IMG/VR virus record: IMGVR_UViG_3300013122_000007
Coordinates: 1 to 44,529 of that record
Length of the DNA stretch: 44,529 bases
Direction: 5' to 3' (one strand)
DNA from: a virus
In this document: piece after piece, positions 1 to 44,529 of the stretch
Layout: each line of letters begins with the position of its first letter
Position numbering within the stretch: position 1 is the stretch's first letter
Program-made: the position numbers and the translations under genes
The notes under the pieces: model-generated
What the model was told of the DNA's origin: nothing
What the model saw: only the letters and a program-made list of their open reading frames with translations
Database searches by the model: none

Positions 1-93
1 TTCGTCGATCTTGGCCATGTCCATGGGGCAATGCATCGCCAGCAGTGGCGAGCTGAACAGAATCGCGAAGGCAAAGGCTGAGAGGCGTCGCAT
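1..93 (-). CDS. Host secreted protein, 5' fragment
   Basis: This is the first 31 codons of a host gene that runs off the left edge. The product begins MRRLSAFAFAILFSSPLLA, a basic start followed by a hydrophobic core, which is a typical Sec signal peptide with likely cleavage after LLA. The mature part begins MHCPMDMAKIDE. The ATG has AGGAG seven bases upstream, which supports this start. A TATACT hexamer at 125-130 (minus strand) could be a -10 box, but I see no good -35. The gene lies downstream of the host tRNA-Cys terminator and would directly follow the tRNA on the uninterrupted chromosome. I do not recognise the family; an exported or periplasmic role is inferred from the signal peptide alone. 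Confidence 0.7.
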   Translation of the reverse strand, partial: MRRLSAFAFAILFSSPLLAMHCPMDMAKIDE

Positions 94-197
94 GGCTATT
101 CTCCTGAGCGAGAGGCGCCCATGCAGTATAGATAGCAGCGGCGGAATCGCTTGCCGCCACTCACTGGCAGTACCGGTGGCCGCGAGTTCTGGGACGC

Positions 198-234
198 AAA
201 AGAAAAAGCCCCAAGCAACGAATTGCTTGGGGCT
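198..234 (-). terminator. Host tRNA-Cys terminator (left junction)
   Basis: A perfect 12-bp stem (AGCCCCAAGCAA paired with TTGCTTGGGGCT) with a four-base loop is followed on the minus strand by TTTTTCTTTTG. It lies just outside the att core on the host side, so it is the original terminator of the tRNA-Cys gene. In the lysogen it would stop early phage transcription that runs through integrase and out of attL. Confidence 0.85.
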
Positions 235-238
235 CTTC

Positions 239-288
239 AATATGGAGGCCGATGTCGGAATCGAACCGGCGTACACGGATTTGCAATC
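239..288. other. attL: attL core, displaced 3' half of tRNA-Cys
   Basis: These 50 bases match 44407-44456 exactly. The copy covers the 3' end of the tRNA-Cys gene from the CCA through the T arm to the anticodon-loop region; the sequence then diverges from the tRNA. It is the usual footprint of a tyrosine recombinase integrating into a tRNA 3' end. Confidence 0.95.
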
Positions 289-376
289 GTACCCTAACCG
301 TCAGTCCGCATACCTGCCAAAACGAAACCGCAATGAAATCAACGGGTTGCCTCCACTAGAGAATTTGGCGAGTCCC

Positions 377-1441
377 TCAAACGGGCTCGAAATCCACACC
401 AGATTCCACACCTGAAAAAGTTGGTGTGGATGGGGTGTGAAAGCTGTCGAGAGCCGCAGCTCCGGCCAGCAGGGTGTCGCCTACTACCTTGGTGTATCTG
501 GTCGTGACACGGATATCGGAGTGACCCAACCAGTCCCTCACCAGGACGAGGTTGCCTGTCTTCTGGAGCAGGCGGGTGGCACAGGTGTGCCTACAGGCAT
601 GGAAGACGAACTCGGGGTCACTGATCTGTAGCCGGGACCGGGAGCGTGCCCATGCGTGGGTGATGGTGTGCTGGTTCCAATGCTCAGGCCACACCTGTTT
701 GCCGTCCATTCGATTGAGCAGGATGTCGACCGAGCGGGCAGGCACAGGGATGGTACGGCTCTTGGCGCTCTTCGTGACACGCGCTGGGAAGGTCAACAGC
801 AGACGACCTTGTGGGTCCTTCCTGAGCCACCGAGGCTCCATCGCCAGCAGTTCAGACAGGCGACCACCAGTGTCGATGCCTACCCTCACGAAGTCAGCGT
901 AAACACCACCCTCGTTCTCTTGAAGGTCCTGCAGTACAGCCACCTCCTCCTCCGGTGTGAGGTAGCGTAGGCGTCCTTCGGGTTCCTTGAGGATCTTGAT
1001 CTTGAAGTTGATGGGCTCACCGTGTTCAGCGGCGAGGGACATCATCTTGCTCAGTGAGGCCATCTTTCGATTGACCGTGGAATCGGAAAGGTCCCGGTTG
1101 CGGAAGTGTTTGACCAAAGAATCGAACTCAACCTTGCCGACCTTGGCCACCGGGAAGTCCTTGCCGAGGAAGGCCATCACGTCCTCAGCGTTGCTCACGG
1201 CCATCTTGCGGTTCTTCGTTCCCTCCCATGCTGCACAGGCGAGCTTGAAGGCCTCGCCAAGGGTCATCGGTTTGTCACCGCCAAGCACATCGTCGTGTAG
1301 CGGCTGTCCTCTTGCGACCTGGAGGCGGACGTATGCTTCCCAGGCCTTGCCTTCACCTTCGTCATCGAAGTAGCGGACGTACCGCTGGCCCTCGACTATG
1401 AACTCCGTCCGCCACTTGTTACCGCGCTTGCGGGTGGCCAT
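377..1441 (-). CDS. int: Tyrosine-recombinase integrase
   Basis: The 354-residue protein is a phage integrase that joins attP to the tRNA-Cys attB. All catalytic residues are visible: R194 in TGGRLSELL, a lysine near 224, H281 and R284 in HACRHTC, H307 in WLGHSD and the nucleophile Y316 in TTRYTK. The basic N terminus (MATRKRGNKWRTEF) looks like an arm-binding domain and residues about 60-140 like a SAM-like core-binding domain. The gene ends about 90 bases from attL. Its last codons (FHTPSTPTF...) are written in DNA that also carries repeated TCCACACC motifs, probably integrase arm sites. The start is one base after the TGA of the upstream winged-helix gene, with its ribosome site overlapping that stop, so the two are probably translationally coupled. 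The gene is last in the early operon and lies next to attP, beside the RNA polymerase gene once the phage is excised. Confidence 0.96.
   Translation of the reverse strand: MATRKRGNKWRTEFIVEGQRYVRYFDDEGEGKAWEAYVRLQVARGQPLHDDVLGGDKPMTLGEAFKLACAAWEGTKNRKMAVSNAEDVMAFLGKDFPVAKVGKVEFDSLVKHFRNRDLSDSTVNRKMASLSKMMSLAAEHGEPINFKIKILKEPEGRLRYLTPEEEVAVLQDLQENEGGVYADFVRVGIDTGGRLSELLAMEPRWLRKDPQGRLLLTFPARVTKSAKSRTIPVPARSVDILLNRMDGKQVWPEHWNQHTITHAWARSRSRLQISDPEFVFHACRHTCATRLLQKTGNLVLVRDWLGHSDIRVTTRYTKVVGDTLLAGAAALDSFHTPSTPTFSGVESGVDFEPV
391..441. repeat. Integrase arm-type sites, left cluster
   Basis: Two copies of a T(C)CCACACC motif point one way (392-401 and 404-413). Two point the other way (GGTGTGGA at 421-430 and GGGTGTGAA near 432-441). 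Their similarity to the cluster at 44173-44335 and the position beside attL suggest integrase arm-binding sites. The left cluster lies wholly inside the 3' coding end of int, so the DNA serves two purposes. Confidence 0.65.
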
Positions 1442-1442
1442 C

Positions 1443-1778
1443 TCATCCCTCCATCACCTTCATCATCTTGTCCATCACTTCCTTACCCTTCGGGCTCAGG
1501 TACAGCAGCTTCTCTCGCAGGTTCTGCGGGTTCGGCTTCCAGTCAACCCAATGGAGACCCTTCCGCCCTTCTCCCGCGTATTCCATCAATGCACGCACGT
1601 TGCGGGAGCCGCTGGAGTTGGTCATGCCGGTGCGCTTCTGCACATCCTGCACCGACAGTCCCTCGTCTAGCCCAATGACCAGCAGCGCGTGTAGCTGTTG
1701 CGTGGGCAGCTCAGGTGCCTCGGCACGGACAGCGTCAAGCACTCGCTTGAGTGTGGTCATGGCGGTGATACTCATCAT
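1443..1778 (-). CDS. MarR-like winged-helix regulator next to integrase
   Basis: A 111-residue protein with the layout of a MarR-type winged helix: a first helix (TTLKRVLDAVRAEAP), a helix-turn-helix (LSVQDVQKRTGMTNSSGSRNVRALM) and a wing ending in a segment like LSPKGKEVMDKM. The same plan is seen in the protein at 6213-6566. It ends one base before int, so it is the natural candidate for the lysogeny regulator or the recombination directionality factor; no other excisionase candidate is visible. The start ATG follows GAGAGG by six bases; a later ATG at codon 7 is possible. An 11-bp inverted repeat at 1798-1842 lies just upstream and may be its operator. The function is inferred. Confidence 0.8.
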   Translation of the reverse strand: MMSITAMTTLKRVLDAVRAEAPELPTQQLHALLVIGLDEGLSVQDVQKRTGMTNSSGSRNVRALMEYAGEGRKGLHWVDWKPNPQNLREKLLYLSPKGKEVMDKMMKVMEG

Positions 1779-1797
1779 TCCTTTCCTCTCTCGTTGA

Positions 1798-1842
1798 CGT
1801 ACACAGGCTTAGTAGTTTTGCTGGTATCGGTGCCTGTGTACG
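1798..1842. promoter_or_regulatory. 11-bp inverted repeat before the winged-helix/int pair
   Basis: CGTACACAGGC at 1798-1808 is the exact reverse complement of GCCTGTGTACG at 1832-1842, with 23 bases between. It has no T run, so it is not a terminator. It sits about 20 bases upstream of the winged-helix start and could be a two-half-site operator or an RNA hairpin masking that start. Confidence 0.5.
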
Positions 1843-1876
1843 CCGATGGAATCACAATCCCTGATCCGGGACAATA

Positions 1877-2119
1877 TCAACCGAGCACTTCAGACAAGTA
1901 GTCCTCAATGTCCCGGTTGTGGGGCAATCCGAGCCAAGCAAAGTAGCCCCACTCGATGATTGCTACACCTCGTTCCTTGAACCGCTCCAGTCCATCCTTC
2001 ACTTCGTACCAGAGCGTTACATCTCCCTCATGTACCGCGAACGCCTCTGGACACAGCACCTCGACAATATCTGTCTGCTCATTCCACAGGTACTGGTCCA
2101 CTAGACTCACTGCTTCCAT
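1877..2119 (-). CDS. Small early protein, 80 aa
   Basis: An unrecognised early protein, acidic and rich in aromatic residues (LWNEQTDIVEVL..., LWYEVKDGLERF, IIEWGYFAWLGL). AAGGAAG stands directly before the ATG. It follows the other early genes in the same direction and precedes the regulator operator region. Small acidic early proteins of T7-like phages often bind and disable host enzymes, but nothing here identifies a target. Confidence 0.6.
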   Translation of the reverse strand: MEAVSLVDQYLWNEQTDIVEVLCPEAFAVHEGDVTLWYEVKDGLERFKERGVAIIEWGYFAWLGLPHNRDIEDYLSEVLG

Positions 2120-2209
2120 CTTCCTTCACACCTTGCTTCTGTATCTCGGGCACCTCTATGTGCCCATCTCGTAACTTGGAAAATTGCCTAGCGTTCACAG
2201 CGGTTGGTA

Positions 2210-2512
2210 CTACGGGCGCGGATGGAATCTGAACTCCACACCACGCAGCTTGAGGGACACGATGCGATCCAGTCGCACCGACCGGTACTTGGCCTTCCCT
2301 TCGCGGTTGGCTTCCCACACGGTCACCTTGTTCTCGGTGTCGGCGGTGTCAGGGTCACTAAATGGGGACTTGAGGTGCCGGTAGACACCAAGGCGCCCGT
2401 TGAGACGGCGAATGCGTCCGTCTGCCTTGCGAAACTCCAGGGTCATGAAGCTGCCCCCAGCCATGTTGACCAGTTGGCGAGCCGATTGGACGAGTACGTT
2501 TGTGTTGGCCAT
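2210..2512 (-). CDS. Early protein, likely SH3-barrel WYL_2/DUF2693 type
   Basis: A 100-residue protein. The central pattern (MTLEFRKADGRIRRLNGRLGV ... KVTVWEANREGKAKYRSVRLDRIVSLKL) fits a small Sm/SH3-like beta barrel of the DUF2693 (WYL_2) kind found in many phages. That assignment is from memory of the pattern and is moderate. The start is supported by GGGGGAG about nine bases upstream; the bases GTGCCGCTATGGCC around it recur at the start of the gene at 3580-3882. The function of the family is unknown. Confidence 0.65.
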   Translation of the reverse strand: MANTNVLVQSARQLVNMAGGSFMTLEFRKADGRIRRLNGRLGVYRHLKSPFSDPDTADTENKVTVWEANREGKAKYRSVRLDRIVSLKLRGVEFRFHPRP

Positions 2513-2529
2513 AGCGGCACTCCCCCTTT

Positions 2530-2739
2530 TTATTGCCTTGTTGCTGTTGTTGCTGGGTTCTTCAATCGCTCAAGCTCTGCCCTCCACGCCTCTTCCTTCA
2601 GGTTGTGGATCGGGCGGTAGGCCCCGAGCTTGATCTTGGTCGGGTTCTTTGGACTCGCGTAGCGAATCACCTCCCCGCCTCCTTGCAGGTATCGTTGTGT
2701 TTCACGCTCCAGGTGCTGCGATAGTGTGGCTTTGTCCAT
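2530..2739 (-). CDS. Small early protein, 69 aa
   Basis: Not recognised. It is predicted mostly helical and charged at both ends (MDKATLSQHLERETQRYL..., NLKEEAWRAELERLKNP), with a short basic middle (ASPKNPTKIKLGAY). AGAGGCAG stands upstream of the ATG. The first 38 bases overlap the end of the next upstream gene, as is common in this tightly packed early unit. Confidence 0.6.
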   Translation of the reverse strand: MDKATLSQHLERETQRYLQGGGEVIRYASPKNPTKIKLGAYRPIHNLKEEAWRAELERLKNPATTATRQ

Positions 2740-2914
2740 GAACTGCCTCTGCGGACTTTATTCGTGGGTCGATGCGCCAGACACCCCGCCGGATTCGTGT
2801 CAGACCGGTGCGGATGCCTCGGACGTGCCAGCATTTTGCCGCTACCAATACGGAAATCAAGGGGCCTTCTTGCAGTAGCGCACCCGGCTTGTACAGCTGG
2901 TGTGCAGCATTCAT
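2702..2914 (-). CDS. Small basic early protein, 70 aa
   Basis: Not recognised. The ATG overlaps the TGA of the upstream gene (ATGA at 2911-2914), the main reason to accept it: that arrangement gives translational coupling and recurs throughout this genome. The product is basic (HVRGIRTGLTRIRRGVWRIDPRIKS), suggesting nucleic-acid binding, but no motif supports a specific role. The 38-base overlap with the following gene lowers confidence slightly. Confidence 0.55.
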   Translation of the reverse strand: MNAAHQLYKPGALLQEGPLISVLVAAKCWHVRGIRTGLTRIRRGVWRIDPRIKSAEAVHGQSHTIAAPGA

Positions 2915-3165
2915 GCGGCCACCTCATGCTTCAGCTCAAAGTCGTCAGTCGGGGGCAGCAGCTGCTCGAACGGGTCTGTATCGAAGACTTTTGCCACAGG
3001 AATCATGCGGGTTTCTTCGCCCACCTGCCAGCGAACGCACAGGGCCGGCACAGGCTCCTGCGACACTGCGTCGCGGCAGATAGCGATACAAAGCGCGTCA
3101 GCCTCGGCGGCGGACTGGATCAGGTCGAGAGCGGCTTGCAGGATTTCAGCTTTGGTCTTGGCCAT
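2911..3165 (-). CDS. Small early protein, 84 aa
   Basis: The chosen start is the ATG of MAKTKAEILQAALDLI, with GAGGAG just upstream; the reading frame extends further but without a ribosome site. The product is acidic overall, with an N-terminal helix, a middle strand-rich part (VPALCVRWQVGEETRMIPVAKV) and an acidic C terminus. Family not recognised. It overlaps the following gene by four bases. Confidence 0.65.
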   Translation of the reverse strand: MAKTKAEILQAALDLIQSAAEADALCIAICRDAVSQEPVPALCVRWQVGEETRMIPVAKVFDTDPFEQLLPPTDDFELKHEVAA

Positions 3166-3176
3166 GGTGTTTCTCC

Positions 3177-3401
3177 TCAGTAGGTTGGATCGATTACGCC
3201 GTGGTCCTTCGTGACCTTGGCGAGGTTGTTCACGGGCACCGAACGGATGCCCTCGATGGTGGAAATCTCGGCCACCCTGCCGCCGCAGTAGAGGCCCTCG
3301 ACGGTGCCCACGAAGGCCACTGTCCAAGGGTCATGAGCGGTACGGCGGATGGTGTCGGCGTTGAAGCACACCCGGTCACCGGGCTTGATTGAGAGCTGCA
3401 T
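3177..3401 (-). CDS. Small early protein, beta-barrel-like, 74 aa
   Basis: The sequence starts MQLSIKPGDRVCFNADTIRR and continues with several short strands and glycine turns (TVAFVGTVEGLYCGGRVAEI), the look of a KOW/SH3-like small barrel. A strong AGGAGG lies five bases upstream of the ATG. No known function. It sits in the early run between genes of similar size. Confidence 0.6.
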   Translation of the reverse strand: MQLSIKPGDRVCFNADTIRRTAHDPWTVAFVGTVEGLYCGGRVAEISTIEGIRSVPVNNLAKVTKDHGVIDPTY

Positions 3402-3409
3402 GGGGCCTC

Positions 3410-3583
3410 CTACAGAACCCAGCCGAGGCCACTGCGACGGCGACGGTGATAGGCGGATGCCACTGCCTCGCGGCCCATGTCATCGAAGTCGCCGTCCTGG
3501 TAGCGCTTGGCGGCACGTTGCTGGCGAGCTTGGTGATAGGCGCGCCGGGTCTGGCGTTGCAGGTCACGCTTGAAGGCGTTCAT
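3410..3583 (-). CDS. Small basic early protein, 57 aa
   Basis: I place the start at MNAFKRDLQRQTRRAYHQ because this ATG overlaps the TGA of the upstream gene and has GGGAG eight bases before it; a GTG three codons upstream is the alternative. The product is very rich in arginine and glutamine and probably one long helix, consistent with nucleic-acid binding. Not recognised. Confidence 0.6.
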   Translation of the reverse strand: MNAFKRDLQRQTRRAYHQARQQRAAKRYQDGDFDDMGREAVASAYHRRRRSGLGWVL

Positions 3584-3882
3584 GGTTGGCACTCCCGTAG
3601 TTCATCAGGGTTCGGTAGGTGAACCACCGGCTTACCGGCGTCCATCAGCTCAGAGGCACGGGCGATGACCACATGGAACGGTCCATCCAGCAGCGCTACG
3701 GCAAGACCGTCCTCCCCTCGCCCGTATAGGGTCCAGAAGCGGTCGATAGCATTGGACATCTGGACGTCTGAGGCATAGGCCACTGCAGTCACGGCAGTTG
3801 AGTTGCAAGCGGCATCGAAGTACTCGATGCACTCAGCCACTTCATAAGATTGGTAGTCGCCTTGTGCTTGTTGCTGGGCCAT
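3580..3882 (-). CDS. Early protein, 100 aa
   Basis: Not recognised. A polar N terminus (MAQQQAQGDYQSYEV) is followed by a mixed alpha/beta segment (ECIEYFDAACNSTAVTAVAYAS ... ). GAGGAGAGTGCCGCT precedes the ATG, the same leader block as before the gene at 2210-2512. It overlaps the next gene by four bases. Confidence 0.6.
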   Translation of the reverse strand: MAQQQAQGDYQSYEVAECIEYFDAACNSTAVTAVAYASDVQMSNAIDRFWTLYGRGEDGLAVALLDGPFHVVIARASELMDAGKPVVHLPNPDELRECQP

Positions 3883-3953
3883 AGCGGCACTCTCCTCGGT
3901 TGGTTATTCGCTCACTGGAAGGCACCACTCGGATGCCTTCGGATCAGCGAACA

Positions 3954-3973
3954 TCCCGGAAGCGGGACTATTA
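3954..3973 (-). repeat. TCCCGGAAGCGGGA hairpin element
   Basis: A perfect 5-bp stem with a GAAG loop, followed in the plus direction by CTATTA. It lies just after the stop of the 244-residue early gene. Related elements occur at 1910, 4735, 5375, 41136, 44008 and 44343, all in the early or att-proximal half of the phage map. Confidence 0.55.
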
Positions 3974-4705
3974 GGACAGACTAAGGGCGGGAATCAGGTT
4001 CACCTTGCCGTACTTGGCGGTGTACTTGGAGGCACGGGCACCATGCACATCGATGGCGATGCTCGGGCCTTCGTTGTGGGCACCGTTGCACAGGCCACAG
4101 TCGGCACAGCTCACACCTTTGGCGCTCGGGCACTCAATCTCACCGGGCAGCAACGGGGCACCCTCGGTCTTCACTCGGAAGGTGCGGCGTCCGAAGCGGT
4201 GACTGCCACTGGCTTGCTTGGGAGTGTCGGCACTCACCATGACCCAGCGCAGCAGCCGAGTATCGAACTGGCGATGGGCGAGCTGGTGGGTGTACCCGGT
4301 CCAGCCTTTGGCTTGGCTCAGGACGGACTGCCAGACGTCGAAAGGCACAGCTGCAGGGTCACCATAGGCACCGAGGCGAACCATCCGGCCAGCGAAGGCA
4401 GCAGCATCCCAGTCACGGCTGTAGTTGCCGCGCTTGTAGGCACGGAACACGGACAGCGGACCCTGATGCAAGGTGACATAGCAGGCACCGCCGAGGGACT
4501 GGCGATGCGGGCAGCCACCACACACTGAGCCATCGAGCATGAGCTTGCTTGCAGTGTGCGGCTCAACGTCCGACCGCATGATCCAGGTCTGGACCATGTC
4601 GCCGGTCTTCACGTTGCCGCTGTGCATGGTAGCGATTACCACGATGGGCTCACCGTCGAGTACAGACGGACCTTCATAGATGATGAAACCAGTAGCTTTG
4701 GCCAT
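3971..4705 (-). CDS. Conserved cysteine-rich early phage protein, 244 aa
   Basis: The largest early gene. Cysteines lie in two clusters, CGGCPHR in the first third and CPSAKGVSCADCGLCNG near the C terminus, suggesting a metal or iron-sulfur site. The opening (MAKATGFIIYEGPSVLDGEP) and the CGGCPHR block resemble a widespread phage family of unknown function (I believe DUF7227). It begins with a good GGAGG. As the first sizeable gene after the early promoters it holds the position of T7 gene 0.3-type host-takeover proteins, but no function is demonstrated. It ends at a hairpin element. Confidence 0.75.
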   Translation of the reverse strand: MAKATGFIIYEGPSVLDGEPIVVIATMHSGNVKTGDMVQTWIMRSDVEPHTASKLMLDGSVCGGCPHRQSLGGACYVTLHQGPLSVFRAYKRGNYSRDWDAAAFAGRMVRLGAYGDPAAVPFDVWQSVLSQAKGWTGYTHQLAHRQFDTRLLRWVMVSADTPKQASGSHRFGRRTFRVKTEGAPLLPGEIECPSAKGVSCADCGLCNGAHNEGPSIAIDVHGARASKYTAKYGKVNLIPALSLS

Positions 4706-4734
4706 GACGGCACCTCCTACGAATGTTGTTGACT

Positions 4735-4749
4735 GTCCCGGTTGTGGGA
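4735..4749 (-). repeat. Degenerate TCCCGG..GGGA element
   Basis: TCCCGGTTGTGGGA lies between the 28-residue peptide gene and the 244-residue gene. It matches the hairpin element at 3954 with one changed stem base. Confidence 0.4.
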
Positions 4750-4750
4750 A

Positions 4751-4837
4751 TTACAGGCCAAGCGAAGCCGTTGCCACCTGCAGAAGCTGATGGGCACCGA
4801 GTCCGATGGCTGCGACGTAAGCGAGATAGAGTTTCAC
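4751..4837 (-). CDS. 28-residue hydrophobic leader peptide
   Basis: A GTG start with GGAGGAG nine bases upstream opens a 28-codon frame ending in TAA. The product starts MKLYLAYVAAIGLGAHQLLQ and is almost wholly hydrophobic with one lysine, so it would insert in or lie on the inner membrane. It is the first cistron after the early promoters and antitermination leader. The strong ribosome site and clean frame make it plausible; there is no homology evidence. Confidence 0.5.
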   Translation of the reverse strand: MKLYLAYVAAIGLGAHQLLQVATASLGL

Positions 4838-4866
4838 TGAGGCACACTCCTCCAGTTGACTTAATC

Positions 4867-4896
4867 GAGCGTCCTGGAGAAGTCACCAAGACGCTC
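4867..4896 (-). ncRNA. Leader hairpin, possible RNase III site
   Basis: GAGCGTC and GACGCTC form a perfect 7-bp stem; after one mismatch TGG pairs with CCA, leaving an eight-base loop. It lies in the early transcript between boxA and the first small cistron. T7 early mRNAs are cut at such intergenic stems by RNase III; here the role is inferred. Confidence 0.45.
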
Positions 4897-4933
4897 TGTT
4901 AAGCCCACTGCTTGCCATGCGTCATATCCGAAT

Positions 4934-4945
4934 TGTTAAAGAGCG
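4934..4945 (-). promoter_or_regulatory. rRNA-type boxA antitermination site
   Basis: On the minus strand the sequence reads CGCTCTTTAACA, matching the bacterial rrn boxA (TGCTCTTTAACA) at 11 of 12 positions. It lies inside the early leader, downstream of all four promoters and just after a boxB-like hairpin, the order seen in rRNA leaders. NusB/S10 binding and protection of early transcripts from Rho are inferred. Confidence 0.7.
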
Positions 4946-4954
4946 GGTGTCGCG

Positions 4955-4981
4955 GCAGGTTTCGTTTTACTCGGCACCTGC
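4955..4981 (-). ncRNA. boxB-like hairpin upstream of boxA
   Basis: GCAGGT and ACCTGC form a perfect 6-bp stem around a 15-base A-rich loop in the minus-strand transcript. It stands ten bases before boxA. In rrn leaders a short stem precedes boxA in the same way. Confidence 0.5.
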
Positions 4982-5056
4982 GGGCCTGCGGAATCCACCT
5001 TTAACGTCGCCTCCGTCGGACGTGAGGGCCGATGTTGCTGTCCCTCTTGACTGCAG

Positions 5057-5084
5057 ATTCTACGCTTTTCGCTTTGCTTGTCAA
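5057..5084 (-). promoter_or_regulatory. Early sigma70 promoter 1 (most gene-proximal)
   Basis: On the minus strand: TTGACA, 16-base spacer, TAGAAT. The -35 box is perfect and the -10 is one base from consensus. It is the last of four tandem promoters and drives the early operon leftwards. Confidence 0.85.
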
Positions 5085-5172
5085 CTCGCCGTTGTCTTTG
5101 CCTTGTCGCTTCCTGCGATCCGGTAGAAGCCGCGTGTCCCGTTGTCCGCGTTACGAAGGCCCCTAGCCTTCA

Positions 5173-5200
5173 CTTCTAGCGTGGCGTTCGACGTTGTCGA
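5173..5200 (-). promoter_or_regulatory. Early sigma70 promoter 2
   Basis: TCGACA, 16 bases, TAGAAG on the minus strand. It is weaker than its neighbours but has the same spacing, so it looks like a diverged copy of the same module. Confidence 0.55.
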
Positions 5201-5238
5201 CTTGCCTTGCGTGCCGCGTTCTCTGCAGCGTTGGGCAT

Positions 5239-5268
5239 ATCCTAGAGCCCGTCGGGTGACCTTGTCAA
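5239..5268 (-). promoter_or_regulatory. Early sigma70 promoter 3
   Basis: TTGACA, 18 bases, TAGGAT on the minus strand. The perfect -35 box is in line with the tandem series. Confidence 0.7.
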
Positions 5269-5333
5269 CCCTTTGTCGTCAGTCCCGTTTCCGGTTCATT
5301 CGACCCCGGCGATCCGTGCCGGGATGGCTGCGC

Positions 5334-5361
5334 ATTCTACGCGAACGGCTGAGCATGTCAA
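5334..5361 (-). promoter_or_regulatory. Early sigma70 promoter 4 (most distal)
   Basis: TTGACA, 16 bases, TAGAAT on the minus strand, the same boxes and spacing as promoter 1. Tandem strong host promoters near the genome end are the T7 A1-A3 arrangement. Confidence 0.85.
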
Positions 5362-5826
5362 CAGCCTGATGATAGTCCCGGATGTGGGCCAATAGGAGGC
5401 GATAGGAGGCGCGCAAAGGCGAGCCAATAGGGAAGCATGGCCGATGGTCTTTGCGTGGCTTGTGGGGCGCTTGTGGGGCGCTGGCGTGGCAATCCTGGCG
5501 GGAGTCGGGAGGATGCCGAAAAGAAAACTACAGGGGAGCAAAAGTGCATCCCTAGATGTAGTGGCTGCAGGCCCTAGCAGGCCCTAGATGTTGTGTCCTG
5601 ATGAGCCCTTGCAGCCCATCGGATCGGGCCTCAACGGATAGCTAATCCGTGGAAAACCCTTGAGAATCAATGACTTAGCGGCGATTGGTGTGGCTTTTGG
5701 TGTGGATGGAGGCCCCAGGGTGCCCGGAAAGAGCCCGCCCAGGCCCCCCACGGGGGGACACTCGGCTCGCGGCCATTACAAAAGACCGCTCAGATTTTTC
5801 GGCCAAAAAGGTCCCGGTGTGCCCTT
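5362..5826. other. Gene-free segment, candidate virion-end region
   Basis: No credible gene lies here. It joins the last late gene to the early promoters, so in a T7-like phage it must contain the linear-genome ends (terminal repeat, collapsed to one copy in the prophage). It is rich in short direct repeats: GGAGGCGATAGGAGGCG (5396-5412), GCTTGTGGGGC twice (5469-5490), GCAGGCCCTA twice (near 5567-5586) and CCCTAGATGT twice. T7 has comparable short repeats beside its terminal repeats. Two copies of GGTGTGG (5684-5707) resemble integrase arm sites, and CCCCCCACGGGGGG occurs at 5744-5757. The exact ends cannot be read from sequence alone. Confidence 0.5.
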
Positions 5827-6216
5827 TCAGTCCAACCGGTTGCACACCCAACGCTGCTCCCACAGATCGTCCGTGGCCATGGATGTCCGAAGGGTTCCCT
5901 TGCCCCAATCCACGTTGGCCAGCAGAGGAGCGAACTTGAGGCGCCCCAATCTCTCCTCCAGGACTAGGAAGGTGAACTGAACACCAGCGACATCAGCGTC
6001 GTACTTGTAGAGGACTGGCCGAACACCCTCACGGTGGATCTTCAGGTTCGGGTAGTTCATCTCATGACGCACCAACGCAGAGGTGTCGGTCACATTGAGG
6101 ACCATCTTCTGCAGTGTCTCAGTGGGGTCCTTGAGGGCCGGTAGACGGCACTCCAGTACCTTGGCCTGAGCAGAGACAGTCACCAACGCAGCAGCAACAG
6201 CAACCAACCACTTCAT
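5827..6216 (-). CDS. Secreted protein, possible lysogenic-conversion gene
   Basis: A 129-residue protein with a clear signal peptide (MKWLVAVAAALVTVSAQA, cleavage probably after AQA). The mature part has two cysteines (LECRLP near its start and WVCNRLD at its end) that could form a disulfide in the periplasm, and a predicted beta-rich middle. The family is not recognised. It overlaps the upstream winged-helix gene by four bases (ATGA), so the two form one unit, placed beyond the late terminator at the end of the virion map. That is where cargo genes expressed from the prophage are often found. A role in the lysogen's envelope is inferred only from export and position. Confidence 0.75.
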   Translation of the reverse strand: MKWLVAVAAALVTVSAQAKVLECRLPALKDPTETLQKMVLNVTDTSALVRHEMNYPNLKIHREGVRPVLYKYDADVAGVQFTFLVLEERLGRLKFAPLLANVDWGKGTLRTSMATDDLWEQRWVCNRLD

Positions 6217-6566
6217 TTCTTCAAAGCTCCTAGCAGCTCTTCATACAATCCCTTCCCTGCCTTGGTGACGGCCATGAACTTCTTCCGGCCTCCTGCAGGG
6301 TCCTCCAAGTCTGTCACCAGGGGGTCGTCATAGTCGTCCCGAAGACGTCCGATGTACGTCGCCATGGACTGTCTGGTGAGGCCTGTGTTGAACCGCTCAC
6401 GGATGTCCGTTTGGGTGATGCCAGGATTCTCAGCAATGATGGTCAGCAGCACAAGCTCGGTGAGTGAGGGCCTCTTGGAGTACCTCTCTCCCAAGGAGTT
6501 GAGGGCAATCATCAGTGAGGAAAGGCTTAGGTCAGACACTGCAACGACTACCTCTTGAGCGGACAA
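6213..6566 (-). CDS. Second MarR-like winged-helix regulator
   Basis: A protein of 108-117 residues with a winged-helix plan: helices up to SLTELVLLTIIAENPG, a helix-turn-helix (ITQTDIRERFNTGLTRQSMATYIGRL) and a wing (VTDLEDPAGGRKKFMAVT) followed by a KAGKGLYEELL helix, very like MarR-family ends. The frame opens with TTG at 6566 without a ribosome site; a GTG at 6539 with GAGGT ten bases upstream is the more likely start. It lies downstream of a strong terminator, separate from the late operon, and is coupled to the secreted-protein gene. It shares fold and length with the regulator at 1443-1778 and is a candidate repressor of the early promoters about 1 kb further on. Confidence 0.75.
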   Translation of the reverse strand: MSAQEVVVAVSDLSLSSLMIALNSLGERYSKRPSLTELVLLTIIAENPGITQTDIRERFNTGLTRQSMATYIGRLRDDYDDPLVTDLEDPAGGRKKFMAVTKAGKGLYEELLGALKK

Positions 6567-6588
6567 CTGTGTGTTGTCTTACGGTAGC

Positions 6589-6619
6589 AAAAAAACCCCC
6601 ACAGGAGAACCTGCAGGGG
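6589..6619 (-). terminator. Late-region terminator
   Basis: The minus-strand RNA forms a 10-bp stem (CCCCTGCAGG with CCTGTGGGGG) around TTCT, followed by seven Us. Two of the pairs are G-U wobbles that would be mismatches in plus-strand RNA, so it is directional. It ends the late transcript after terminase and separates it from the winged-helix/secreted-protein pair. Confidence 0.9.
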
Positions 6620-6789
6620 TAAGTGAGGAGAGACCATGACCAAAAGAGAGAGCAAAGGGAAAACACCTACACCACTGCTCCTGGCTGAGGTCTGTGCGTC
6701 AGCACAGAGCGATGTCAGGAGCGATGTCGGGGAGGACTCTTAGAGGTATCTTATAGGTGTCTTTCCTTTTTTCTTTCTTTCCCCCTTCC
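6620..6789 (-). ncRNA. Structured leader between the last phage promoter and the late terminator
   Basis: A transcript from the phage promoter at 6790-6807 would reach the terminator at 6589-6619 after about 200 bases without a gene. It starts purine-rich (AGGGAAGGGGGAAAGAAAG) and contains a perfect 7-bp hairpin at 6691-6708 and the direct repeat GAGCGATGTC (6708-6732). T7 has a promoter with origin activity (phiOR) near its right end; a comparable role, or a short stable RNA, is possible. Confidence 0.4.
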
Positions 6790-6807
6790 CTAGTACTGGG
6801 GGTAAAT
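6790..6807 (-). promoter_or_regulatory. Phage RNA polymerase promoter (terminase-distal)
   Basis: ATTTACCCCCAGTACTAG on the minus strand, followed by GGA. It matches the consensus of the set fully and is the last copy on the late side, in the position of T7 phiOR. Confidence 0.8.
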
Positions 6808-6865
6808 ACCCTCCCCTGGAACCCGCATGGATACTGGGCTCCAGAGGAGTGGAATTTCCGTGGTG

Positions 6866-8542
6866 TCAGAGGTGCAGCCACCCCATGTCGTCGTCGACCG
6901 AGGGGAAGCCGATGATGCCGTGGACGAAGCCCTCCAGCTCGCGCTGCAGCAGCTCTTCCCGGTGTTTCTCAGCCTCGACCTTACCGTCCCTAGCCATCTG
7001 CTCCACCCAATACGCTACGGCCCCTGCAATCGCTTCCAGGCGGTCGTCGTGGGCCAGTGCGCCACGGTCTCGGGTGATGCGTGTGAGCTGGTAGAAGGCA
7101 GAGTACTTGAGGTCCTGCTCGCACTGCCGGTAGTCCTCTTCGATGACCCGAGGGTCCACGATGAGGCGATGCTGCATCATCACCGGTTCGAGGGTGTCGA
7201 TGATGCGCAGCTCCTTCTGGCCAACAGAGCGTTCCTCCTCGATGGCGCACGGGTAGATGCGCTGGAGGTGAGGCTTCAGCAGCTCGGTGAACATGCCGTC
7301 ACCGAAGTTGCTCTCGACCCGGATGTAGTTCACCGAGTGGGCCTTGGCGGTCCTCGCCAGGGTTTCCATGGTCTCCGGTGTGTAGCCGTCACGGAGGCCT
7401 CCGAGAGCCACCAGGAACAGGAAGCCGTGGAGGAACTTCACCACTGCAAACGCTGTTTCGTCTTTGCCTCGACCAGAGGGGTCGATGAACATCACCGTGC
7501 CTTGGAACTCGGCAGTCTGGTCGGCCATCCAGAGGGGCTGGTGGTAGCGGTCCCCTTGGAGACCCACCGTGGGCAGATCCAGGACCTGCTTGGAGCCAGC
7601 GGCCCAAGTGAAGTCGATGGGTGCCTTGCGGTGGTCGATGGACATGACCATGAGGTCGCTGAGCTTCAGCGGGTACTTGTCGGCATCCGAGAGGCTCGTA
7701 TCCAGCATGAACTGCAGGGCGAAGCCAGCTTTGCCGTAGGAGAGAAGGCGTCGGTCCAGGTCTTCGTCGGAGAAGCGCAGAGGCTCGGTGGTCTGCCCTA
7801 CCAGCGTCGGGTCCTTGAAGAACGCATCGCTGATGCAGGGAGCCAGGTCACCCTTGTACTTGGCCATGCCGGCGTCGTCGAGGAACCGTGCAGGCCAGAT
7901 ACGGCGCTTGTAGCCGCGCTCGCAGAGGGTGTTGTACAGGGACATCTCACACTGCGGCGTACCGAGGTAGATGATCCGGGAGGTCGGCAGCGGCTTGAGG
8001 ACCGCATCGAACTCCTTCACCAGCTCGCTGAGCTTGTCCCGAGCGCCTTGGGTGGCAGAGTTGTTCAGGACCTCAACGTCGTCGGCAATGATGACGTCTG
8101 CGCGGCTACCGGTGATTTGGCCGGTGATACCGACCGATTTGACTGAGGGGCTGTGGTCAGCCGTGGCAGGGCCAACATCGAAGGCTATCTTCGAGTCCCG
8201 CTGCTCGGGCTTGGGTTTCAGGAAGTGCAGGATGGGCACTTCATCGATGAGACGTCTGGTGAACGTCGAGAAGGAATCTGCCCGCTCCTTGGAAGCGGAC
8301 ACCACCATGATCTTGAGTTGGGGGTTGCAGTAGAGGAGCCAGAGGACGAAGGCAGAGGTAACGAAGCTCTTCCCTACCCCACGGAACGCCATGATGATGA
8401 GGCGTGTGGGGCCGTACTGGAGGTAGTCTCCAATGTCCTTCTGAATCCAGGTGGGATTGGGGAGGTTGAGGTGCTTCCAGATGATGACCAGGAAGAAGCC
8501 GAAGCTGCTCCTGATCTTCCGATCAAGCTCTTGAGGGGTCAT
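6866..8542 (-). CDS. terL: Terminase large subunit (gp19-like)
   Basis: This 558-residue protein is the packaging motor ATPase and nuclease. Walker A is FRGVGKSF (K58), Walker B is DVIIADD (D154/D155), a coupling motif YLGTPQ lies near 192, and the RNase-H-like nuclease opens with MFIDPSGRGKDE (D354, D361). Its length fits T7 gp19 (586 aa). It pumps DNA through the portal encoded at 26019-27584 and works with the small subunit just upstream. It is the last gene of the late operon and is followed by a phage promoter and the terminator. Confidence 0.97.
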   Translation of the reverse strand: MTPQELDRKIRSSFGFFLVIIWKHLNLPNPTWIQKDIGDYLQYGPTRLIIMAFRGVGKSFVTSAFVLWLLYCNPQLKIMVVSASKERADSFSTFTRRLIDEVPILHFLKPKPEQRDSKIAFDVGPATADHSPSVKSVGITGQITGSRADVIIADDVEVLNNSATQGARDKLSELVKEFDAVLKPLPTSRIIYLGTPQCEMSLYNTLCERGYKRRIWPARFLDDAGMAKYKGDLAPCISDAFFKDPTLVGQTTEPLRFSDEDLDRRLLSYGKAGFALQFMLDTSLSDADKYPLKLSDLMVMSIDHRKAPIDFTWAAGSKQVLDLPTVGLQGDRYHQPLWMADQTAEFQGTVMFIDPSGRGKDETAFAVVKFLHGFLFLVALGGLRDGYTPETMETLARTAKAHSVNYIRVESNFGDGMFTELLKPHLQRIYPCAIEEERSVGQKELRIIDTLEPVMMQHRLIVDPRVIEEDYRQCEQDLKYSAFYQLTRITRDRGALAHDDRLEAIAGAVAYWVEQMARDGKVEAEKHREELLQRELEGFVHGIIGFPSVDDDMGWLHL

Positions 8543-8598
8543 GTAAGGCGGGACTCCAGACGCCCCGGAGAGGGCCTCAGAGGCGTCTCAAGCGGGGG

Positions 8599-8832
8599 TC
8601 AATGGAGAGGGCCTGTCTGAACGTCGTCTTCGTCCAGATGGCTTGCAGCGGCGGCCAGAGCGGCCAAATGCGGGTCGTGTTTGACCGAGGAATCGATGTT
8701 GTTGTCCTTGAGGAACTGGCGGGCCACGTTCAGATCGCTGGCCGAGGCCTCACCAGACTGGACCCGCTTCAAGAGAGAGCGGGCCAGTTCCGAATGGAGC
8801 AGGTCAAGGACATCCTTCAGGGTGTCGCTCAT
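8599..8832 (-). CDS. terS: Terminase small subunit (gp18-like)
   Basis: A 77-residue, mainly helical protein (MSDTLKDVLDLLHSELARSLLKRV ... ASDLNVARQFLKDNNI) with an acidic C terminus, directly upstream of the large subunit. Size (T7 gp18 is 89 aa), the phrase LNVARQFLKDN and position match the T7-type small terminase that recognises phage DNA. It overlaps the upstream gene by four bases. Confidence 0.88.
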   Translation of the reverse strand: MSDTLKDVLDLLHSELARSLLKRVQSGEASASDLNVARQFLKDNNIDSSVKHDPHLAALAAAASHLDEDDVQTGPLH

Positions 8833-9044
8833 TGGACCTCTACACCATAGTTGTCACGGAGAATCTCCCGGCCATCCGGGCGGTACTCCTGCTTCACGCG
8901 GTTGCCATCGGCGTCGCGGTACAGGAGGTCGAGGTAGCCATGCGGGTACTCGAAGACCTCGTATTCGAGGCCAGCGGCTTTCAGCTCTTCCTCGCGCTTC
9001 TGCAGGTCAGTCAGGCCGGTGTCTGCGGTCTTGCGCTTAGCCAC
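8829..9044 (-). CDS. Small late protein, 71 aa
   Basis: Not recognised. It starts at GTG (MAKRKTADTGLTDLQKREEELKAAGL), overlapping the end of the upstream 56-residue gene, and its stop overlaps the TerS start (ATGA). The N-terminal half is a charged helix; the second half is tyrosine-rich and strand-like (YEVFEYPHGYLDLLYRDADG). It lies in the lysis/packaging cluster. Confidence 0.65.
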   Translation of the reverse strand: MAKRKTADTGLTDLQKREEELKAAGLEYEVFEYPHGYLDLLYRDADGNRVKQEYRPDGREILRDNYGVEVQ

Positions 9045-9207
9045 GGGTCACCTCCGGGGCAGCAACGCCGAGAGCCTTGGCGATGAGGCGTACAGCGGTG
9101 TCGTCGATGTCGTTGTCGGTGCGCTTGGCCAGCTCAGCAGCGGCGTACACAGCCAGTTGCTTTGCGGCTTCGGTGGTGAGGACCTTCAGGAGAAGTTTCA
9201 GCAGCAT
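9037..9207 (-). CDS. Small late protein, 56 aa
   Basis: A short gene whose ATG overlaps the TGA of the HNH gene (TGATG) and whose TAA overlaps the GTG of the next gene. The product begins MLLKLLLKVLTTEAAKQLAV, a leucine-rich amphipathic or weakly membrane-associated helix, followed by a charged helical part (LAKRTDNDIDDTAVRLIAKAL). Its place next to the lysozyme and a membrane protein suggests a lysis accessory, but no spanin features (lipobox or clear transmembrane anchor) are visible. Confidence 0.6.
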   Translation of the reverse strand: MLLKLLLKVLTTEAAKQLAVYAAAELAKRTDNDIDDTAVRLIAKALGVAAPEVTRG

Positions 9208-9458
9208 CAGGATTTTCCTTTTTCATTGCGTCGCCATCCCCGGTTCGTCTTCTGAGAGACGATCCGAAGGTTGGCTCGGGAGTTGTCGAGGGGATTGCGG
9301 TTCTTGTGGTCGACGTCTTTGCCGTCGCCTTTGCGGGCTTTGCCCTTCTGGATCATCAGCCGTCGGGCTGCATTGCGAGACGCTCGTCTCTTTATCTGCT
9401 CCGGTTTGGAGTGGTATTCGCGGTATTCCTTGGCGTAGTCGCGTTTGCGTTTTGCCAT
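9207..9458 (-). CDS. HNH-type endonuclease-like protein, 83 aa
   Basis: The start is at MAKRKRDYAKEYREYHSK with AAGGAC upstream; the frame extends further without a ribosome site. The C-terminal half has GKDVDHKNRNPLDNSRANLR, a compact HNH pattern (DH...N...N.R.N). Such small HNH proteins sit near terminase and lysis genes in many phages and can help packaging or act as free-standing homing nucleases. The basic N terminus would bind DNA. Confidence 0.75.
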   Translation of the reverse strand: MAKRKRDYAKEYREYHSKPEQIKRRASRNAARRLMIQKGKARKGDGKDVDHKNRNPLDNSRANLRIVSQKTNRGWRRNEKGKS

Positions 9459-9459
9459 G

Positions 9460-9879
9460 TCAGTCCTTGGGCCACTGGCCGGTGAGAACCATGTCCCGCA
9501 GTCGGGTGGCACGGCGCTTCACCTGCTTGGCCCACAGGGAGTCCATCATCTCGATGGAGGCGGTCTTCCAGTCGTTCTTCTCCATTGCGGCGAGGAACTT
9601 GCGGAAGTTCTGGAGGCGGCGAAGGCCGAGGTTGAAGAGCATGTCCACCATGACTGCGTAGCGGACAGCGTCGAGGGATTTCGCCCACGGGAAGGCTCGG
9701 AGAAGCTCTAGCTCCACGCGGCGCAGGTCGTTCTCGAAGAGGTAATCGATCTCGTCCGGGGACAGACCGAGGTCATCGAGGTTGCGGCCTACGCCGATGG
9801 TGGTTTTCCCTGCAGTGCAGAGGTAAGGCTTCGCCCGGACCTCCTCATGGTGTCTGAGGAGGGAGCGGAGGTTTTGCAT
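9460..9879 (-). CDS. Endolysin, T4-lysozyme family (GH24)
   Basis: A 139-residue muramidase that cleaves peptidoglycan glycan strands. The motif is E12, eight residues, C21, five residues, T27 in HHEEVRAKPYLCTAGKTTIG, the E-8-[D/C]-5-T pattern of GH24 with cysteine in the aspartate place. VGRNLDD and the helical C-terminal half (VMVDMLFNLGLRRLQNFRKF) also fit. There is no signal or SAR segment, so release needs a holin, presumably the membrane protein just upstream. T7 itself uses an amidase (gp3.5), which I do not find here. Confidence 0.92.
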   Translation of the reverse strand: MQNLRSLLRHHEEVRAKPYLCTAGKTTIGVGRNLDDLGLSPDEIDYLFENDLRRVELELLRAFPWAKSLDAVRYAVMVDMLFNLGLRRLQNFRKFLAAMEKNDWKTASIEMMDSLWAKQVKRRATRLRDMVLTGQWPKD

Positions 9880-9882
9880 GTG

Positions 9883-10104
9883 TCAGAGGAAGTAGTTGGC
9901 AACGAACCCAATGACGGTGGAGATGACCAGGACTGCGCCAAGGATTTTGGCTTTGTCCCGCTCCAGGACGGAGACGCGCTCCTCCAGGGCGTCGTGGCGT
10001 TCGTTGTAGGACTTTTGGTTGGAGAGAAGAAGATCGACCTTTGCGGTCAGTTGCCCGAGGAGGTAGGCAACGGAGGACGGTTCGTGGTGTTCTCTGTCGG
10101 CCAT
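9883..10104 (-). CDS. Holin-like membrane protein with coiled coil, 73 aa
   Basis: Residues about 15-52 form a heptad-rich coiled coil (LLGQLTAKVDLLLSNQKSY ... ALEERVSVLERDKAK) and the C terminus is one transmembrane segment (ILGAVLVISTVIGFVANYFL, 54-73). This layout is that of XhlA-like or type-III holin-like lysis proteins. It lies directly upstream of the endolysin, three bases apart. Holin is the most likely call; a membrane tether of the lysozyme is an alternative. Confidence 0.7.
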   Translation of the reverse strand: MADREHHEPSSVAYLLGQLTAKVDLLLSNQKSYNERHDALEERVSVLERDKAKILGAVLVISTVIGFVANYFL

Positions 10105-10106
10105 AC

Positions 10107-10778
10107 TCAGCTCCGGTCAGGAGTCGGCCACTGAATCACCGACAGCGCTTCAAGGTCCTGGGCCTCTCGGACCATTTCCTTTAGGCCCCACGCGATCCGG
10201 TACTGTTGGGCAGTGAACTCTCCTACAGCGACTCCTAGCTCGATTACTTGCCCAGGCGTCATGTTGTAGGTCGAGTTACTGGCTGCGCGGAACGCCAATA
10301 CGGGCTCAGAAACACCTTGGTCTTGAAGGACCATTGCGGTGGCCACCAAGCCATTGATGTTCGCCAAGTCGCGTTCGTGGCGGACTTGCACGACATCCTG
10401 ACTTCCGTCAGGGAATGTATAAGGCATCCCCCGGCGCTCCGCTTGCACCCTCCACTCGTCAATCTGAACGCTCTTCTGCCATTTCAGGTCTTCAAAGGTC
10501 GGTGGAGGATTTAGCGACGCTATCGCCGTAGCAACCTCGGTTGTGTTGCTGTGGAACTCCCCGAGCGCAAACTCACTATCTTGGTTGCAACACGCCTGTT
10601 CCCACTCTGCGATTGGCGCCTCTGCCACAATGCGTTTATGTAGACTTTCGCTTGTGTCATCCGCGTTATAACTAATGACTCGCGCCACAGCTAAAGCCCG
10701 ATTATCGCTCGGGATATAAACAACCGTGACAGTTCGTTGTTGTTTGTTCTGGTACTCAATCAGGTATCTGAAATCCAT
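10107..10778 (-). CDS. Tail-fibre-associated DUF4376-like protein
   Basis: Of the 223 residues, the second half has the usual DUF4376 sequence pattern: VQIDEWRVQAERRG, FPDGSQDVVQVRHERDLANI, FRAASNSTYNMTPGQV and a final WPTP. These proteins lie at the ends of tail-fibre operons and may be fibre components or assembly factors. The start overlaps the Hint-domain gene by 23 bases. The DNA here looks visibly more A/T-rich than the flanking structural genes, as expected for exchangeable receptor-binding modules. Confidence 0.75.
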   Translation of the reverse strand: MDFRYLIEYQNKQQRTVTVVYIPSDNRALAVARVISYNADDTSESLHKRIVAEAPIAEWEQACCNQDSEFALGEFHSNTTEVATAIASLNPPPTFEDLKWQKSVQIDEWRVQAERRGMPYTFPDGSQDVVQVRHERDLANINGLVATAMVLQDQGVSEPVLAFRAASNSTYNMTPGQVIELGVAVGEFTAQQYRIAWGLKEMVREAQDLEALSVIQWPTPDRS

Positions 10779-11844
10779 AACCTATATCTTCAACTTTCAT
10801 CACTGAGACGAAGCGCTCCCTGTTTATCTCAGGAAGCTCGTAGTCGTATTCCATGTACACCGGCTTCAGTTCCTCGCACGCTGACCAACTAAACTGAGTC
10901 CAATCAATGAGCGATTCCAGACGAGGCAACTCACCAATAACTAAAAAGCCATCCACGAAATAGCTCGCGTGGTCCTTTAGATACAAGTGATACAAGGGCG
11001 TAGACGGGCAGGCCTCTACCACGCTCCAGGTGGTCTCTTCCCAACCATCCTCTTTAGCGAAGGAGACCGCTGTTCCTTCCAGTCCAGTGAGGTCAATCGG
11101 CTGCTGCCCGTTTAGACCAGGACCGAAGTTCTCGGCGGCTTCAAGACTCCACTGCTGCATATCTCGGGTGGCCCAAAACTCACGGCCAGTAGACGGGTCT
11201 TTAGCCCAAAGACAATGTTCCCCGGACGTCTTACACCGCCCCCCTTCCAAGGCGAGCAGCTTCCGTGACCCCAGTGTTGGCAAACGAACCCAGTCGACCT
11301 CGCTCTCACCAAAAGGTGTTTTCACGCGGTCTCCAGGCACTACTTCGTCTATCCGTTTGAGACTGCCATCAGCCATTGACACCAGAGAATCCCCGGTGAA
11401 GCAGCAGCTCGGTGTAGACAGGTATAGGTAGACGCTCCTGTCGACGTATGCGCTGCCAGCAGAGTTTGTGGCTGTAACCCTGTAGACCCCGGAGAGGCTC
11501 CGGTCATAAGCAGTTCCGTACAGATAGTACTTAGTGTTCGACTGTTTCTGCGCAGTGATATACCCGCCACCGCTTACAAACTTCCCTGAAGTCGTCGGAG
11601 AGGTTCCTCCGACACTGTAATTCAGGTAGGTGTATTCGCTGTAGTTCTGCTCGCTAACAAACGAAATGGTGGGAGGTGCAACACTGCTCTTACCGTATAA
11701 GTTGCTCATTGAAATCGCACCGCTCGGCACCCCAGCAAGGGTGCGAACGGCGGTCTCGTTGAGGCTGATTTCGGTAGTTGCAGCTCTTCCGAGTTCGGTG
11801 TTCACCGCACTCATGGTGAGAACACCGCTTGTAGGGAGGGCCAT
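10756..11844 (-). CDS. Tail-fibre-module protein with a Hint (intein-like) domain
   Basis: A 362-residue mosaic. Residues 1-52 (LPTSGVLTMSAVN ... ISMSNLYGKS) are a short N-terminal block common in phage tail or fibre proteins. Residues 55-145 look like an Ig-like domain. At 147 begins CCFTGDSLVSMADGSLKRID, a textbook Hint/intein block A, with TSGEHCLW (206-213) as block B and YHLYLKDHASYFVDGFLV (285-302) as the last Hint strand. The usual C-terminal HN dipeptide is replaced by VIG, so splicing looks unlikely; N-terminal autocleavage at Cys147/148 remains possible. About 60 residues follow. It is coupled to the S74 fibre gene upstream (TAATG) and may process or crosslink the tail tip. Function inferred. 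Confidence 0.82.
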   Translation of the reverse strand: MALPTSGVLTMSAVNTELGRAATTEISLNETAVRTLAGVPSGAISMSNLYGKSSVAPPTISFVSEQNYSEYTYLNYSVGGTSPTTSGKFVSGGGYITAQKQSNTKYYLYGTAYDRSLSGVYRVTATNSAGSAYVDRSVYLYLSTPSCCFTGDSLVSMADGSLKRIDEVVPGDRVKTPFGESEVDWVRLPTLGSRKLLALEGGRCKTSGEHCLWAKDPSTGREFWATRDMQQWSLEAAENFGPGLNGQQPIDLTGLEGTAVSFAKEDGWEETTWSVVEACPSTPLYHLYLKDHASYFVDGFLVIGELPRLESLIDWTQFSWSACEELKPVYMEYDYELPEINRERFVSVMKVEDIGYGFQIPD

Positions 11845-13766
11845 TATGCGACCCTCCGCTGCTCGTCAATTACAGCATCCAGCTCCGCTTTCAGCTCTTT
11901 GATGGCTTCGATCAGAAGCCCGACCATGTTTCCATAGGCCACGGAGAGCATGTCATCGCCGCTGACTGCCTCGGGAAGTACCTTTTGAACTTCCTGCGCG
12001 ATAACTCCGGTCTGACGCTCGCCTTCCCGGTCAAGTCGGTCGTAGGTGACCCCGCGCAGTTGGAGGACTTTCTCCAGCGCATTCGGGATGACCTGGATGT
12101 TGGTCTTTACGCGAATGTCCGAGTAAGCCGTTACGTTGCCAGACGTCCAGATGCCTCCAGCCAGCCCAATGGCTGCCCCCGGTGTGCCTGATGAACAGAA
12201 CACGATCTGATGCCCACCTGCCATGGTGCCGCCGGTGGTGTTGTTCGTGTGCTTATAGGCCATTCCATACAAGCTGCCGAAAGTCGAGCCGTCGTCTGGG
12301 ATGGCGTAACCGGTGCCCATCGACCACACATGGCCGATCTTGGTTGAGTCATAGATACCGTACATACCAGCTGAGCGGCTGGCTGCGTCCACGCTGATCT
12401 TGCCAGTGATGGTGTCACCAGCTTTGGCGATGGCCGTCGGGTCGGTGATGTTGATGTTTGCTGTGCCGTTAAACGACACGCCATTGATCGTCCTGGCGGT
12501 GGCCAGCTTCGTGGCAGCAGCAGCTGTCGCTCCGGTGTCCAGTTTGGTGGCCAATCCAGCGCTCAATGCTGTGTTGTCCGCTTTGAGGGCGAGCTGGTCA
12601 GCTACCTGAGCCTGGAAGGACTGAAGCGCGGTCTTGTCAGCTTTCGTGGCGAGCCCGTTAGTCAGCGCTTGGGTATCCGCCTTCACGGCCAACCCATCCA
12701 CCAGAGCCTGGACGTCGGCCTTGCCTTGAAGCGCCTCGTTCATCTCTATGTAGGTGACTTTGTAGTCCAACGCCTCCTGCACGGCTGTGCTAATCGGCTT
12801 CTGCAAGTCGCTGGTGTTGTCGACGTTACCGAGACCGAGGTTAGAGCGTGCAGCCGTCTTGTCTGTCAGGGCAGCGAGGTTTTCCGAGTTCTTGGCGAAG
12901 TCTGTGAAGTCCGCGCCGGTAATCGCTTGGACGTCCTGCTTGATCTGCTCGGTGGTCGTCTTGGCCTGTTCTGCCGAGGCATTCGCCGCTTCAGCATCCG
13001 CCGCCGCAGCTTCAGCAGCGCTTTGAGCCGTCTGAGCGGCCCCTTGAGCTGTACTAGCGCTGGCCTCCGCGTTGATGGCCCGCTCAAGGGCTTGGTTGGC
13101 GGTGTTCTGTGCCTGATTAGCGGTAGCTGTGGCTTGTAGAGCCGTGGTGTTGGCGCTGTTCGCTGTAGCCTTCGCTTCGTTGGCCGTGGTTACTGCTGAG
13201 TTCGCGGTCGCCACAGCGGCGTTCGCTGTGTTCTGAGCAGACCCAGCCGTGGAGACTGCGTTGTTGGCTGTTACCACGGCACCGTTCGCCGTACTGGTGG
13301 CGGCATTTGCTGTTGAGACTGCCGAGTTCGCCGTAACAACCGCACCGTTGGCCGTAGCGATAGCCGTGTCGGCCTTCGTTTCAGCGGTCTGTGCGATGCC
13401 CTTGGCCTCGGTGGCAATCGATCTGGCGTTGTCCGAGACAGCAAAGGAGACGTCGGACTGGTCCTGCGCCTCTTGGATAATCATGAACACCTGCTTCCAC
13501 ATGAGGTCCAGGAGGGCCTCGTCGAGGACGGAGTCGTTCTTGAAGTCCACCAGAGCGTTCTGCTTTTCGGTGTCACGCTCGATCTTGAGTAGCTGCGCGG
13601 AGGTGGGCGCAGTAGAGAGGGAGATGGAGTTGGGGCTGAGCCAACTGAAGGTGGCCGGTTGGCCGTTGAGGGTGACCTTGACGTCATCCCTGTAGATGTA
13701 GTCGAAGGGAACGGCAAACACTTTCGTGATGCCGTCCCCCTGATACTCAACGAAGGAAAGTGCCAT
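11844..13766 (-). CDS. Tail fibre with T7 gp17 N terminus and S74 chaperone
   Basis: A 640-residue fibre. Residues 1-110 (MALSFVEYQGDGITKVFAVP...) are the T7 gp17-type adaptor that fixes the fibre to the tail. Then come 13 consecutive TANxAxx heptads (138-228) and further alanine-rich coiled coil to about 275, a stalk. The C terminus is a peptidase-S74 intramolecular chaperone starting SDIRVKTNI (S549, K554) with GVTYDR and TGVIAQEVQKVLPEAV; it should trimerise the fibre and cut itself off before S549. The last residues (KELKAELDAVIDEQRR) form the usual terminal coil. It recognises the host surface, probably LPS, but the receptor is not predictable. Confidence 0.93.
   Translation of the reverse strand: MALSFVEYQGDGITKVFAVPFDYIYRDDVKVTLNGQPATFSWLSPNSISLSTAPTSAQLLKIERDTEKQNALVDFKNDSVLDEALLDLMWKQVFMIIQEAQDQSDVSFAVSDNARSIATEAKGIAQTAETKADTAIATANGAVVTANSAVSTANAATSTANGAVVTANNAVSTAGSAQNTANAAVATANSAVTTANEAKATANSANTTALQATATANQAQNTANQALERAINAEASASTAQGAAQTAQSAAEAAAADAEAANASAEQAKTTTEQIKQDVQAITGADFTDFAKNSENLAALTDKTAARSNLGLGNVDNTSDLQKPISTAVQEALDYKVTYIEMNEALQGKADVQALVDGLAVKADTQALTNGLATKADKTALQSFQAQVADQLALKADNTALSAGLATKLDTGATAAAATKLATARTINGVSFNGTANINITDPTAIAKAGDTITGKISVDAASRSAGMYGIYDSTKIGHVWSMGTGYAIPDDGSTFGSLYGMAYKHTNNTTGGTMAGGHQIVFCSSGTPGAAIGLAGGIWTSGNVTAYSDIRVKTNIQVIPNALEKVLQLRGVTYDRLDREGERQTGVIAQEVQKVLPEAVSGDDMLSVAYGNMVGLLIEAIKELKAELDAVIDEQRRVA
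13083..13355 (-). repeat. 13 degenerate 21-base repeats (TANxAxx heptads)
   Basis: The DNA encodes thirteen in-frame seven-residue units with T-A-N/G-x-A at the same places. Codon use varies between units, so the repeat is old or selected at protein level. Unequal recombination here could change fibre length. Confidence 0.75.
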
Positions 13767-13769
13767 TGC

Positions 13770-16700
13770 TTACTCGTAGCTGTAATCCCGAGGCAGCTCG
13801 TCGTACAGCACATTGAGGCCGTTCCTGATTCCCATAGCGTTCTGGTACGGGAGCAGGGAGAAGAAGCTGCGGGCAGTGTTGGAGGTGATTTCACCGTCCC
13901 TGATGGCCTCGACGACTTCCTGACCGAACTGGCCAGTCTTCATCGCAAGGTCATAGGAGGCAGAGCCGGTGATGAGGTTGGATTGCAGGCCTGATGCCCG
14001 CGTATCGAAGAGAGGGTCGTAGAGACCCAGCATGGCTGGCATGTCGATGATGCCGGGGATGATGGTGGAGATGCTGGAACGCTGGAACGCACCCGCTGCC
14101 ATCTGCATCGGATCGAGCATCTTGTCGAGGTAGCGCTCACGCTCGTAGCTGGACTTGCCGGCGCTGGACGCACCGACGTAGGCAAGGTAGCTGACCAGAC
14201 CCGCGAAGGTTCCGTTGAGGAACATCATCGTGGTCACCCGGTCGGCGTGCTTGACGTTGTTCAGCAGCTGCTTGGTGTAGGCCCCCATCATGAAGCTCTT
14301 GAACTGCATGAGGAGCTTGCCGGGGGTGGTCGACATGAAGCCTGGGAGGGCTCCGAAGTCGTTCTCCTGAATCACTTGGTCACCCCAGCGACGGAGAGCG
14401 TTGCCGAACTTCACCCGGACCTCGTCATCCCAGTTCTCCAGGTTCAGCCTCTTGAGCTTCCCCGAGGGACCGAACGATGCCCCGCCCTTCTTGAGCATCT
14501 CGCCTTTGATGCGGGCCATCAGCTCCTTGTCGATGCCCAGCTCGCGGAGACGGGCTTCACCAAGGTGGTGGGCTTTGCCGGTGCGAGCAGCGTCGAGGAA
14601 GGTCTGTGCCATGCTCTTCATGGACATGACGTGCAGGACTTGGTTGACCCAGTTGAAGCCGGAGATGTCGGTGGTGACGTTGTTGAGCGTATCCAGGCCG
14701 CGCTCCATCCGACTGAGGATGCCTTCGCGCATGGCCCCGGCGTCACCGAACTCCTCGATGCGTTGGGCGCTACGGTGCAGCAGCCGGTAGTCCGCCCAGC
14801 CGCCCATGAGATCGGAGAGTTCTTCCACCAGCTCGTCGCTGAAGTCTCCGCTCTTCATCTTCCGGCGCAGCTTCAGCAGCTCGGGCATGTTGGCCATCAT
14901 GTTCTTGACACCCACATGCGAGGCCATGACGCCGAACTCTGCGATCTGAGCCAGACCGACCATGTTCATCAGCCGGGAGTAGTTGTACTTGCGCAGCAAC
15001 CGCCCAGCCGTGGCATAGCCGCTGCTCGGGTCTTCCCGGAGAGGACGGCCAACCAGATGGTCGTAGGCTTCTTCGAGGTTGCGCAGCTCACGACGGCGCT
15101 TCAGTTCCTCCGCTTTGCCAGTCACCGGGGTCGAGTACAGCTCGTCCTGGGCTTCGGCGAACAGGCGCCGGAAGGTGTCCTCGCTATCGATGCCTCGGCG
15201 TGCTAGAGCGATGTGCCCGAGCATGGTGTTGGCGTAGCCGCTGAACAGGACGTCGATGTCGTTCTCCAGCAGGTCCTCTACAACGGACTCGTCGATGTCG
15301 AGGCGGGACTTGAGGTTGGCAGCCTTGCCAGCATCCATACCACCTGTGAGGCGGCGTAGGCTCTCGGCAATGTTCTTGGCTTCGCCGGCATCCAGCCCAT
15401 GCTCGCGCTCAAGGAACCACTGCAGGTTGTCGCCGTGACGGCTCAGGCCGCTGATGTCCAGACCGCCTTGGCGGGACCGGGAGACGACCTTCATGAGGTG
15501 GTCCGCGACTTCCATGGCCATGTCGGGGTCCATGCCACGGATGGCCGAGGCGATGCGCTGCTGCACAGCTGCCCTGCTCCCGAGCTTCTGGATCATGGCG
15601 TCCATCGAGGCGGCGCTCCACCGACGGTTGACGTAGTCGTCGACAGTCATGCCTTCGGCACCCTTCACAGGTACAGCGCCTTCAATGCGCTCCTTCCCTG
15701 CCGGGTTGCGTGCCATGTTGGCCATCTCGTCGTAGAGCCGACGGACCTCTGCAGCGTGCTTCTTGACCGCTGCACTCTCGACTTCGATACCGCGTAGAGC
15801 CCGAGTGACGTCCCGGTTGAACTGGCGCTTGGCCGCGAAGCTCTGCGTCCAGCCCTGCCCGGTCTCTTCGAGGTAATCCCGGAAGGTGGCCTTCTGCGAC
15901 TTGAGGTAAGCCCGCATGACCCTGCCCTGCTCCCGGCGCTTCCAGAGCGAGGCTGTTTCCCCGATGACGGAACCCTTAGCCGGCGCAGAGTCCTCGAACA
16001 ACGCCCCGGACAGGCCCCTGATCTTGGCCGAGACAGACGAGAAGTTGTCCGCTGCTCGGTCGATGCGGAGCTTAGAGGCGAACGTCTTCCAGCCCTTGCT
16101 GCGCTCGAAGAAGTCCGTGTTGACCTGCTCGACTGTCTTGAAGGAGCCATCCGCGTTCACCAGCCCCTTGTACTCGACCATCCCGCGTTCAGCGGCGAGT
16201 GCCCCTGCTTCCCTCGCCTCGTTGGCGGCGGCAGCGCGGTACAGCTCCTTGAGCGGCTCGTCATAGGACCGGGAGAGGCCCGTGAAGAGCCCCGTCATGG
16301 CCCCTGCAGCCATCGTGGATACGACGGCATCGTCGAGGTCGTAGGTCGGGTCGTTGTAGGCGATGTAGCCTTCAATCGGTGCAGTAACGCCCATGCTCAG
16401 CACACCAGCCCTGACCGCACGCTCCAGCCGGGTGAGCTTGGAGCCGTAGATCAGCGGAGCGGTCGCGCCATAGGAGGCGGCAGAGACACCAAGCGCTACA
16501 GGGTCGAGGATGGAGGCCAGCACCGAGGCGGATACCCCGGTGACCGTGCCCATGGACATGAGCGTGTTCTGGCGCTCCATGAAGTCCAGGATTTCCTGAC
16601 GCTTCTGCTGAAGCTGGCCCATGCTGCGGATTTCCAGCGGGTCGAACTCGTCCCAGTAGTCCTCCGGGATCTGCCCTTGGATTTCCTGCTTGAAGACTTC

Positions 16701-17003
16701 CTTGTTCAGGAAGAACGTAGGGTCGTCCTCAAGGTCCTGCCGGTTGGCCTGACGGAGCATCATCGGGCCGATCTGGTTGAGGTTGATGGCTTCGGTGGCG
16801 ACGTCCGTGATGGACGATTCCTTCCACCGTTGCTTCTCTGCGGCCTCTTGGGCCTCCTGCTGAGCCTTCTGCTCGTCCCGCGTGAAGATGTCGGGGATGA
16901 AGCTCTGCTTGCGGGGAACCCCGTTAACGAGGCTCCCGAATACCGTGTCTTGCCGCCCTACGGTCGCGCTTGAGGCGCTTGGCAGCGAGTCGTTGTTGCT
17001 CAT
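13770..17003 (-). CDS. Internal virion protein, gp16-like
   Basis: A 1077-residue ejection protein in the gp16 position. In T7-like phages it leaves the capsid and forms the channel for DNA across the cell envelope. Visible are a hydrophobic segment (GVSASVLASILDPVALGVSAASYGATAPLIYG, about 150-180), long helical stretches and a hydrophobic C-terminal part (MFLNGTFAGLVSYLAYVGASSAGK). It is shorter than T7 gp16 (1318 aa), and I see no lytic transglycosylase motif at the N terminus where T7 has one. The start overlaps the gp15-like gene by 80 bases; AGGAA ten bases upstream supports it. Confidence 0.88.
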   Translation of the reverse strand: MSNNDSLPSASSATVGRQDTVFGSLVNGVPRKQSFIPDIFTRDEQKAQQEAQEAAEKQRWKESSITDVATEAINLNQIGPMMLRQANRQDLEDDPTFFLNKEVFKQEIQGQIPEDYWDEFDPLEIRSMGQLQQKRQEILDFMERQNTLMSMGTVTGVSASVLASILDPVALGVSAASYGATAPLIYGSKLTRLERAVRAGVLSMGVTAPIEGYIAYNDPTYDLDDAVVSTMAAGAMTGLFTGLSRSYDEPLKELYRAAAANEAREAGALAAERGMVEYKGLVNADGSFKTVEQVNTDFFERSKGWKTFASKLRIDRAADNFSSVSAKIRGLSGALFEDSAPAKGSVIGETASLWKRREQGRVMRAYLKSQKATFRDYLEETGQGWTQSFAAKRQFNRDVTRALRGIEVESAAVKKHAAEVRRLYDEMANMARNPAGKERIEGAVPVKGAEGMTVDDYVNRRWSAASMDAMIQKLGSRAAVQQRIASAIRGMDPDMAMEVADHLMKVVSRSRQGGLDISGLSRHGDNLQWFLEREHGLDAGEAKNIAESLRRLTGGMDAGKAANLKSRLDIDESVVEDLLENDIDVLFSGYANTMLGHIALARRGIDSEDTFRRLFAEAQDELYSTPVTGKAEELKRRRELRNLEEAYDHLVGRPLREDPSSGYATAGRLLRKYNYSRLMNMVGLAQIAEFGVMASHVGVKNMMANMPELLKLRRKMKSGDFSDELVEELSDLMGGWADYRLLHRSAQRIEEFGDAGAMREGILSRMERGLDTLNNVTTDISGFNWVNQVLHVMSMKSMAQTFLDAARTGKAHHLGEARLRELGIDKELMARIKGEMLKKGGASFGPSGKLKRLNLENWDDEVRVKFGNALRRWGDQVIQENDFGALPGFMSTTPGKLLMQFKSFMMGAYTKQLLNNVKHADRVTTMMFLNGTFAGLVSYLAYVGASSAGKSSYERERYLDKMLDPMQMAAGAFQRSSISTIIPGIIDMPAMLGLYDPLFDTRASGLQSNLITGSASYDLAMKTGQFGQEVVEAIRDGEITSNTARSFFSLLPYQNAMGIRNGLNVLYDELPRDYSYE

Positions 17004-18810
17004 CGATAATGGATTCCTGGCGCTCGCCCTCGACGGTCATCTGGCCGTCAGCCTCCGTTTGGTTGGAAGTCATCAGGCTGAACGACTTGGAATACACAGG
17101 GACGTAGCCGCCTTTGGTGGTGAAGGTGAAGCGACCATCAGGCAGGTGCATGACCTGCAGGTCGTCGGTGTCGATTTCCAGCTCTTTGGCCGTCTGCTCG
17201 GCAGCCCACTCAAGGCGCTTGTTGAGACCTTGCTCGTTGGTGTACGAGAGGAAGCGGGCCTTGGGCAGCGGGCCGTAGTCAGTCTGGACATAGGCGTCCT
17301 TGACGAGCTTGCGGGCGTAGTCGAAGGCATCCTCGGGGTCGAGCTGGCCGTGCTTGGCAATCCGCATGGCAACGCTCATGGCCATGTCCACAGCATCGGT
17401 GTTCTGGTCACCGGATACGCCCAGGTCCTCCCTGATGCTGTCCTTCATCTTGAGCATCATGCTCTTGGGGATGTCGGTGTACTTGGCGTGCGGCGATGCC
17501 ACCAATAGGTTGTATGCCTCAGCCTCGTTCATCCCAAGATGTTGTGTCATGTAGAGGTAGTCGTAGGCATCGACCAGCTTCTCCGGTGGGAGGTGCTGGC
17601 CCAGCTCGCCGCGCCCGAACAGGTAGGCGCCCTCGTTGCTCATGAAGGACCGGAAGGCAGCGGGAATCTGGCTGGCATCGTCGACCGGCGCAGTGACACC
17701 CGCGAAGGCCATCTCAGCCTTGCGCGTGGTGACCGGATCGGAGAGACCTCGGGAGCGCAGGACATCGTAGAAACGGCCCATCGTGCCGTTCTGCTCGGAC
17801 TCCTGCCGGAAGCTCTTGATGACCTTGTTGACCTGCGAAGTGGTCAGGTAGGCCCAGTCGCCGTTGATGAGCGCAGCGCGTTCCTCGGCTTCCTTGGCGA
17901 GCTTCTCCATCCGCTTGCGCTGCTTGCTCATGGCGCTGTTGAGCTGCTCTGCGGTGACTCGACCTGCGGCAACAGCCTTGCTGCCGTACTCCCAGGTCAA
18001 TCGACCGGATTGGATACGGGCGTCCCAGTCGCGGAGAACCTCCAGCTGCAGCTGCTCCTTCTCTGCGGAGGTCAGTTCCATGGCCTTGGCGTACTTCGCC
18101 TTGAGCCATGCGCGGGTGTCGAGGGAGACTTCCTCGTCATCCATGAAGGCCTCGGCCAGCAGGACGGAGCGGCTGCCGTCGGCGATGCCCAGCTCCTGCA
18201 GTTCCTTGATGACGTCCTCGGTGCGCTCCTTGGAGAACCGGAAGGACGGGCTTTCCTGCAGGTGCTTGACCATACCCTTGATGGCGGTGATGGCCTGCTG
18301 CCGGTCAGCGCCGTTGGCTACCTGCTCCTCGATCTTGCTGACGGTCAGCTGGAGGGTTCTGGAGCCCAGCTCAAGGCGCTGTTTGTCGGCCTTGGCATAC
18401 CCGTAGGAGACGGTCTCAGCCGAGAGCCAGTTGTCGATGCGTTGGTTGGCGCGGCTCAGAATGCGCTCGTCGGAAACCGATCCGAGGTACTTCTGGCGCA
18501 TCTCCTGGTCGAGCTTGCTCAGCTCATCAGGACGGTCGAACAGCTCAGGATCGGCGTCGATAGCGCCCTTCATGGCCCGCTGGTAGCCGTCGAGGCCGAT
18601 ATCAGCAGTTGCTGCCTGCGCATCCAGCTCCTCGTCGCGTACCTGCTTGGCGATACCGGCGGTGACGTCGACGAACTGCATCAGGCCCTTGGCGAGCCTG
18701 TCGGAGTTGGGGTCGAAGGTGACTTGCTGTTGGTAGGCCTGGAGCTGCTGCACCGGTCGGGCGGTTACTTGACGCTGAACCTGCCCGAGAGATTGAGGGG
18801 CTTGTCTCAT
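16924..18810 (-). CDS. Internal virion protein, gp15-like
   Basis: A 628-residue, nearly all-helical hydrophilic protein in the gp15 position (T7 gp15, 747 aa), part of the inner core and periplasmic ejection tube. Its C terminus is strongly basic (AAKRLKRDRRAARHGIREPR) and is encoded in the 80-base overlap with the next gene. The start overlaps the stop of the gp14-like gene by four bases. Confidence 0.88.
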   Translation of the reverse strand: MRQAPQSLGQVQRQVTARPVQQLQAYQQQVTFDPNSDRLAKGLMQFVDVTAGIAKQVRDEELDAQAATADIGLDGYQRAMKGAIDADPELFDRPDELSKLDQEMRQKYLGSVSDERILSRANQRIDNWLSAETVSYGYAKADKQRLELGSRTLQLTVSKIEEQVANGADRQQAITAIKGMVKHLQESPSFRFSKERTEDVIKELQELGIADGSRSVLLAEAFMDDEEVSLDTRAWLKAKYAKAMELTSAEKEQLQLEVLRDWDARIQSGRLTWEYGSKAVAAGRVTAEQLNSAMSKQRKRMEKLAKEAEERAALINGDWAYLTTSQVNKVIKSFRQESEQNGTMGRFYDVLRSRGLSDPVTTRKAEMAFAGVTAPVDDASQIPAAFRSFMSNEGAYLFGRGELGQHLPPEKLVDAYDYLYMTQHLGMNEAEAYNLLVASPHAKYTDIPKSMMLKMKDSIREDLGVSGDQNTDAVDMAMSVAMRIAKHGQLDPEDAFDYARKLVKDAYVQTDYGPLPKARFLSYTNEQGLNKRLEWAAEQTAKELEIDTDDLQVMHLPDGRFTFTTKGGYVPVYSKSFSLMTSNQTEADGQMTVEGERQESIIDEQQRLAAKRLKRDRRAARHGIREPR

Positions 18811-19364
18811 GTCTTCTTACTCCCGAACTTACCGCCCCCTGCGACGTAGCCGCTGAGAGCCGCCGAGCCGATCTGGAGACCAGCGCCCAGCATGTTGTTG
18901 CTGCCCTTGTAGAAGGCGGGGCTCTGGAGGCCCGCAGAGGTGTTCTGCTGCAGTGCCTTCATCTCGGTTGCACGCTGGTGGTTGGAGTCCTCCAGGTTGC
19001 GGTCGAGGGTTGTCATGTTGTTGGCACCCTCACGGATGATGTCCGAGAAGATGGAGTCGATGGACAGACCGGAGAGACCCGCCTCGCCCGCTGTGACTCG
19101 TTGGGTGGCGACTTCCTTCTGCACTGCCAGTTTCTGCTTGTGCTTCTCCAGAGCCGTCGCTTCGTTCTCTTGGAGCTGCTGCATGTTCATCTGGTGAGTC
19201 TGCAGCCGGTAGTTGTCCATCAGCGCTTGGTTGTTGCGCTCAGCGTTCTGCTTTTCCACTGCGGCCATGTAGTTGGCCTGGGTGTTCTGTTCGTGAATCG
19301 AGTAGGCCGTCGAAGCGGCGGTCATCGCCATCATTGCGATGGGTACTGCGGCGGGTCCACACAT
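18807..19364 (-). CDS. Internal virion protein, gp14-like
   Basis: The start is at MCGPAAVPIAMMAMTAA, which parallels T7 gp14 (MCWAAAIPIAI...); upstream codons in the frame are rejected because this ATG overlaps the stop of the gp13-like gene. The 185-residue product has a hydrophobic N terminus, a long helical middle and a small glycine-rich hydrophobic C terminus (LGAGLQIGSAALSGYVAGGG). T7 gp14 forms the outer-membrane part of the ejection channel. Confidence 0.9.
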   Translation of the reverse strand: MCGPAAVPIAMMAMTAASTAYSIHEQNTQANYMAAVEKQNAERNNQALMDNYRLQTHQMNMQQLQENEATALEKHKQKLAVQKEVATQRVTAGEAGLSGLSIDSIFSDIIREGANNMTTLDRNLEDSNHQRATEMKALQQNTSAGLQSPAFYKGSNNMLGAGLQIGSAALSGYVAGGGKFGSKKT

Positions 19365-19798
19365 CAGGGAAGCCTCATGGTGAATGGATGGAAGAGCCCG
19401 CTGCCGAAGGGAACAGCCGGGTGGATGGTGAACCCGATCCGGCGCAGCCACCGGATGCTTTGGTGGTTTTCTGCGTGGACCATGTTCATCAGCAACCCGA
19501 ACCGCTCAAGCCAGCGGGGGATGTAGTTGAGGGGGACGGTCATGAGAGCCTTTCGGTGGTTGAACAGCTCCTCACTCCCGAGCATCCAAGGGACGCCACA
19601 CTCAGCCGCTACCACCCCGCCGACGGCATGAACCTGCCCGCCGTGGTCGAATGCCCAGGCCTCCTCGCTGAGGACGATGGATTCACCGAGGGCAATCTCC
19701 ACATCTGCATAGCCCTGCGCCGCCTGCTCGACCCGGTCGGCAGAGCGCAACCGGGGAGCCAGAGCGAAGACGTCTTCAATGTTCGCTGGGCGAAGCAT
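19364..19798 (-). CDS. gp13-like internal virion protein, GNAT-like
   Basis: The start MLRPANIEDVFALAPRL overlaps the stop of the tail-tube B gene (TGATG). At 144 residues it matches T7 gp13 in size and position, and the N-terminal pattern plus WLERFGLLMNMVHAENHQSIRWLRRIGF resembles a GNAT acetyltransferase fold. T7 gp13 is needed for core assembly but leaves the virion; whether the fold is catalytic here is unknown. Confidence 0.85.
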   Translation of the reverse strand: MLRPANIEDVFALAPRLRSADRVEQAAQGYADVEIALGESIVLSEEAWAFDHGGQVHAVGGVVAAECGVPWMLGSEELFNHRKALMTVPLNYIPRWLERFGLLMNMVHAENHQSIRWLRRIGFTIHPAVPFGSGLFHPFTMRLP

Positions 19799-22569
19799 CA
19801 GACCCTCCGCGAGTGACGCTGGTAGAGGCCCTCCCACTCGGCAGAGAGGAAGGCGCAAGGCAGGTGGGAGTCGCTTTCGATCCAGATGGTCGTGTCCTTG
19901 GCGTCCCCCAGGATCGGGAACCGGTAGCGGCCATCGTCAATCGGGACTTCACCGAGGAGGTTGTTGGCCCCGCCGATGCGGCGTCCGTTGTACTCAGCGA
20001 TGTTCTCAGGCTTCGTGGAGGCCCTGACGCCCACCCGGAAGTAGCCAGTGTCGACGTAGTTCAGGGTCATGAAGCGGAGCTGCAGACGTCCCGCCAAGGG
20101 AGCCACACGGGTATCGGAGTCGGTGAGGACGAGGCGGCTGAACTGGAAGAAGCTGTTGAAGCGCTTGCCGATGCACAGCTTTGTGTTCGCCACTCCGTTG
20201 ACCAAGACCTTGCTCAGCGAGTCGCCGCTGTAGACGTTGCCCTTGGTGTCGACTGCGGCCATGTCCTCGGACGTCCACGGAGCCGTCTGGTTGGCATCCA
20301 GATACGTCAGGCGATCCAGCAGGAAGCCGGTCTTGAAGCCGCGCATTACGGCCTCGTCGTCGGTGGCCAGCGACATGCGCTCAAGGTAGACCTTGCCACC
20401 CCTTGAGATGACCAGGACCAGATCGGAACTCTCGAAGCTGAACCCGAGGATGACCCCACCGAACTGCCACTTCGACCAGCTGGACTGGACCTTCTCGTTG
20501 CCCTGCCAGTAGTACTTGTAGGCGTACAGCGTACTGGGGTCGGCATCGGTCAGGGTCAGAACCACGTCCTCGTTGGAGGAAGCGGCCAGCTGTACCACGC
20601 TGCCGTAGATGTAGTCCGGGCAGTGGCTGGCGATGTCGGCGGCGTCGTTGACCTTGGCCTCCGGGTCGACGTAGTACTCACGCACACTGGCGTAAGGCCC
20701 TCGGCGGACCCCGAAGAACACGTTCTTACCGGCGCCGACCGGTTTGGCATCGAGGGAGGCCTCGAAGCGGGTCGTGACGTCGACGTTGATGGTTTCCTTG
20801 GTGAGCCGATCAGAGCCCCGGACGATGAACTGGGTCTGGTCCGAGAACAGCAGCAGCGTCTCGTTGAACGGCACTGCATGGCGCAGGATCGAGACCTTGT
20901 CGTTGGTCACTGCGACGTCGATAGGATGCGTGTCGAGGGACTGGATGACGGTCGTGGGGTAGAAGTTGTAGTAGCTCCCGGATTCGCTGAAGACGATGTT
21001 CTCGTCAGCGAGGAAGCCCAAGCGGTTCTTGAAGAAGAACACGTCGCTGATGGCCTTGTTGATGAAGCTCGGCTCAGGCGCCGAAGTCTCATCGCCGGCT
21101 ACCCGGCCATTCCACTCGATCCGCTCGAAGGTGAAGGTGCCGTCGGCGTTGGATACCAGACGGTGCGGCATGGTGTTGGGCGACGGGCGCGTGCGAAGGC
21201 CCTTCTTGGCGACCTCCTTCCACGAACCGGAAGTCTTCTCGCCGTCGGTCGACTCGGAGTACTGGACGTAGTAGTCGTCCGCCTCGACGCCGTCCTGGCC
21301 AGCCACGCGGATCGTGAAACCCTCGAAGCCGGTCGCCGGGAGGTCCGTGAACTGCTGGACCCGGCCCTTACAGGCAACGATGGACTTGTTGCCGTTGGAG
21401 TCCTGCACTGTGAGGGTGAAGTCTCGGGACGTTGTGGTCGCCCGCAGCAGGATGGCGTTGCCCTTCACACTGCACGCGATGTTGGAGAGCCCTGCAGCAG
21501 CCAGCTGGTTGTAGAGCTGGGTGGCGATGTTGTCGGTGCCGATGGTGGATCGGTCGGTTGTGGATGTGGTGAAGGTGGCCCGTACCACACCGTCGACCAG
21601 GATCTTGTAGGTGGTCCCGTAGTCGCCCAAACGGATGTGGACGATGCCTTCCTTGTTGGTCACTTCCGCTGCCGGAACAAGGTCGCCATTGGCAGAGGCG
21701 TAGCCGACCACCTTGGTTTGCACCAGAGAGGTCAGGACCTTCTCAGGGGCGATTTCACACGCGGTTTGCCAGGACACACATTCCATGTCGCCAGCTTCGT
21801 TGTGGGTCTGACGCCAGCGGGCGCAGTACACCACAGGCGAGCCGTTGCCGGAGTTGTCGGTCACTGTCCAGCCTGTCTCTGTCCCGTTGAGCGGGATGTC
21901 CACCTCTACCCCATTTACGACGCAAGGACGCCCAAGGTCTTGGGTGAGCTTGGCGGCGAGGTAGGCGGCGAATGAGCCCACACCGAGTTCCGAGGATTGG
22001 CTGTAGGTCTTCCCGGCGATGGTCACCGAGTAGCGTCCCCAGCAGCTGTGCCATGTGTTCGTTTCGGAGAAGTACTTGTCGACGCGGCCCTTGGAGAGGG
22101 AGTTGAAGCGCAGCGTCTGGAACTTCTGGTTGACCGGGTTCAGGGTCAGGCCAGCGCTCGGGTCGTAGGCGCGGGTGATGCGCTCACGGTTCACCAGGAA
22201 GGTGTAGTCGGCCACGGTGACCGCCCGGATGGACTTGGCCGGGTTGAAGGCGGTGAGGTAGCCAACGCCATGGGGTTTGTTGACGGTCCTCTCATTGCCC
22301 TCGAAGTCGAAGACACGGATGTTGCCGCCAATGACCACAACGACGTACTTCTCGAAGCGGTCGCGGTTGATGATGTGAACGAAGGCACCGGTACTCGGGG
22401 AGTCCAGGAGCTTCGCCAGATGTCGGGTCCCAGGACGACGTTTCAGGCCGTCAACGACAGATGATAGGAAGTTGACCTGCTCGTCGCATTGGGAGGGAAG
22501 ACGAACCTCTGCGGGCTGCTGAGAGACGCCGTTGATGAGGTTCGGGATGGTCTTGCTGATTAGGCTCAT
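19798..22569 (-). CDS. Tail tube protein B (gp12-like nozzle)
   Basis: A 923-residue protein opening MSLISKTIPNLINGVSQQPA, the T7 gp12 signature, followed by FLSSVVDGLKRRPGTRHL and HIINRDRFEKYVVVV. It forms the tail nozzle and holds the fibres. It is longer than T7 gp12 (794 aa). ATGA-type overlaps join it to both neighbours. Confidence 0.95.
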   Translation of the reverse strand: MSLISKTIPNLINGVSQQPAEVRLPSQCDEQVNFLSSVVDGLKRRPGTRHLAKLLDSPSTGAFVHIINRDRFEKYVVVVIGGNIRVFDFEGNERTVNKPHGVGYLTAFNPAKSIRAVTVADYTFLVNRERITRAYDPSAGLTLNPVNQKFQTLRFNSLSKGRVDKYFSETNTWHSCWGRYSVTIAGKTYSQSSELGVGSFAAYLAAKLTQDLGRPCVVNGVEVDIPLNGTETGWTVTDNSGNGSPVVYCARWRQTHNEAGDMECVSWQTACEIAPEKVLTSLVQTKVVGYASANGDLVPAAEVTNKEGIVHIRLGDYGTTYKILVDGVVRATFTTSTTDRSTIGTDNIATQLYNQLAAAGLSNIACSVKGNAILLRATTTSRDFTLTVQDSNGNKSIVACKGRVQQFTDLPATGFEGFTIRVAGQDGVEADDYYVQYSESTDGEKTSGSWKEVAKKGLRTRPSPNTMPHRLVSNADGTFTFERIEWNGRVAGDETSAPEPSFINKAISDVFFFKNRLGFLADENIVFSESGSYYNFYPTTVIQSLDTHPIDVAVTNDKVSILRHAVPFNETLLLFSDQTQFIVRGSDRLTKETINVDVTTRFEASLDAKPVGAGKNVFFGVRRGPYASVREYYVDPEAKVNDAADIASHCPDYIYGSVVQLAASSNEDVVLTLTDADPSTLYAYKYYWQGNEKVQSSWSKWQFGGVILGFSFESSDLVLVISRGGKVYLERMSLATDDEAVMRGFKTGFLLDRLTYLDANQTAPWTSEDMAAVDTKGNVYSGDSLSKVLVNGVANTKLCIGKRFNSFFQFSRLVLTDSDTRVAPLAGRLQLRFMTLNYVDTGYFRVGVRASTKPENIAEYNGRRIGGANNLLGEVPIDDGRYRFPILGDAKDTTIWIESDSHLPCAFLSAEWEGLYQRHSRRV

Positions 22570-23141
22570 CAGTAGATGTCCCGTCGAATCCAGTCAGCAA
22601 GGTCGTAGTTGTCGAAGATGTTGTAGTCCCCTACTTCGCTGTCCATCTGCTTGAGCATCTGGAGGGCGGCGATTTCGTCAGGGGTTTGCGCTTGGTGGAG
22701 TTCACCGGAGCCCAGCAGGTCGTCCTGGAAGAGACGCTTGGCGCGCAGCGTGATGTACCGCTTGGCTGCTTCGGGCAGCTCCTCGAAGGGAAGCTCTACA
22801 ACGAGGTCGAGTTCGACAGCGACCTTGAAGGTGTAGGTGTGGTTGCGGTTGTCATAGAGGCGAAGGCCACGCTGAACTACGGTGCCCCGGCGAACGTCGC
22901 TGCTGTCCACCCGGAGGGTATTGGCAGGCAGCTTGATGTTCCCTTCAGTATCGGGAGCCAGACGCACCGCGTTCTCGGTGTTGAAGTACCAGCCTGTCTC
23001 CTGCACTTCGCGGCTCACTACATCGATCCGCGAGGAGGCCATGGAGGCGGTCACGAAACCGTTACTCAGGCTTGATACGGGGGATTCACCGATACCGGCC
23101 AGCACCTCGTTGACCGCATCGATCTTGGTGGTCAGAGGCAT
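22569..23141 (-). CDS. Tail tube protein A (gp11-like gatekeeper)
   Basis: A 190-residue protein (MPLTTKIDAVNEVLAGIGESPVSSL, GWYFNTENAVRLAPD, YITLRAKRLFQDDLLGS) with the pattern of T7 gp11, which forms the dodecameric ring under the portal. The gene starts 11 bases after the run of Ts of the capsid terminator and has only a weak ribosome site, so expression may rely on terminator read-through, as for the genes after T7 Tphi. Confidence 0.95.
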   Translation of the reverse strand: MPLTTKIDAVNEVLAGIGESPVSSLSNGFVTASMASSRIDVVSREVQETGWYFNTENAVRLAPDTEGNIKLPANTLRVDSSDVRRGTVVQRGLRLYDNRNHTYTFKVAVELDLVVELPFEELPEAAKRYITLRAKRLFQDDLLGSGELHQAQTPDEIAALQMLKQMDSEVGDYNIFDNYDLADWIRRDIY

Positions 23142-23152
23142 TGTTCGTACCG

Positions 23153-23187
23153 AAAAAAAAGGGGAGCCGTCAAAGAGACGACCCCCC
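23153..23187 (-). terminator. Terminator between capsid and tail genes
   Basis: In minus-strand RNA an 11-bp stem (GGGGGGTCGTC with GACGGCTCCCC, two wobbles) and a five-base loop are followed by eight Us. It lies six bases after the capsid stop. T7 has a partial terminator (Tphi) in the same place, setting capsid above tail expression. Confidence 0.92.
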
Positions 23188-23193
23188 TATTGG

Positions 23194-24207
23194 TTAGACT
23201 TTCAGGATGGAGATGGCGCAGGCCGGACGCAGGATGTTGTGGCCCATGGCGTACTTCGCCACGATCAGGGTGCCCTGACGCTCGATCTGGTACTCCATTT
23301 CGGTAGCCAGGTCGAACAGCTTCACAGTTGCGATGGCCTCTTCGGTCATCACCAGACCAACCACCTTGGAGAAGTCGCCACGGTAGGCACCGGGACGAAC
23401 AGCCGACTCCGGGTCACCCGCCAGTGCGGTGGACTCGTTGGCGTTCGGCAGGTGGTTGCTCATGTAGACCTTCATGCCAGCAACCATCGGGATGGAAGCG
23501 GTGGCAATCGAGCCTACGCCGCCGACGTCCTTGTTCATGTAGAACAGCTTGGAGGTGTCGGTGGTGTTGAACAGGCTGTAGTACTGCTCGGGACGCAGGA
23601 TGACGAACGGCTCGCCAGTCACGTCCTTCTTGTCGAACTCTTCACGGGCCTTGAAGAGAGCGCGAACCAGGGCATCGCCCTTCAGCTCGTCACCGGCAGC
23701 GCCGAGAGTGACGTTGGTGGTGAAGGTTTCGCCGTTCACCGGGTTCAGGCCAGCGGCAGTAGCAGCGGCTGCGTCGGTGATGAAGGAGGCCTTCACGGCG
23801 GTGCGCAGGATGTTGCGGTCAGCCACGTTCGACAGGGCGTTCGCGCACTCCTTGGTGTAGATGGAGCGAACGTCGAAGTGGTTCATCGCCTCGTCGAGAC
23901 GGTCAATGAACACCGGGCTGATGAGCAGCTCATCGATGGTCACACGACGCTTCGAGTGAGCCAGCTTGTCGGCCTGGATCATTTCACCCGGAACGTGGTA
24001 CTTCGCACCGGTCGTACCGACCATCGGGAACTCATACGAGCGACCGTTCTTGATGGTCTTGACCCGATGCTTGTCCATCATCAGGTTCTTCTGCTCGAAC
24101 TGGGTGATGACCTCACCAGCGAACAGGTCCATGAACAGAGCGCGCTGGTCGCCGCTCAGGTTCTGCTGGCCCAGGAAAGAGACGTTTTGGTTTTGCGGAA
24201 AAGCCAT
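23194..24207 (-). CDS. Major capsid protein (gp10-like)
   Basis: A 337-residue HK97-fold capsid protein of T7 type. The start MAFPQNQNVSFLGQQNLSGDQRALF and segments FAGEVITQFEQKNLMMDKH, GRSYEFPMVGTTGAKYH and LLISPVFIDRLDEAMNHFDVRS fit T7-like capsids. AAGGAAC precedes the ATG. No sign of the T7 10B frameshift extension: the terminator follows directly after the stop. Confidence 0.96.
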   Translation of the reverse strand: MAFPQNQNVSFLGQQNLSGDQRALFMDLFAGEVITQFEQKNLMMDKHRVKTIKNGRSYEFPMVGTTGAKYHVPGEMIQADKLAHSKRRVTIDELLISPVFIDRLDEAMNHFDVRSIYTKECANALSNVADRNILRTAVKASFITDAAAATAAGLNPVNGETFTTNVTLGAAGDELKGDALVRALFKAREEFDKKDVTGEPFVILRPEQYYSLFNTTDTSKLFYMNKDVGGVGSIATASIPMVAGMKVYMSNHLPNANESTALAGDPESAVRPGAYRGDFSKVVGLVMTEEAIATVKLFDLATEMEYQIERQGTLIVAKYAMGHNILRPACAISILKV

Positions 24208-24475
24208 GGATGTTCCTTGCGAACAGAGCCCTCCCCCACCGGCTGCTGCCAGTGCGAGATAAGGAGGGCGGGAGGGATGGGAAAAACCCGTGCGATTTGG
24301 GCGTGGCGCTTAATGGCGGACGGGGGAAACGCCGCGCCAGAGGCCTGACGGGTGTATTGCTTGGGAGGGAGGATTGGCGTCAGGGCGATTCACATCGGGC
24401 CTTGCGACGCCTGTGCAGTATCCGTAGCTGCACCCGGAGATATGAGGACCACCTCCTTACTAGGGAGATGAGGCC
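24208..24475 (-). promoter_or_regulatory. Capsid gene leader
   Basis: 268 bases without a gene lie between scaffold and capsid genes. CCTGACG at 24344-24350 and CGTCAGG at 24378-24384 form a 7-bp inverted repeat. I find no good copy of the phage promoter here, although T7 has its strongest promoter at this spot; a weakly similar stretch near 24461-24475 is not convincing. Confidence 0.4.
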
Positions 24476-25258
24476 TTACAGGATGCCAGCGCGGCGAGTG
24501 CGCGCCAGCTTGGCGGCCACGCGGGAACGGAAGGCTTCATCCTTCGCGTAACGCGGGTCGCGCATGTCGGCCTTCATCTCTTCTGCTGATTCGTAGAGGT
24601 CGGTGACTGGGGTGGTTGTGCCTTGGACGGGTTGCGGTGCGAAGGAACCGAAGTTCGCCTCGTAGCGCGCTTTCACACCTTCCATGGCCAACAGGTAGCC
24701 CTCGAAGTCACCAGCCGCGACCAGACCGTTGATGCGGTCGATTTCGGCTTCGGACAGGCTCTGACCGGCCCATTGCAGGACGGCTTGGAGCTGTTCTTCA
24801 CCGCCGAAACGCTCGGCAGCACGGTAGCGGGTCAGTTCGGCTTGGGCGTTCAGGCCATCCAGATGGATCTGGACGACTTCACGCGGGATGCCTTGCTCAA
24901 CCAGTTTCTCGATGGTTTCGTCGCTCAGGGTGCCTGTCTGGACGTACTCATCGGTCAGGGAGTCGAAGTCGATGCCGTCGGATTCCTCTTGGCTGGAGTC
25001 TTCCTGCTCGTCATCCTGCTCTTCGTTCCCATCAGCGGAGTCGTCGCCCTCGGCGTCGTCTTCATCGGCTGACTGGCCTTGCTTCAGTTCGTTGTAGCTC
25101 TGCAGAAACGCATCGACGCTGTCGAACTCTTCCGGCAACCAGTCGGGGCGTTCGTCGCCCTCAACGCCTGCCTTCAGCTTCTCAGCTGCGTCCAGCGCTG
25201 CTTGGGTAGCTTCTGCGTCTTCAGCCTCTTGGCTGACAATCACGGTCTCGTCGCTCAT
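24476..25258 (-). CDS. Capsid assembly scaffold (gp9-like)
   Basis: A 260-residue, very acidic protein (a D/E/S/Q run around residues 60-95) with a basic C terminus (SRVAAKLARTRRAGIL), the usual scaffold design. DWLPEEFDSVDAFLQSYNEL and the position between portal and capsid fit T7 gp9. It directs procapsid assembly and then leaves. Confidence 0.93.
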   Translation of the reverse strand: MSDETVIVSQEAEDAEATQAALDAAEKLKAGVEGDERPDWLPEEFDSVDAFLQSYNELKQGQSADEDDAEGDDSADGNEEQDDEQEDSSQEESDGIDFDSLTDEYVQTGTLSDETIEKLVEQGIPREVVQIHLDGLNAQAELTRYRAAERFGGEEQLQAVLQWAGQSLSEAEIDRINGLVAAGDFEGYLLAMEGVKARYEANFGSFAPQPVQGTTTPVTDLYESAEEMKADMRDPRYAKDEAFRSRVAAKLARTRRAGIL

Positions 25259-26038
25259 TTACTCGCCTTTCAGCTTGGTGTTGTAGAGACGGCCCTCCCA
25301 GGTGAAGGTCTTCTTGCCTGCCTTACGGGCAGACGCAAAGGCCGACCGGAAAGAGGCGGCTTGAGACGACTTCTTGGGATAGACCGGGTAGTTGCCGCCC
25401 TTGGTCTGCACGGAGCCCTTGGAGGCAGCGGGTTTTGCCGACCCTGTCTTTCCAGACGCCTTCGGCTTGGCTGCCTCGGTTTTCTGCGAGGAGGCAGTCG
25501 TACTCGCGGTAGCTGCTTTGGTGTTGCGGCCATTGCGGCCACTACGTCCACGGGGGCCTTCGCTCTTGCCCTCGCTACGGTTCGCAGCGATGGCCTTGTC
25601 GACGGCTCGGCCAGCTTCCATGGACAGAGCAGCACCGGTCAGGAACAGACCCAGCGGGCCTGCCTTGCCCTTGCCGGCGTTGACTGCACCACGGATGCCG
25701 TTGGCAACACGGGACAGCAGACCGGGCTTCTTGGCTGCTTGAGCAGGACCGGACAGAGCCTTGCTGGGGACGCGCTCGGCCTTGCCCATGTCCTTCTCGA
25801 CGCGCCCTGCAGGTTTCTCTACGCGGGCCGGGAGGGTGGACTTGGAGGCGCCCGGAGCGGACGTCTTGGTGGCCACCGGGGGTTTACCGGAGCCGCCAGA
25901 GCCGGTTGCGGTCTTGGGCTGGACGCGGGCTACAGGCTTGTCCTGTTGGGTTTTCATGCCGCTACCCCGAACCCGGACTCGCGGCTTCTCGCCAGCGCGG
26001 ACTCGGACGCGGGGTTTTTCACTGTTGGCCTTCGCCAT
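25259..26038 (-). CDS. Basic low-complexity structural protein between portal and scaffold
   Basis: A 259-residue, strongly basic and mostly disordered protein rich in A, K, S, G and P. It opens with a tandem EKPRVRVR repeat. A short hydrophobic stretch (GPLGLFLTGAALSMEAG) lies in the middle. The C terminus ends in a folded motif, SFRSAFASARKAGKKTFTWEGRLYNTKL, that I associate with small head or virion proteins of other podophages. T7 has no gene of this size here. It overlaps the portal gene by 20 bases and ends right at the scaffold start. A virion protein that contacts packaged DNA is a reasonable guess. Confidence 0.75.
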   Translation of the reverse strand: MAKANSEKPRVRVRAGEKPRVRVRGSGMKTQQDKPVARVQPKTATGSGGSGKPPVATKTSAPGASKSTLPARVEKPAGRVEKDMGKAERVPSKALSGPAQAAKKPGLLSRVANGIRGAVNAGKGKAGPLGLFLTGAALSMEAGRAVDKAIAANRSEGKSEGPRGRSGRNGRNTKAATASTTASSQKTEAAKPKASGKTGSAKPAASKGSVQTKGGNYPVYPKKSSQAASFRSAFASARKAGKKTFTWEGRLYNTKLKGE

Positions 26039-27584
26039 TCATCATTCCTTTCACGATGTGAGGCGCTGCCTTGCCGGCGACATCCATGACTCCTGCCTGC
26101 ATCTGTGCCTGTTGAGCTGCCTGTGCCTCCTGAGCTTTCTGTTCGGGGGTCTTAATCAGGCCGGCGGTGTCGATGCCGAGGTTCGCTCCAACACGGGCGA
26201 TGTAGTCAGCGAGGTTCAGCTCCCGAGCCAGGACTTCTGGCCCGAAGGGCTCCAGGAATTTCAGGAACTGGGCCAGTCGGTTCAGCTCCATGCCGCGCCC
26301 AAGGGCCTCGATGCCCGTGGTGATTTGCGGCTTCACCTTGTCGCTGGGGAGTGCAGGGATTTTCTTGCGGCGCTCCAGGTTGGCCAGAATGAGCCGCACC
26401 AGAGGTAGCTGGAGTTCCAGAGCGAGAATCGAGTAGAGCCCACCGAGGGCACCTTCAAGCTCTTGGGCCATGAAGCGGATTTCCTCTGCGGTCACCCGCT
26501 CTCCATCGCGCTGGATGGAGCTGTTCATGAGGAAGGCCGCAGCAAGGCGCTGTTCCAGCTCGGCCATGAGGTCTTTGGCCACGCGGAAGTCAGCGTACTT
26601 GTTCAGTTGGAGAACGGTGACGTCGGTTGCATCACCGGAGATGACCCCACCGTTGGGGGCTTCACGGACCTCTCTGATCTTGGTGGACCCGTTCGGTCTC
26701 ACCAGCAGGAGGATTTTTGCAGCAGCGGCAGAGCCTTGAACGATTGCCTTCGTCAGCGTTTCGAGCGACCGGAGGTCACCGAAGTATTCCTCTACCAGAC
26801 CACGCCCATAGCTTTCACCGTCGACGCGAGTAAATCGCAACGGCAGCCAAGGACATTTGTCCAGCGGATAGGTCCGACGGGAGCCGGGTACGACTCGGCC
26901 TCGGATCTCTTGGTAGGATTCCCAACCATTCCCGTTGCGGCGCATGTGGGTGTATAGGTCGAGCGTCTTCTGGTTGGAGAGGTCATCTGCGTCTTCGCCC
27001 GTCTGAGTGTTCGACTCCTGGATTGCATCGAGGAGGTCTTTCTTCAGGGCCGCAGGTGCAACGCTTTCGTGGGTGATGGCTTCCAGCATGTTGCCCATCG
27101 GGTCCCGCTTGACCACATAGCGGTCGAGACGGAAGACCCTTGCGCCACCCTCCGGGAGGTAGACCAGCAACGAGTTGCCGGCGACCAGGAGGTGACGCAG
27201 TCCCTCGAATGTGGGGACGCGCAGGGCTTGGTTCTCGATTTCGTCGAGAGCAGTGCGCTCAACAATGGCGAGAGCAGCGTCCATCTTGCCCCGCTCTTCC
27301 TCGCTGCCCAGGACTCGGTAGTCGAAGTCGGACAGCTTCAGGCGGAAGAAGGGGGCGTTGGACGGGAGCTGCGACATGAGCAGGCGTGAGGCGAGGTTGT
27401 TGACGCCACGCGAGCCGATGCTCTGGTAGGGGGTCGGGAAGCTGTTGTTGCCTGTGGAGGCCTCTTCAGGGAACAGCGAAGGGATGGTGAGCTTGGCGCA
27501 CTCCCTTGCTCTGTCGAGGTAAGGCTGTCGTTCTGCTTTGAGGGTCTCGTACCGCTTCCGGGCTTTGGAAGCAGGGAGAATCAT
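26019..27584 (-). CDS. Portal protein (gp8-like)
   Basis: This 521-residue head-tail connector opens RKRYETLKAERQPYLDRARECAKLTIPSLFP, typical for T7-like portals, followed by QSIGSRGVNNLASRLLMSQLP. It forms the dodecameric portal to which terminase docks. The glutamine/alanine-rich C terminus (AQEAQAAQQAQMQAG) is usual. The length is close to T7 gp8 (536 aa). Confidence 0.96.
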   Translation of the reverse strand: MILPASKARKRYETLKAERQPYLDRARECAKLTIPSLFPEEASTGNNSFPTPYQSIGSRGVNNLASRLLMSQLPSNAPFFRLKLSDFDYRVLGSEEERGKMDAALAIVERTALDEIENQALRVPTFEGLRHLLVAGNSLLVYLPEGGARVFRLDRYVVKRDPMGNMLEAITHESVAPAALKKDLLDAIQESNTQTGEDADDLSNQKTLDLYTHMRRNGNGWESYQEIRGRVVPGSRRTYPLDKCPWLPLRFTRVDGESYGRGLVEEYFGDLRSLETLTKAIVQGSAAAAKILLLVRPNGSTKIREVREAPNGGVISGDATDVTVLQLNKYADFRVAKDLMAELEQRLAAAFLMNSSIQRDGERVTAEEIRFMAQELEGALGGLYSILALELQLPLVRLILANLERRKKIPALPSDKVKPQITTGIEALGRGMELNRLAQFLKFLEPFGPEVLARELNLADYIARVGANLGIDTAGLIKTPEQKAQEAQAAQQAQMQAGVMDVAGKAAPHIVKGMMNGEGQQ

Positions 27585-27587
27585 TCG

Positions 27588-27818
27588 TTATCCTTTCGGG
27601 ATACTCAGGCCAGCGCCGATGGAGCCTCCACCGATGCCAGTCTGGCGTTGGATTCGCAGGCTTGCACGGCCTTCACGCTGCTTGGCGCTCTTGGCGGCTT
27701 GCGAATCAGGGTTCTTGTCCATCGCCACATCCAGTTCGGCTACAGGCGGCGGGGCGGGCGGTGGCGGCGGAGCTGGAGGTGGCGGCGGAGCTGGTTTGGG
27801 TTTGGAACCGCTACACAT
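27588..27818 (-). CDS. Small proline-rich virion protein (gp7.3 position)
   Basis: A 76-residue protein with a PPPPPAPPPPPAPPP run after MCSGSKPK and a C terminus QREGRASLRIQRQTGIGGGS. Small polyproline proteins with such a C terminus lie before the portal in many T7-like phages and are virion or tail-assembly components (T7 gp7.3 position). The gene ends four bases before the portal start. Confidence 0.7.
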   Translation of the reverse strand: MCSGSKPKPAPPPPPAPPPPPAPPPVAELDVAMDKNPDSQAAKSAKQREGRASLRIQRQTGIGGGSIGAGLSIPKG

Positions 27819-28026
27819 AGTCGTGGTTACCTAAGACTTGGGCCTGGAACTCGTCTGCCCTCTCCTCCTGATACCGAAGCTCGTTCTTCAGCATCTCAAC
27901 GACTGAGCGTTGCCCGGACTCGTACCTGATGATGTCCAGCGGAACGTCAGGGCCGAATGCTTTGCGGGGGTAGAGAGTGTCGAGGAGTTCGATCAGGTCT
28001 TTGTGACGTCTGATGTCGATGTTCAT
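27811..28026 (-). CDS. Small protein, 71 aa
   Basis: Not recognised. Mainly helical (MNIDIRRHKDLIELLDTLYPRKAFG, VEMLKNELRYQEERADEFQAQVL). GGAGG precedes the ATG, and the end overlaps the proline-rich gene by eight bases. It is the first gene after the phage promoter at 28086-28103 and so opens the structural operon. Confidence 0.65.
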   Translation of the reverse strand: MNIDIRRHKDLIELLDTLYPRKAFGPDVPLDIIRYESGQRSVVEMLKNELRYQEERADEFQAQVLGNHDYV

Positions 28027-28042
28027 GGAGGGGTTGCCTCAA

Positions 28043-28070
28043 CCAAGTCACTCTTGGAGGAATGACTTGG
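28043..28070 (-). ncRNA. Hairpin at the 5' end of the structural transcript
   Basis: CCAAGTCA and TGACTTGG form an 8-bp stem with a 12-base loop, starting about 16 bases after the phage promoter. Such 5' stems stabilise T7 late mRNAs; here that is inferred. Confidence 0.5.
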
Positions 28071-28085
28071 CTGTTTCGCTTTTGG

Positions 28086-28103
28086 CTAGTACTGGGGGTA
28101 AAT
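28086..28103 (-). promoter_or_regulatory. Phage RNA polymerase promoter of the structural operon
   Basis: A full match to ATTTACCCCCAGTACTAG on the minus strand. Its first bases overlap the TGA of the gene at 28103-28369. It stands before the genes from the 71-residue protein through portal, scaffold and capsid. Confidence 0.85.
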
Positions 28104-28369
28104 CAGTGGCGGGTGCCAATGAGGCTTTCCACCAGCGCTTCGGCGCCCATCTGCTCCATCATTTCCGACAGCAGCATCGGCATCAGATCGGTGCGCTCCT
28201 CACCCTTCGGCTGGATGGCAGCGATGCCGATGAACAGCTCGACAGCGCCAATCTCTTTCTCGCAGCGCATCACGACCGGGCCTTGCTTCTCGGCGATCTG
28301 GCCGATGATCTGGTCGATCAGCTGAGCGGCGTTTACGTTCTCGGTGGTGTTCATGTTGGTGTTGGTCAT
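28103..28369 (-). CDS. Small acidic protein, 88 aa
   Basis: Not recognised. An asparagine-rich N terminus (MTNTNMNTTENVNAAQ) is followed by helices (LIDQIIGQIAEKQG; LMPMLLSEMMEQMGAEALVESL). It overlaps the MazG-like gene by four bases. The TGA is part of the phage promoter. Confidence 0.6.
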   Translation of the reverse strand: MTNTNMNTTENVNAAQLIDQIIGQIAEKQGPVVMRCEKEIGAVELFIGIAAIQPKGEERTDLMPMLLSEMMEQMGAEALVESLIGTRH

Positions 28370-28695
28370 CTGTTGTCTCCTTGTCCTTTGATTACGCCGC
28401 GCTGAAGGCGGTCTTCGAGTTTCTTGAGGTTGAGTTCAGCAGCGTCCTGGAGGGACATTTCGAGTTCTTCGAGACACTGCGAGAGTTGCCAGAGGATGTC
28501 GCCAGCCTCTTTCAGTGCCGCCTCGCGGGCAGCTTCTTTGGAGCCGTAGCGGGCTACCAGATCGTCTCCCCGCTTGAGCTTGGCGATGACGCCGAGGAAC
28601 TCCCCGGCCTCTTCGGCCAGCCCAAGAAAGGGATAGATTTCGTCTTGGTACTGCGCGAATTTGCGAGCTTTCTGTTGGTATTCGGCGAAGTTCAC
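28366..28695 (-). CDS. MazG-like nucleotide pyrophosphohydrolase
   Basis: The start is the GTG of MNFAEYQQKARKFAQYQDEI, with GGAG seven bases upstream and a GTGA overlap with the preceding stop; the longer frame has no ribosome site. EEAGEF and EAGDILW are the EExxE and ExxD metal-binding motifs of all-alpha NTP pyrophosphatases, and YPFLGL and LNLKKLEDRL also fit. The 109-residue enzyme hydrolyses NTPs or dNTPs (or ppGpp-like nucleotides) and belongs to the nucleotide-supply group of this phage. Confidence 0.88.
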   Translation of the reverse strand: MNFAEYQQKARKFAQYQDEIYPFLGLAEEAGEFLGVIAKLKRGDDLVARYGSKEAAREAALKEAGDILWQLSQCLEELEMSLQDAAELNLKKLEDRLQRGVIKGQGDNR

Positions 28696-28907
28696 GGCAG
28701 TACTCCAATCAGCAGCCAGAGCAGGCCGAGGGCAGCGAAGCCGGTAATCAGTCCGCCAGCAACAGCAACTGCTGCGGTGATAGGGCGACGCCAGTGAGGA
28801 CTGTGGATGTCCATGACAAGCGGTTGTTGGGCCTTCTTCACCCGATGGCCGTGGGTAGCCATCAGGTGCCGGTGGATGTCGCCGAGAGAGACGGGCTTGG
28901 TCTTCAT
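28692..28907 (-). CDS. Small membrane protein, 71 aa
   Basis: Residues 1-40 are polar and basic (MKTKPVSLGDIHRHLMATHGHRVKK); the C-terminal part is a long hydrophobic segment (ITAAVAVAGGLITGFAALGL and on), one transmembrane helix or a tight hairpin. Not recognised. Both ends overlap neighbouring genes by four bases. Confidence 0.65.
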   Translation of the reverse strand: MKTKPVSLGDIHRHLMATHGHRVKKAQQPLVMDIHSPHWRRPITAAVAVAGGLITGFAALGLLWLLIGVLP

Positions 28908-29410
28908 ACCCGGCCCTCCAGCTTGTCGAGGCAGTAGATGGCCAGCACCGAGTAGTGGGCGACCTTGAGCAGGTCTTTGCGGTTGCGGCCACCCTTCTCA
29001 CCGAAGCGGTCGGAGTACTTGATGACGTTGCTCAGGGCGAAGTGCAGACCACGCTCGGGGCGCTTGGCGATGAGGGCGAAGGCCTGCACGCCGTCCTTTG
29101 CGTAGTGTTCGCCGTAGGTCTTGGCGATGTACTCGCGGACCTCGTCGAGGATGCCGAACTCGTTGAACTCGCCAACCAGCGACTCGTCCTGGTCCAGCTC
29201 CGGGACGTCCGGGCGGCGAACCAGACGGAAGTGGCTGTGATGCCAATTGGAGCCATCGGAGAGAGTCAGCACCCCGTCGTAGTCGATTGCGAGGACGGTC
29301 ACTTCATCAGTCGGCGGGACGGGGAGCCCGTGGTCGTGGCTGAACTGGATCGAACGATCGGTCGCAGTCACTACGTCGTAGACGCGGAAATTGTTTGCGG
29401 CGGGAGCCAT
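28904..29410 (-). CDS. DUF3310-like protein (gp1.7-like region)
   Basis: The start MAPAANNFRVYDVVTATDRS has AAGGAAC upstream and overlaps the exonuclease gene by 40 bases. The C-terminal part FALSNVIKYSDRFGEKGGRNRKDLLKVAHY resembles DUF3310, a small phage domain near nucleotide-metabolism genes that also occurs, I believe, in T7 gp1.7-type nucleotide kinases. No P-loop is seen. The N-terminal 70 residues may be a small beta domain. Function unproven. Confidence 0.65.
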   Translation of the reverse strand: MAPAANNFRVYDVVTATDRSIQFSHDHGLPVPPTDEVTVLAIDYDGVLTLSDGSNWHHSHFRLVRRPDVPELDQDESLVGEFNEFGILDEVREYIAKTYGEHYAKDGVQAFALIAKRPERGLHFALSNVIKYSDRFGEKGGRNRKDLLKVAHYSVLAIYCLDKLEGRV

Positions 29411-30150
29411 AGCTTCGGTTCCTTCCTTTTGAAGTCGTAGTCGGTTGCATGGAGGATTCGGGCGCAGCGCGCCTGCTGAAGCGCGACCTCCTCGCTCAGG
29501 CCTGCCTTGAGGTAGAGCGCAACGACTGCGGCCCACTCGGCTCCCTCATCGGCTTTCTCAAGGGCAGCCTTGGCCTTCACCGGGCCAATACCAGGACAGC
29601 CGGGGTAGCCGTCGGTGGTGTCGCCAGTGAGGGTCTGTTCGAGGAAGTAGAGGTAGGCTTCGTGGGGGTCGTTGAAGACCGGTTCGTCGTGCTTGGCCGG
29701 GTTGAACAGCCATGCGCCGCCGATGGTCTTGAGGTCTTTGTCTTCGCTGACGATGACCTTCTTGGCTCCCGGTCGGAACTTCGGCCATGTGGCGAGAATG
29801 CCCATGACGTCATCCGCTTCCAGGTTTGGCCGGGTGAAGGTCTCGTAGTTTTCTTTGCAGTGAGCCACCAAGGCCTTGTAGGCCAGCGGCTTGCGGACGC
29901 CTTTGCGATTTGTCTTGTACTGGGGGTAAATCTGCTTGCGGAAGTTCTCGCCATCCGTGAAGCAGAGGATGACCTCGTCGGCGCTGAGCTTGTCGGTCAG
30001 GTACGCAACGTCGGCCCCCAGGCGGTCTATCGCCTCCTGAAGGTCCGAGTGCAGGGTCCAGAAGTCATCGCCCCAGTCCACCTCGGTCTCAACCGAGGCG
30101 GTGGTCTGGTAGCAAAGGATGTCCGCGTCCAGAAGCAGGACGGTGGACAT
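29371..30150 (-). CDS. 5'-3' exonuclease (gp6-like)
   Basis: A 259-residue FEN/PIN-type nuclease that degrades host DNA and removes primers. Acidic metal ligands appear at D8/D10 (LLLDADILCY), E111/D113/D114 (LEADDVMG), SEDKDL and TGDTTDGYPG; the helix-hairpin-helix GCPGIGPVKA follows. The IYPQYKTNRKG segment (74-84) is the usual arch entry but is encoded by a perfect core of the phage promoter (29914-29931). Confidence 0.94.
   Translation of the reverse strand: MSTVLLLDADILCYQTTASVETEVDWGDDFWTLHSDLQEAIDRLGADVAYLTDKLSADEVILCFTDGENFRKQIYPQYKTNRKGVRKPLAYKALVAHCKENYETFTRPNLEADDVMGILATWPKFRPGAKKVIVSEDKDLKTIGGAWLFNPAKHDEPVFNDPHEAYLYFLEQTLTGDTTDGYPGCPGIGPVKAKAALEKADEGAEWAAVVALYLKAGLSEEVALQQARCARILHATDYDFKRKEPKLWLPPQTISASTT
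29914..29931 (-). promoter_or_regulatory. Phage promoter core inside the exonuclease gene
   Basis: ATTTACCCCCAGTACAAG on the minus strand, identical to the consensus except CAAG for CTAG at the 3' end. It codes for IYPQYK. The copy in the RNA polymerase gene (42062-42079) has the same bases and the same three after it. Confidence 0.6.
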
Positions 30151-30156
30151 AGAGGG

Positions 30157-30396
30157 TTACCAATCAGATGAACAGGAAGAGCTGTCGGAGGAGCTGCTGT
30201 ACGAGCTGCTGTAGTCGCTGGAGCAACTGGAGCGGCTGCTTTCGCAGTGGCTCGAATCGCTCAGCGCCGAGACCACCACAGCGGTAGTCAGGAGGTCAGG
30301 GCCTGACGTCTGGTGGCGGTGGTGGTGGTGAACAACAGGAGCGACAGGCGCAGCAACAGGCCGCTGCCGACGGCGGTTCTTGAAGAGTCCGAACAT
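30157..30396 (-). CDS. Small His/Ser/Cys-rich protein, 79 aa
   Basis: The start is MFGLFKNRRRQRP with AAGGAA upstream. A basic N terminus and VVHHHHRHQT are followed by a short hydrophobic part (LLTTAVVVSALS) and a tail of about 35 residues made almost only of serine, with spaced cysteine, aspartate and tyrosine (SSCSSDYSSSYSSSSDSSSC). Not recognised. The histidines and cysteines suggest metal binding; the tail is low-complexity. It sits between exonuclease and ribonucleotide reductase. Confidence 0.65.
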   Translation of the reverse strand: MFGLFKNRRRQRPVAAPVAPVVHHHHRHQTSGPDLLTTAVVVSALSDSSHCESSRSSCSSDYSSSYSSSSDSSSCSSDW

Positions 30397-30406
30397 GGTC
30401 GTTTCC

Positions 30407-31381
30407 TTACGCAGCGAGGGCTTCCCATCCCCAGCCACCGGTCATGCCGGCAACCGAGTACTCGGAAACGCGCTGCTCGAAGAAGTTGGTGTGACCTTCG
30501 GCAAGGAGTTCTGCGACCCACGGAAGCGGGTTGTCCTTGACGCCGAAGTTGGCCTTGAAGCCGAGTTGGATCAGTCGACGGTCTGCGATGTAGCGGATGT
30601 ACTGCTTCATCTCAGCCTTGGTGAGCCCTTCCGGTTCACCCAGCTCGAAGGCCAAGTCGATGAACTTGTCCTCCAGGGCGACGGCGGTGCGGTACATCTC
30701 GTAGACGGAGCGCTTGAACTCGTCCGTCAGCACCTCCGGGAACTCACGGCAGAACTCACGGAACAGCTTGCTCATGCCCTCGACGTGCTGGGTCTCGTCG
30801 CGGATGGACCACTCGACGATCTTGCACATGCCCAGCATCTTCCCGAAGCGCTGGTAGTTCAGCAGCATCACGAAAGCAGAGAACAGACTCATGCCCTCGT
30901 TGCAGACCGACTGAGCCAAGGCCTGAGCCATGCCTGCCGGCGTGCTGACGTCGTTGTCCTGCATGAACTCGATCTTGGCGGCCATCTCGGTGTACCCGAG
31001 GAAAGCCGAGTACTCCTCGTCCGGGAGACCCAAGGTGTCGTTCAGCAGTGCATAGGCGCGCTGGTGGATGCCCTCACGGGCCGCGAAGGCCAGCAACATG
31101 CAGCGGACTTCGTTGTTCTTGAAGTACGGGATGAACAGGTCGCAGTAGTTCTGCCCTACCTGAGCGTCCGTCTGCGTGAACAGGCGAAGAATCTGCGTGA
31201 TCTGGTTGACCTCATGCGGCAACAGGACCCCGGTGTTCCACTGCAGAACGTCTTCCTGCAGCTCGGGCTCCTGCTCATGCCAGTGGATCAGCTCATGGTT
31301 GACTGCCGCCTCCATCGCCCAAGGGAAGTGGAACGGCTTGTAGGTTTGGGCGTACTCGGTCAGCCGTGGCATGACAGACAC
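30407..31381 (-). CDS. nrdB: Ribonucleotide reductase small subunit
   Basis: A 324-residue class I beta subunit that carries the diiron-tyrosyl cofactor. EGIHQRAY contains E103, H106 and the radical Y110 with the spacing of E. coli E115/H118/Y122. VEWSIRDETQH is the second ligand set. The start overlaps the large-subunit gene by 22 bases. With that partner it makes dNTPs for phage DNA. Confidence 0.94.
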   Translation of the reverse strand: MSVMPRLTEYAQTYKPFHFPWAMEAAVNHELIHWHEQEPELQEDVLQWNTGVLLPHEVNQITQILRLFTQTDAQVGQNYCDLFIPYFKNNEVRCMLLAFAAREGIHQRAYALLNDTLGLPDEEYSAFLGYTEMAAKIEFMQDNDVSTPAGMAQALAQSVCNEGMSLFSAFVMLLNYQRFGKMLGMCKIVEWSIRDETQHVEGMSKLFREFCREFPEVLTDEFKRSVYEMYRTAVALEDKFIDLAFELGEPEGLTKAEMKQYIRYIADRRLIQLGFKANFGVKDNPLPWVAELLAEGHTNFFEQRVSEYSVAGMTGGWGWEALAA

Positions 31382-33135
31382 TCCTCTTCTTTCGGGGCCT
31401 CACCGAGCGCCTGACGCTCCACCTTGCGGCTCACCTTCTCGGCTGCATGGCCGGTGGTGGTGCGCAGGTAGTACAGGCCCTTCAGCCCGCCCTTGTGGGC
31501 AGACAGGTGGACGCTGTTGACGTAGGAACGGGGCGAACCCGCAGCGAAGAACACGTTGACCGACTGGCCTTGGCAGACCCACGGCTGGCGGTCGGCGGCG
31601 TGCTTGACGACCCAGTGCTGGTCCAGTTCCGGGAAGGTCTTGAAGACCTCCTTGTCGGTGCCGTCCAGGAAGTCCAGGTGCTGAACCGATCCGTCGTGTT
31701 CCAGGATGCTGGTCCAGGTCTCGTTGTCGTCCTTACCGTACTTCTGAAGAACAGCCTGTAAGTGCTTGTTTTTGACGACATGAGAGCCGACGCGAGTCCG
31801 ATGGACGTAGTAGTTGCTACGCCACGGCTCGATGCTCGGGGAGCAGCCAGCGATGATGGAGCTGTTGGCGTTCGGGGCGATTGCCAGCAGGTGCGCGTTG
31901 CGACGGCCTGAGCCGATCAGGTCACCCGGCTCTCCACGCTCCTGAGCCAGACGCTCGCTCTCGGCGGCAGCCTCGGCCTTGATGAGCGAGAAGATGGTCT
32001 TGTTGATGCCCACGGCCACCGCGGACTCGAACGGGACGCCATGCTTCTGCAGATAGCTGTGGAAGCCCATCGCACCGATACCGATGGAGCGCTCTTGGGT
32101 GGCCGAGTAGACGGCTTTCTTGAGCGGCTCCGGGGCGTACCGGATGAAGAACGTCAGGACGTTGTCGAGGAAGCGGGTGACGTCGGCAACCAGGCCTTCC
32201 GGCCACTCATCGAACGTCTCCAGGTTCAGGCTGGACAGGCAGCAGACAGCGGTGCGCTGCGCGTCGGTAGCCAGATGGATTTCGTTGCACAGGTTGCTGC
32301 CATGGATGCGCAGACCCAGCGCCTTCTGGAACGGGTTCAGCTCACGGTTGGCCGCATCGATGAAGTTCAGGTACGGCTCACCGGTACGGAAGCGCACTTC
32401 GAGGATGCGTTCCCACAGCTGGCGGGCCTTGATGGTTCCCCTCACCTCCCCGCTGTGCGGGCAGCGAAGGTGCCAGTCGGCATCGGCGTAGACCGCCGCC
32501 ATGAAGGCGTCCGGGATGTTGACCGCGTGGTGCAGGTTCAGCGTCTTGCGGTTGACGTCGCCGCCGGTCGGGACCCTGATCTGCAGGAACTCGATGATGT
32601 CCGGGTGGCTGACGTCGAGGTAGGCCGCATAGCTGCCCTTGCGGGTGGTGCCTTGCTTCCACGCCAACATGCCGCTGTCGGCGACCTTGAGGAACGGGAT
32701 GGGGCCGGGAGCCTTCTTCGAGATGGCCCGGATGGCATCCCAGTGCCCGCCTACGCCGCCGCCCATGACCGAGAGCCAAGCCAGTTCTGACTGGTGGTCG
32801 ATGAGGCCCTTGCGGGTATCCGGGACGAAGGACTTGAAGCAACTGATCGGCATCGCGCCGACATCGAGGTGGATGATTTCCCCCTGAGTGTTCAGGCGAA
32901 CCATCGGGGCGTTGGAGAGGATGGGACTGGAGTACATGAAATGGAGCTGCGACACGGCGTCGTAGATACGCTGTGCCAAGCCGAAGTCCCCCTCACAGAA
33001 GGCAACCGCAGCGCGAGCGAAGGCATCCTGGGGAGAATGCTCACCGGGCATCAGGTAGAACTCTGTGAGGAGGTCGCGGGCTTGAGGGGTCAGCAGTCCA
33101 TCTCGGTCGTAGTCGACTTTGATGGGTGTGTTCAT
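31360..33135 (-). CDS. nrdA: Ribonucleotide reductase large subunit
   Basis: A 591-residue class I alpha subunit. The catalytic loop is N281-L-C283-N-E285, redox cysteines are C99 (PISCF) and C298/C299, the radical-transfer YYLRT lies near the end, and the C-terminal shuttle is C586-L-S-C589-HG. The N terminus begins directly with the reductase domain, so the regulatory ATP cone is missing and dATP feedback is probably lost. It overlaps ThyX by four bases. Glutaredoxin from the gene at 34030 can reduce it. Confidence 0.95.
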   Translation of the reverse strand: MNTPIKVDYDRDGLLTPQARDLLTEFYLMPGEHSPQDAFARAAVAFCEGDFGLAQRIYDAVSQLHFMYSSPILSNAPMVRLNTQGEIIHLDVGAMPISCFKSFVPDTRKGLIDHQSELAWLSVMGGGVGGHWDAIRAISKKAPGPIPFLKVADSGMLAWKQGTTRKGSYAAYLDVSHPDIIEFLQIRVPTGGDVNRKTLNLHHAVNIPDAFMAAVYADADWHLRCPHSGEVRGTIKARQLWERILEVRFRTGEPYLNFIDAANRELNPFQKALGLRIHGSNLCNEIHLATDAQRTAVCCLSSLNLETFDEWPEGLVADVTRFLDNVLTFFIRYAPEPLKKAVYSATQERSIGIGAMGFHSYLQKHGVPFESAVAVGINKTIFSLIKAEAAAESERLAQERGEPGDLIGSGRRNAHLLAIAPNANSSIIAGCSPSIEPWRSNYYVHRTRVGSHVVKNKHLQAVLQKYGKDDNETWTSILEHDGSVQHLDFLDGTDKEVFKTFPELDQHWVVKHAADRQPWVCQGQSVNVFFAAGSPRSYVNSVHLSAHKGGLKGLYYLRTTTGHAAEKVSRKVERQALGEAPKEEECLSCHG

Positions 33136-33800
33136 TGCTGGGTCAGGGCTTTCCAGCTCACGGGGAACAGAGGAGCGATGACTTGGCCCACCATTGCGGC
33201 GAGCTGCTGGACTTCCTTCTGAGCGTGAGCGTCAGTTCGTTTGAGGTAGAAGTTGGCGAATGCGTAGAGGTTGCCGGTCCAGATCCAGTTGACCTGTACG
33301 CCTTGGGGGAGGATGAAGCGGGCCTGCTCGGGGCAGACGCCGTCCCGAATCATCAGCTCGTAGATGTCGATGGCGTGCCTAGCGAGCGTTATGTAGGTCT
33401 CACGCCAAGCGACGTTGTTGGGGTGAACCCCGGCGCTTCCCTGCTTCGCTGAGCCTTCCGGCTTGCAGCGGAAGTGGTCCGGGACGTACAGCTCAGGGGT
33501 CGAGCTGATGTACCGGCGAGACTCCTCGTTCTCCACCAGACCCTGCTTGTGCTTGAAGCATTGGGTGCGGATCGGCACCGGAGCTTTCATGCGCAGGGTG
33601 ATGCTGGTGTGGGCGAAGGGAGTCCAGTGGTCGTGCTTGGCGAGGTAGTGGATCAGGCGCTCGTCAGCAGCCTTCAGGACCGGGTAGCCGCCCAGGTCGT
33701 CGTCGATCCAGTCCCACTCGGAGGTCTTGTCGAAGGACACGCGGGCAGCGTTGACGATGCTGAGGTCGCTGCCCATGTGGTCAACGTACTCGGCCTTCAT
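33132..33800 (-). CDS. thyX: Flavin-dependent thymidylate synthase
   Basis: The start MKAEYVDHMGSDLSIVNAAR has GAGGAGG seven bases upstream. The 222-residue product has the ThyX elements HWTPFAHTSITLRMKAP, CFKHKQGLVENEESRRYIS and RFILPQGVQVNWIWTGN. The RHR of the classical motif is KHK here, with one extra residue before the serine, a variant I associate with phage ThyX. It makes dTMP from dUMP using FAD and methylene-tetrahydrofolate. Confidence 0.93.
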   Translation of the reverse strand: MKAEYVDHMGSDLSIVNAARVSFDKTSEWDWIDDDLGGYPVLKAADERLIHYLAKHDHWTPFAHTSITLRMKAPVPIRTQCFKHKQGLVENEESRRYISSTPELYVPDHFRCKPEGSAKQGSAGVHPNNVAWRETYITLARHAIDIYELMIRDGVCPEQARFILPQGVQVNWIWTGNLYAFANFYLKRTDAHAQKEVQQLAAMVGQVIAPLFPVSWKALTQQ

Positions 33801-34027
33801 CAGAACTCCTCCTCGACCTCGACCGGGATGCCGCAGAAGACGGTGCCAGTGGAGTACCTCACCATCGGGTAGCGCGGGCAAAGCAGATCGCGGTGGTTCT
33901 CGGCCTTCAGGCGGTCCATCTCGGCATTGCTCAGGACGAACTTCTCGATTTCACGGTTCTCCTTCTTGGCCTTGGCGATGGCCTCGAAGAGTTGCTCCGT
34001 CATGGTTTTGCGATAGACGACGCGCAT
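33800..34027 (-). CDS. Small protein, 75 aa
   Basis: The ATG of MRVVYRKTMTEQLFEAIAK is chosen because AGGAG lies five bases upstream; GTG two codons before is the alternative. Helical N-terminal half, then LLCPRYPMVRYSTGTVFCGIPVEVEEEF. Not recognised. Located between glutaredoxin and ThyX with overlaps. Confidence 0.65.
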   Translation of the reverse strand: MRVVYRKTMTEQLFEAIAKAKKENREIEKFVLSNAEMDRLKAENHRDLLCPRYPMVRYSTGTVFCGIPVEVEEEF

Positions 34028-34029
34028 GG

Positions 34030-34305
34030 TCACTCCTTGATGGACTGGTAGAACTTCAGGGCTTCCATGCCCCCCTGCATCCCGGTGTGGACGGACGAAA
34101 CGTCTTTGCCGGTGATGACCACGAAGGGCAGCTGGACGGTGGCACCGAGGCCAAAGTTGAGGTCGGCCAGCTCACGGAACTGGTCGTAGAGGGCCGGATC
34201 GGAATCGATCAGGTGGTACACGGGTTCGATGCCGCGAGCCTTGGCCATCGAGACCAAGGCCTTGCAGTTGGCGCAGGCGGCTGTGCCGTAGACGACGAAG
34301 GTCAC
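34030..34305 (-). CDS. Glutaredoxin-like electron donor
   Basis: A 91-residue thioredoxin-fold protein. CANC at 11-14 is the redox motif, LPFVVI contains the cis-proline, and TGMQGGMEALKFY is the usual end. It likely reduces the ribonucleotide reductase encoded three genes downstream (NrdH-like role). It overlaps the membrane-protein gene by four bases. Confidence 0.9.
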   Translation of the reverse strand: MTFVVYGTAACANCKALVSMAKARGIEPVYHLIDSDPALYDQFRELADLNFGLGATVQLPFVVITGKDVSSVHTGMQGGMEALKFYQSIKE

Positions 34306-34775
34306 TTGGCGACCTCCTTGACCAGACTGGCGCTGAACTCGATCAGGTAGAGCTTCGGTGCCAGCCAGATTTGCAGCGCGGTCTTGGTGGAGACGTAGAG
34401 CGCCGGGATACCGCCGAACAGGCTCATCAGAACGCCCACACCACCTAATGCACCGAACCCAATCACTCGGACGTCGTGGTAGTCCTCCCGCGCCTTCGCA
34501 GCCAGCTCCTCGTTGCGGTCATTGGTACGCAGGTAGTCGCGGTTGGCCTGGAAGGACAGCGTCAGGTGTTTGGCGAAACGGCACACAGCAAAGACCGTCA
34601 CGCCAACAATGATGCCGCCCACGAAGACCTCGAAGATGGCCTCCCAAAACTTCCACAGCAGCAGCTGTTGGATGACTTCAGGGGTCTCTGCCAAGAGGAA
34701 GTCCTTGGCGGTGTTGAGGCTGGACGTGACGCCGCTCAGGATGTCGGCCAGTGCTTTTTGAAGTTGCTCGTTCAT
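34302..34775 (-). CDS. Membrane protein, 157 aa
   Basis: Residues about 49-66 (FEVFVGGIIVGVTVFAVCRF) and 105-135 (VIGFGALGGVGVLMSLFGGIPALYV) are transmembrane segments, with a charged loop between. AAGGAG precedes the ATG. Not recognised. A holin-type or membrane-effector role is possible, but the gene is in the replication cluster, not beside the lysozyme. Confidence 0.65.
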   Translation of the reverse strand: MNEQLQKALADILSGVTSSLNTAKDFLLAETPEVIQQLLLWKFWEAIFEVFVGGIIVGVTVFAVCRFAKHLTLSFQANRDYLRTNDRNEELAAKAREDYHDVRVIGFGALGGVGVLMSLFGGIPALYVSTKTALQIWLAPKLYLIEFSASLVKEVAK

Positions 34776-34784
34776 GGTTTCTCC

Positions 34785-36671
34785 TTAGTGGGTATCCGCC
34801 CAGGTCTTGCCGATTGCGAAGTCGGCCTCCAGCGGGCAGCGGTAGTTGAAGTAGGCAGCGGTGTTCTCCATGGCCTGCTTGCACAGCTGGCCGATGTGTT
34901 CCGCGATTTCGGGGGTGCGACAGGCGATCTGGACTTCGTCATGAACCCAGGCGCAGAAGCAGAAGTCGCCGTCCCAGCCGTGGCGGTAGCCGTGGGCCAA
35001 GAGGAGGTCTTCCAGTTCGATGAGCCAGCGCTTGCAGATCAGCGCACCGGCTGACTGCAGGAGGGTGTTGAGGGCGGCGTGTTCGGAGCGGACGTAGACC
35101 TTGCGGCCATCCAGCCCCTTCAGCCAGCCGCGCTTGGCGGCAGCCTTGACGTTGTCCAGGAGCAGCTTCAGTGCGGGGAAGCTCTTCAGGAACTTGGCCT
35201 TGAGCTTTTTGCCTGCCTTCTTCTGCTCTTCGGGTGAGGCGTTGGGCTTGACGATAGAGCCGATCTTTTCGTCGCCAGCGCCGTACAGGAAGGCGTAGAT
35301 GAAGGTCTTCGCCACTCCCCTCGCCCACTCATGCTGGGCGTCGTGCTTGTCTCTTTCAGTGCCCGGTGGAACCAGCCCCAAGGCCAGGGTATTGGCCCAG
35401 TGAATGTCCCCTTCCAGCAGTGCCCGGATGTACGCGCCGTCGTCGTACTTGGCCATGAAGTGACCAAGGCAGCGCAGTTCCAGACCGCTGGCGTCACTGC
35501 CGAGCAGCACCCAGCCCGGAGGAACCGTGAATAGCTCGCGGCACTCCTTTCCGTATTCGGCCCGTGTGCTTGGCACTTGGGCGACGTTCGGGTAGCTGTG
35601 GGTGGCTCGGCCTGTGACAGCCCCGTTGGGATTGACGCGACCGTGTATCCGTCCCTTGCGGCACAGACGCAGCCAGCCGTTGCTGCCTTCGCTGAGCTGA
35701 CCGATCCGCTTCTCCACCAAGAAGCTCTCCGCGAGGAGCTTGGCGTGAGGGTTGTCCAGTCGAGACAACACTGCTTCATCGATCTTGGGCTGGCCGTTCT
35801 CGGTGAACTCCTTGGGCTCCCAGCCGTACAGCTCCTTGAGCCGCTTGGCGATGTGCTGCCGACTGCTCGGGTTGAACGTCACCTGGGTGAACGTGCAGTA
35901 CGGAGCGCCTTCAGTCTGGTCTGCCTTCAGAGGGTCTTTGTAACGGACGGTGCGGGTCGGGTTCTTAATCCCAGTGGGCTGGTTCCACCAACCGAATGCC
36001 TCGACCAGTTCTCGCTGGATGACGTCGCGGCGAGCGACCAGTCGGGCGTACAGCTCAACAGCAGCCGTCTGGTTGAAGACGAAGCCGTTGAACTCCTGCC
36101 GCGCCATGAGAGCCGAGATGCGGTTCTCCAGATACAGCGCAGCGGGTGAGTACTCTTTTTCCTCGATCTTGCGGACCAGCTCCAGGGTGACGGCTACGTC
36201 CTGACGGCAGTAGTCGTGCATCTCCTCGTTCCAGTTGGCCCATGGATCGAGACCTCGCTCCTTCATGATGTCGGCGTATTCGCCCTTGTGGAGGCCGAGG
36301 CGGTAACCCCACGCCTTCAGCGAGTGACTGCCGATCAGGTTCTTGGGCAGGTCACCCTGCTTCTTGCGCAGGCGGGTGAAGTCGATGTCCGTGAGGTTTG
36401 CGTAGACCAGACGGGACTCAGCCATGGAGTCGCGCAGTCGGCCTTTCGGACGGAAGTCGGGGTACAGCTTTCGGATGGCTTCGTAGTCGAACCAGAAGCC
36501 GTTGTGTGCGACCAGTTCGTCGGCTCGCTCAAGGAGGTCGATGCCTTGCCGAATGGTCAGTGGGGAGAAGTCGTAGAACTCCCCGGTGTCGATGTCTGCC
36601 GCCCAGATGCAGTGGATTCTGGTCATCTGGTCCAGCAAGCCATCAGTCTCGATGTCGAATACCAATCGCAT
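34785..36671 (-). CDS. Family A DNA polymerase (gp5-like)
   Basis: A 628-residue replicative polymerase with proofreading. Exo motifs are D6/E8 (FDIETDG), N57/D62 (AHNGFWFDYE) and Y154/D158 (YCRQDV). Polymerase motif A is D393 (GSDASGLELR), motif B K455...Y463 (AKTFIYAFLYG) and motif C HDEV (577-580). It is 76 residues shorter than T7 gp5, which fits absence of the thioredoxin-binding insertion. Transcription starts about 80 bases upstream at a phage promoter followed by a strong hairpin. Confidence 0.96.
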   Translation of the reverse strand: MRLVFDIETDGLLDQMTRIHCIWAADIDTGEFYDFSPLTIRQGIDLLERADELVAHNGFWFDYEAIRKLYPDFRPKGRLRDSMAESRLVYANLTDIDFTRLRKKQGDLPKNLIGSHSLKAWGYRLGLHKGEYADIMKERGLDPWANWNEEMHDYCRQDVAVTLELVRKIEEKEYSPAALYLENRISALMARQEFNGFVFNQTAAVELYARLVARRDVIQRELVEAFGWWNQPTGIKNPTRTVRYKDPLKADQTEGAPYCTFTQVTFNPSSRQHIAKRLKELYGWEPKEFTENGQPKIDEAVLSRLDNPHAKLLAESFLVEKRIGQLSEGSNGWLRLCRKGRIHGRVNPNGAVTGRATHSYPNVAQVPSTRAEYGKECRELFTVPPGWVLLGSDASGLELRCLGHFMAKYDDGAYIRALLEGDIHWANTLALGLVPPGTERDKHDAQHEWARGVAKTFIYAFLYGAGDEKIGSIVKPNASPEEQKKAGKKLKAKFLKSFPALKLLLDNVKAAAKRGWLKGLDGRKVYVRSEHAALNTLLQSAGALICKRWLIELEDLLLAHGYRHGWDGDFCFCAWVHDEVQIACRTPEIAEHIGQLCKQAMENTAAYFNYRCPLEADFAIGKTWADTH

Positions 36672-36690
36672 CGGGGGCCTCTCGCTGGAG

Positions 36691-36729
36691 AAAAGAAAAC
36701 CCCCGAGCCAGCGGGTGCCGGTCGGGGGT
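36691..36729 (-). terminator. Hairpin terminator between helicase and DNA polymerase genes
   Basis: The minus-strand RNA has an 8-bp stem (ACCCCCGA with TCGGGGGT), one bulged C and five further pairs around ACCC, followed by TTTTCTTTTC. It lies about 25 bases after the phage promoter at 36754, so it is also the 5' end of the DNA polymerase transcript. Confidence 0.8.
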
Positions 36730-36753
36730 CGTGGGGGGTTGGTTTGGTTGAAG

Positions 36754-36771
36754 CTAGTACTGGGGGTAAAT
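36754..36771 (-). promoter_or_regulatory. Phage promoter before DNA polymerase
   Basis: A full match to ATTTACCCCCAGTACTAG on the minus strand, overlapping the TGA of the primase-helicase gene. Confidence 0.85.
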
Positions 36772-38393
36772 CAGAAGTCGGTGTCGACGCCGGGGCTGTC
36801 GTCCTCGTCGTCGTCGAACAGTTCCACCTCCGATTTCCTCCCGGTTGTGGGGTCGTACCGCAAATAGAAGGTCAGTCCGGTGCCTTGGCCGGTGTACCGA
36901 TCCTTGAGGATTCGGAACGTGGTCACGTCCTTCTCGTCGGGGTCCTGCTGGGAGCGCTCCAGGCCGTACACGAAGTTGGCGTACTGCGTGATGGCCTTGC
37001 CCCCGGCGAAGTCGTCGAGGGTGATGCGCCCGCCTTCCTCATGGCTCCGCGCCTTGCTGTCCTTCTTGCGAAGGTGGGCAACGTAGTAGAGGGTGAATGG
37101 CAGGGACTTGTTGAGGTCGTTCAGGGACCGCATGAGCTGCTTGGTAGCCGCCAGATCGCCGTCGCCGCTGGAGTCCAGCAGGTAGGTGACGTGGTCGAGG
37201 TAGACGTGCTTGACCCCGTAGCCTTCGACCGCCTCCCGGATCAGCTCGGTGACGTCCTCGGGTTCGATGGAGTCCTCGACCTTGAACAGCAGCAGGTTCT
37301 CTGCGACGAGGCGCTTGGTGCGCTCGTACTGCTCGCGGTCGAACTCACGACCGGGGATGTGATAGAGCTGGCCGTCGATCTTGCCGGCGATGGTGGCAAT
37401 GGTCAGGGGGAGGCTCGGCTCCTCCAGGAAGATGGTCATGCACTTCTCACCGTGGACGGCGATGTTGTGCGCGATGTCCTCCTTCATCCAGTCGGTCTTG
37501 CCGCAGCCGGTGCCGGCCCCGATCAGGTACATCTCATGGGGGCGCTTGCCGTAGGTGGCCGCAGTCAGCGACTCCCACGGGTAGCTCTTGCCCATCTCGA
37601 TGGATACCTCGCCCATCGTGAGGACCTCTTCCCCGGTGTACAGGCCGGCAGGCTTGCGCACCTTGGCGTTCCAGATCGCCTTGATGATGGGCTCGGCGCC
37701 CATCTCCAGGAAGGTCTCGTTGGGGTCTTTGCGGGGTAGCTCGGCAATCCGGGCGCGAGGCCCGAGGAGCTTGGCTGCTTGCTCTGTAGCGGTTCTCCCC
37801 GGCTCATCCATGTCGAACATCAGCACCACCTCGTCGAACCGCTTGAGGTAGTCCATGTTCGCCAGAATGGCCTTCTTGGCGCTCGATGCGCCGTTGGGGA
37901 GGCTCACCACCGGGTACTTGTTGCCTTGTACCTGGGAGACCGTCAGGGCGTCGATTTCGCCCTCGGTGATGACGATCTTCTTGCCGCCGACGGGCCATGC
38001 TTGCCAGCCGAACAGAGCGTCGTGGAGCTTGCCGAACACCTTGAACGTCTTGTCCTTGGTGCGGATTTTCTGACCCACCAGCTCGCGGGTCTCGGGGTGG
38101 TAGTAGTTGGCTACCTGAACGGTTTCACCGCCGTGGGTCGCCCGCTGGTATCCCATGGTCCTGCAGGTTTCCTCCGTGATTCCACGGGCCTTGAGGGCGG
38201 TGTAGGTGCCCTGCAGGAGGTCGCTGGGGGTCTTGCGGGAAGGCTTGGCGGTGCCCTCCTGCCCCTCCCCCGGCTCATAGTGTTCGCAGCCGGGAGTGAA
38301 GCAGTAGGCGTGACCATCTGAGTACCGGGCGAGGTTGTCGCGGGAGCCGCACGCTGGGCACGGCTCCTTTCGGATCAGCTGGCTTTCTTCCAT
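36771..38393 (-). CDS. Primase-helicase (gp4-like)
   Basis: A 540-residue bifunctional replication protein. The zinc site is C12, C15, C31 and C36; the TOPRIM primase domain has VITEGEIDAL (E144) and MFDMDEPGR; the helicase Walker A is GAGTGCGKT (292-300). MFLEEPSLPLT-like and VYLDHVTYL segments are the later RecA-core motifs. The length is close to T7 gp4A (566 aa). It overlaps the small HTH gene by 19 bases. Confidence 0.96.
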   Translation of the reverse strand: MEESQLIRKEPCPACGSRDNLARYSDGHAYCFTPGCEHYEPGEGQEGTAKPSRKTPSDLLQGTYTALKARGITEETCRTMGYQRATHGGETVQVANYYHPETRELVGQKIRTKDKTFKVFGKLHDALFGWQAWPVGGKKIVITEGEIDALTVSQVQGNKYPVVSLPNGASSAKKAILANMDYLKRFDEVVLMFDMDEPGRTATEQAAKLLGPRARIAELPRKDPNETFLEMGAEPIIKAIWNAKVRKPAGLYTGEEVLTMGEVSIEMGKSYPWESLTAATYGKRPHEMYLIGAGTGCGKTDWMKEDIAHNIAVHGEKCMTIFLEEPSLPLTIATIAGKIDGQLYHIPGREFDREQYERTKRLVAENLLLFKVEDSIEPEDVTELIREAVEGYGVKHVYLDHVTYLLDSSGDGDLAATKQLMRSLNDLNKSLPFTLYYVAHLRKKDSKARSHEEGGRITLDDFAGGKAITQYANFVYGLERSQQDPDEKDVTTFRILKDRYTGQGTGLTFYLRYDPTTGRKSEVELFDDDEDDSPGVDTDF

Positions 38394-38647
38394 CCGAACC
38401 GCTCCAGAAGGTCATTGGCCTGCTTGAGGGCGCGGATGCGCTCCAAGTAGTCGGGGCGGTAGGCGTAGCGGTAGTCGACCAGTCGCTTACCGTTCATGAC
38501 GGGTTCTGCAATGATCGGGATGCCTTTTGCCTCCATCTTCTGAATAACAGCAGCGAGGCGGGTGATGTTGTACATGCCGATGGCAGTGTTTCGAGTGATA
38601 TGGCCGTACTCGACCATATGACGTGCAATGGTCTGCATCTGAGTCAT
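38375..38647 (-). CDS. Small helix-turn-helix protein, 90 aa
   Basis: MTQMQTIARHMVEYGHITRNTAIGMYNITRLAAVIQKMEAKGIPI fits the small phage HTH domain (HTH_39 type) where a short helix pair precedes ITRLAA..I..L...G. It probably binds DNA or RNA; target unknown. It lies between endonuclease I and primase-helicase. Confidence 0.75.
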   Translation of the reverse strand: MTQMQTIARHMVEYGHITRNTAIGMYNITRLAAVIQKMEAKGIPIIAEPVMNGKRLVDYRYAYRPDYLERIRALKQANDLLERFGWKKAS

Positions 38648-38671
38648 AGTGGGTCTCTCAGGGAGTGAGGG

Positions 38672-39112
38672 TTACTTGGTGGCCTTGGCGATTGCAGCGA
38701 GGCGGCGCGGACAGACGGGCTCGTCTATCCACGCCTGGGGGATGCGTTTGTCGGCGTACAGGAAGCCCGACTTCTCGCACCAAGCGGCGTAGGTCGTTTT
38801 CGATGTCTTGTTGATCCGGGTGCTGGATCGGGAGAACACGAAGCGGATGTCGAGGTCCGGGTGCTGCTCCTTGATGAGCAGGTGCTTCTTCCGGTCTTCC
38901 GGGACGAAGCGGCCCTTGGTCTCGATGATGATGCCGTTCGGCAGGATGAAGTCGGGGGTGTAGGTCGAGGGTGTTGCGGGCTTGGTGTATGCCAGCCGCT
39001 TCTCCTCGTATCGGACAGGAACGCCGGCAGCAGTGAGCTGCGCTGCGGTGGTCTCTTCAAGGCCAGAGCGGAAACCGAGCTTGAGCCCGACGTCCGGTTT
39101 GGCTTTGGGCAT
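38672..39112 (-). CDS. Endonuclease I, Holliday-junction resolvase (gp3-like)
   Basis: A 146-residue enzyme that resolves branched DNA. Residues E19/E20 (FRSGLEETTAAQL), D54 (YTPDFILPNG), E64 and K66 (IIIETKGRF) match T7 endonuclease I E20, D55, E65, K67 almost exactly. It starts within the last codons of the SSB gene (single-base TGATG-type overlap). Confidence 0.94.
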   Translation of the reverse strand: MPKAKPDVGLKLGFRSGLEETTAAQLTAAGVPVRYEEKRLAYTKPATPSTYTPDFILPNGIIIETKGRFVPEDRKKHLLIKEQHPDLDIRFVFSRSSTRINKTSKTTYAAWCEKSGFLYADKRIPQAWIDEPVCPRRLAAIAKATK

Positions 39113-39732
39113 CAGAAGTCTTCGTCGTCGCCTTCGTCAGCTTCGCCTTCGTCAGCGTCGAACGGAGCGTCGTCATCGTCTTCCGGCAGGTCGGAGCCGT
39201 CGAAGCCCTCTTCCTCACCGAAGCCGTAGTCACGACCGCCGAACTCCTTCAGCTCGATGACCTGGACGGCGCCCATCTGCAGTTGCAGACCGAAGCCGAC
39301 CGAGGGGCTGAACCAGAAGTACGGTTCCCAGCCGATCTTGATGACCGAGCCGCCGCCGATCTTGATGGACTTCGGATTCACCGGCTTGCCCTTCGCGTCG
39401 AAGATGGCGACCTTGCGGTGAATCACCTTGCCCTTCTTCTTGGACTCGATCTTGGCCTTCAGCTTGTACTTGAAGGTGACCGTGCCCTCGTCCTCGTCGA
39501 TTTCCCACGGCAGTTCTGCGCGCTTGAGGCTCTTCTTGCCTTTGCTGGCACATTCAGCCTTGTAGGCCTCGTCGAACATCGCTTGGATGCTGTCGATGTA
39601 GGCCTGCGTCTCATCGTTCAGGGGGACAACGTGGTCGACCTTGAACAGACCATCAGCGTCGAACTTGTAGTCAGGCTCGGACAGGTAGGGGTACTTTGCG
39701 ACTCCTTTGGGGGAGCGGATTACTTTGGCCAT
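39112..39732 (-). CDS. Single-stranded-DNA-binding protein (gp2.5-like)
   Basis: The start MAKVIRSPKGVAKYPYLSEPD has GGAG upstream; the longer frame has no ribosome site. The 206-residue protein has an OB-fold body and an acidic tail (EDDDDAPFDADEGEADEGDD) ending in F, as in T7 gp2.5, where the tail contacts polymerase and helicase. Confidence 0.92.
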   Translation of the reverse strand: MAKVIRSPKGVAKYPYLSEPDYKFDADGLFKVDHVVPLNDETQAYIDSIQAMFDEAYKAECASKGKKSLKRAELPWEIDEDEGTVTFKYKLKAKIESKKKGKVIHRKVAIFDAKGKPVNPKSIKIGGGSVIKIGWEPYFWFSPSVGFGLQLQMGAVQVIELKEFGGRDYGFGEEEGFDGSDLPEDDDDAPFDADEGEADEGDDEDF

Positions 39733-39757
39733 ATGGCTCCTCTTGGGTTGGTGATAG

Positions 39758-39883
39758 TTAAACGTGCTTCGCTTCCAGGGCCTCGACGTCGATTCCCTCC
39801 TCCAGCAGCTTGGCTGCCAGATCGGCGGGGACTCGCAGTCCTTTGTCCCAGTAGAAGAGGTATGCACGGGTCAGGTTTGTCAT
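39758..39883 (-). CDS. 41-residue protein directly after a phage promoter
   Basis: A short gene (MTNLTRAYLFYWDKGLRVPA ... ending EALEAKHV) with GGAGG nine bases upstream of the ATG. It is the first cistron of the transcript from the promoter at 39911 and immediately precedes SSB. In T7 the host RNA polymerase inhibitor gene 2 lies just before 2.5; this gene has that position but no recognisable similarity. Confidence 0.65.
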   Translation of the reverse strand: MTNLTRAYLFYWDKGLRVPADLAAKLLEEGIDVEALEAKHV

Positions 39884-39910
39884 AGCGATTTGCCTCCAGA
39901 TTCGATACAG

Positions 39911-39928
39911 CTAGTACTGGGGGTAAAT
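39911..39928 (-). promoter_or_regulatory. Phage promoter before the 41-aa protein and SSB
   Basis: A full match to ATTTACCCCCAGTACTAG on the minus strand, overlapping the TGA of the BRO-N gene. Confidence 0.85.
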
Positions 39929-40632
39929 CAGGCGAGGCGCAGCAGGAATGCCGCGTGGTCAAGGGCTTCGCGGGGGTACACGTTGATTTCCCGCTCGACC
40001 AGTTCCCCGCCGCTGATGAGCTTCATCGGGGTCTTACCAATCTCCAGCTTCTTCGCACGGCAGTAGTCCCCAGCGATGCGACTGAAGCGCTGCTTGGTGC
40101 CCGGCTGCATGTACAAGCGCAGCTCACGCTCGTACTCGCGGACGGTCAGATGGTCGACGCGGTGCTGGAGAACAGCCTTCTCAGCCTTCAGGCGCTCGAC
40201 CTTGTTCTGGAGGATGCTCATGGCCTTCAGGACGAACTCGTCTTCATCCAGCTCGCCGCTCGCCACCTTTTCCTCGCCCATGACGTAGGCACCGTCCTTG
40301 CGGATGGCCGGGAGGACATCGCGGGTGACCCAGTCTTGGAAGAGGCGGGCCTGGGGTTTATCCGAGCGCATGATGAGTTTGTAGAGGCCGGACTCGGAGA
40401 TGAGCTTCATCTCAGATCCACGGTTACCACTGAGCCGAGCAGTGGTTATTTCCTCAGCCGCTAGATACCGCATCGCATTGGCTGTGTTCACGCTGCCGTC
40501 GGCTTTGATTTGGTATCCAATCGACTTGCACACATCCACAGCGACGAACCAGGGCTTGCCGTTTTGTTCAACGATGCGTACCGGGAAGGTGGTGTCCAGG
40601 CCGATGAAGTTGTGAGTGGTCAGGCTGGTCAT
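39928..40632 (-). CDS. BRO-N antirepressor-like protein
   Basis: Residues 1-120 of 234 (VRIVEQNGKPWFVAVDVCKSIGY ... MKLISESGLYKLIMRSDKPQARLFQDWVTRDVLPAIRKDGAY) are a BRO-N/phage antirepressor domain. Then come a coiled coil (QNKVERLKAEKAVLQHRVDHL) and a C-terminal domain that may be specific. Such proteins bind DNA or repressors and are typical of temperate phages. Its place after RNA polymerase puts it under early or class II control. Confidence 0.88.
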   Translation of the reverse strand: MTSLTTHNFIGLDTTFPVRIVEQNGKPWFVAVDVCKSIGYQIKADGSVNTANAMRYLAAEEITTARLSGNRGSEMKLISESGLYKLIMRSDKPQARLFQDWVTRDVLPAIRKDGAYVMGEEKVASGELDEDEFVLKAMSILQNKVERLKAEKAVLQHRVDHLTVREYERELRLYMQPGTKQRFSRIAGDYCRAKKLEIGKTPMKLISGGELVEREINVYPREALDHAAFLLRLA

Positions 40633-40913
40633 TACTGAATCTCCTTGGTGATTTCTGCGACGAACTCTTCGTTGAAGTGGATGCCGAGGTGGACCCGCAG
40701 CTCGTCACGCAGACGGGCTACGTCCTTCACGGTCTCGATGTGCTTCAGGGAGATGCCCACGGAGGCGCGGGTGATGGCCTCCATCAGGCGCTGCTCGAAC
40801 TCGCGGACGGCGTCATCGACGATCTTCTTGATGACTGCCTCCTGCAGGTGGGCCTGAAGCCCACGCGCAGCCAGCTCGACGAAGTCCAGGTTGTTCACGG
40901 AGGTCAGGCTCAT
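40632..40913 (-). CDS. Small helical protein, 93 aa
   Basis: Not recognised. Mostly helical and charged (FVELAARGLQAHLQEAVIKK, IETVKDVARLRDELRVHLGI). Its ATG overlaps the stop of the 64-residue gene and its end overlaps the BRO-N start, so it belongs to one unit with both. Confidence 0.6.
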   Translation of the reverse strand: MSLTSVNNLDFVELAARGLQAHLQEAVIKKIVDDAVREFEQRLMEAITRASVGISLKHIETVKDVARLRDELRVHLGIHFNEEFVAEITKEIQ

Positions 40914-41107
40914 CAGAAGCCCTCCCCCACCAGCTCAGCGACCAGGCGGTCCATGACCCAGTCCACCGCCTCGTTCAGCGAGAACTGCTGCTGGCCAGAG
41001 GCGACGAGGTGGTCGCGGTAGGCCTCGATGGCAGCGATGGTTTTGTCCTCACCGAACATGATGAAGAACGGTGCGAAGGCCAGAGTCAGTGCTTGTTGAG
41101 CGTTCAT
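40913..41107 (-). CDS. Small protein, 64 aa
   Basis: Not recognised. Begins MNAQQALTLAFAPFFIMFGED, weakly hydrophobic, then an acidic helical part ending LVAELVGEGF. It is the first gene after RNA polymerase, separated from it by a hairpin element. Confidence 0.6.
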   Translation of the reverse strand: MNAQQALTLAFAPFFIMFGEDKTIAAIEAYRDHLVASGQQQFSLNEAVDWVMDRLVAELVGEGF

Positions 41108-41135
41108 ATGGTCAATCCTCTCTGATGTGGTTATG

Positions 41136-41158
41136 TCCCGGATGCGGGACTATTAGGC
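41136..41158 (-). repeat. GTCCCGGATGCGGGAC hairpin element after RNA polymerase
   Basis: A perfect 6-bp stem with a four-base loop, followed in the plus direction by TATTAGG, the same flank as at 3954. It overlaps and follows the RNA polymerase stop. Confidence 0.55.
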
Positions 41159-43822
41159 AAAGCAATACCCACTCCGCAGTACGGAGGTCAGGTCCAGGTT
41201 TCCTTTCGTTGGTAGGGAGGGCAGCTCCTTGATCTTGTCGCTGTCCAGTTGTTCGAGGATTTGTCCTCGGAACTCCTCAAGTACGTCGTGCTGGGTGTAC
41301 AGCTCCATGAAGGCCACCCGAACGTACATGAAGAGGTTCTGCGTCCTGCTCGGCAGAGTACCGAAGCTGTCGTGGATGAGCGCCCAGTTCTTGATGTCCG
41401 GTGCGCGGGCCACGGTCAGCATCAGGTGCGAGCTGTCGAGGCTGTGGACGTAGTTCGGGGCGATGCCCGAGGCTTGCTTGCGGGAGTCAGGGGTGTCGGT
41501 GTCCTTGTGGACGGTCAGGCGAATCCGACCGACTCCTGCGAAGGTGGTCTCGATGAGACGCTCGTCGGTCTTCATGTAGCCCTGCTCCACCAGGAAGCCG
41601 AGCGGAGTGCGCCAAGAGACCTTCTGGCCTTCCTTGGCAACCAGAGCAGCTGCCTTCTGCAGCCAGTCCATTGCCTCGGCGGCTTTCACCACGGTCTCGT
41701 TCACGCCTTCCCACAGCAGCTTGGCCATCAGGCCCATGGCTTGCCAGTCGCATCCGTAGAACGGGCTGGCTTCGCCGTGTTTCTCAAGGTCTGGTTTGAC
41801 GATGTCCTCTTTCAGTTGGTCGCGGAAGCCGAACTCCTTCGAGCCATACGGGAAAGTCATCACGGCGCGCTTGGCAATCTTTCTCGACATCTTCCCGGTT
41901 GCGGGATCAATGCCGAAACGAAGCCACGCATGGGCTGCGATGATGTTCCAGTAGGTGTCGTAGACGGCTTGGGTTTCTGCATCACGTTTCACTACCTTGC
42001 CCTCCTCGTCGTACTGACGGTCGACCGCTTGGGCCAACCAGACGTCGAAGGGCAGTTCTGTCTTGTACTGGGGGTAAATAGCCCGACAGGCTTCCCGCGC
42101 CCGGTTTATTACCGCTTCCGGGGTCATTTGGGCGTAGTTGTCCCCTGCCAGTTGAATCAACCTCGCCTGCACCTTGTCGATGACGTCCTGGTAGATGTCC
42201 GCCGGTTTGTCCGACGGCAGCAGGTTGACCGACTTGCCGGTGACCTCGCAGCGCAGGGCCATGCCGAAGTTCTGGAGACCCGAGCAGGAGCCATCCAGAG
42301 CCACAGGGATGCGCGAAACGTGGGCCAGCCCATGCTCGATATAGCCCTGCCATTCAAACGCAGCGGCAAGGGCCTGGAAGGGCTTGTCGGCGTCGCACCA
42401 CTCGCGGTTGTCGAAGGGGTTCTCGGCGATGGCCAGCAGCATGTCGCTGTGCTGGTGGGTCCACAGGACGCGGTCGATGAACGGGACCTTGTCGACCCCG
42501 AACAGGTTTGCGATGTGGATGGCCAGCCAGTCAGCGGCTTGCTCGGTGCCCAGCTCTTCCCCTTCAGCGAACTCGATGAGCGCCTTGACGAAGTCCTCGC
42601 CCTGCGGAGACAGGGAGGTGACCGGGTAGACGCGACCACGGAAGTCCAGCTGGTACGGGAAGTAGATGGCCTCGAAGTCACGGTACTTGCGGGCGGTACG
42701 CATGATGCCCTGCACCTTGGCGCAGCGAGAGACCAGCTTCACGTTGGCCTGATGCACCGCATAGGCCTCCTTCCGGTAGGCCTCGCGTGCTTCTTCGTTG
42801 GTGTCGATGTCAGCCGGCTTCACAGGCAGCTCATAGGCCTCGTTGCGGGGCATACCGCCCAGCTCGGAGTTGGTCTGCAGGATCTGCTCGATGACCTCCA
42901 GGACACGATGGTTGATGCGCCACGGGGTCGCCTGAATGCGGTTCACCGCCTCGTAGACCTGCGGCATGTTCATCTTCTCCAGACGGCGGAAGTACCGCTT
43001 GGAGCGGGTCTTCACCAGCGTCAGCGGCTTCACTTCGTTGGTCAGGTAGCCGCCCACCAGCGGGTGAGACCACGGGACCGGCGGGACGACCATGGGTTCG
43101 TAGATGGGGTCCAGCTCACTGAAGATGGTGTGCCCCTCCTTCACCCAGTTCACCAGCTCCATGGTCGGACGCACGATGTAGGCCCGCTCATGGGTGACCT
43201 TGCGGCCACGCGCAGAGTGCTTGTGTTCCAGCTCCAGGCTGATGATGCCCAGCTTCTCGACCGCAATCTCGATCAGCTTCACGCCGATGAGTTCGCAGTG
43301 GTCGCGGTTCTTGCTCTGAACGTCGAGGTTCTCCTTCTCTTGCAGGAAGCGCGCAGTGGCCTCCTTGCGGAACTGCTGGGTCTTGCGCTCGGTGGAACGC
43401 AGGATGCCGGTGTACAGCGCCTTGTGGTCCTTGCGCAGCTTGCGCATCTCGATCTCGGTGAGGATGGAACGACCGATGTACAGACCGAGGCTGGTCATCT
43501 TCAGGCGTGGGTTGCTCATGCGGCTGACGATTTCACGCAGGGCCATCCAAGCGGCTGTGCGGGAGTCGATCTGCTGCAGGTACTCGATGGCAGAGTGGCG
43601 ACGGCCTCGCTTGGCCTTGGCCTCCTCCATGAAGGCATCGATGGCGTTGGCGAAGGCCTCAGTGTGAATCGACAGCAGACGCTGGCCATACGGGGTCTGT
43701 GCTTCGACTCCACGCAGGATGGCTGCATCGACTGCTCGCTGATACCGCAGACGGCCAGCCTCCTGCATACCACGCTCCAGCTCTACCTGAATCTCTTCGG
43801 TGCCTTTGATACGGTCGGTCAT
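41153..43822 (-). CDS. Single-subunit phage RNA polymerase (gp1-like)
   Basis: This 889-residue T7-type polymerase transcribes middle and late genes. Motif A is D510 (LDGSCSG), motif B K651-RAVMTFPYG (Y659, G660), motif C H817-D818-SFGT; DFRGRVYPVTSLSPQG lies at 393-408. The C terminus is YCFA, like FAFA in T7. The specificity loop (about 757-787) differs from T7, fitting a different promoter. GGAGG precedes the ATG. A promoter core is embedded at 42062-42079. On the excised genome this gene follows integrase across attP; in the prophage it is the first gene inside attR. Confidence 0.98.
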   Translation of the reverse strand: MTDRIKGTEEIQVELERGMQEAGRLRYQRAVDAAILRGVEAQTPYGQRLLSIHTEAFANAIDAFMEEAKAKRGRRHSAIEYLQQIDSRTAAWMALREIVSRMSNPRLKMTSLGLYIGRSILTEIEMRKLRKDHKALYTGILRSTERKTQQFRKEATARFLQEKENLDVQSKNRDHCELIGVKLIEIAVEKLGIISLELEHKHSARGRKVTHERAYIVRPTMELVNWVKEGHTIFSELDPIYEPMVVPPVPWSHPLVGGYLTNEVKPLTLVKTRSKRYFRRLEKMNMPQVYEAVNRIQATPWRINHRVLEVIEQILQTNSELGGMPRNEAYELPVKPADIDTNEEAREAYRKEAYAVHQANVKLVSRCAKVQGIMRTARKYRDFEAIYFPYQLDFRGRVYPVTSLSPQGEDFVKALIEFAEGEELGTEQAADWLAIHIANLFGVDKVPFIDRVLWTHQHSDMLLAIAENPFDNREWCDADKPFQALAAAFEWQGYIEHGLAHVSRIPVALDGSCSGLQNFGMALRCEVTGKSVNLLPSDKPADIYQDVIDKVQARLIQLAGDNYAQMTPEAVINRAREACRAIYPQYKTELPFDVWLAQAVDRQYDEEGKVVKRDAETQAVYDTYWNIIAAHAWLRFGIDPATGKMSRKIAKRAVMTFPYGSKEFGFRDQLKEDIVKPDLEKHGEASPFYGCDWQAMGLMAKLLWEGVNETVVKAAEAMDWLQKAAALVAKEGQKVSWRTPLGFLVEQGYMKTDERLIETTFAGVGRIRLTVHKDTDTPDSRKQASGIAPNYVHSLDSSHLMLTVARAPDIKNWALIHDSFGTLPSRTQNLFMYVRVAFMELYTQHDVLEEFRGQILEQLDSDKIKELPSLPTKGNLDLTSVLRSGYCFA
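42062..42079 (-). promoter_or_regulatory. Phage promoter core inside the RNA polymerase gene
   Basis: ATTTACCCCCAGTACAAG on the minus strand, coding for IYPQYK at residues 582-587. It is the same variant as in the exonuclease gene. Confidence 0.55.
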
Positions 43823-43948
43823 GTGTTCCTCCAGGGCCTTTGCCCGAGTTCTTGAGGGGGTCTCGTAGGGCTCCTGAAGGAACCTCTAAGAGATGTCTTT
43901 GCTGTTGTCTTTCCATGGTCTTGAGCGGAGGTCTTTAAGGACACTCAG

Positions 43949-43966
43949 CTATTACTGGGGGTAAAT
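43949..43966 (-). promoter_or_regulatory. Autogenous phage promoter before RNA polymerase
   Basis: ATTTACCCCCAGTAATAG on the minus strand, one base from the full consensus, 127 bases before the RNA polymerase start. The polymerase would activate its own gene. Confidence 0.8.
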
Positions 43967-44365
43967 CGGTCGTTCTATCTGGCGGTCTCCTTATAACCAT
44001 GTTGTCTATCCCGGAAGCGGGATGGTCTGGACGCAACTTCCCCCGTTCCGGTCCTCTTCAGGACCCTCTCAGGGGTTCACTTGGTTGTTGTGTGTTTCGG
44101 TCTTCCAGATGATGGGGCAATAGCCCATCCCTCTCAGTGAGGGAATCTACCTGTTGTCATTCCCGGTTCTGGAATCCACACCAAAAATCCACACCAATCC
44201 ACACCAAACCGGCTGGTCTGGCGGGCGCTCAAGGCCTTGATGATAGGAAGGGCGTGGCTCAGTCCCACACCACGATCCACACCAGAATCCACACCAAAAT
44301 CCACACCAAATGGGGCTTTCAGGGGTTGGTGTGGCGAGAAGATACCGGAAGCGGGAATAATAGAC
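43967..44365. other. attR-proximal leader without genes
   Basis: No gene found. It holds four small perfect hairpins: ATCCCGGAAGCGGGAT (44008-44023), GGTCCTCTTCAGGACC (44050-44065), ATGGG/CCCAT (44112-44128) and TCCCTC/GAGGGA (44128-44144). The integrase arm-site cluster and a degenerate TACCGGAAGCGGGA element (44343-44356) follow. I see no convincing sigma70 promoter reading towards RNA polymerase. Confidence 0.6.
44173..44335. repeat. Integrase arm-type sites, right cluster
   Basis: Seven direct copies of a (A)TCCACACCA motif (from about 44173, 44187, 44197, 44263, 44275, 44287 and 44299) and one inverted copy (TTGGTGTGG, 44325-44333). They lie 70-230 bases from attR. The spacing is in groups, as in attP arms of tyrosine-recombinase phages. 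Confidence 0.7.
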
Positions 44366-44401
44366 AAGAAAAAACCCTAAGCAGATCAACTACTTAGGGT
44401 T
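44366..44401 (-). terminator. Phage-supplied tRNA-Cys terminator
   Basis: A 9-bp stem (AACCCTAAG with CTTAGGGTT), an 11-base loop and a T-rich run on the minus strand. It lies on the phage side of attR and replaces the host terminator displaced to 198-234. It shields the RNA polymerase gene from tRNA transcription. Confidence 0.88.
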
Positions 44402-44406
44402 CTCTA

Positions 44407-44456
44407 AATATGGAGGCCGATGTCGGAATCGAACCGGCGTACACGGATTTGCAATC
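44407..44456. other. attR: attR core
   Basis: The exact copy of 239-288, here completing the functional tRNA-Cys gene with phage-derived 3' sequence. Confidence 0.95.
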
Positions 44457-44484
44457 CGCTGCATAACCACTCTGCCAACCGGCC
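44411..44484 (-). tRNA. tRNA-Cys(GCA), restored by integration
   Basis: 74 bases reading GGCCGGTTGGC...TCGGCCTCCA on the minus strand. The acceptor stem pairs (GGCCGGT with ATCGGCC, one wobble), the anticodon loop TTGCAAA gives GCA, the discriminator is U, and the CCA is encoded. The 5' part is host, the 3' part phage. Confidence 0.96.
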
Positions 44485-44486
44485 TC

Positions 44487-44518
44487 AAAACGAAGGCGCC
44501 GCATGATTTCTGCGGCGC
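44487..44518 (-). terminator. Hairpin upstream of tRNA-Cys
   Basis: GCGCCGCA and TGCGGCGC form a perfect 8-bp stem with a seven-base loop, followed on the minus strand by CTTCGTTTTGA. It may end an upstream host gene or be a processing site between tRNA genes; the window ends too soon to tell. Confidence 0.45.
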
Positions 44519-44529
44519 GATCTTACAAA

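Follow-up and report, generated by a model that had tools for sequence, protein, structure and literature searches.

A Hint domain in the predicted tip protein of a T7-type tail fibre with an S74 chaperone

S74 chaperones are a well-known route by which phage fibres trim themselves. The locus described here raises the question of what a Hint domain may do in the protein encoded directly behind such a fibre. It belongs to a T7-like virus of 44.5 kb, as judged by a T7-type tail fibre and a terminase, and the whole stretch that was analysed (44,529 nucleotides; IMG/VR record IMGVR_UViG_3300013122_000007, positions 1 to 44,529) is referred to as the window; all window features given below lie on its minus strand. 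A 640-aa T7-type tail fibre (11844..13766) is followed by a 362-aa fibre-tip protein with a Hint domain (10756..11844; ORF and profile), here called the tip protein, and by a 223-aa DUF4376 protein (10107..10778). The ATG of the tip gene overlaps the stop codon of the fibre by one base (TAATG), and its end is overlapped by the DUF4376 gene over 23 bases. Pfam recognizes a T7 tail-fibre N terminus in the upstream fibre (6.2e-20) and a Peptidase_S74 domain at its C terminus (6.4e-19, residues 549-601), which corresponds to the S74 intramolecular chaperone at 11847..12122; the preliminary description of this DNA, which had assigned the tip gene to a tail-fibre module with an S74 neighbour, is thus borne out. 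By analogy with phage S16 (PMC7917993), the fibre is expected to be cut at TAY/SDIRVK. At 53%, the G+C content of the tip gene lies below that of the window (60%), which would fit a module that has been exchanged.

Identification of the Hint domain and its residues

Residues 148-306 of the tip protein (10927..11403) were identified as a Hint (Hedgehog/intein) domain by profile, AlphaFold model and structural alignment. The Pfam matches to Hint (8.7e-5) and Vint (1.2e-4) are both under Pfam's own cut-offs, and single-protein scans of viral contigs (P0001, P0002) returned no relatives, which were found with alignment queries. A leave-out profile, built from six more distant fibre Hints with the window and Providencia proteins excluded, scored the tip protein at 108.8 bits (E-value 2e-29 for 1e6 sequences); the best of 2000 shuffles reached 4.3 bits, and none of the remaining window ORFs was listed. 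When the Hint family profile was compared with solved structures, inteins were matched (PI-SceI, 8e-9). The two halves of the protein were modelled separately, and the model of the Hint half (residues 141-362) has pLDDT values above 90 over most of the Hint core. Its top Foldseek match is a BIL domain (1.8e-8), and VIA-align gave Z-scores of 17.7 for a BIL domain, about 13-14 for inteins and 13.5 for Hedgehog. A Hint domain had been proposed in the preliminary description, with structure prediction named as a check; profile, model and alignment to BIL, intein and Hedgehog domains agree, and the presence of the Hint fold is confirmed.

Model residue 8, which is Cys148 (codon 11401..11403), superposes on Cys258 of Hedgehog and on residue 1 of inteins and BIL domains, and it is therefore the candidate nucleophile. 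The domain start had earlier been left at Cys147/148; Cys148 is the first Hint residue, and Cys147, ruled out as nucleophile by alignment and superposition, is its -1 neighbour, a position held by Ser, Thr or Cys in fibre relatives. The previously noted histidine block TSGEH is likewise the block B motif with His210 (position 10, codon 11215..11217), corrected in that Ser207 (position 7, codon 11224..11226) stands in the Thr place, where the phage fibre family has Ser or Thr. Cys1 is invariant (15/15 aligned Hints) and the block B His is found in 14 of the 15 rows. In inteins, His B:10 and Thr B:7 work in the N-terminal splice reaction, and a role is likewise described for F:4 (PMC4031507). 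At the place of the intein Asp F:4 the tip protein has His286 and its fibre relatives have Leu.

Block G reads YFVDGFLVIGE and lacks the terminal His-Asn of splicing inteins, as had been pointed out before. With the +1 nucleophile and a C-extein also missing, the tip protein is not a splicing intein, nor is it a BIL domain of type A, defined by His-Asn and a non-nucleophilic +1 residue; this combination is found in contig L146 and in Yersinia phage fHe-Yen9-02. The terminal His-Asn is missing in the window, Providencia, Achromobacter and other A2-family phage fibres and present in marine, jumbo-phage and tape-measure Hints. An invariant Cys1 and a near-invariant block B His next to a variable splicing end suggest that it is N-terminal cleavage or transfer that has been selected for. 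The domain is followed by a C-terminal tail (residues 307-362; 10759..10926), delimited by alignment and AlphaFold, which starts from the motif IDWTQFSW, carries a conserved D(Y/W)..(F/W) and continues with low-confidence helices.

The anchor domain and its position behind S74 fibres

The N-terminal half consists of an anchor domain of three short helices (residues 1-54; 11683..11844), common to tip proteins of many phages, and of an Ig-like domain (residues 55-147; 11404..11682), with which the mature tip protein is predicted to end. The Ig-like region of the preliminary description was modelled as an Ig-like fold with weak to moderate support (Foldseek best E-value 1.2e-3, VIA Z-score about 8). 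Foldseek returned no useful match for the 54-aa anchor, and no gp38 relative was found among solved structures by profile search. The anchor opens many phage tail genes and is encoded at 198 viral contig loci; in the 80 that were fetched, it is continued in most cases by an Ig-like domain or a stretch rich in glycine, and in no case by a Hint. Several Hint-less anchor-Ig proteins are 148-161 aa long and end where the window Hint starts. In Rhizobium phage Pasto, which its terminase gene relates to this virus, the protein at the corresponding place (gp53) joins the anchor to a glycine-rich domain.

Neighbours of 61 non-identical anchor genes were classified by an S74 sequence signature, and for four of the fibres the assignment was confirmed with Pfam. 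Twenty-seven anchor genes lie directly after a fibre with the S74 signature, and 16 after a fibre whose end coincides exactly with the S74 cut site (NVTAYGT-stop, where S74 fibres read NVTAYSD.RLK). S74 is found within 3 kb of seven others; nine have none nearby by signature, and two lack upstream sequence. As a control, 336 other ORFs at the same loci were considered, of which 12 lie behind such a fibre. In S16, self-cleavage of S74 bares the docking surface of the tip adhesin gp38 (PMC7917993). Since anchor genes typically stand right behind S74 or S74-cut-ended fibres, the window protein is in the gp38 position, and this position together with the anchor domain places it at the tip bared by S74 cleavage. 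It is thus a fibre-tip protein by position, and we infer that it docks there.

Relatives with and without a Hint domain

The protein QPB11246.1 of Providencia phage PSTNGR1, annotated as hypothetical, shares with the tip protein the anchor, a middle domain (~95 aa), the Hint and a C-terminal DW..F, and its gene overlaps an S74 fibre; it differs in being only 38% identical and in having no long C-terminal tail. The viral contig L089 matches PSTNGR1 at 93.7% identity over the fibre and as far as codon 53 of the tip gene; the two then diverge, and identity (94.4%) resumes from the second gene onward. The tip gene of L089 in the same slot encodes 150 aa and is Hint-less. Downstream of the tip gene, a small lipoprotein-like gene (L002:6957-7109, L089:5450-5617) is swapped along with the tip module; its product may be a receptor-matched exclusion lipoprotein or a spanin of the Rz1 type.

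Close Hint relatives were found at fibre C termini in Achromobacter phages JWF and 2-1 and in contigs L007, L011 and L151, and also C-terminally in a J-type tail-tip protein (L009) and in one protein of a Rhodospirillales genome (L044). Fibre-type Hints are uncommon in bacterial genomes: among 289 genomes of the class of L044 there was one strong match, in L044's own genome. The JWF protein, annotated as 'Hom_end-associated Hint family protein' (PJWF_00028), has the same Hint subtype and a C-terminal DY..W at a fibre C terminus, whereas its Hint is fused to the fibre, with Asn-Cys repeats before it, a radical-SAM gene after it and no anchor. The dN/dS values of the Achromobacter fibre Hints are about 0.1-0.3, indicating purifying selection, which argues against decay; in this set the Hint is conserved about as much as the fibre part, or more, and the most variable stretches are in the fibre part.

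Asn-Cys repeats directly precede Hint Cys1 in the Achromobacter phages, L011, L044 and L151, and a radical-SAM/SPASM protein is encoded one gene later. The order of these cassettes (L003:5170-8673, L012:5077-8595, L010:5083-8586, L011:2-3529, L044:5506-8776 and L151:5080-8559) is a protein with Asn-Cys repeats and C-terminal Hint, then a gene encoding about 230-340 aa, then the radical-SAM/SPASM protein. The last are homologous to each other (39-80% identity), with SPASM above the cut-off in all four that were scanned, and their nearest curated relatives include peptide maturases. L007 has the repeats, and its contig ends before the downstream radical-SAM position; the window, PSTNGR1 and L009 have neither repeats nor radical-SAM gene. 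The cassette suggests a peptide-type modification of the fibre end followed by Hint trimming.

A distant Hint with His-Asn ends the collagen-like fibres of many Erwinia, Dickeya and Yersinia jumbo phages. In Dickeya phage AD1 (L152:3017-4456) and Yersinia phage fHe-Yen9-02 (L153:3017-4459), His-Asn is followed by only about 11 residues, with Thr or Val at +1; in Salmonella phage Sen-NF (L155) the +1 residue is Met. In the marine-type lineage L145-L149, the anchor domain known from the window runs directly into a distant His-Asn Hint, and the protein is again encoded immediately downstream of an S74 fibre. At L146:274-6501, the 1839-aa S74 fibre, in which a Hint-like internal stretch was noted by eye, is followed by an anchor-Hint protein of 233 aa with a canonical TNEHP and a His-Asn-Ala end. 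On the tree, window-type and marine-type anchor-Hints fall in different parts, with modest deep support, so the pairing of anchor and Hint probably arose twice. A minor-tail protein of the tape-measure type (L144:2923-6711) carries a PT-HINT near its C terminus with a His-Asn end, and processing of the tape measure by it is possible.

Possible roles of the Hint domain and comparison with known systems

To our reading, which we hold with slightly better than even confidence, the tip protein takes the gp38 position, docks by its anchor on the S74-trimmed tip and loses its Hint by self-removal, while the anchor-Ig part stays. The 54-aa anchor would dock on the fibre tip bared once the S74 chaperone cuts off, with the Ig-like domain as the mature distal part. 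Cys148, aided by Ser207 and His210, would turn the 147-148 peptide bond into a thioester (N-S shift), which water or a small thiol would resolve with release of Hint and tail, leaving a mature tip of about 147 aa, the size of the natural Hint-less relatives. Self-removal is favoured by the Hint fold and its superposition, the retention of Cys1 and block B His, the dispensable His-Asn and the C-terminal placement of Hints, and further by the S74-linked anchor genes, the S16 analogy, the 148-161-aa relatives, the swap between L089 and PSTNGR1 and the purifying selection in Achromobacter phages. Against it stand the replacement of Asp F:4 and an anchor unlike the S16 gp38 attachment domain, as well as the marine L146 protein, where the anchor runs straight into the Hint, so that a cut would leave only about 66 aa. 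The 9/61 anchor genes with no S74 fibre nearby by signature also speak against self-removal and tip docking.

It is also conceivable, but unlikely, that the Hint cuts inefficiently and is retained as a distal, possibly receptor-contacting part of the tip. The slot does hold a gp38-like glycine-rich adhesin elsewhere (Pasto gp53) and is swapped between close phages (PSTNGR1 and L089), yet mere retention fits poorly with Cys1 and block B His being kept across divergent phages and with an Achromobacter Hint no less conserved than the fibre part.

Improbable in our estimate is a transfer of the thioester, in which the end of the anchor-Ig part would be passed to an amine, thiol or hydroxyl of a fibre subunit or of the host surface, giving a covalent link in the manner of Hedgehog or BIL domains. 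The intact N-terminal chemistry with no C-terminal splicing residues, as in Hedgehog, and the BIL domain as best structural match agree with it, and transfer would explain the use of a bare anchor in L146, where the non-Hint part is the anchor alone. However, no acceptor-binding domain was recognized beyond the short D(Y/W)..(F/W) tail, no acceptor is known, and hydrolysis is simpler. That the tip makes its own thioester, and that the covalent bond to fibre subunit or host surface locks adsorption or tip assembly, appears decidedly improbable. Covalent attachment of the tip, one of the options raised in the preliminary description, is a minority view here.

A decayed intein or selfish insert with no phage role is very improbable: the profile relatives do include genuine inteins, carried by phage terminases and by RecA proteins, but endonuclease, C-extein and His-Asn are missing, the domain recurs at fibre C termini, and relatives are under purifying selection. 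PT-HINT domains free C-terminal toxins in polymorphic toxins, and the tail of the tip protein exceeds those of its relatives in length; still, its release as an effector (residues 307-362) by a pretoxin-style Hint is scarcely credible, with a tail that is short in relatives and of low confidence in the model, and no C-terminal Asn for cutting.

If the Hint is active, its self-removal or another of its reactions would add a new step to the maturation or attachment of receptor-binding proteins. It would be carried out by a second, unrelated self-processing fold that stands beside S74 and is found again at the C termini of fibres from several unrelated phages. PSTNGR1 with and L089 without the Hint form a natural close pair, which makes the question directly testable. 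Hint domains in phage proteins are already annotated (JWF record; BFVD names); what is new is the coupling of Hint with an S74 fibre and a tip anchor. In our literature searches on Hints of phage tails, no description of a Hint in fibres came up, and the papers retrieved by Hint/phage searches concern terminase, ribonucleotide reductase or other inteins.

Among known systems, BIL domains share the Hint fold and are the best structural match, differing from the tip protein by its lack of terminal His-Asn; according to a reference title in PMC4031507, BILs can cut without a C-terminal nucleophile. Like the Hedgehog autoprocessing domain, the tip protein keeps Cys1 and T/SxxH, has no C-terminal splicing residues and would act on its N-terminal part; unlike in Hedgehog, no sterol-binding region was recognized, and the likeness is one of fold. 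The gp38 adhesins of S16/T2-type phages (PMC7917993, PMC12892980) have a polyglycine-II glycine-rich domain, which Pasto gp53 also has and the window protein (9% Gly) does not, and Trp prongs in the attachment domain (PMC7917993), whereas anchor residues 1-54 contain zero Trp and show no detectable similarity to that domain of S16 gp38. What the window protein shares with gp38 is a gene directly behind an S74-matured fibre and an N-terminal attachment part followed by a variable C-terminal part.
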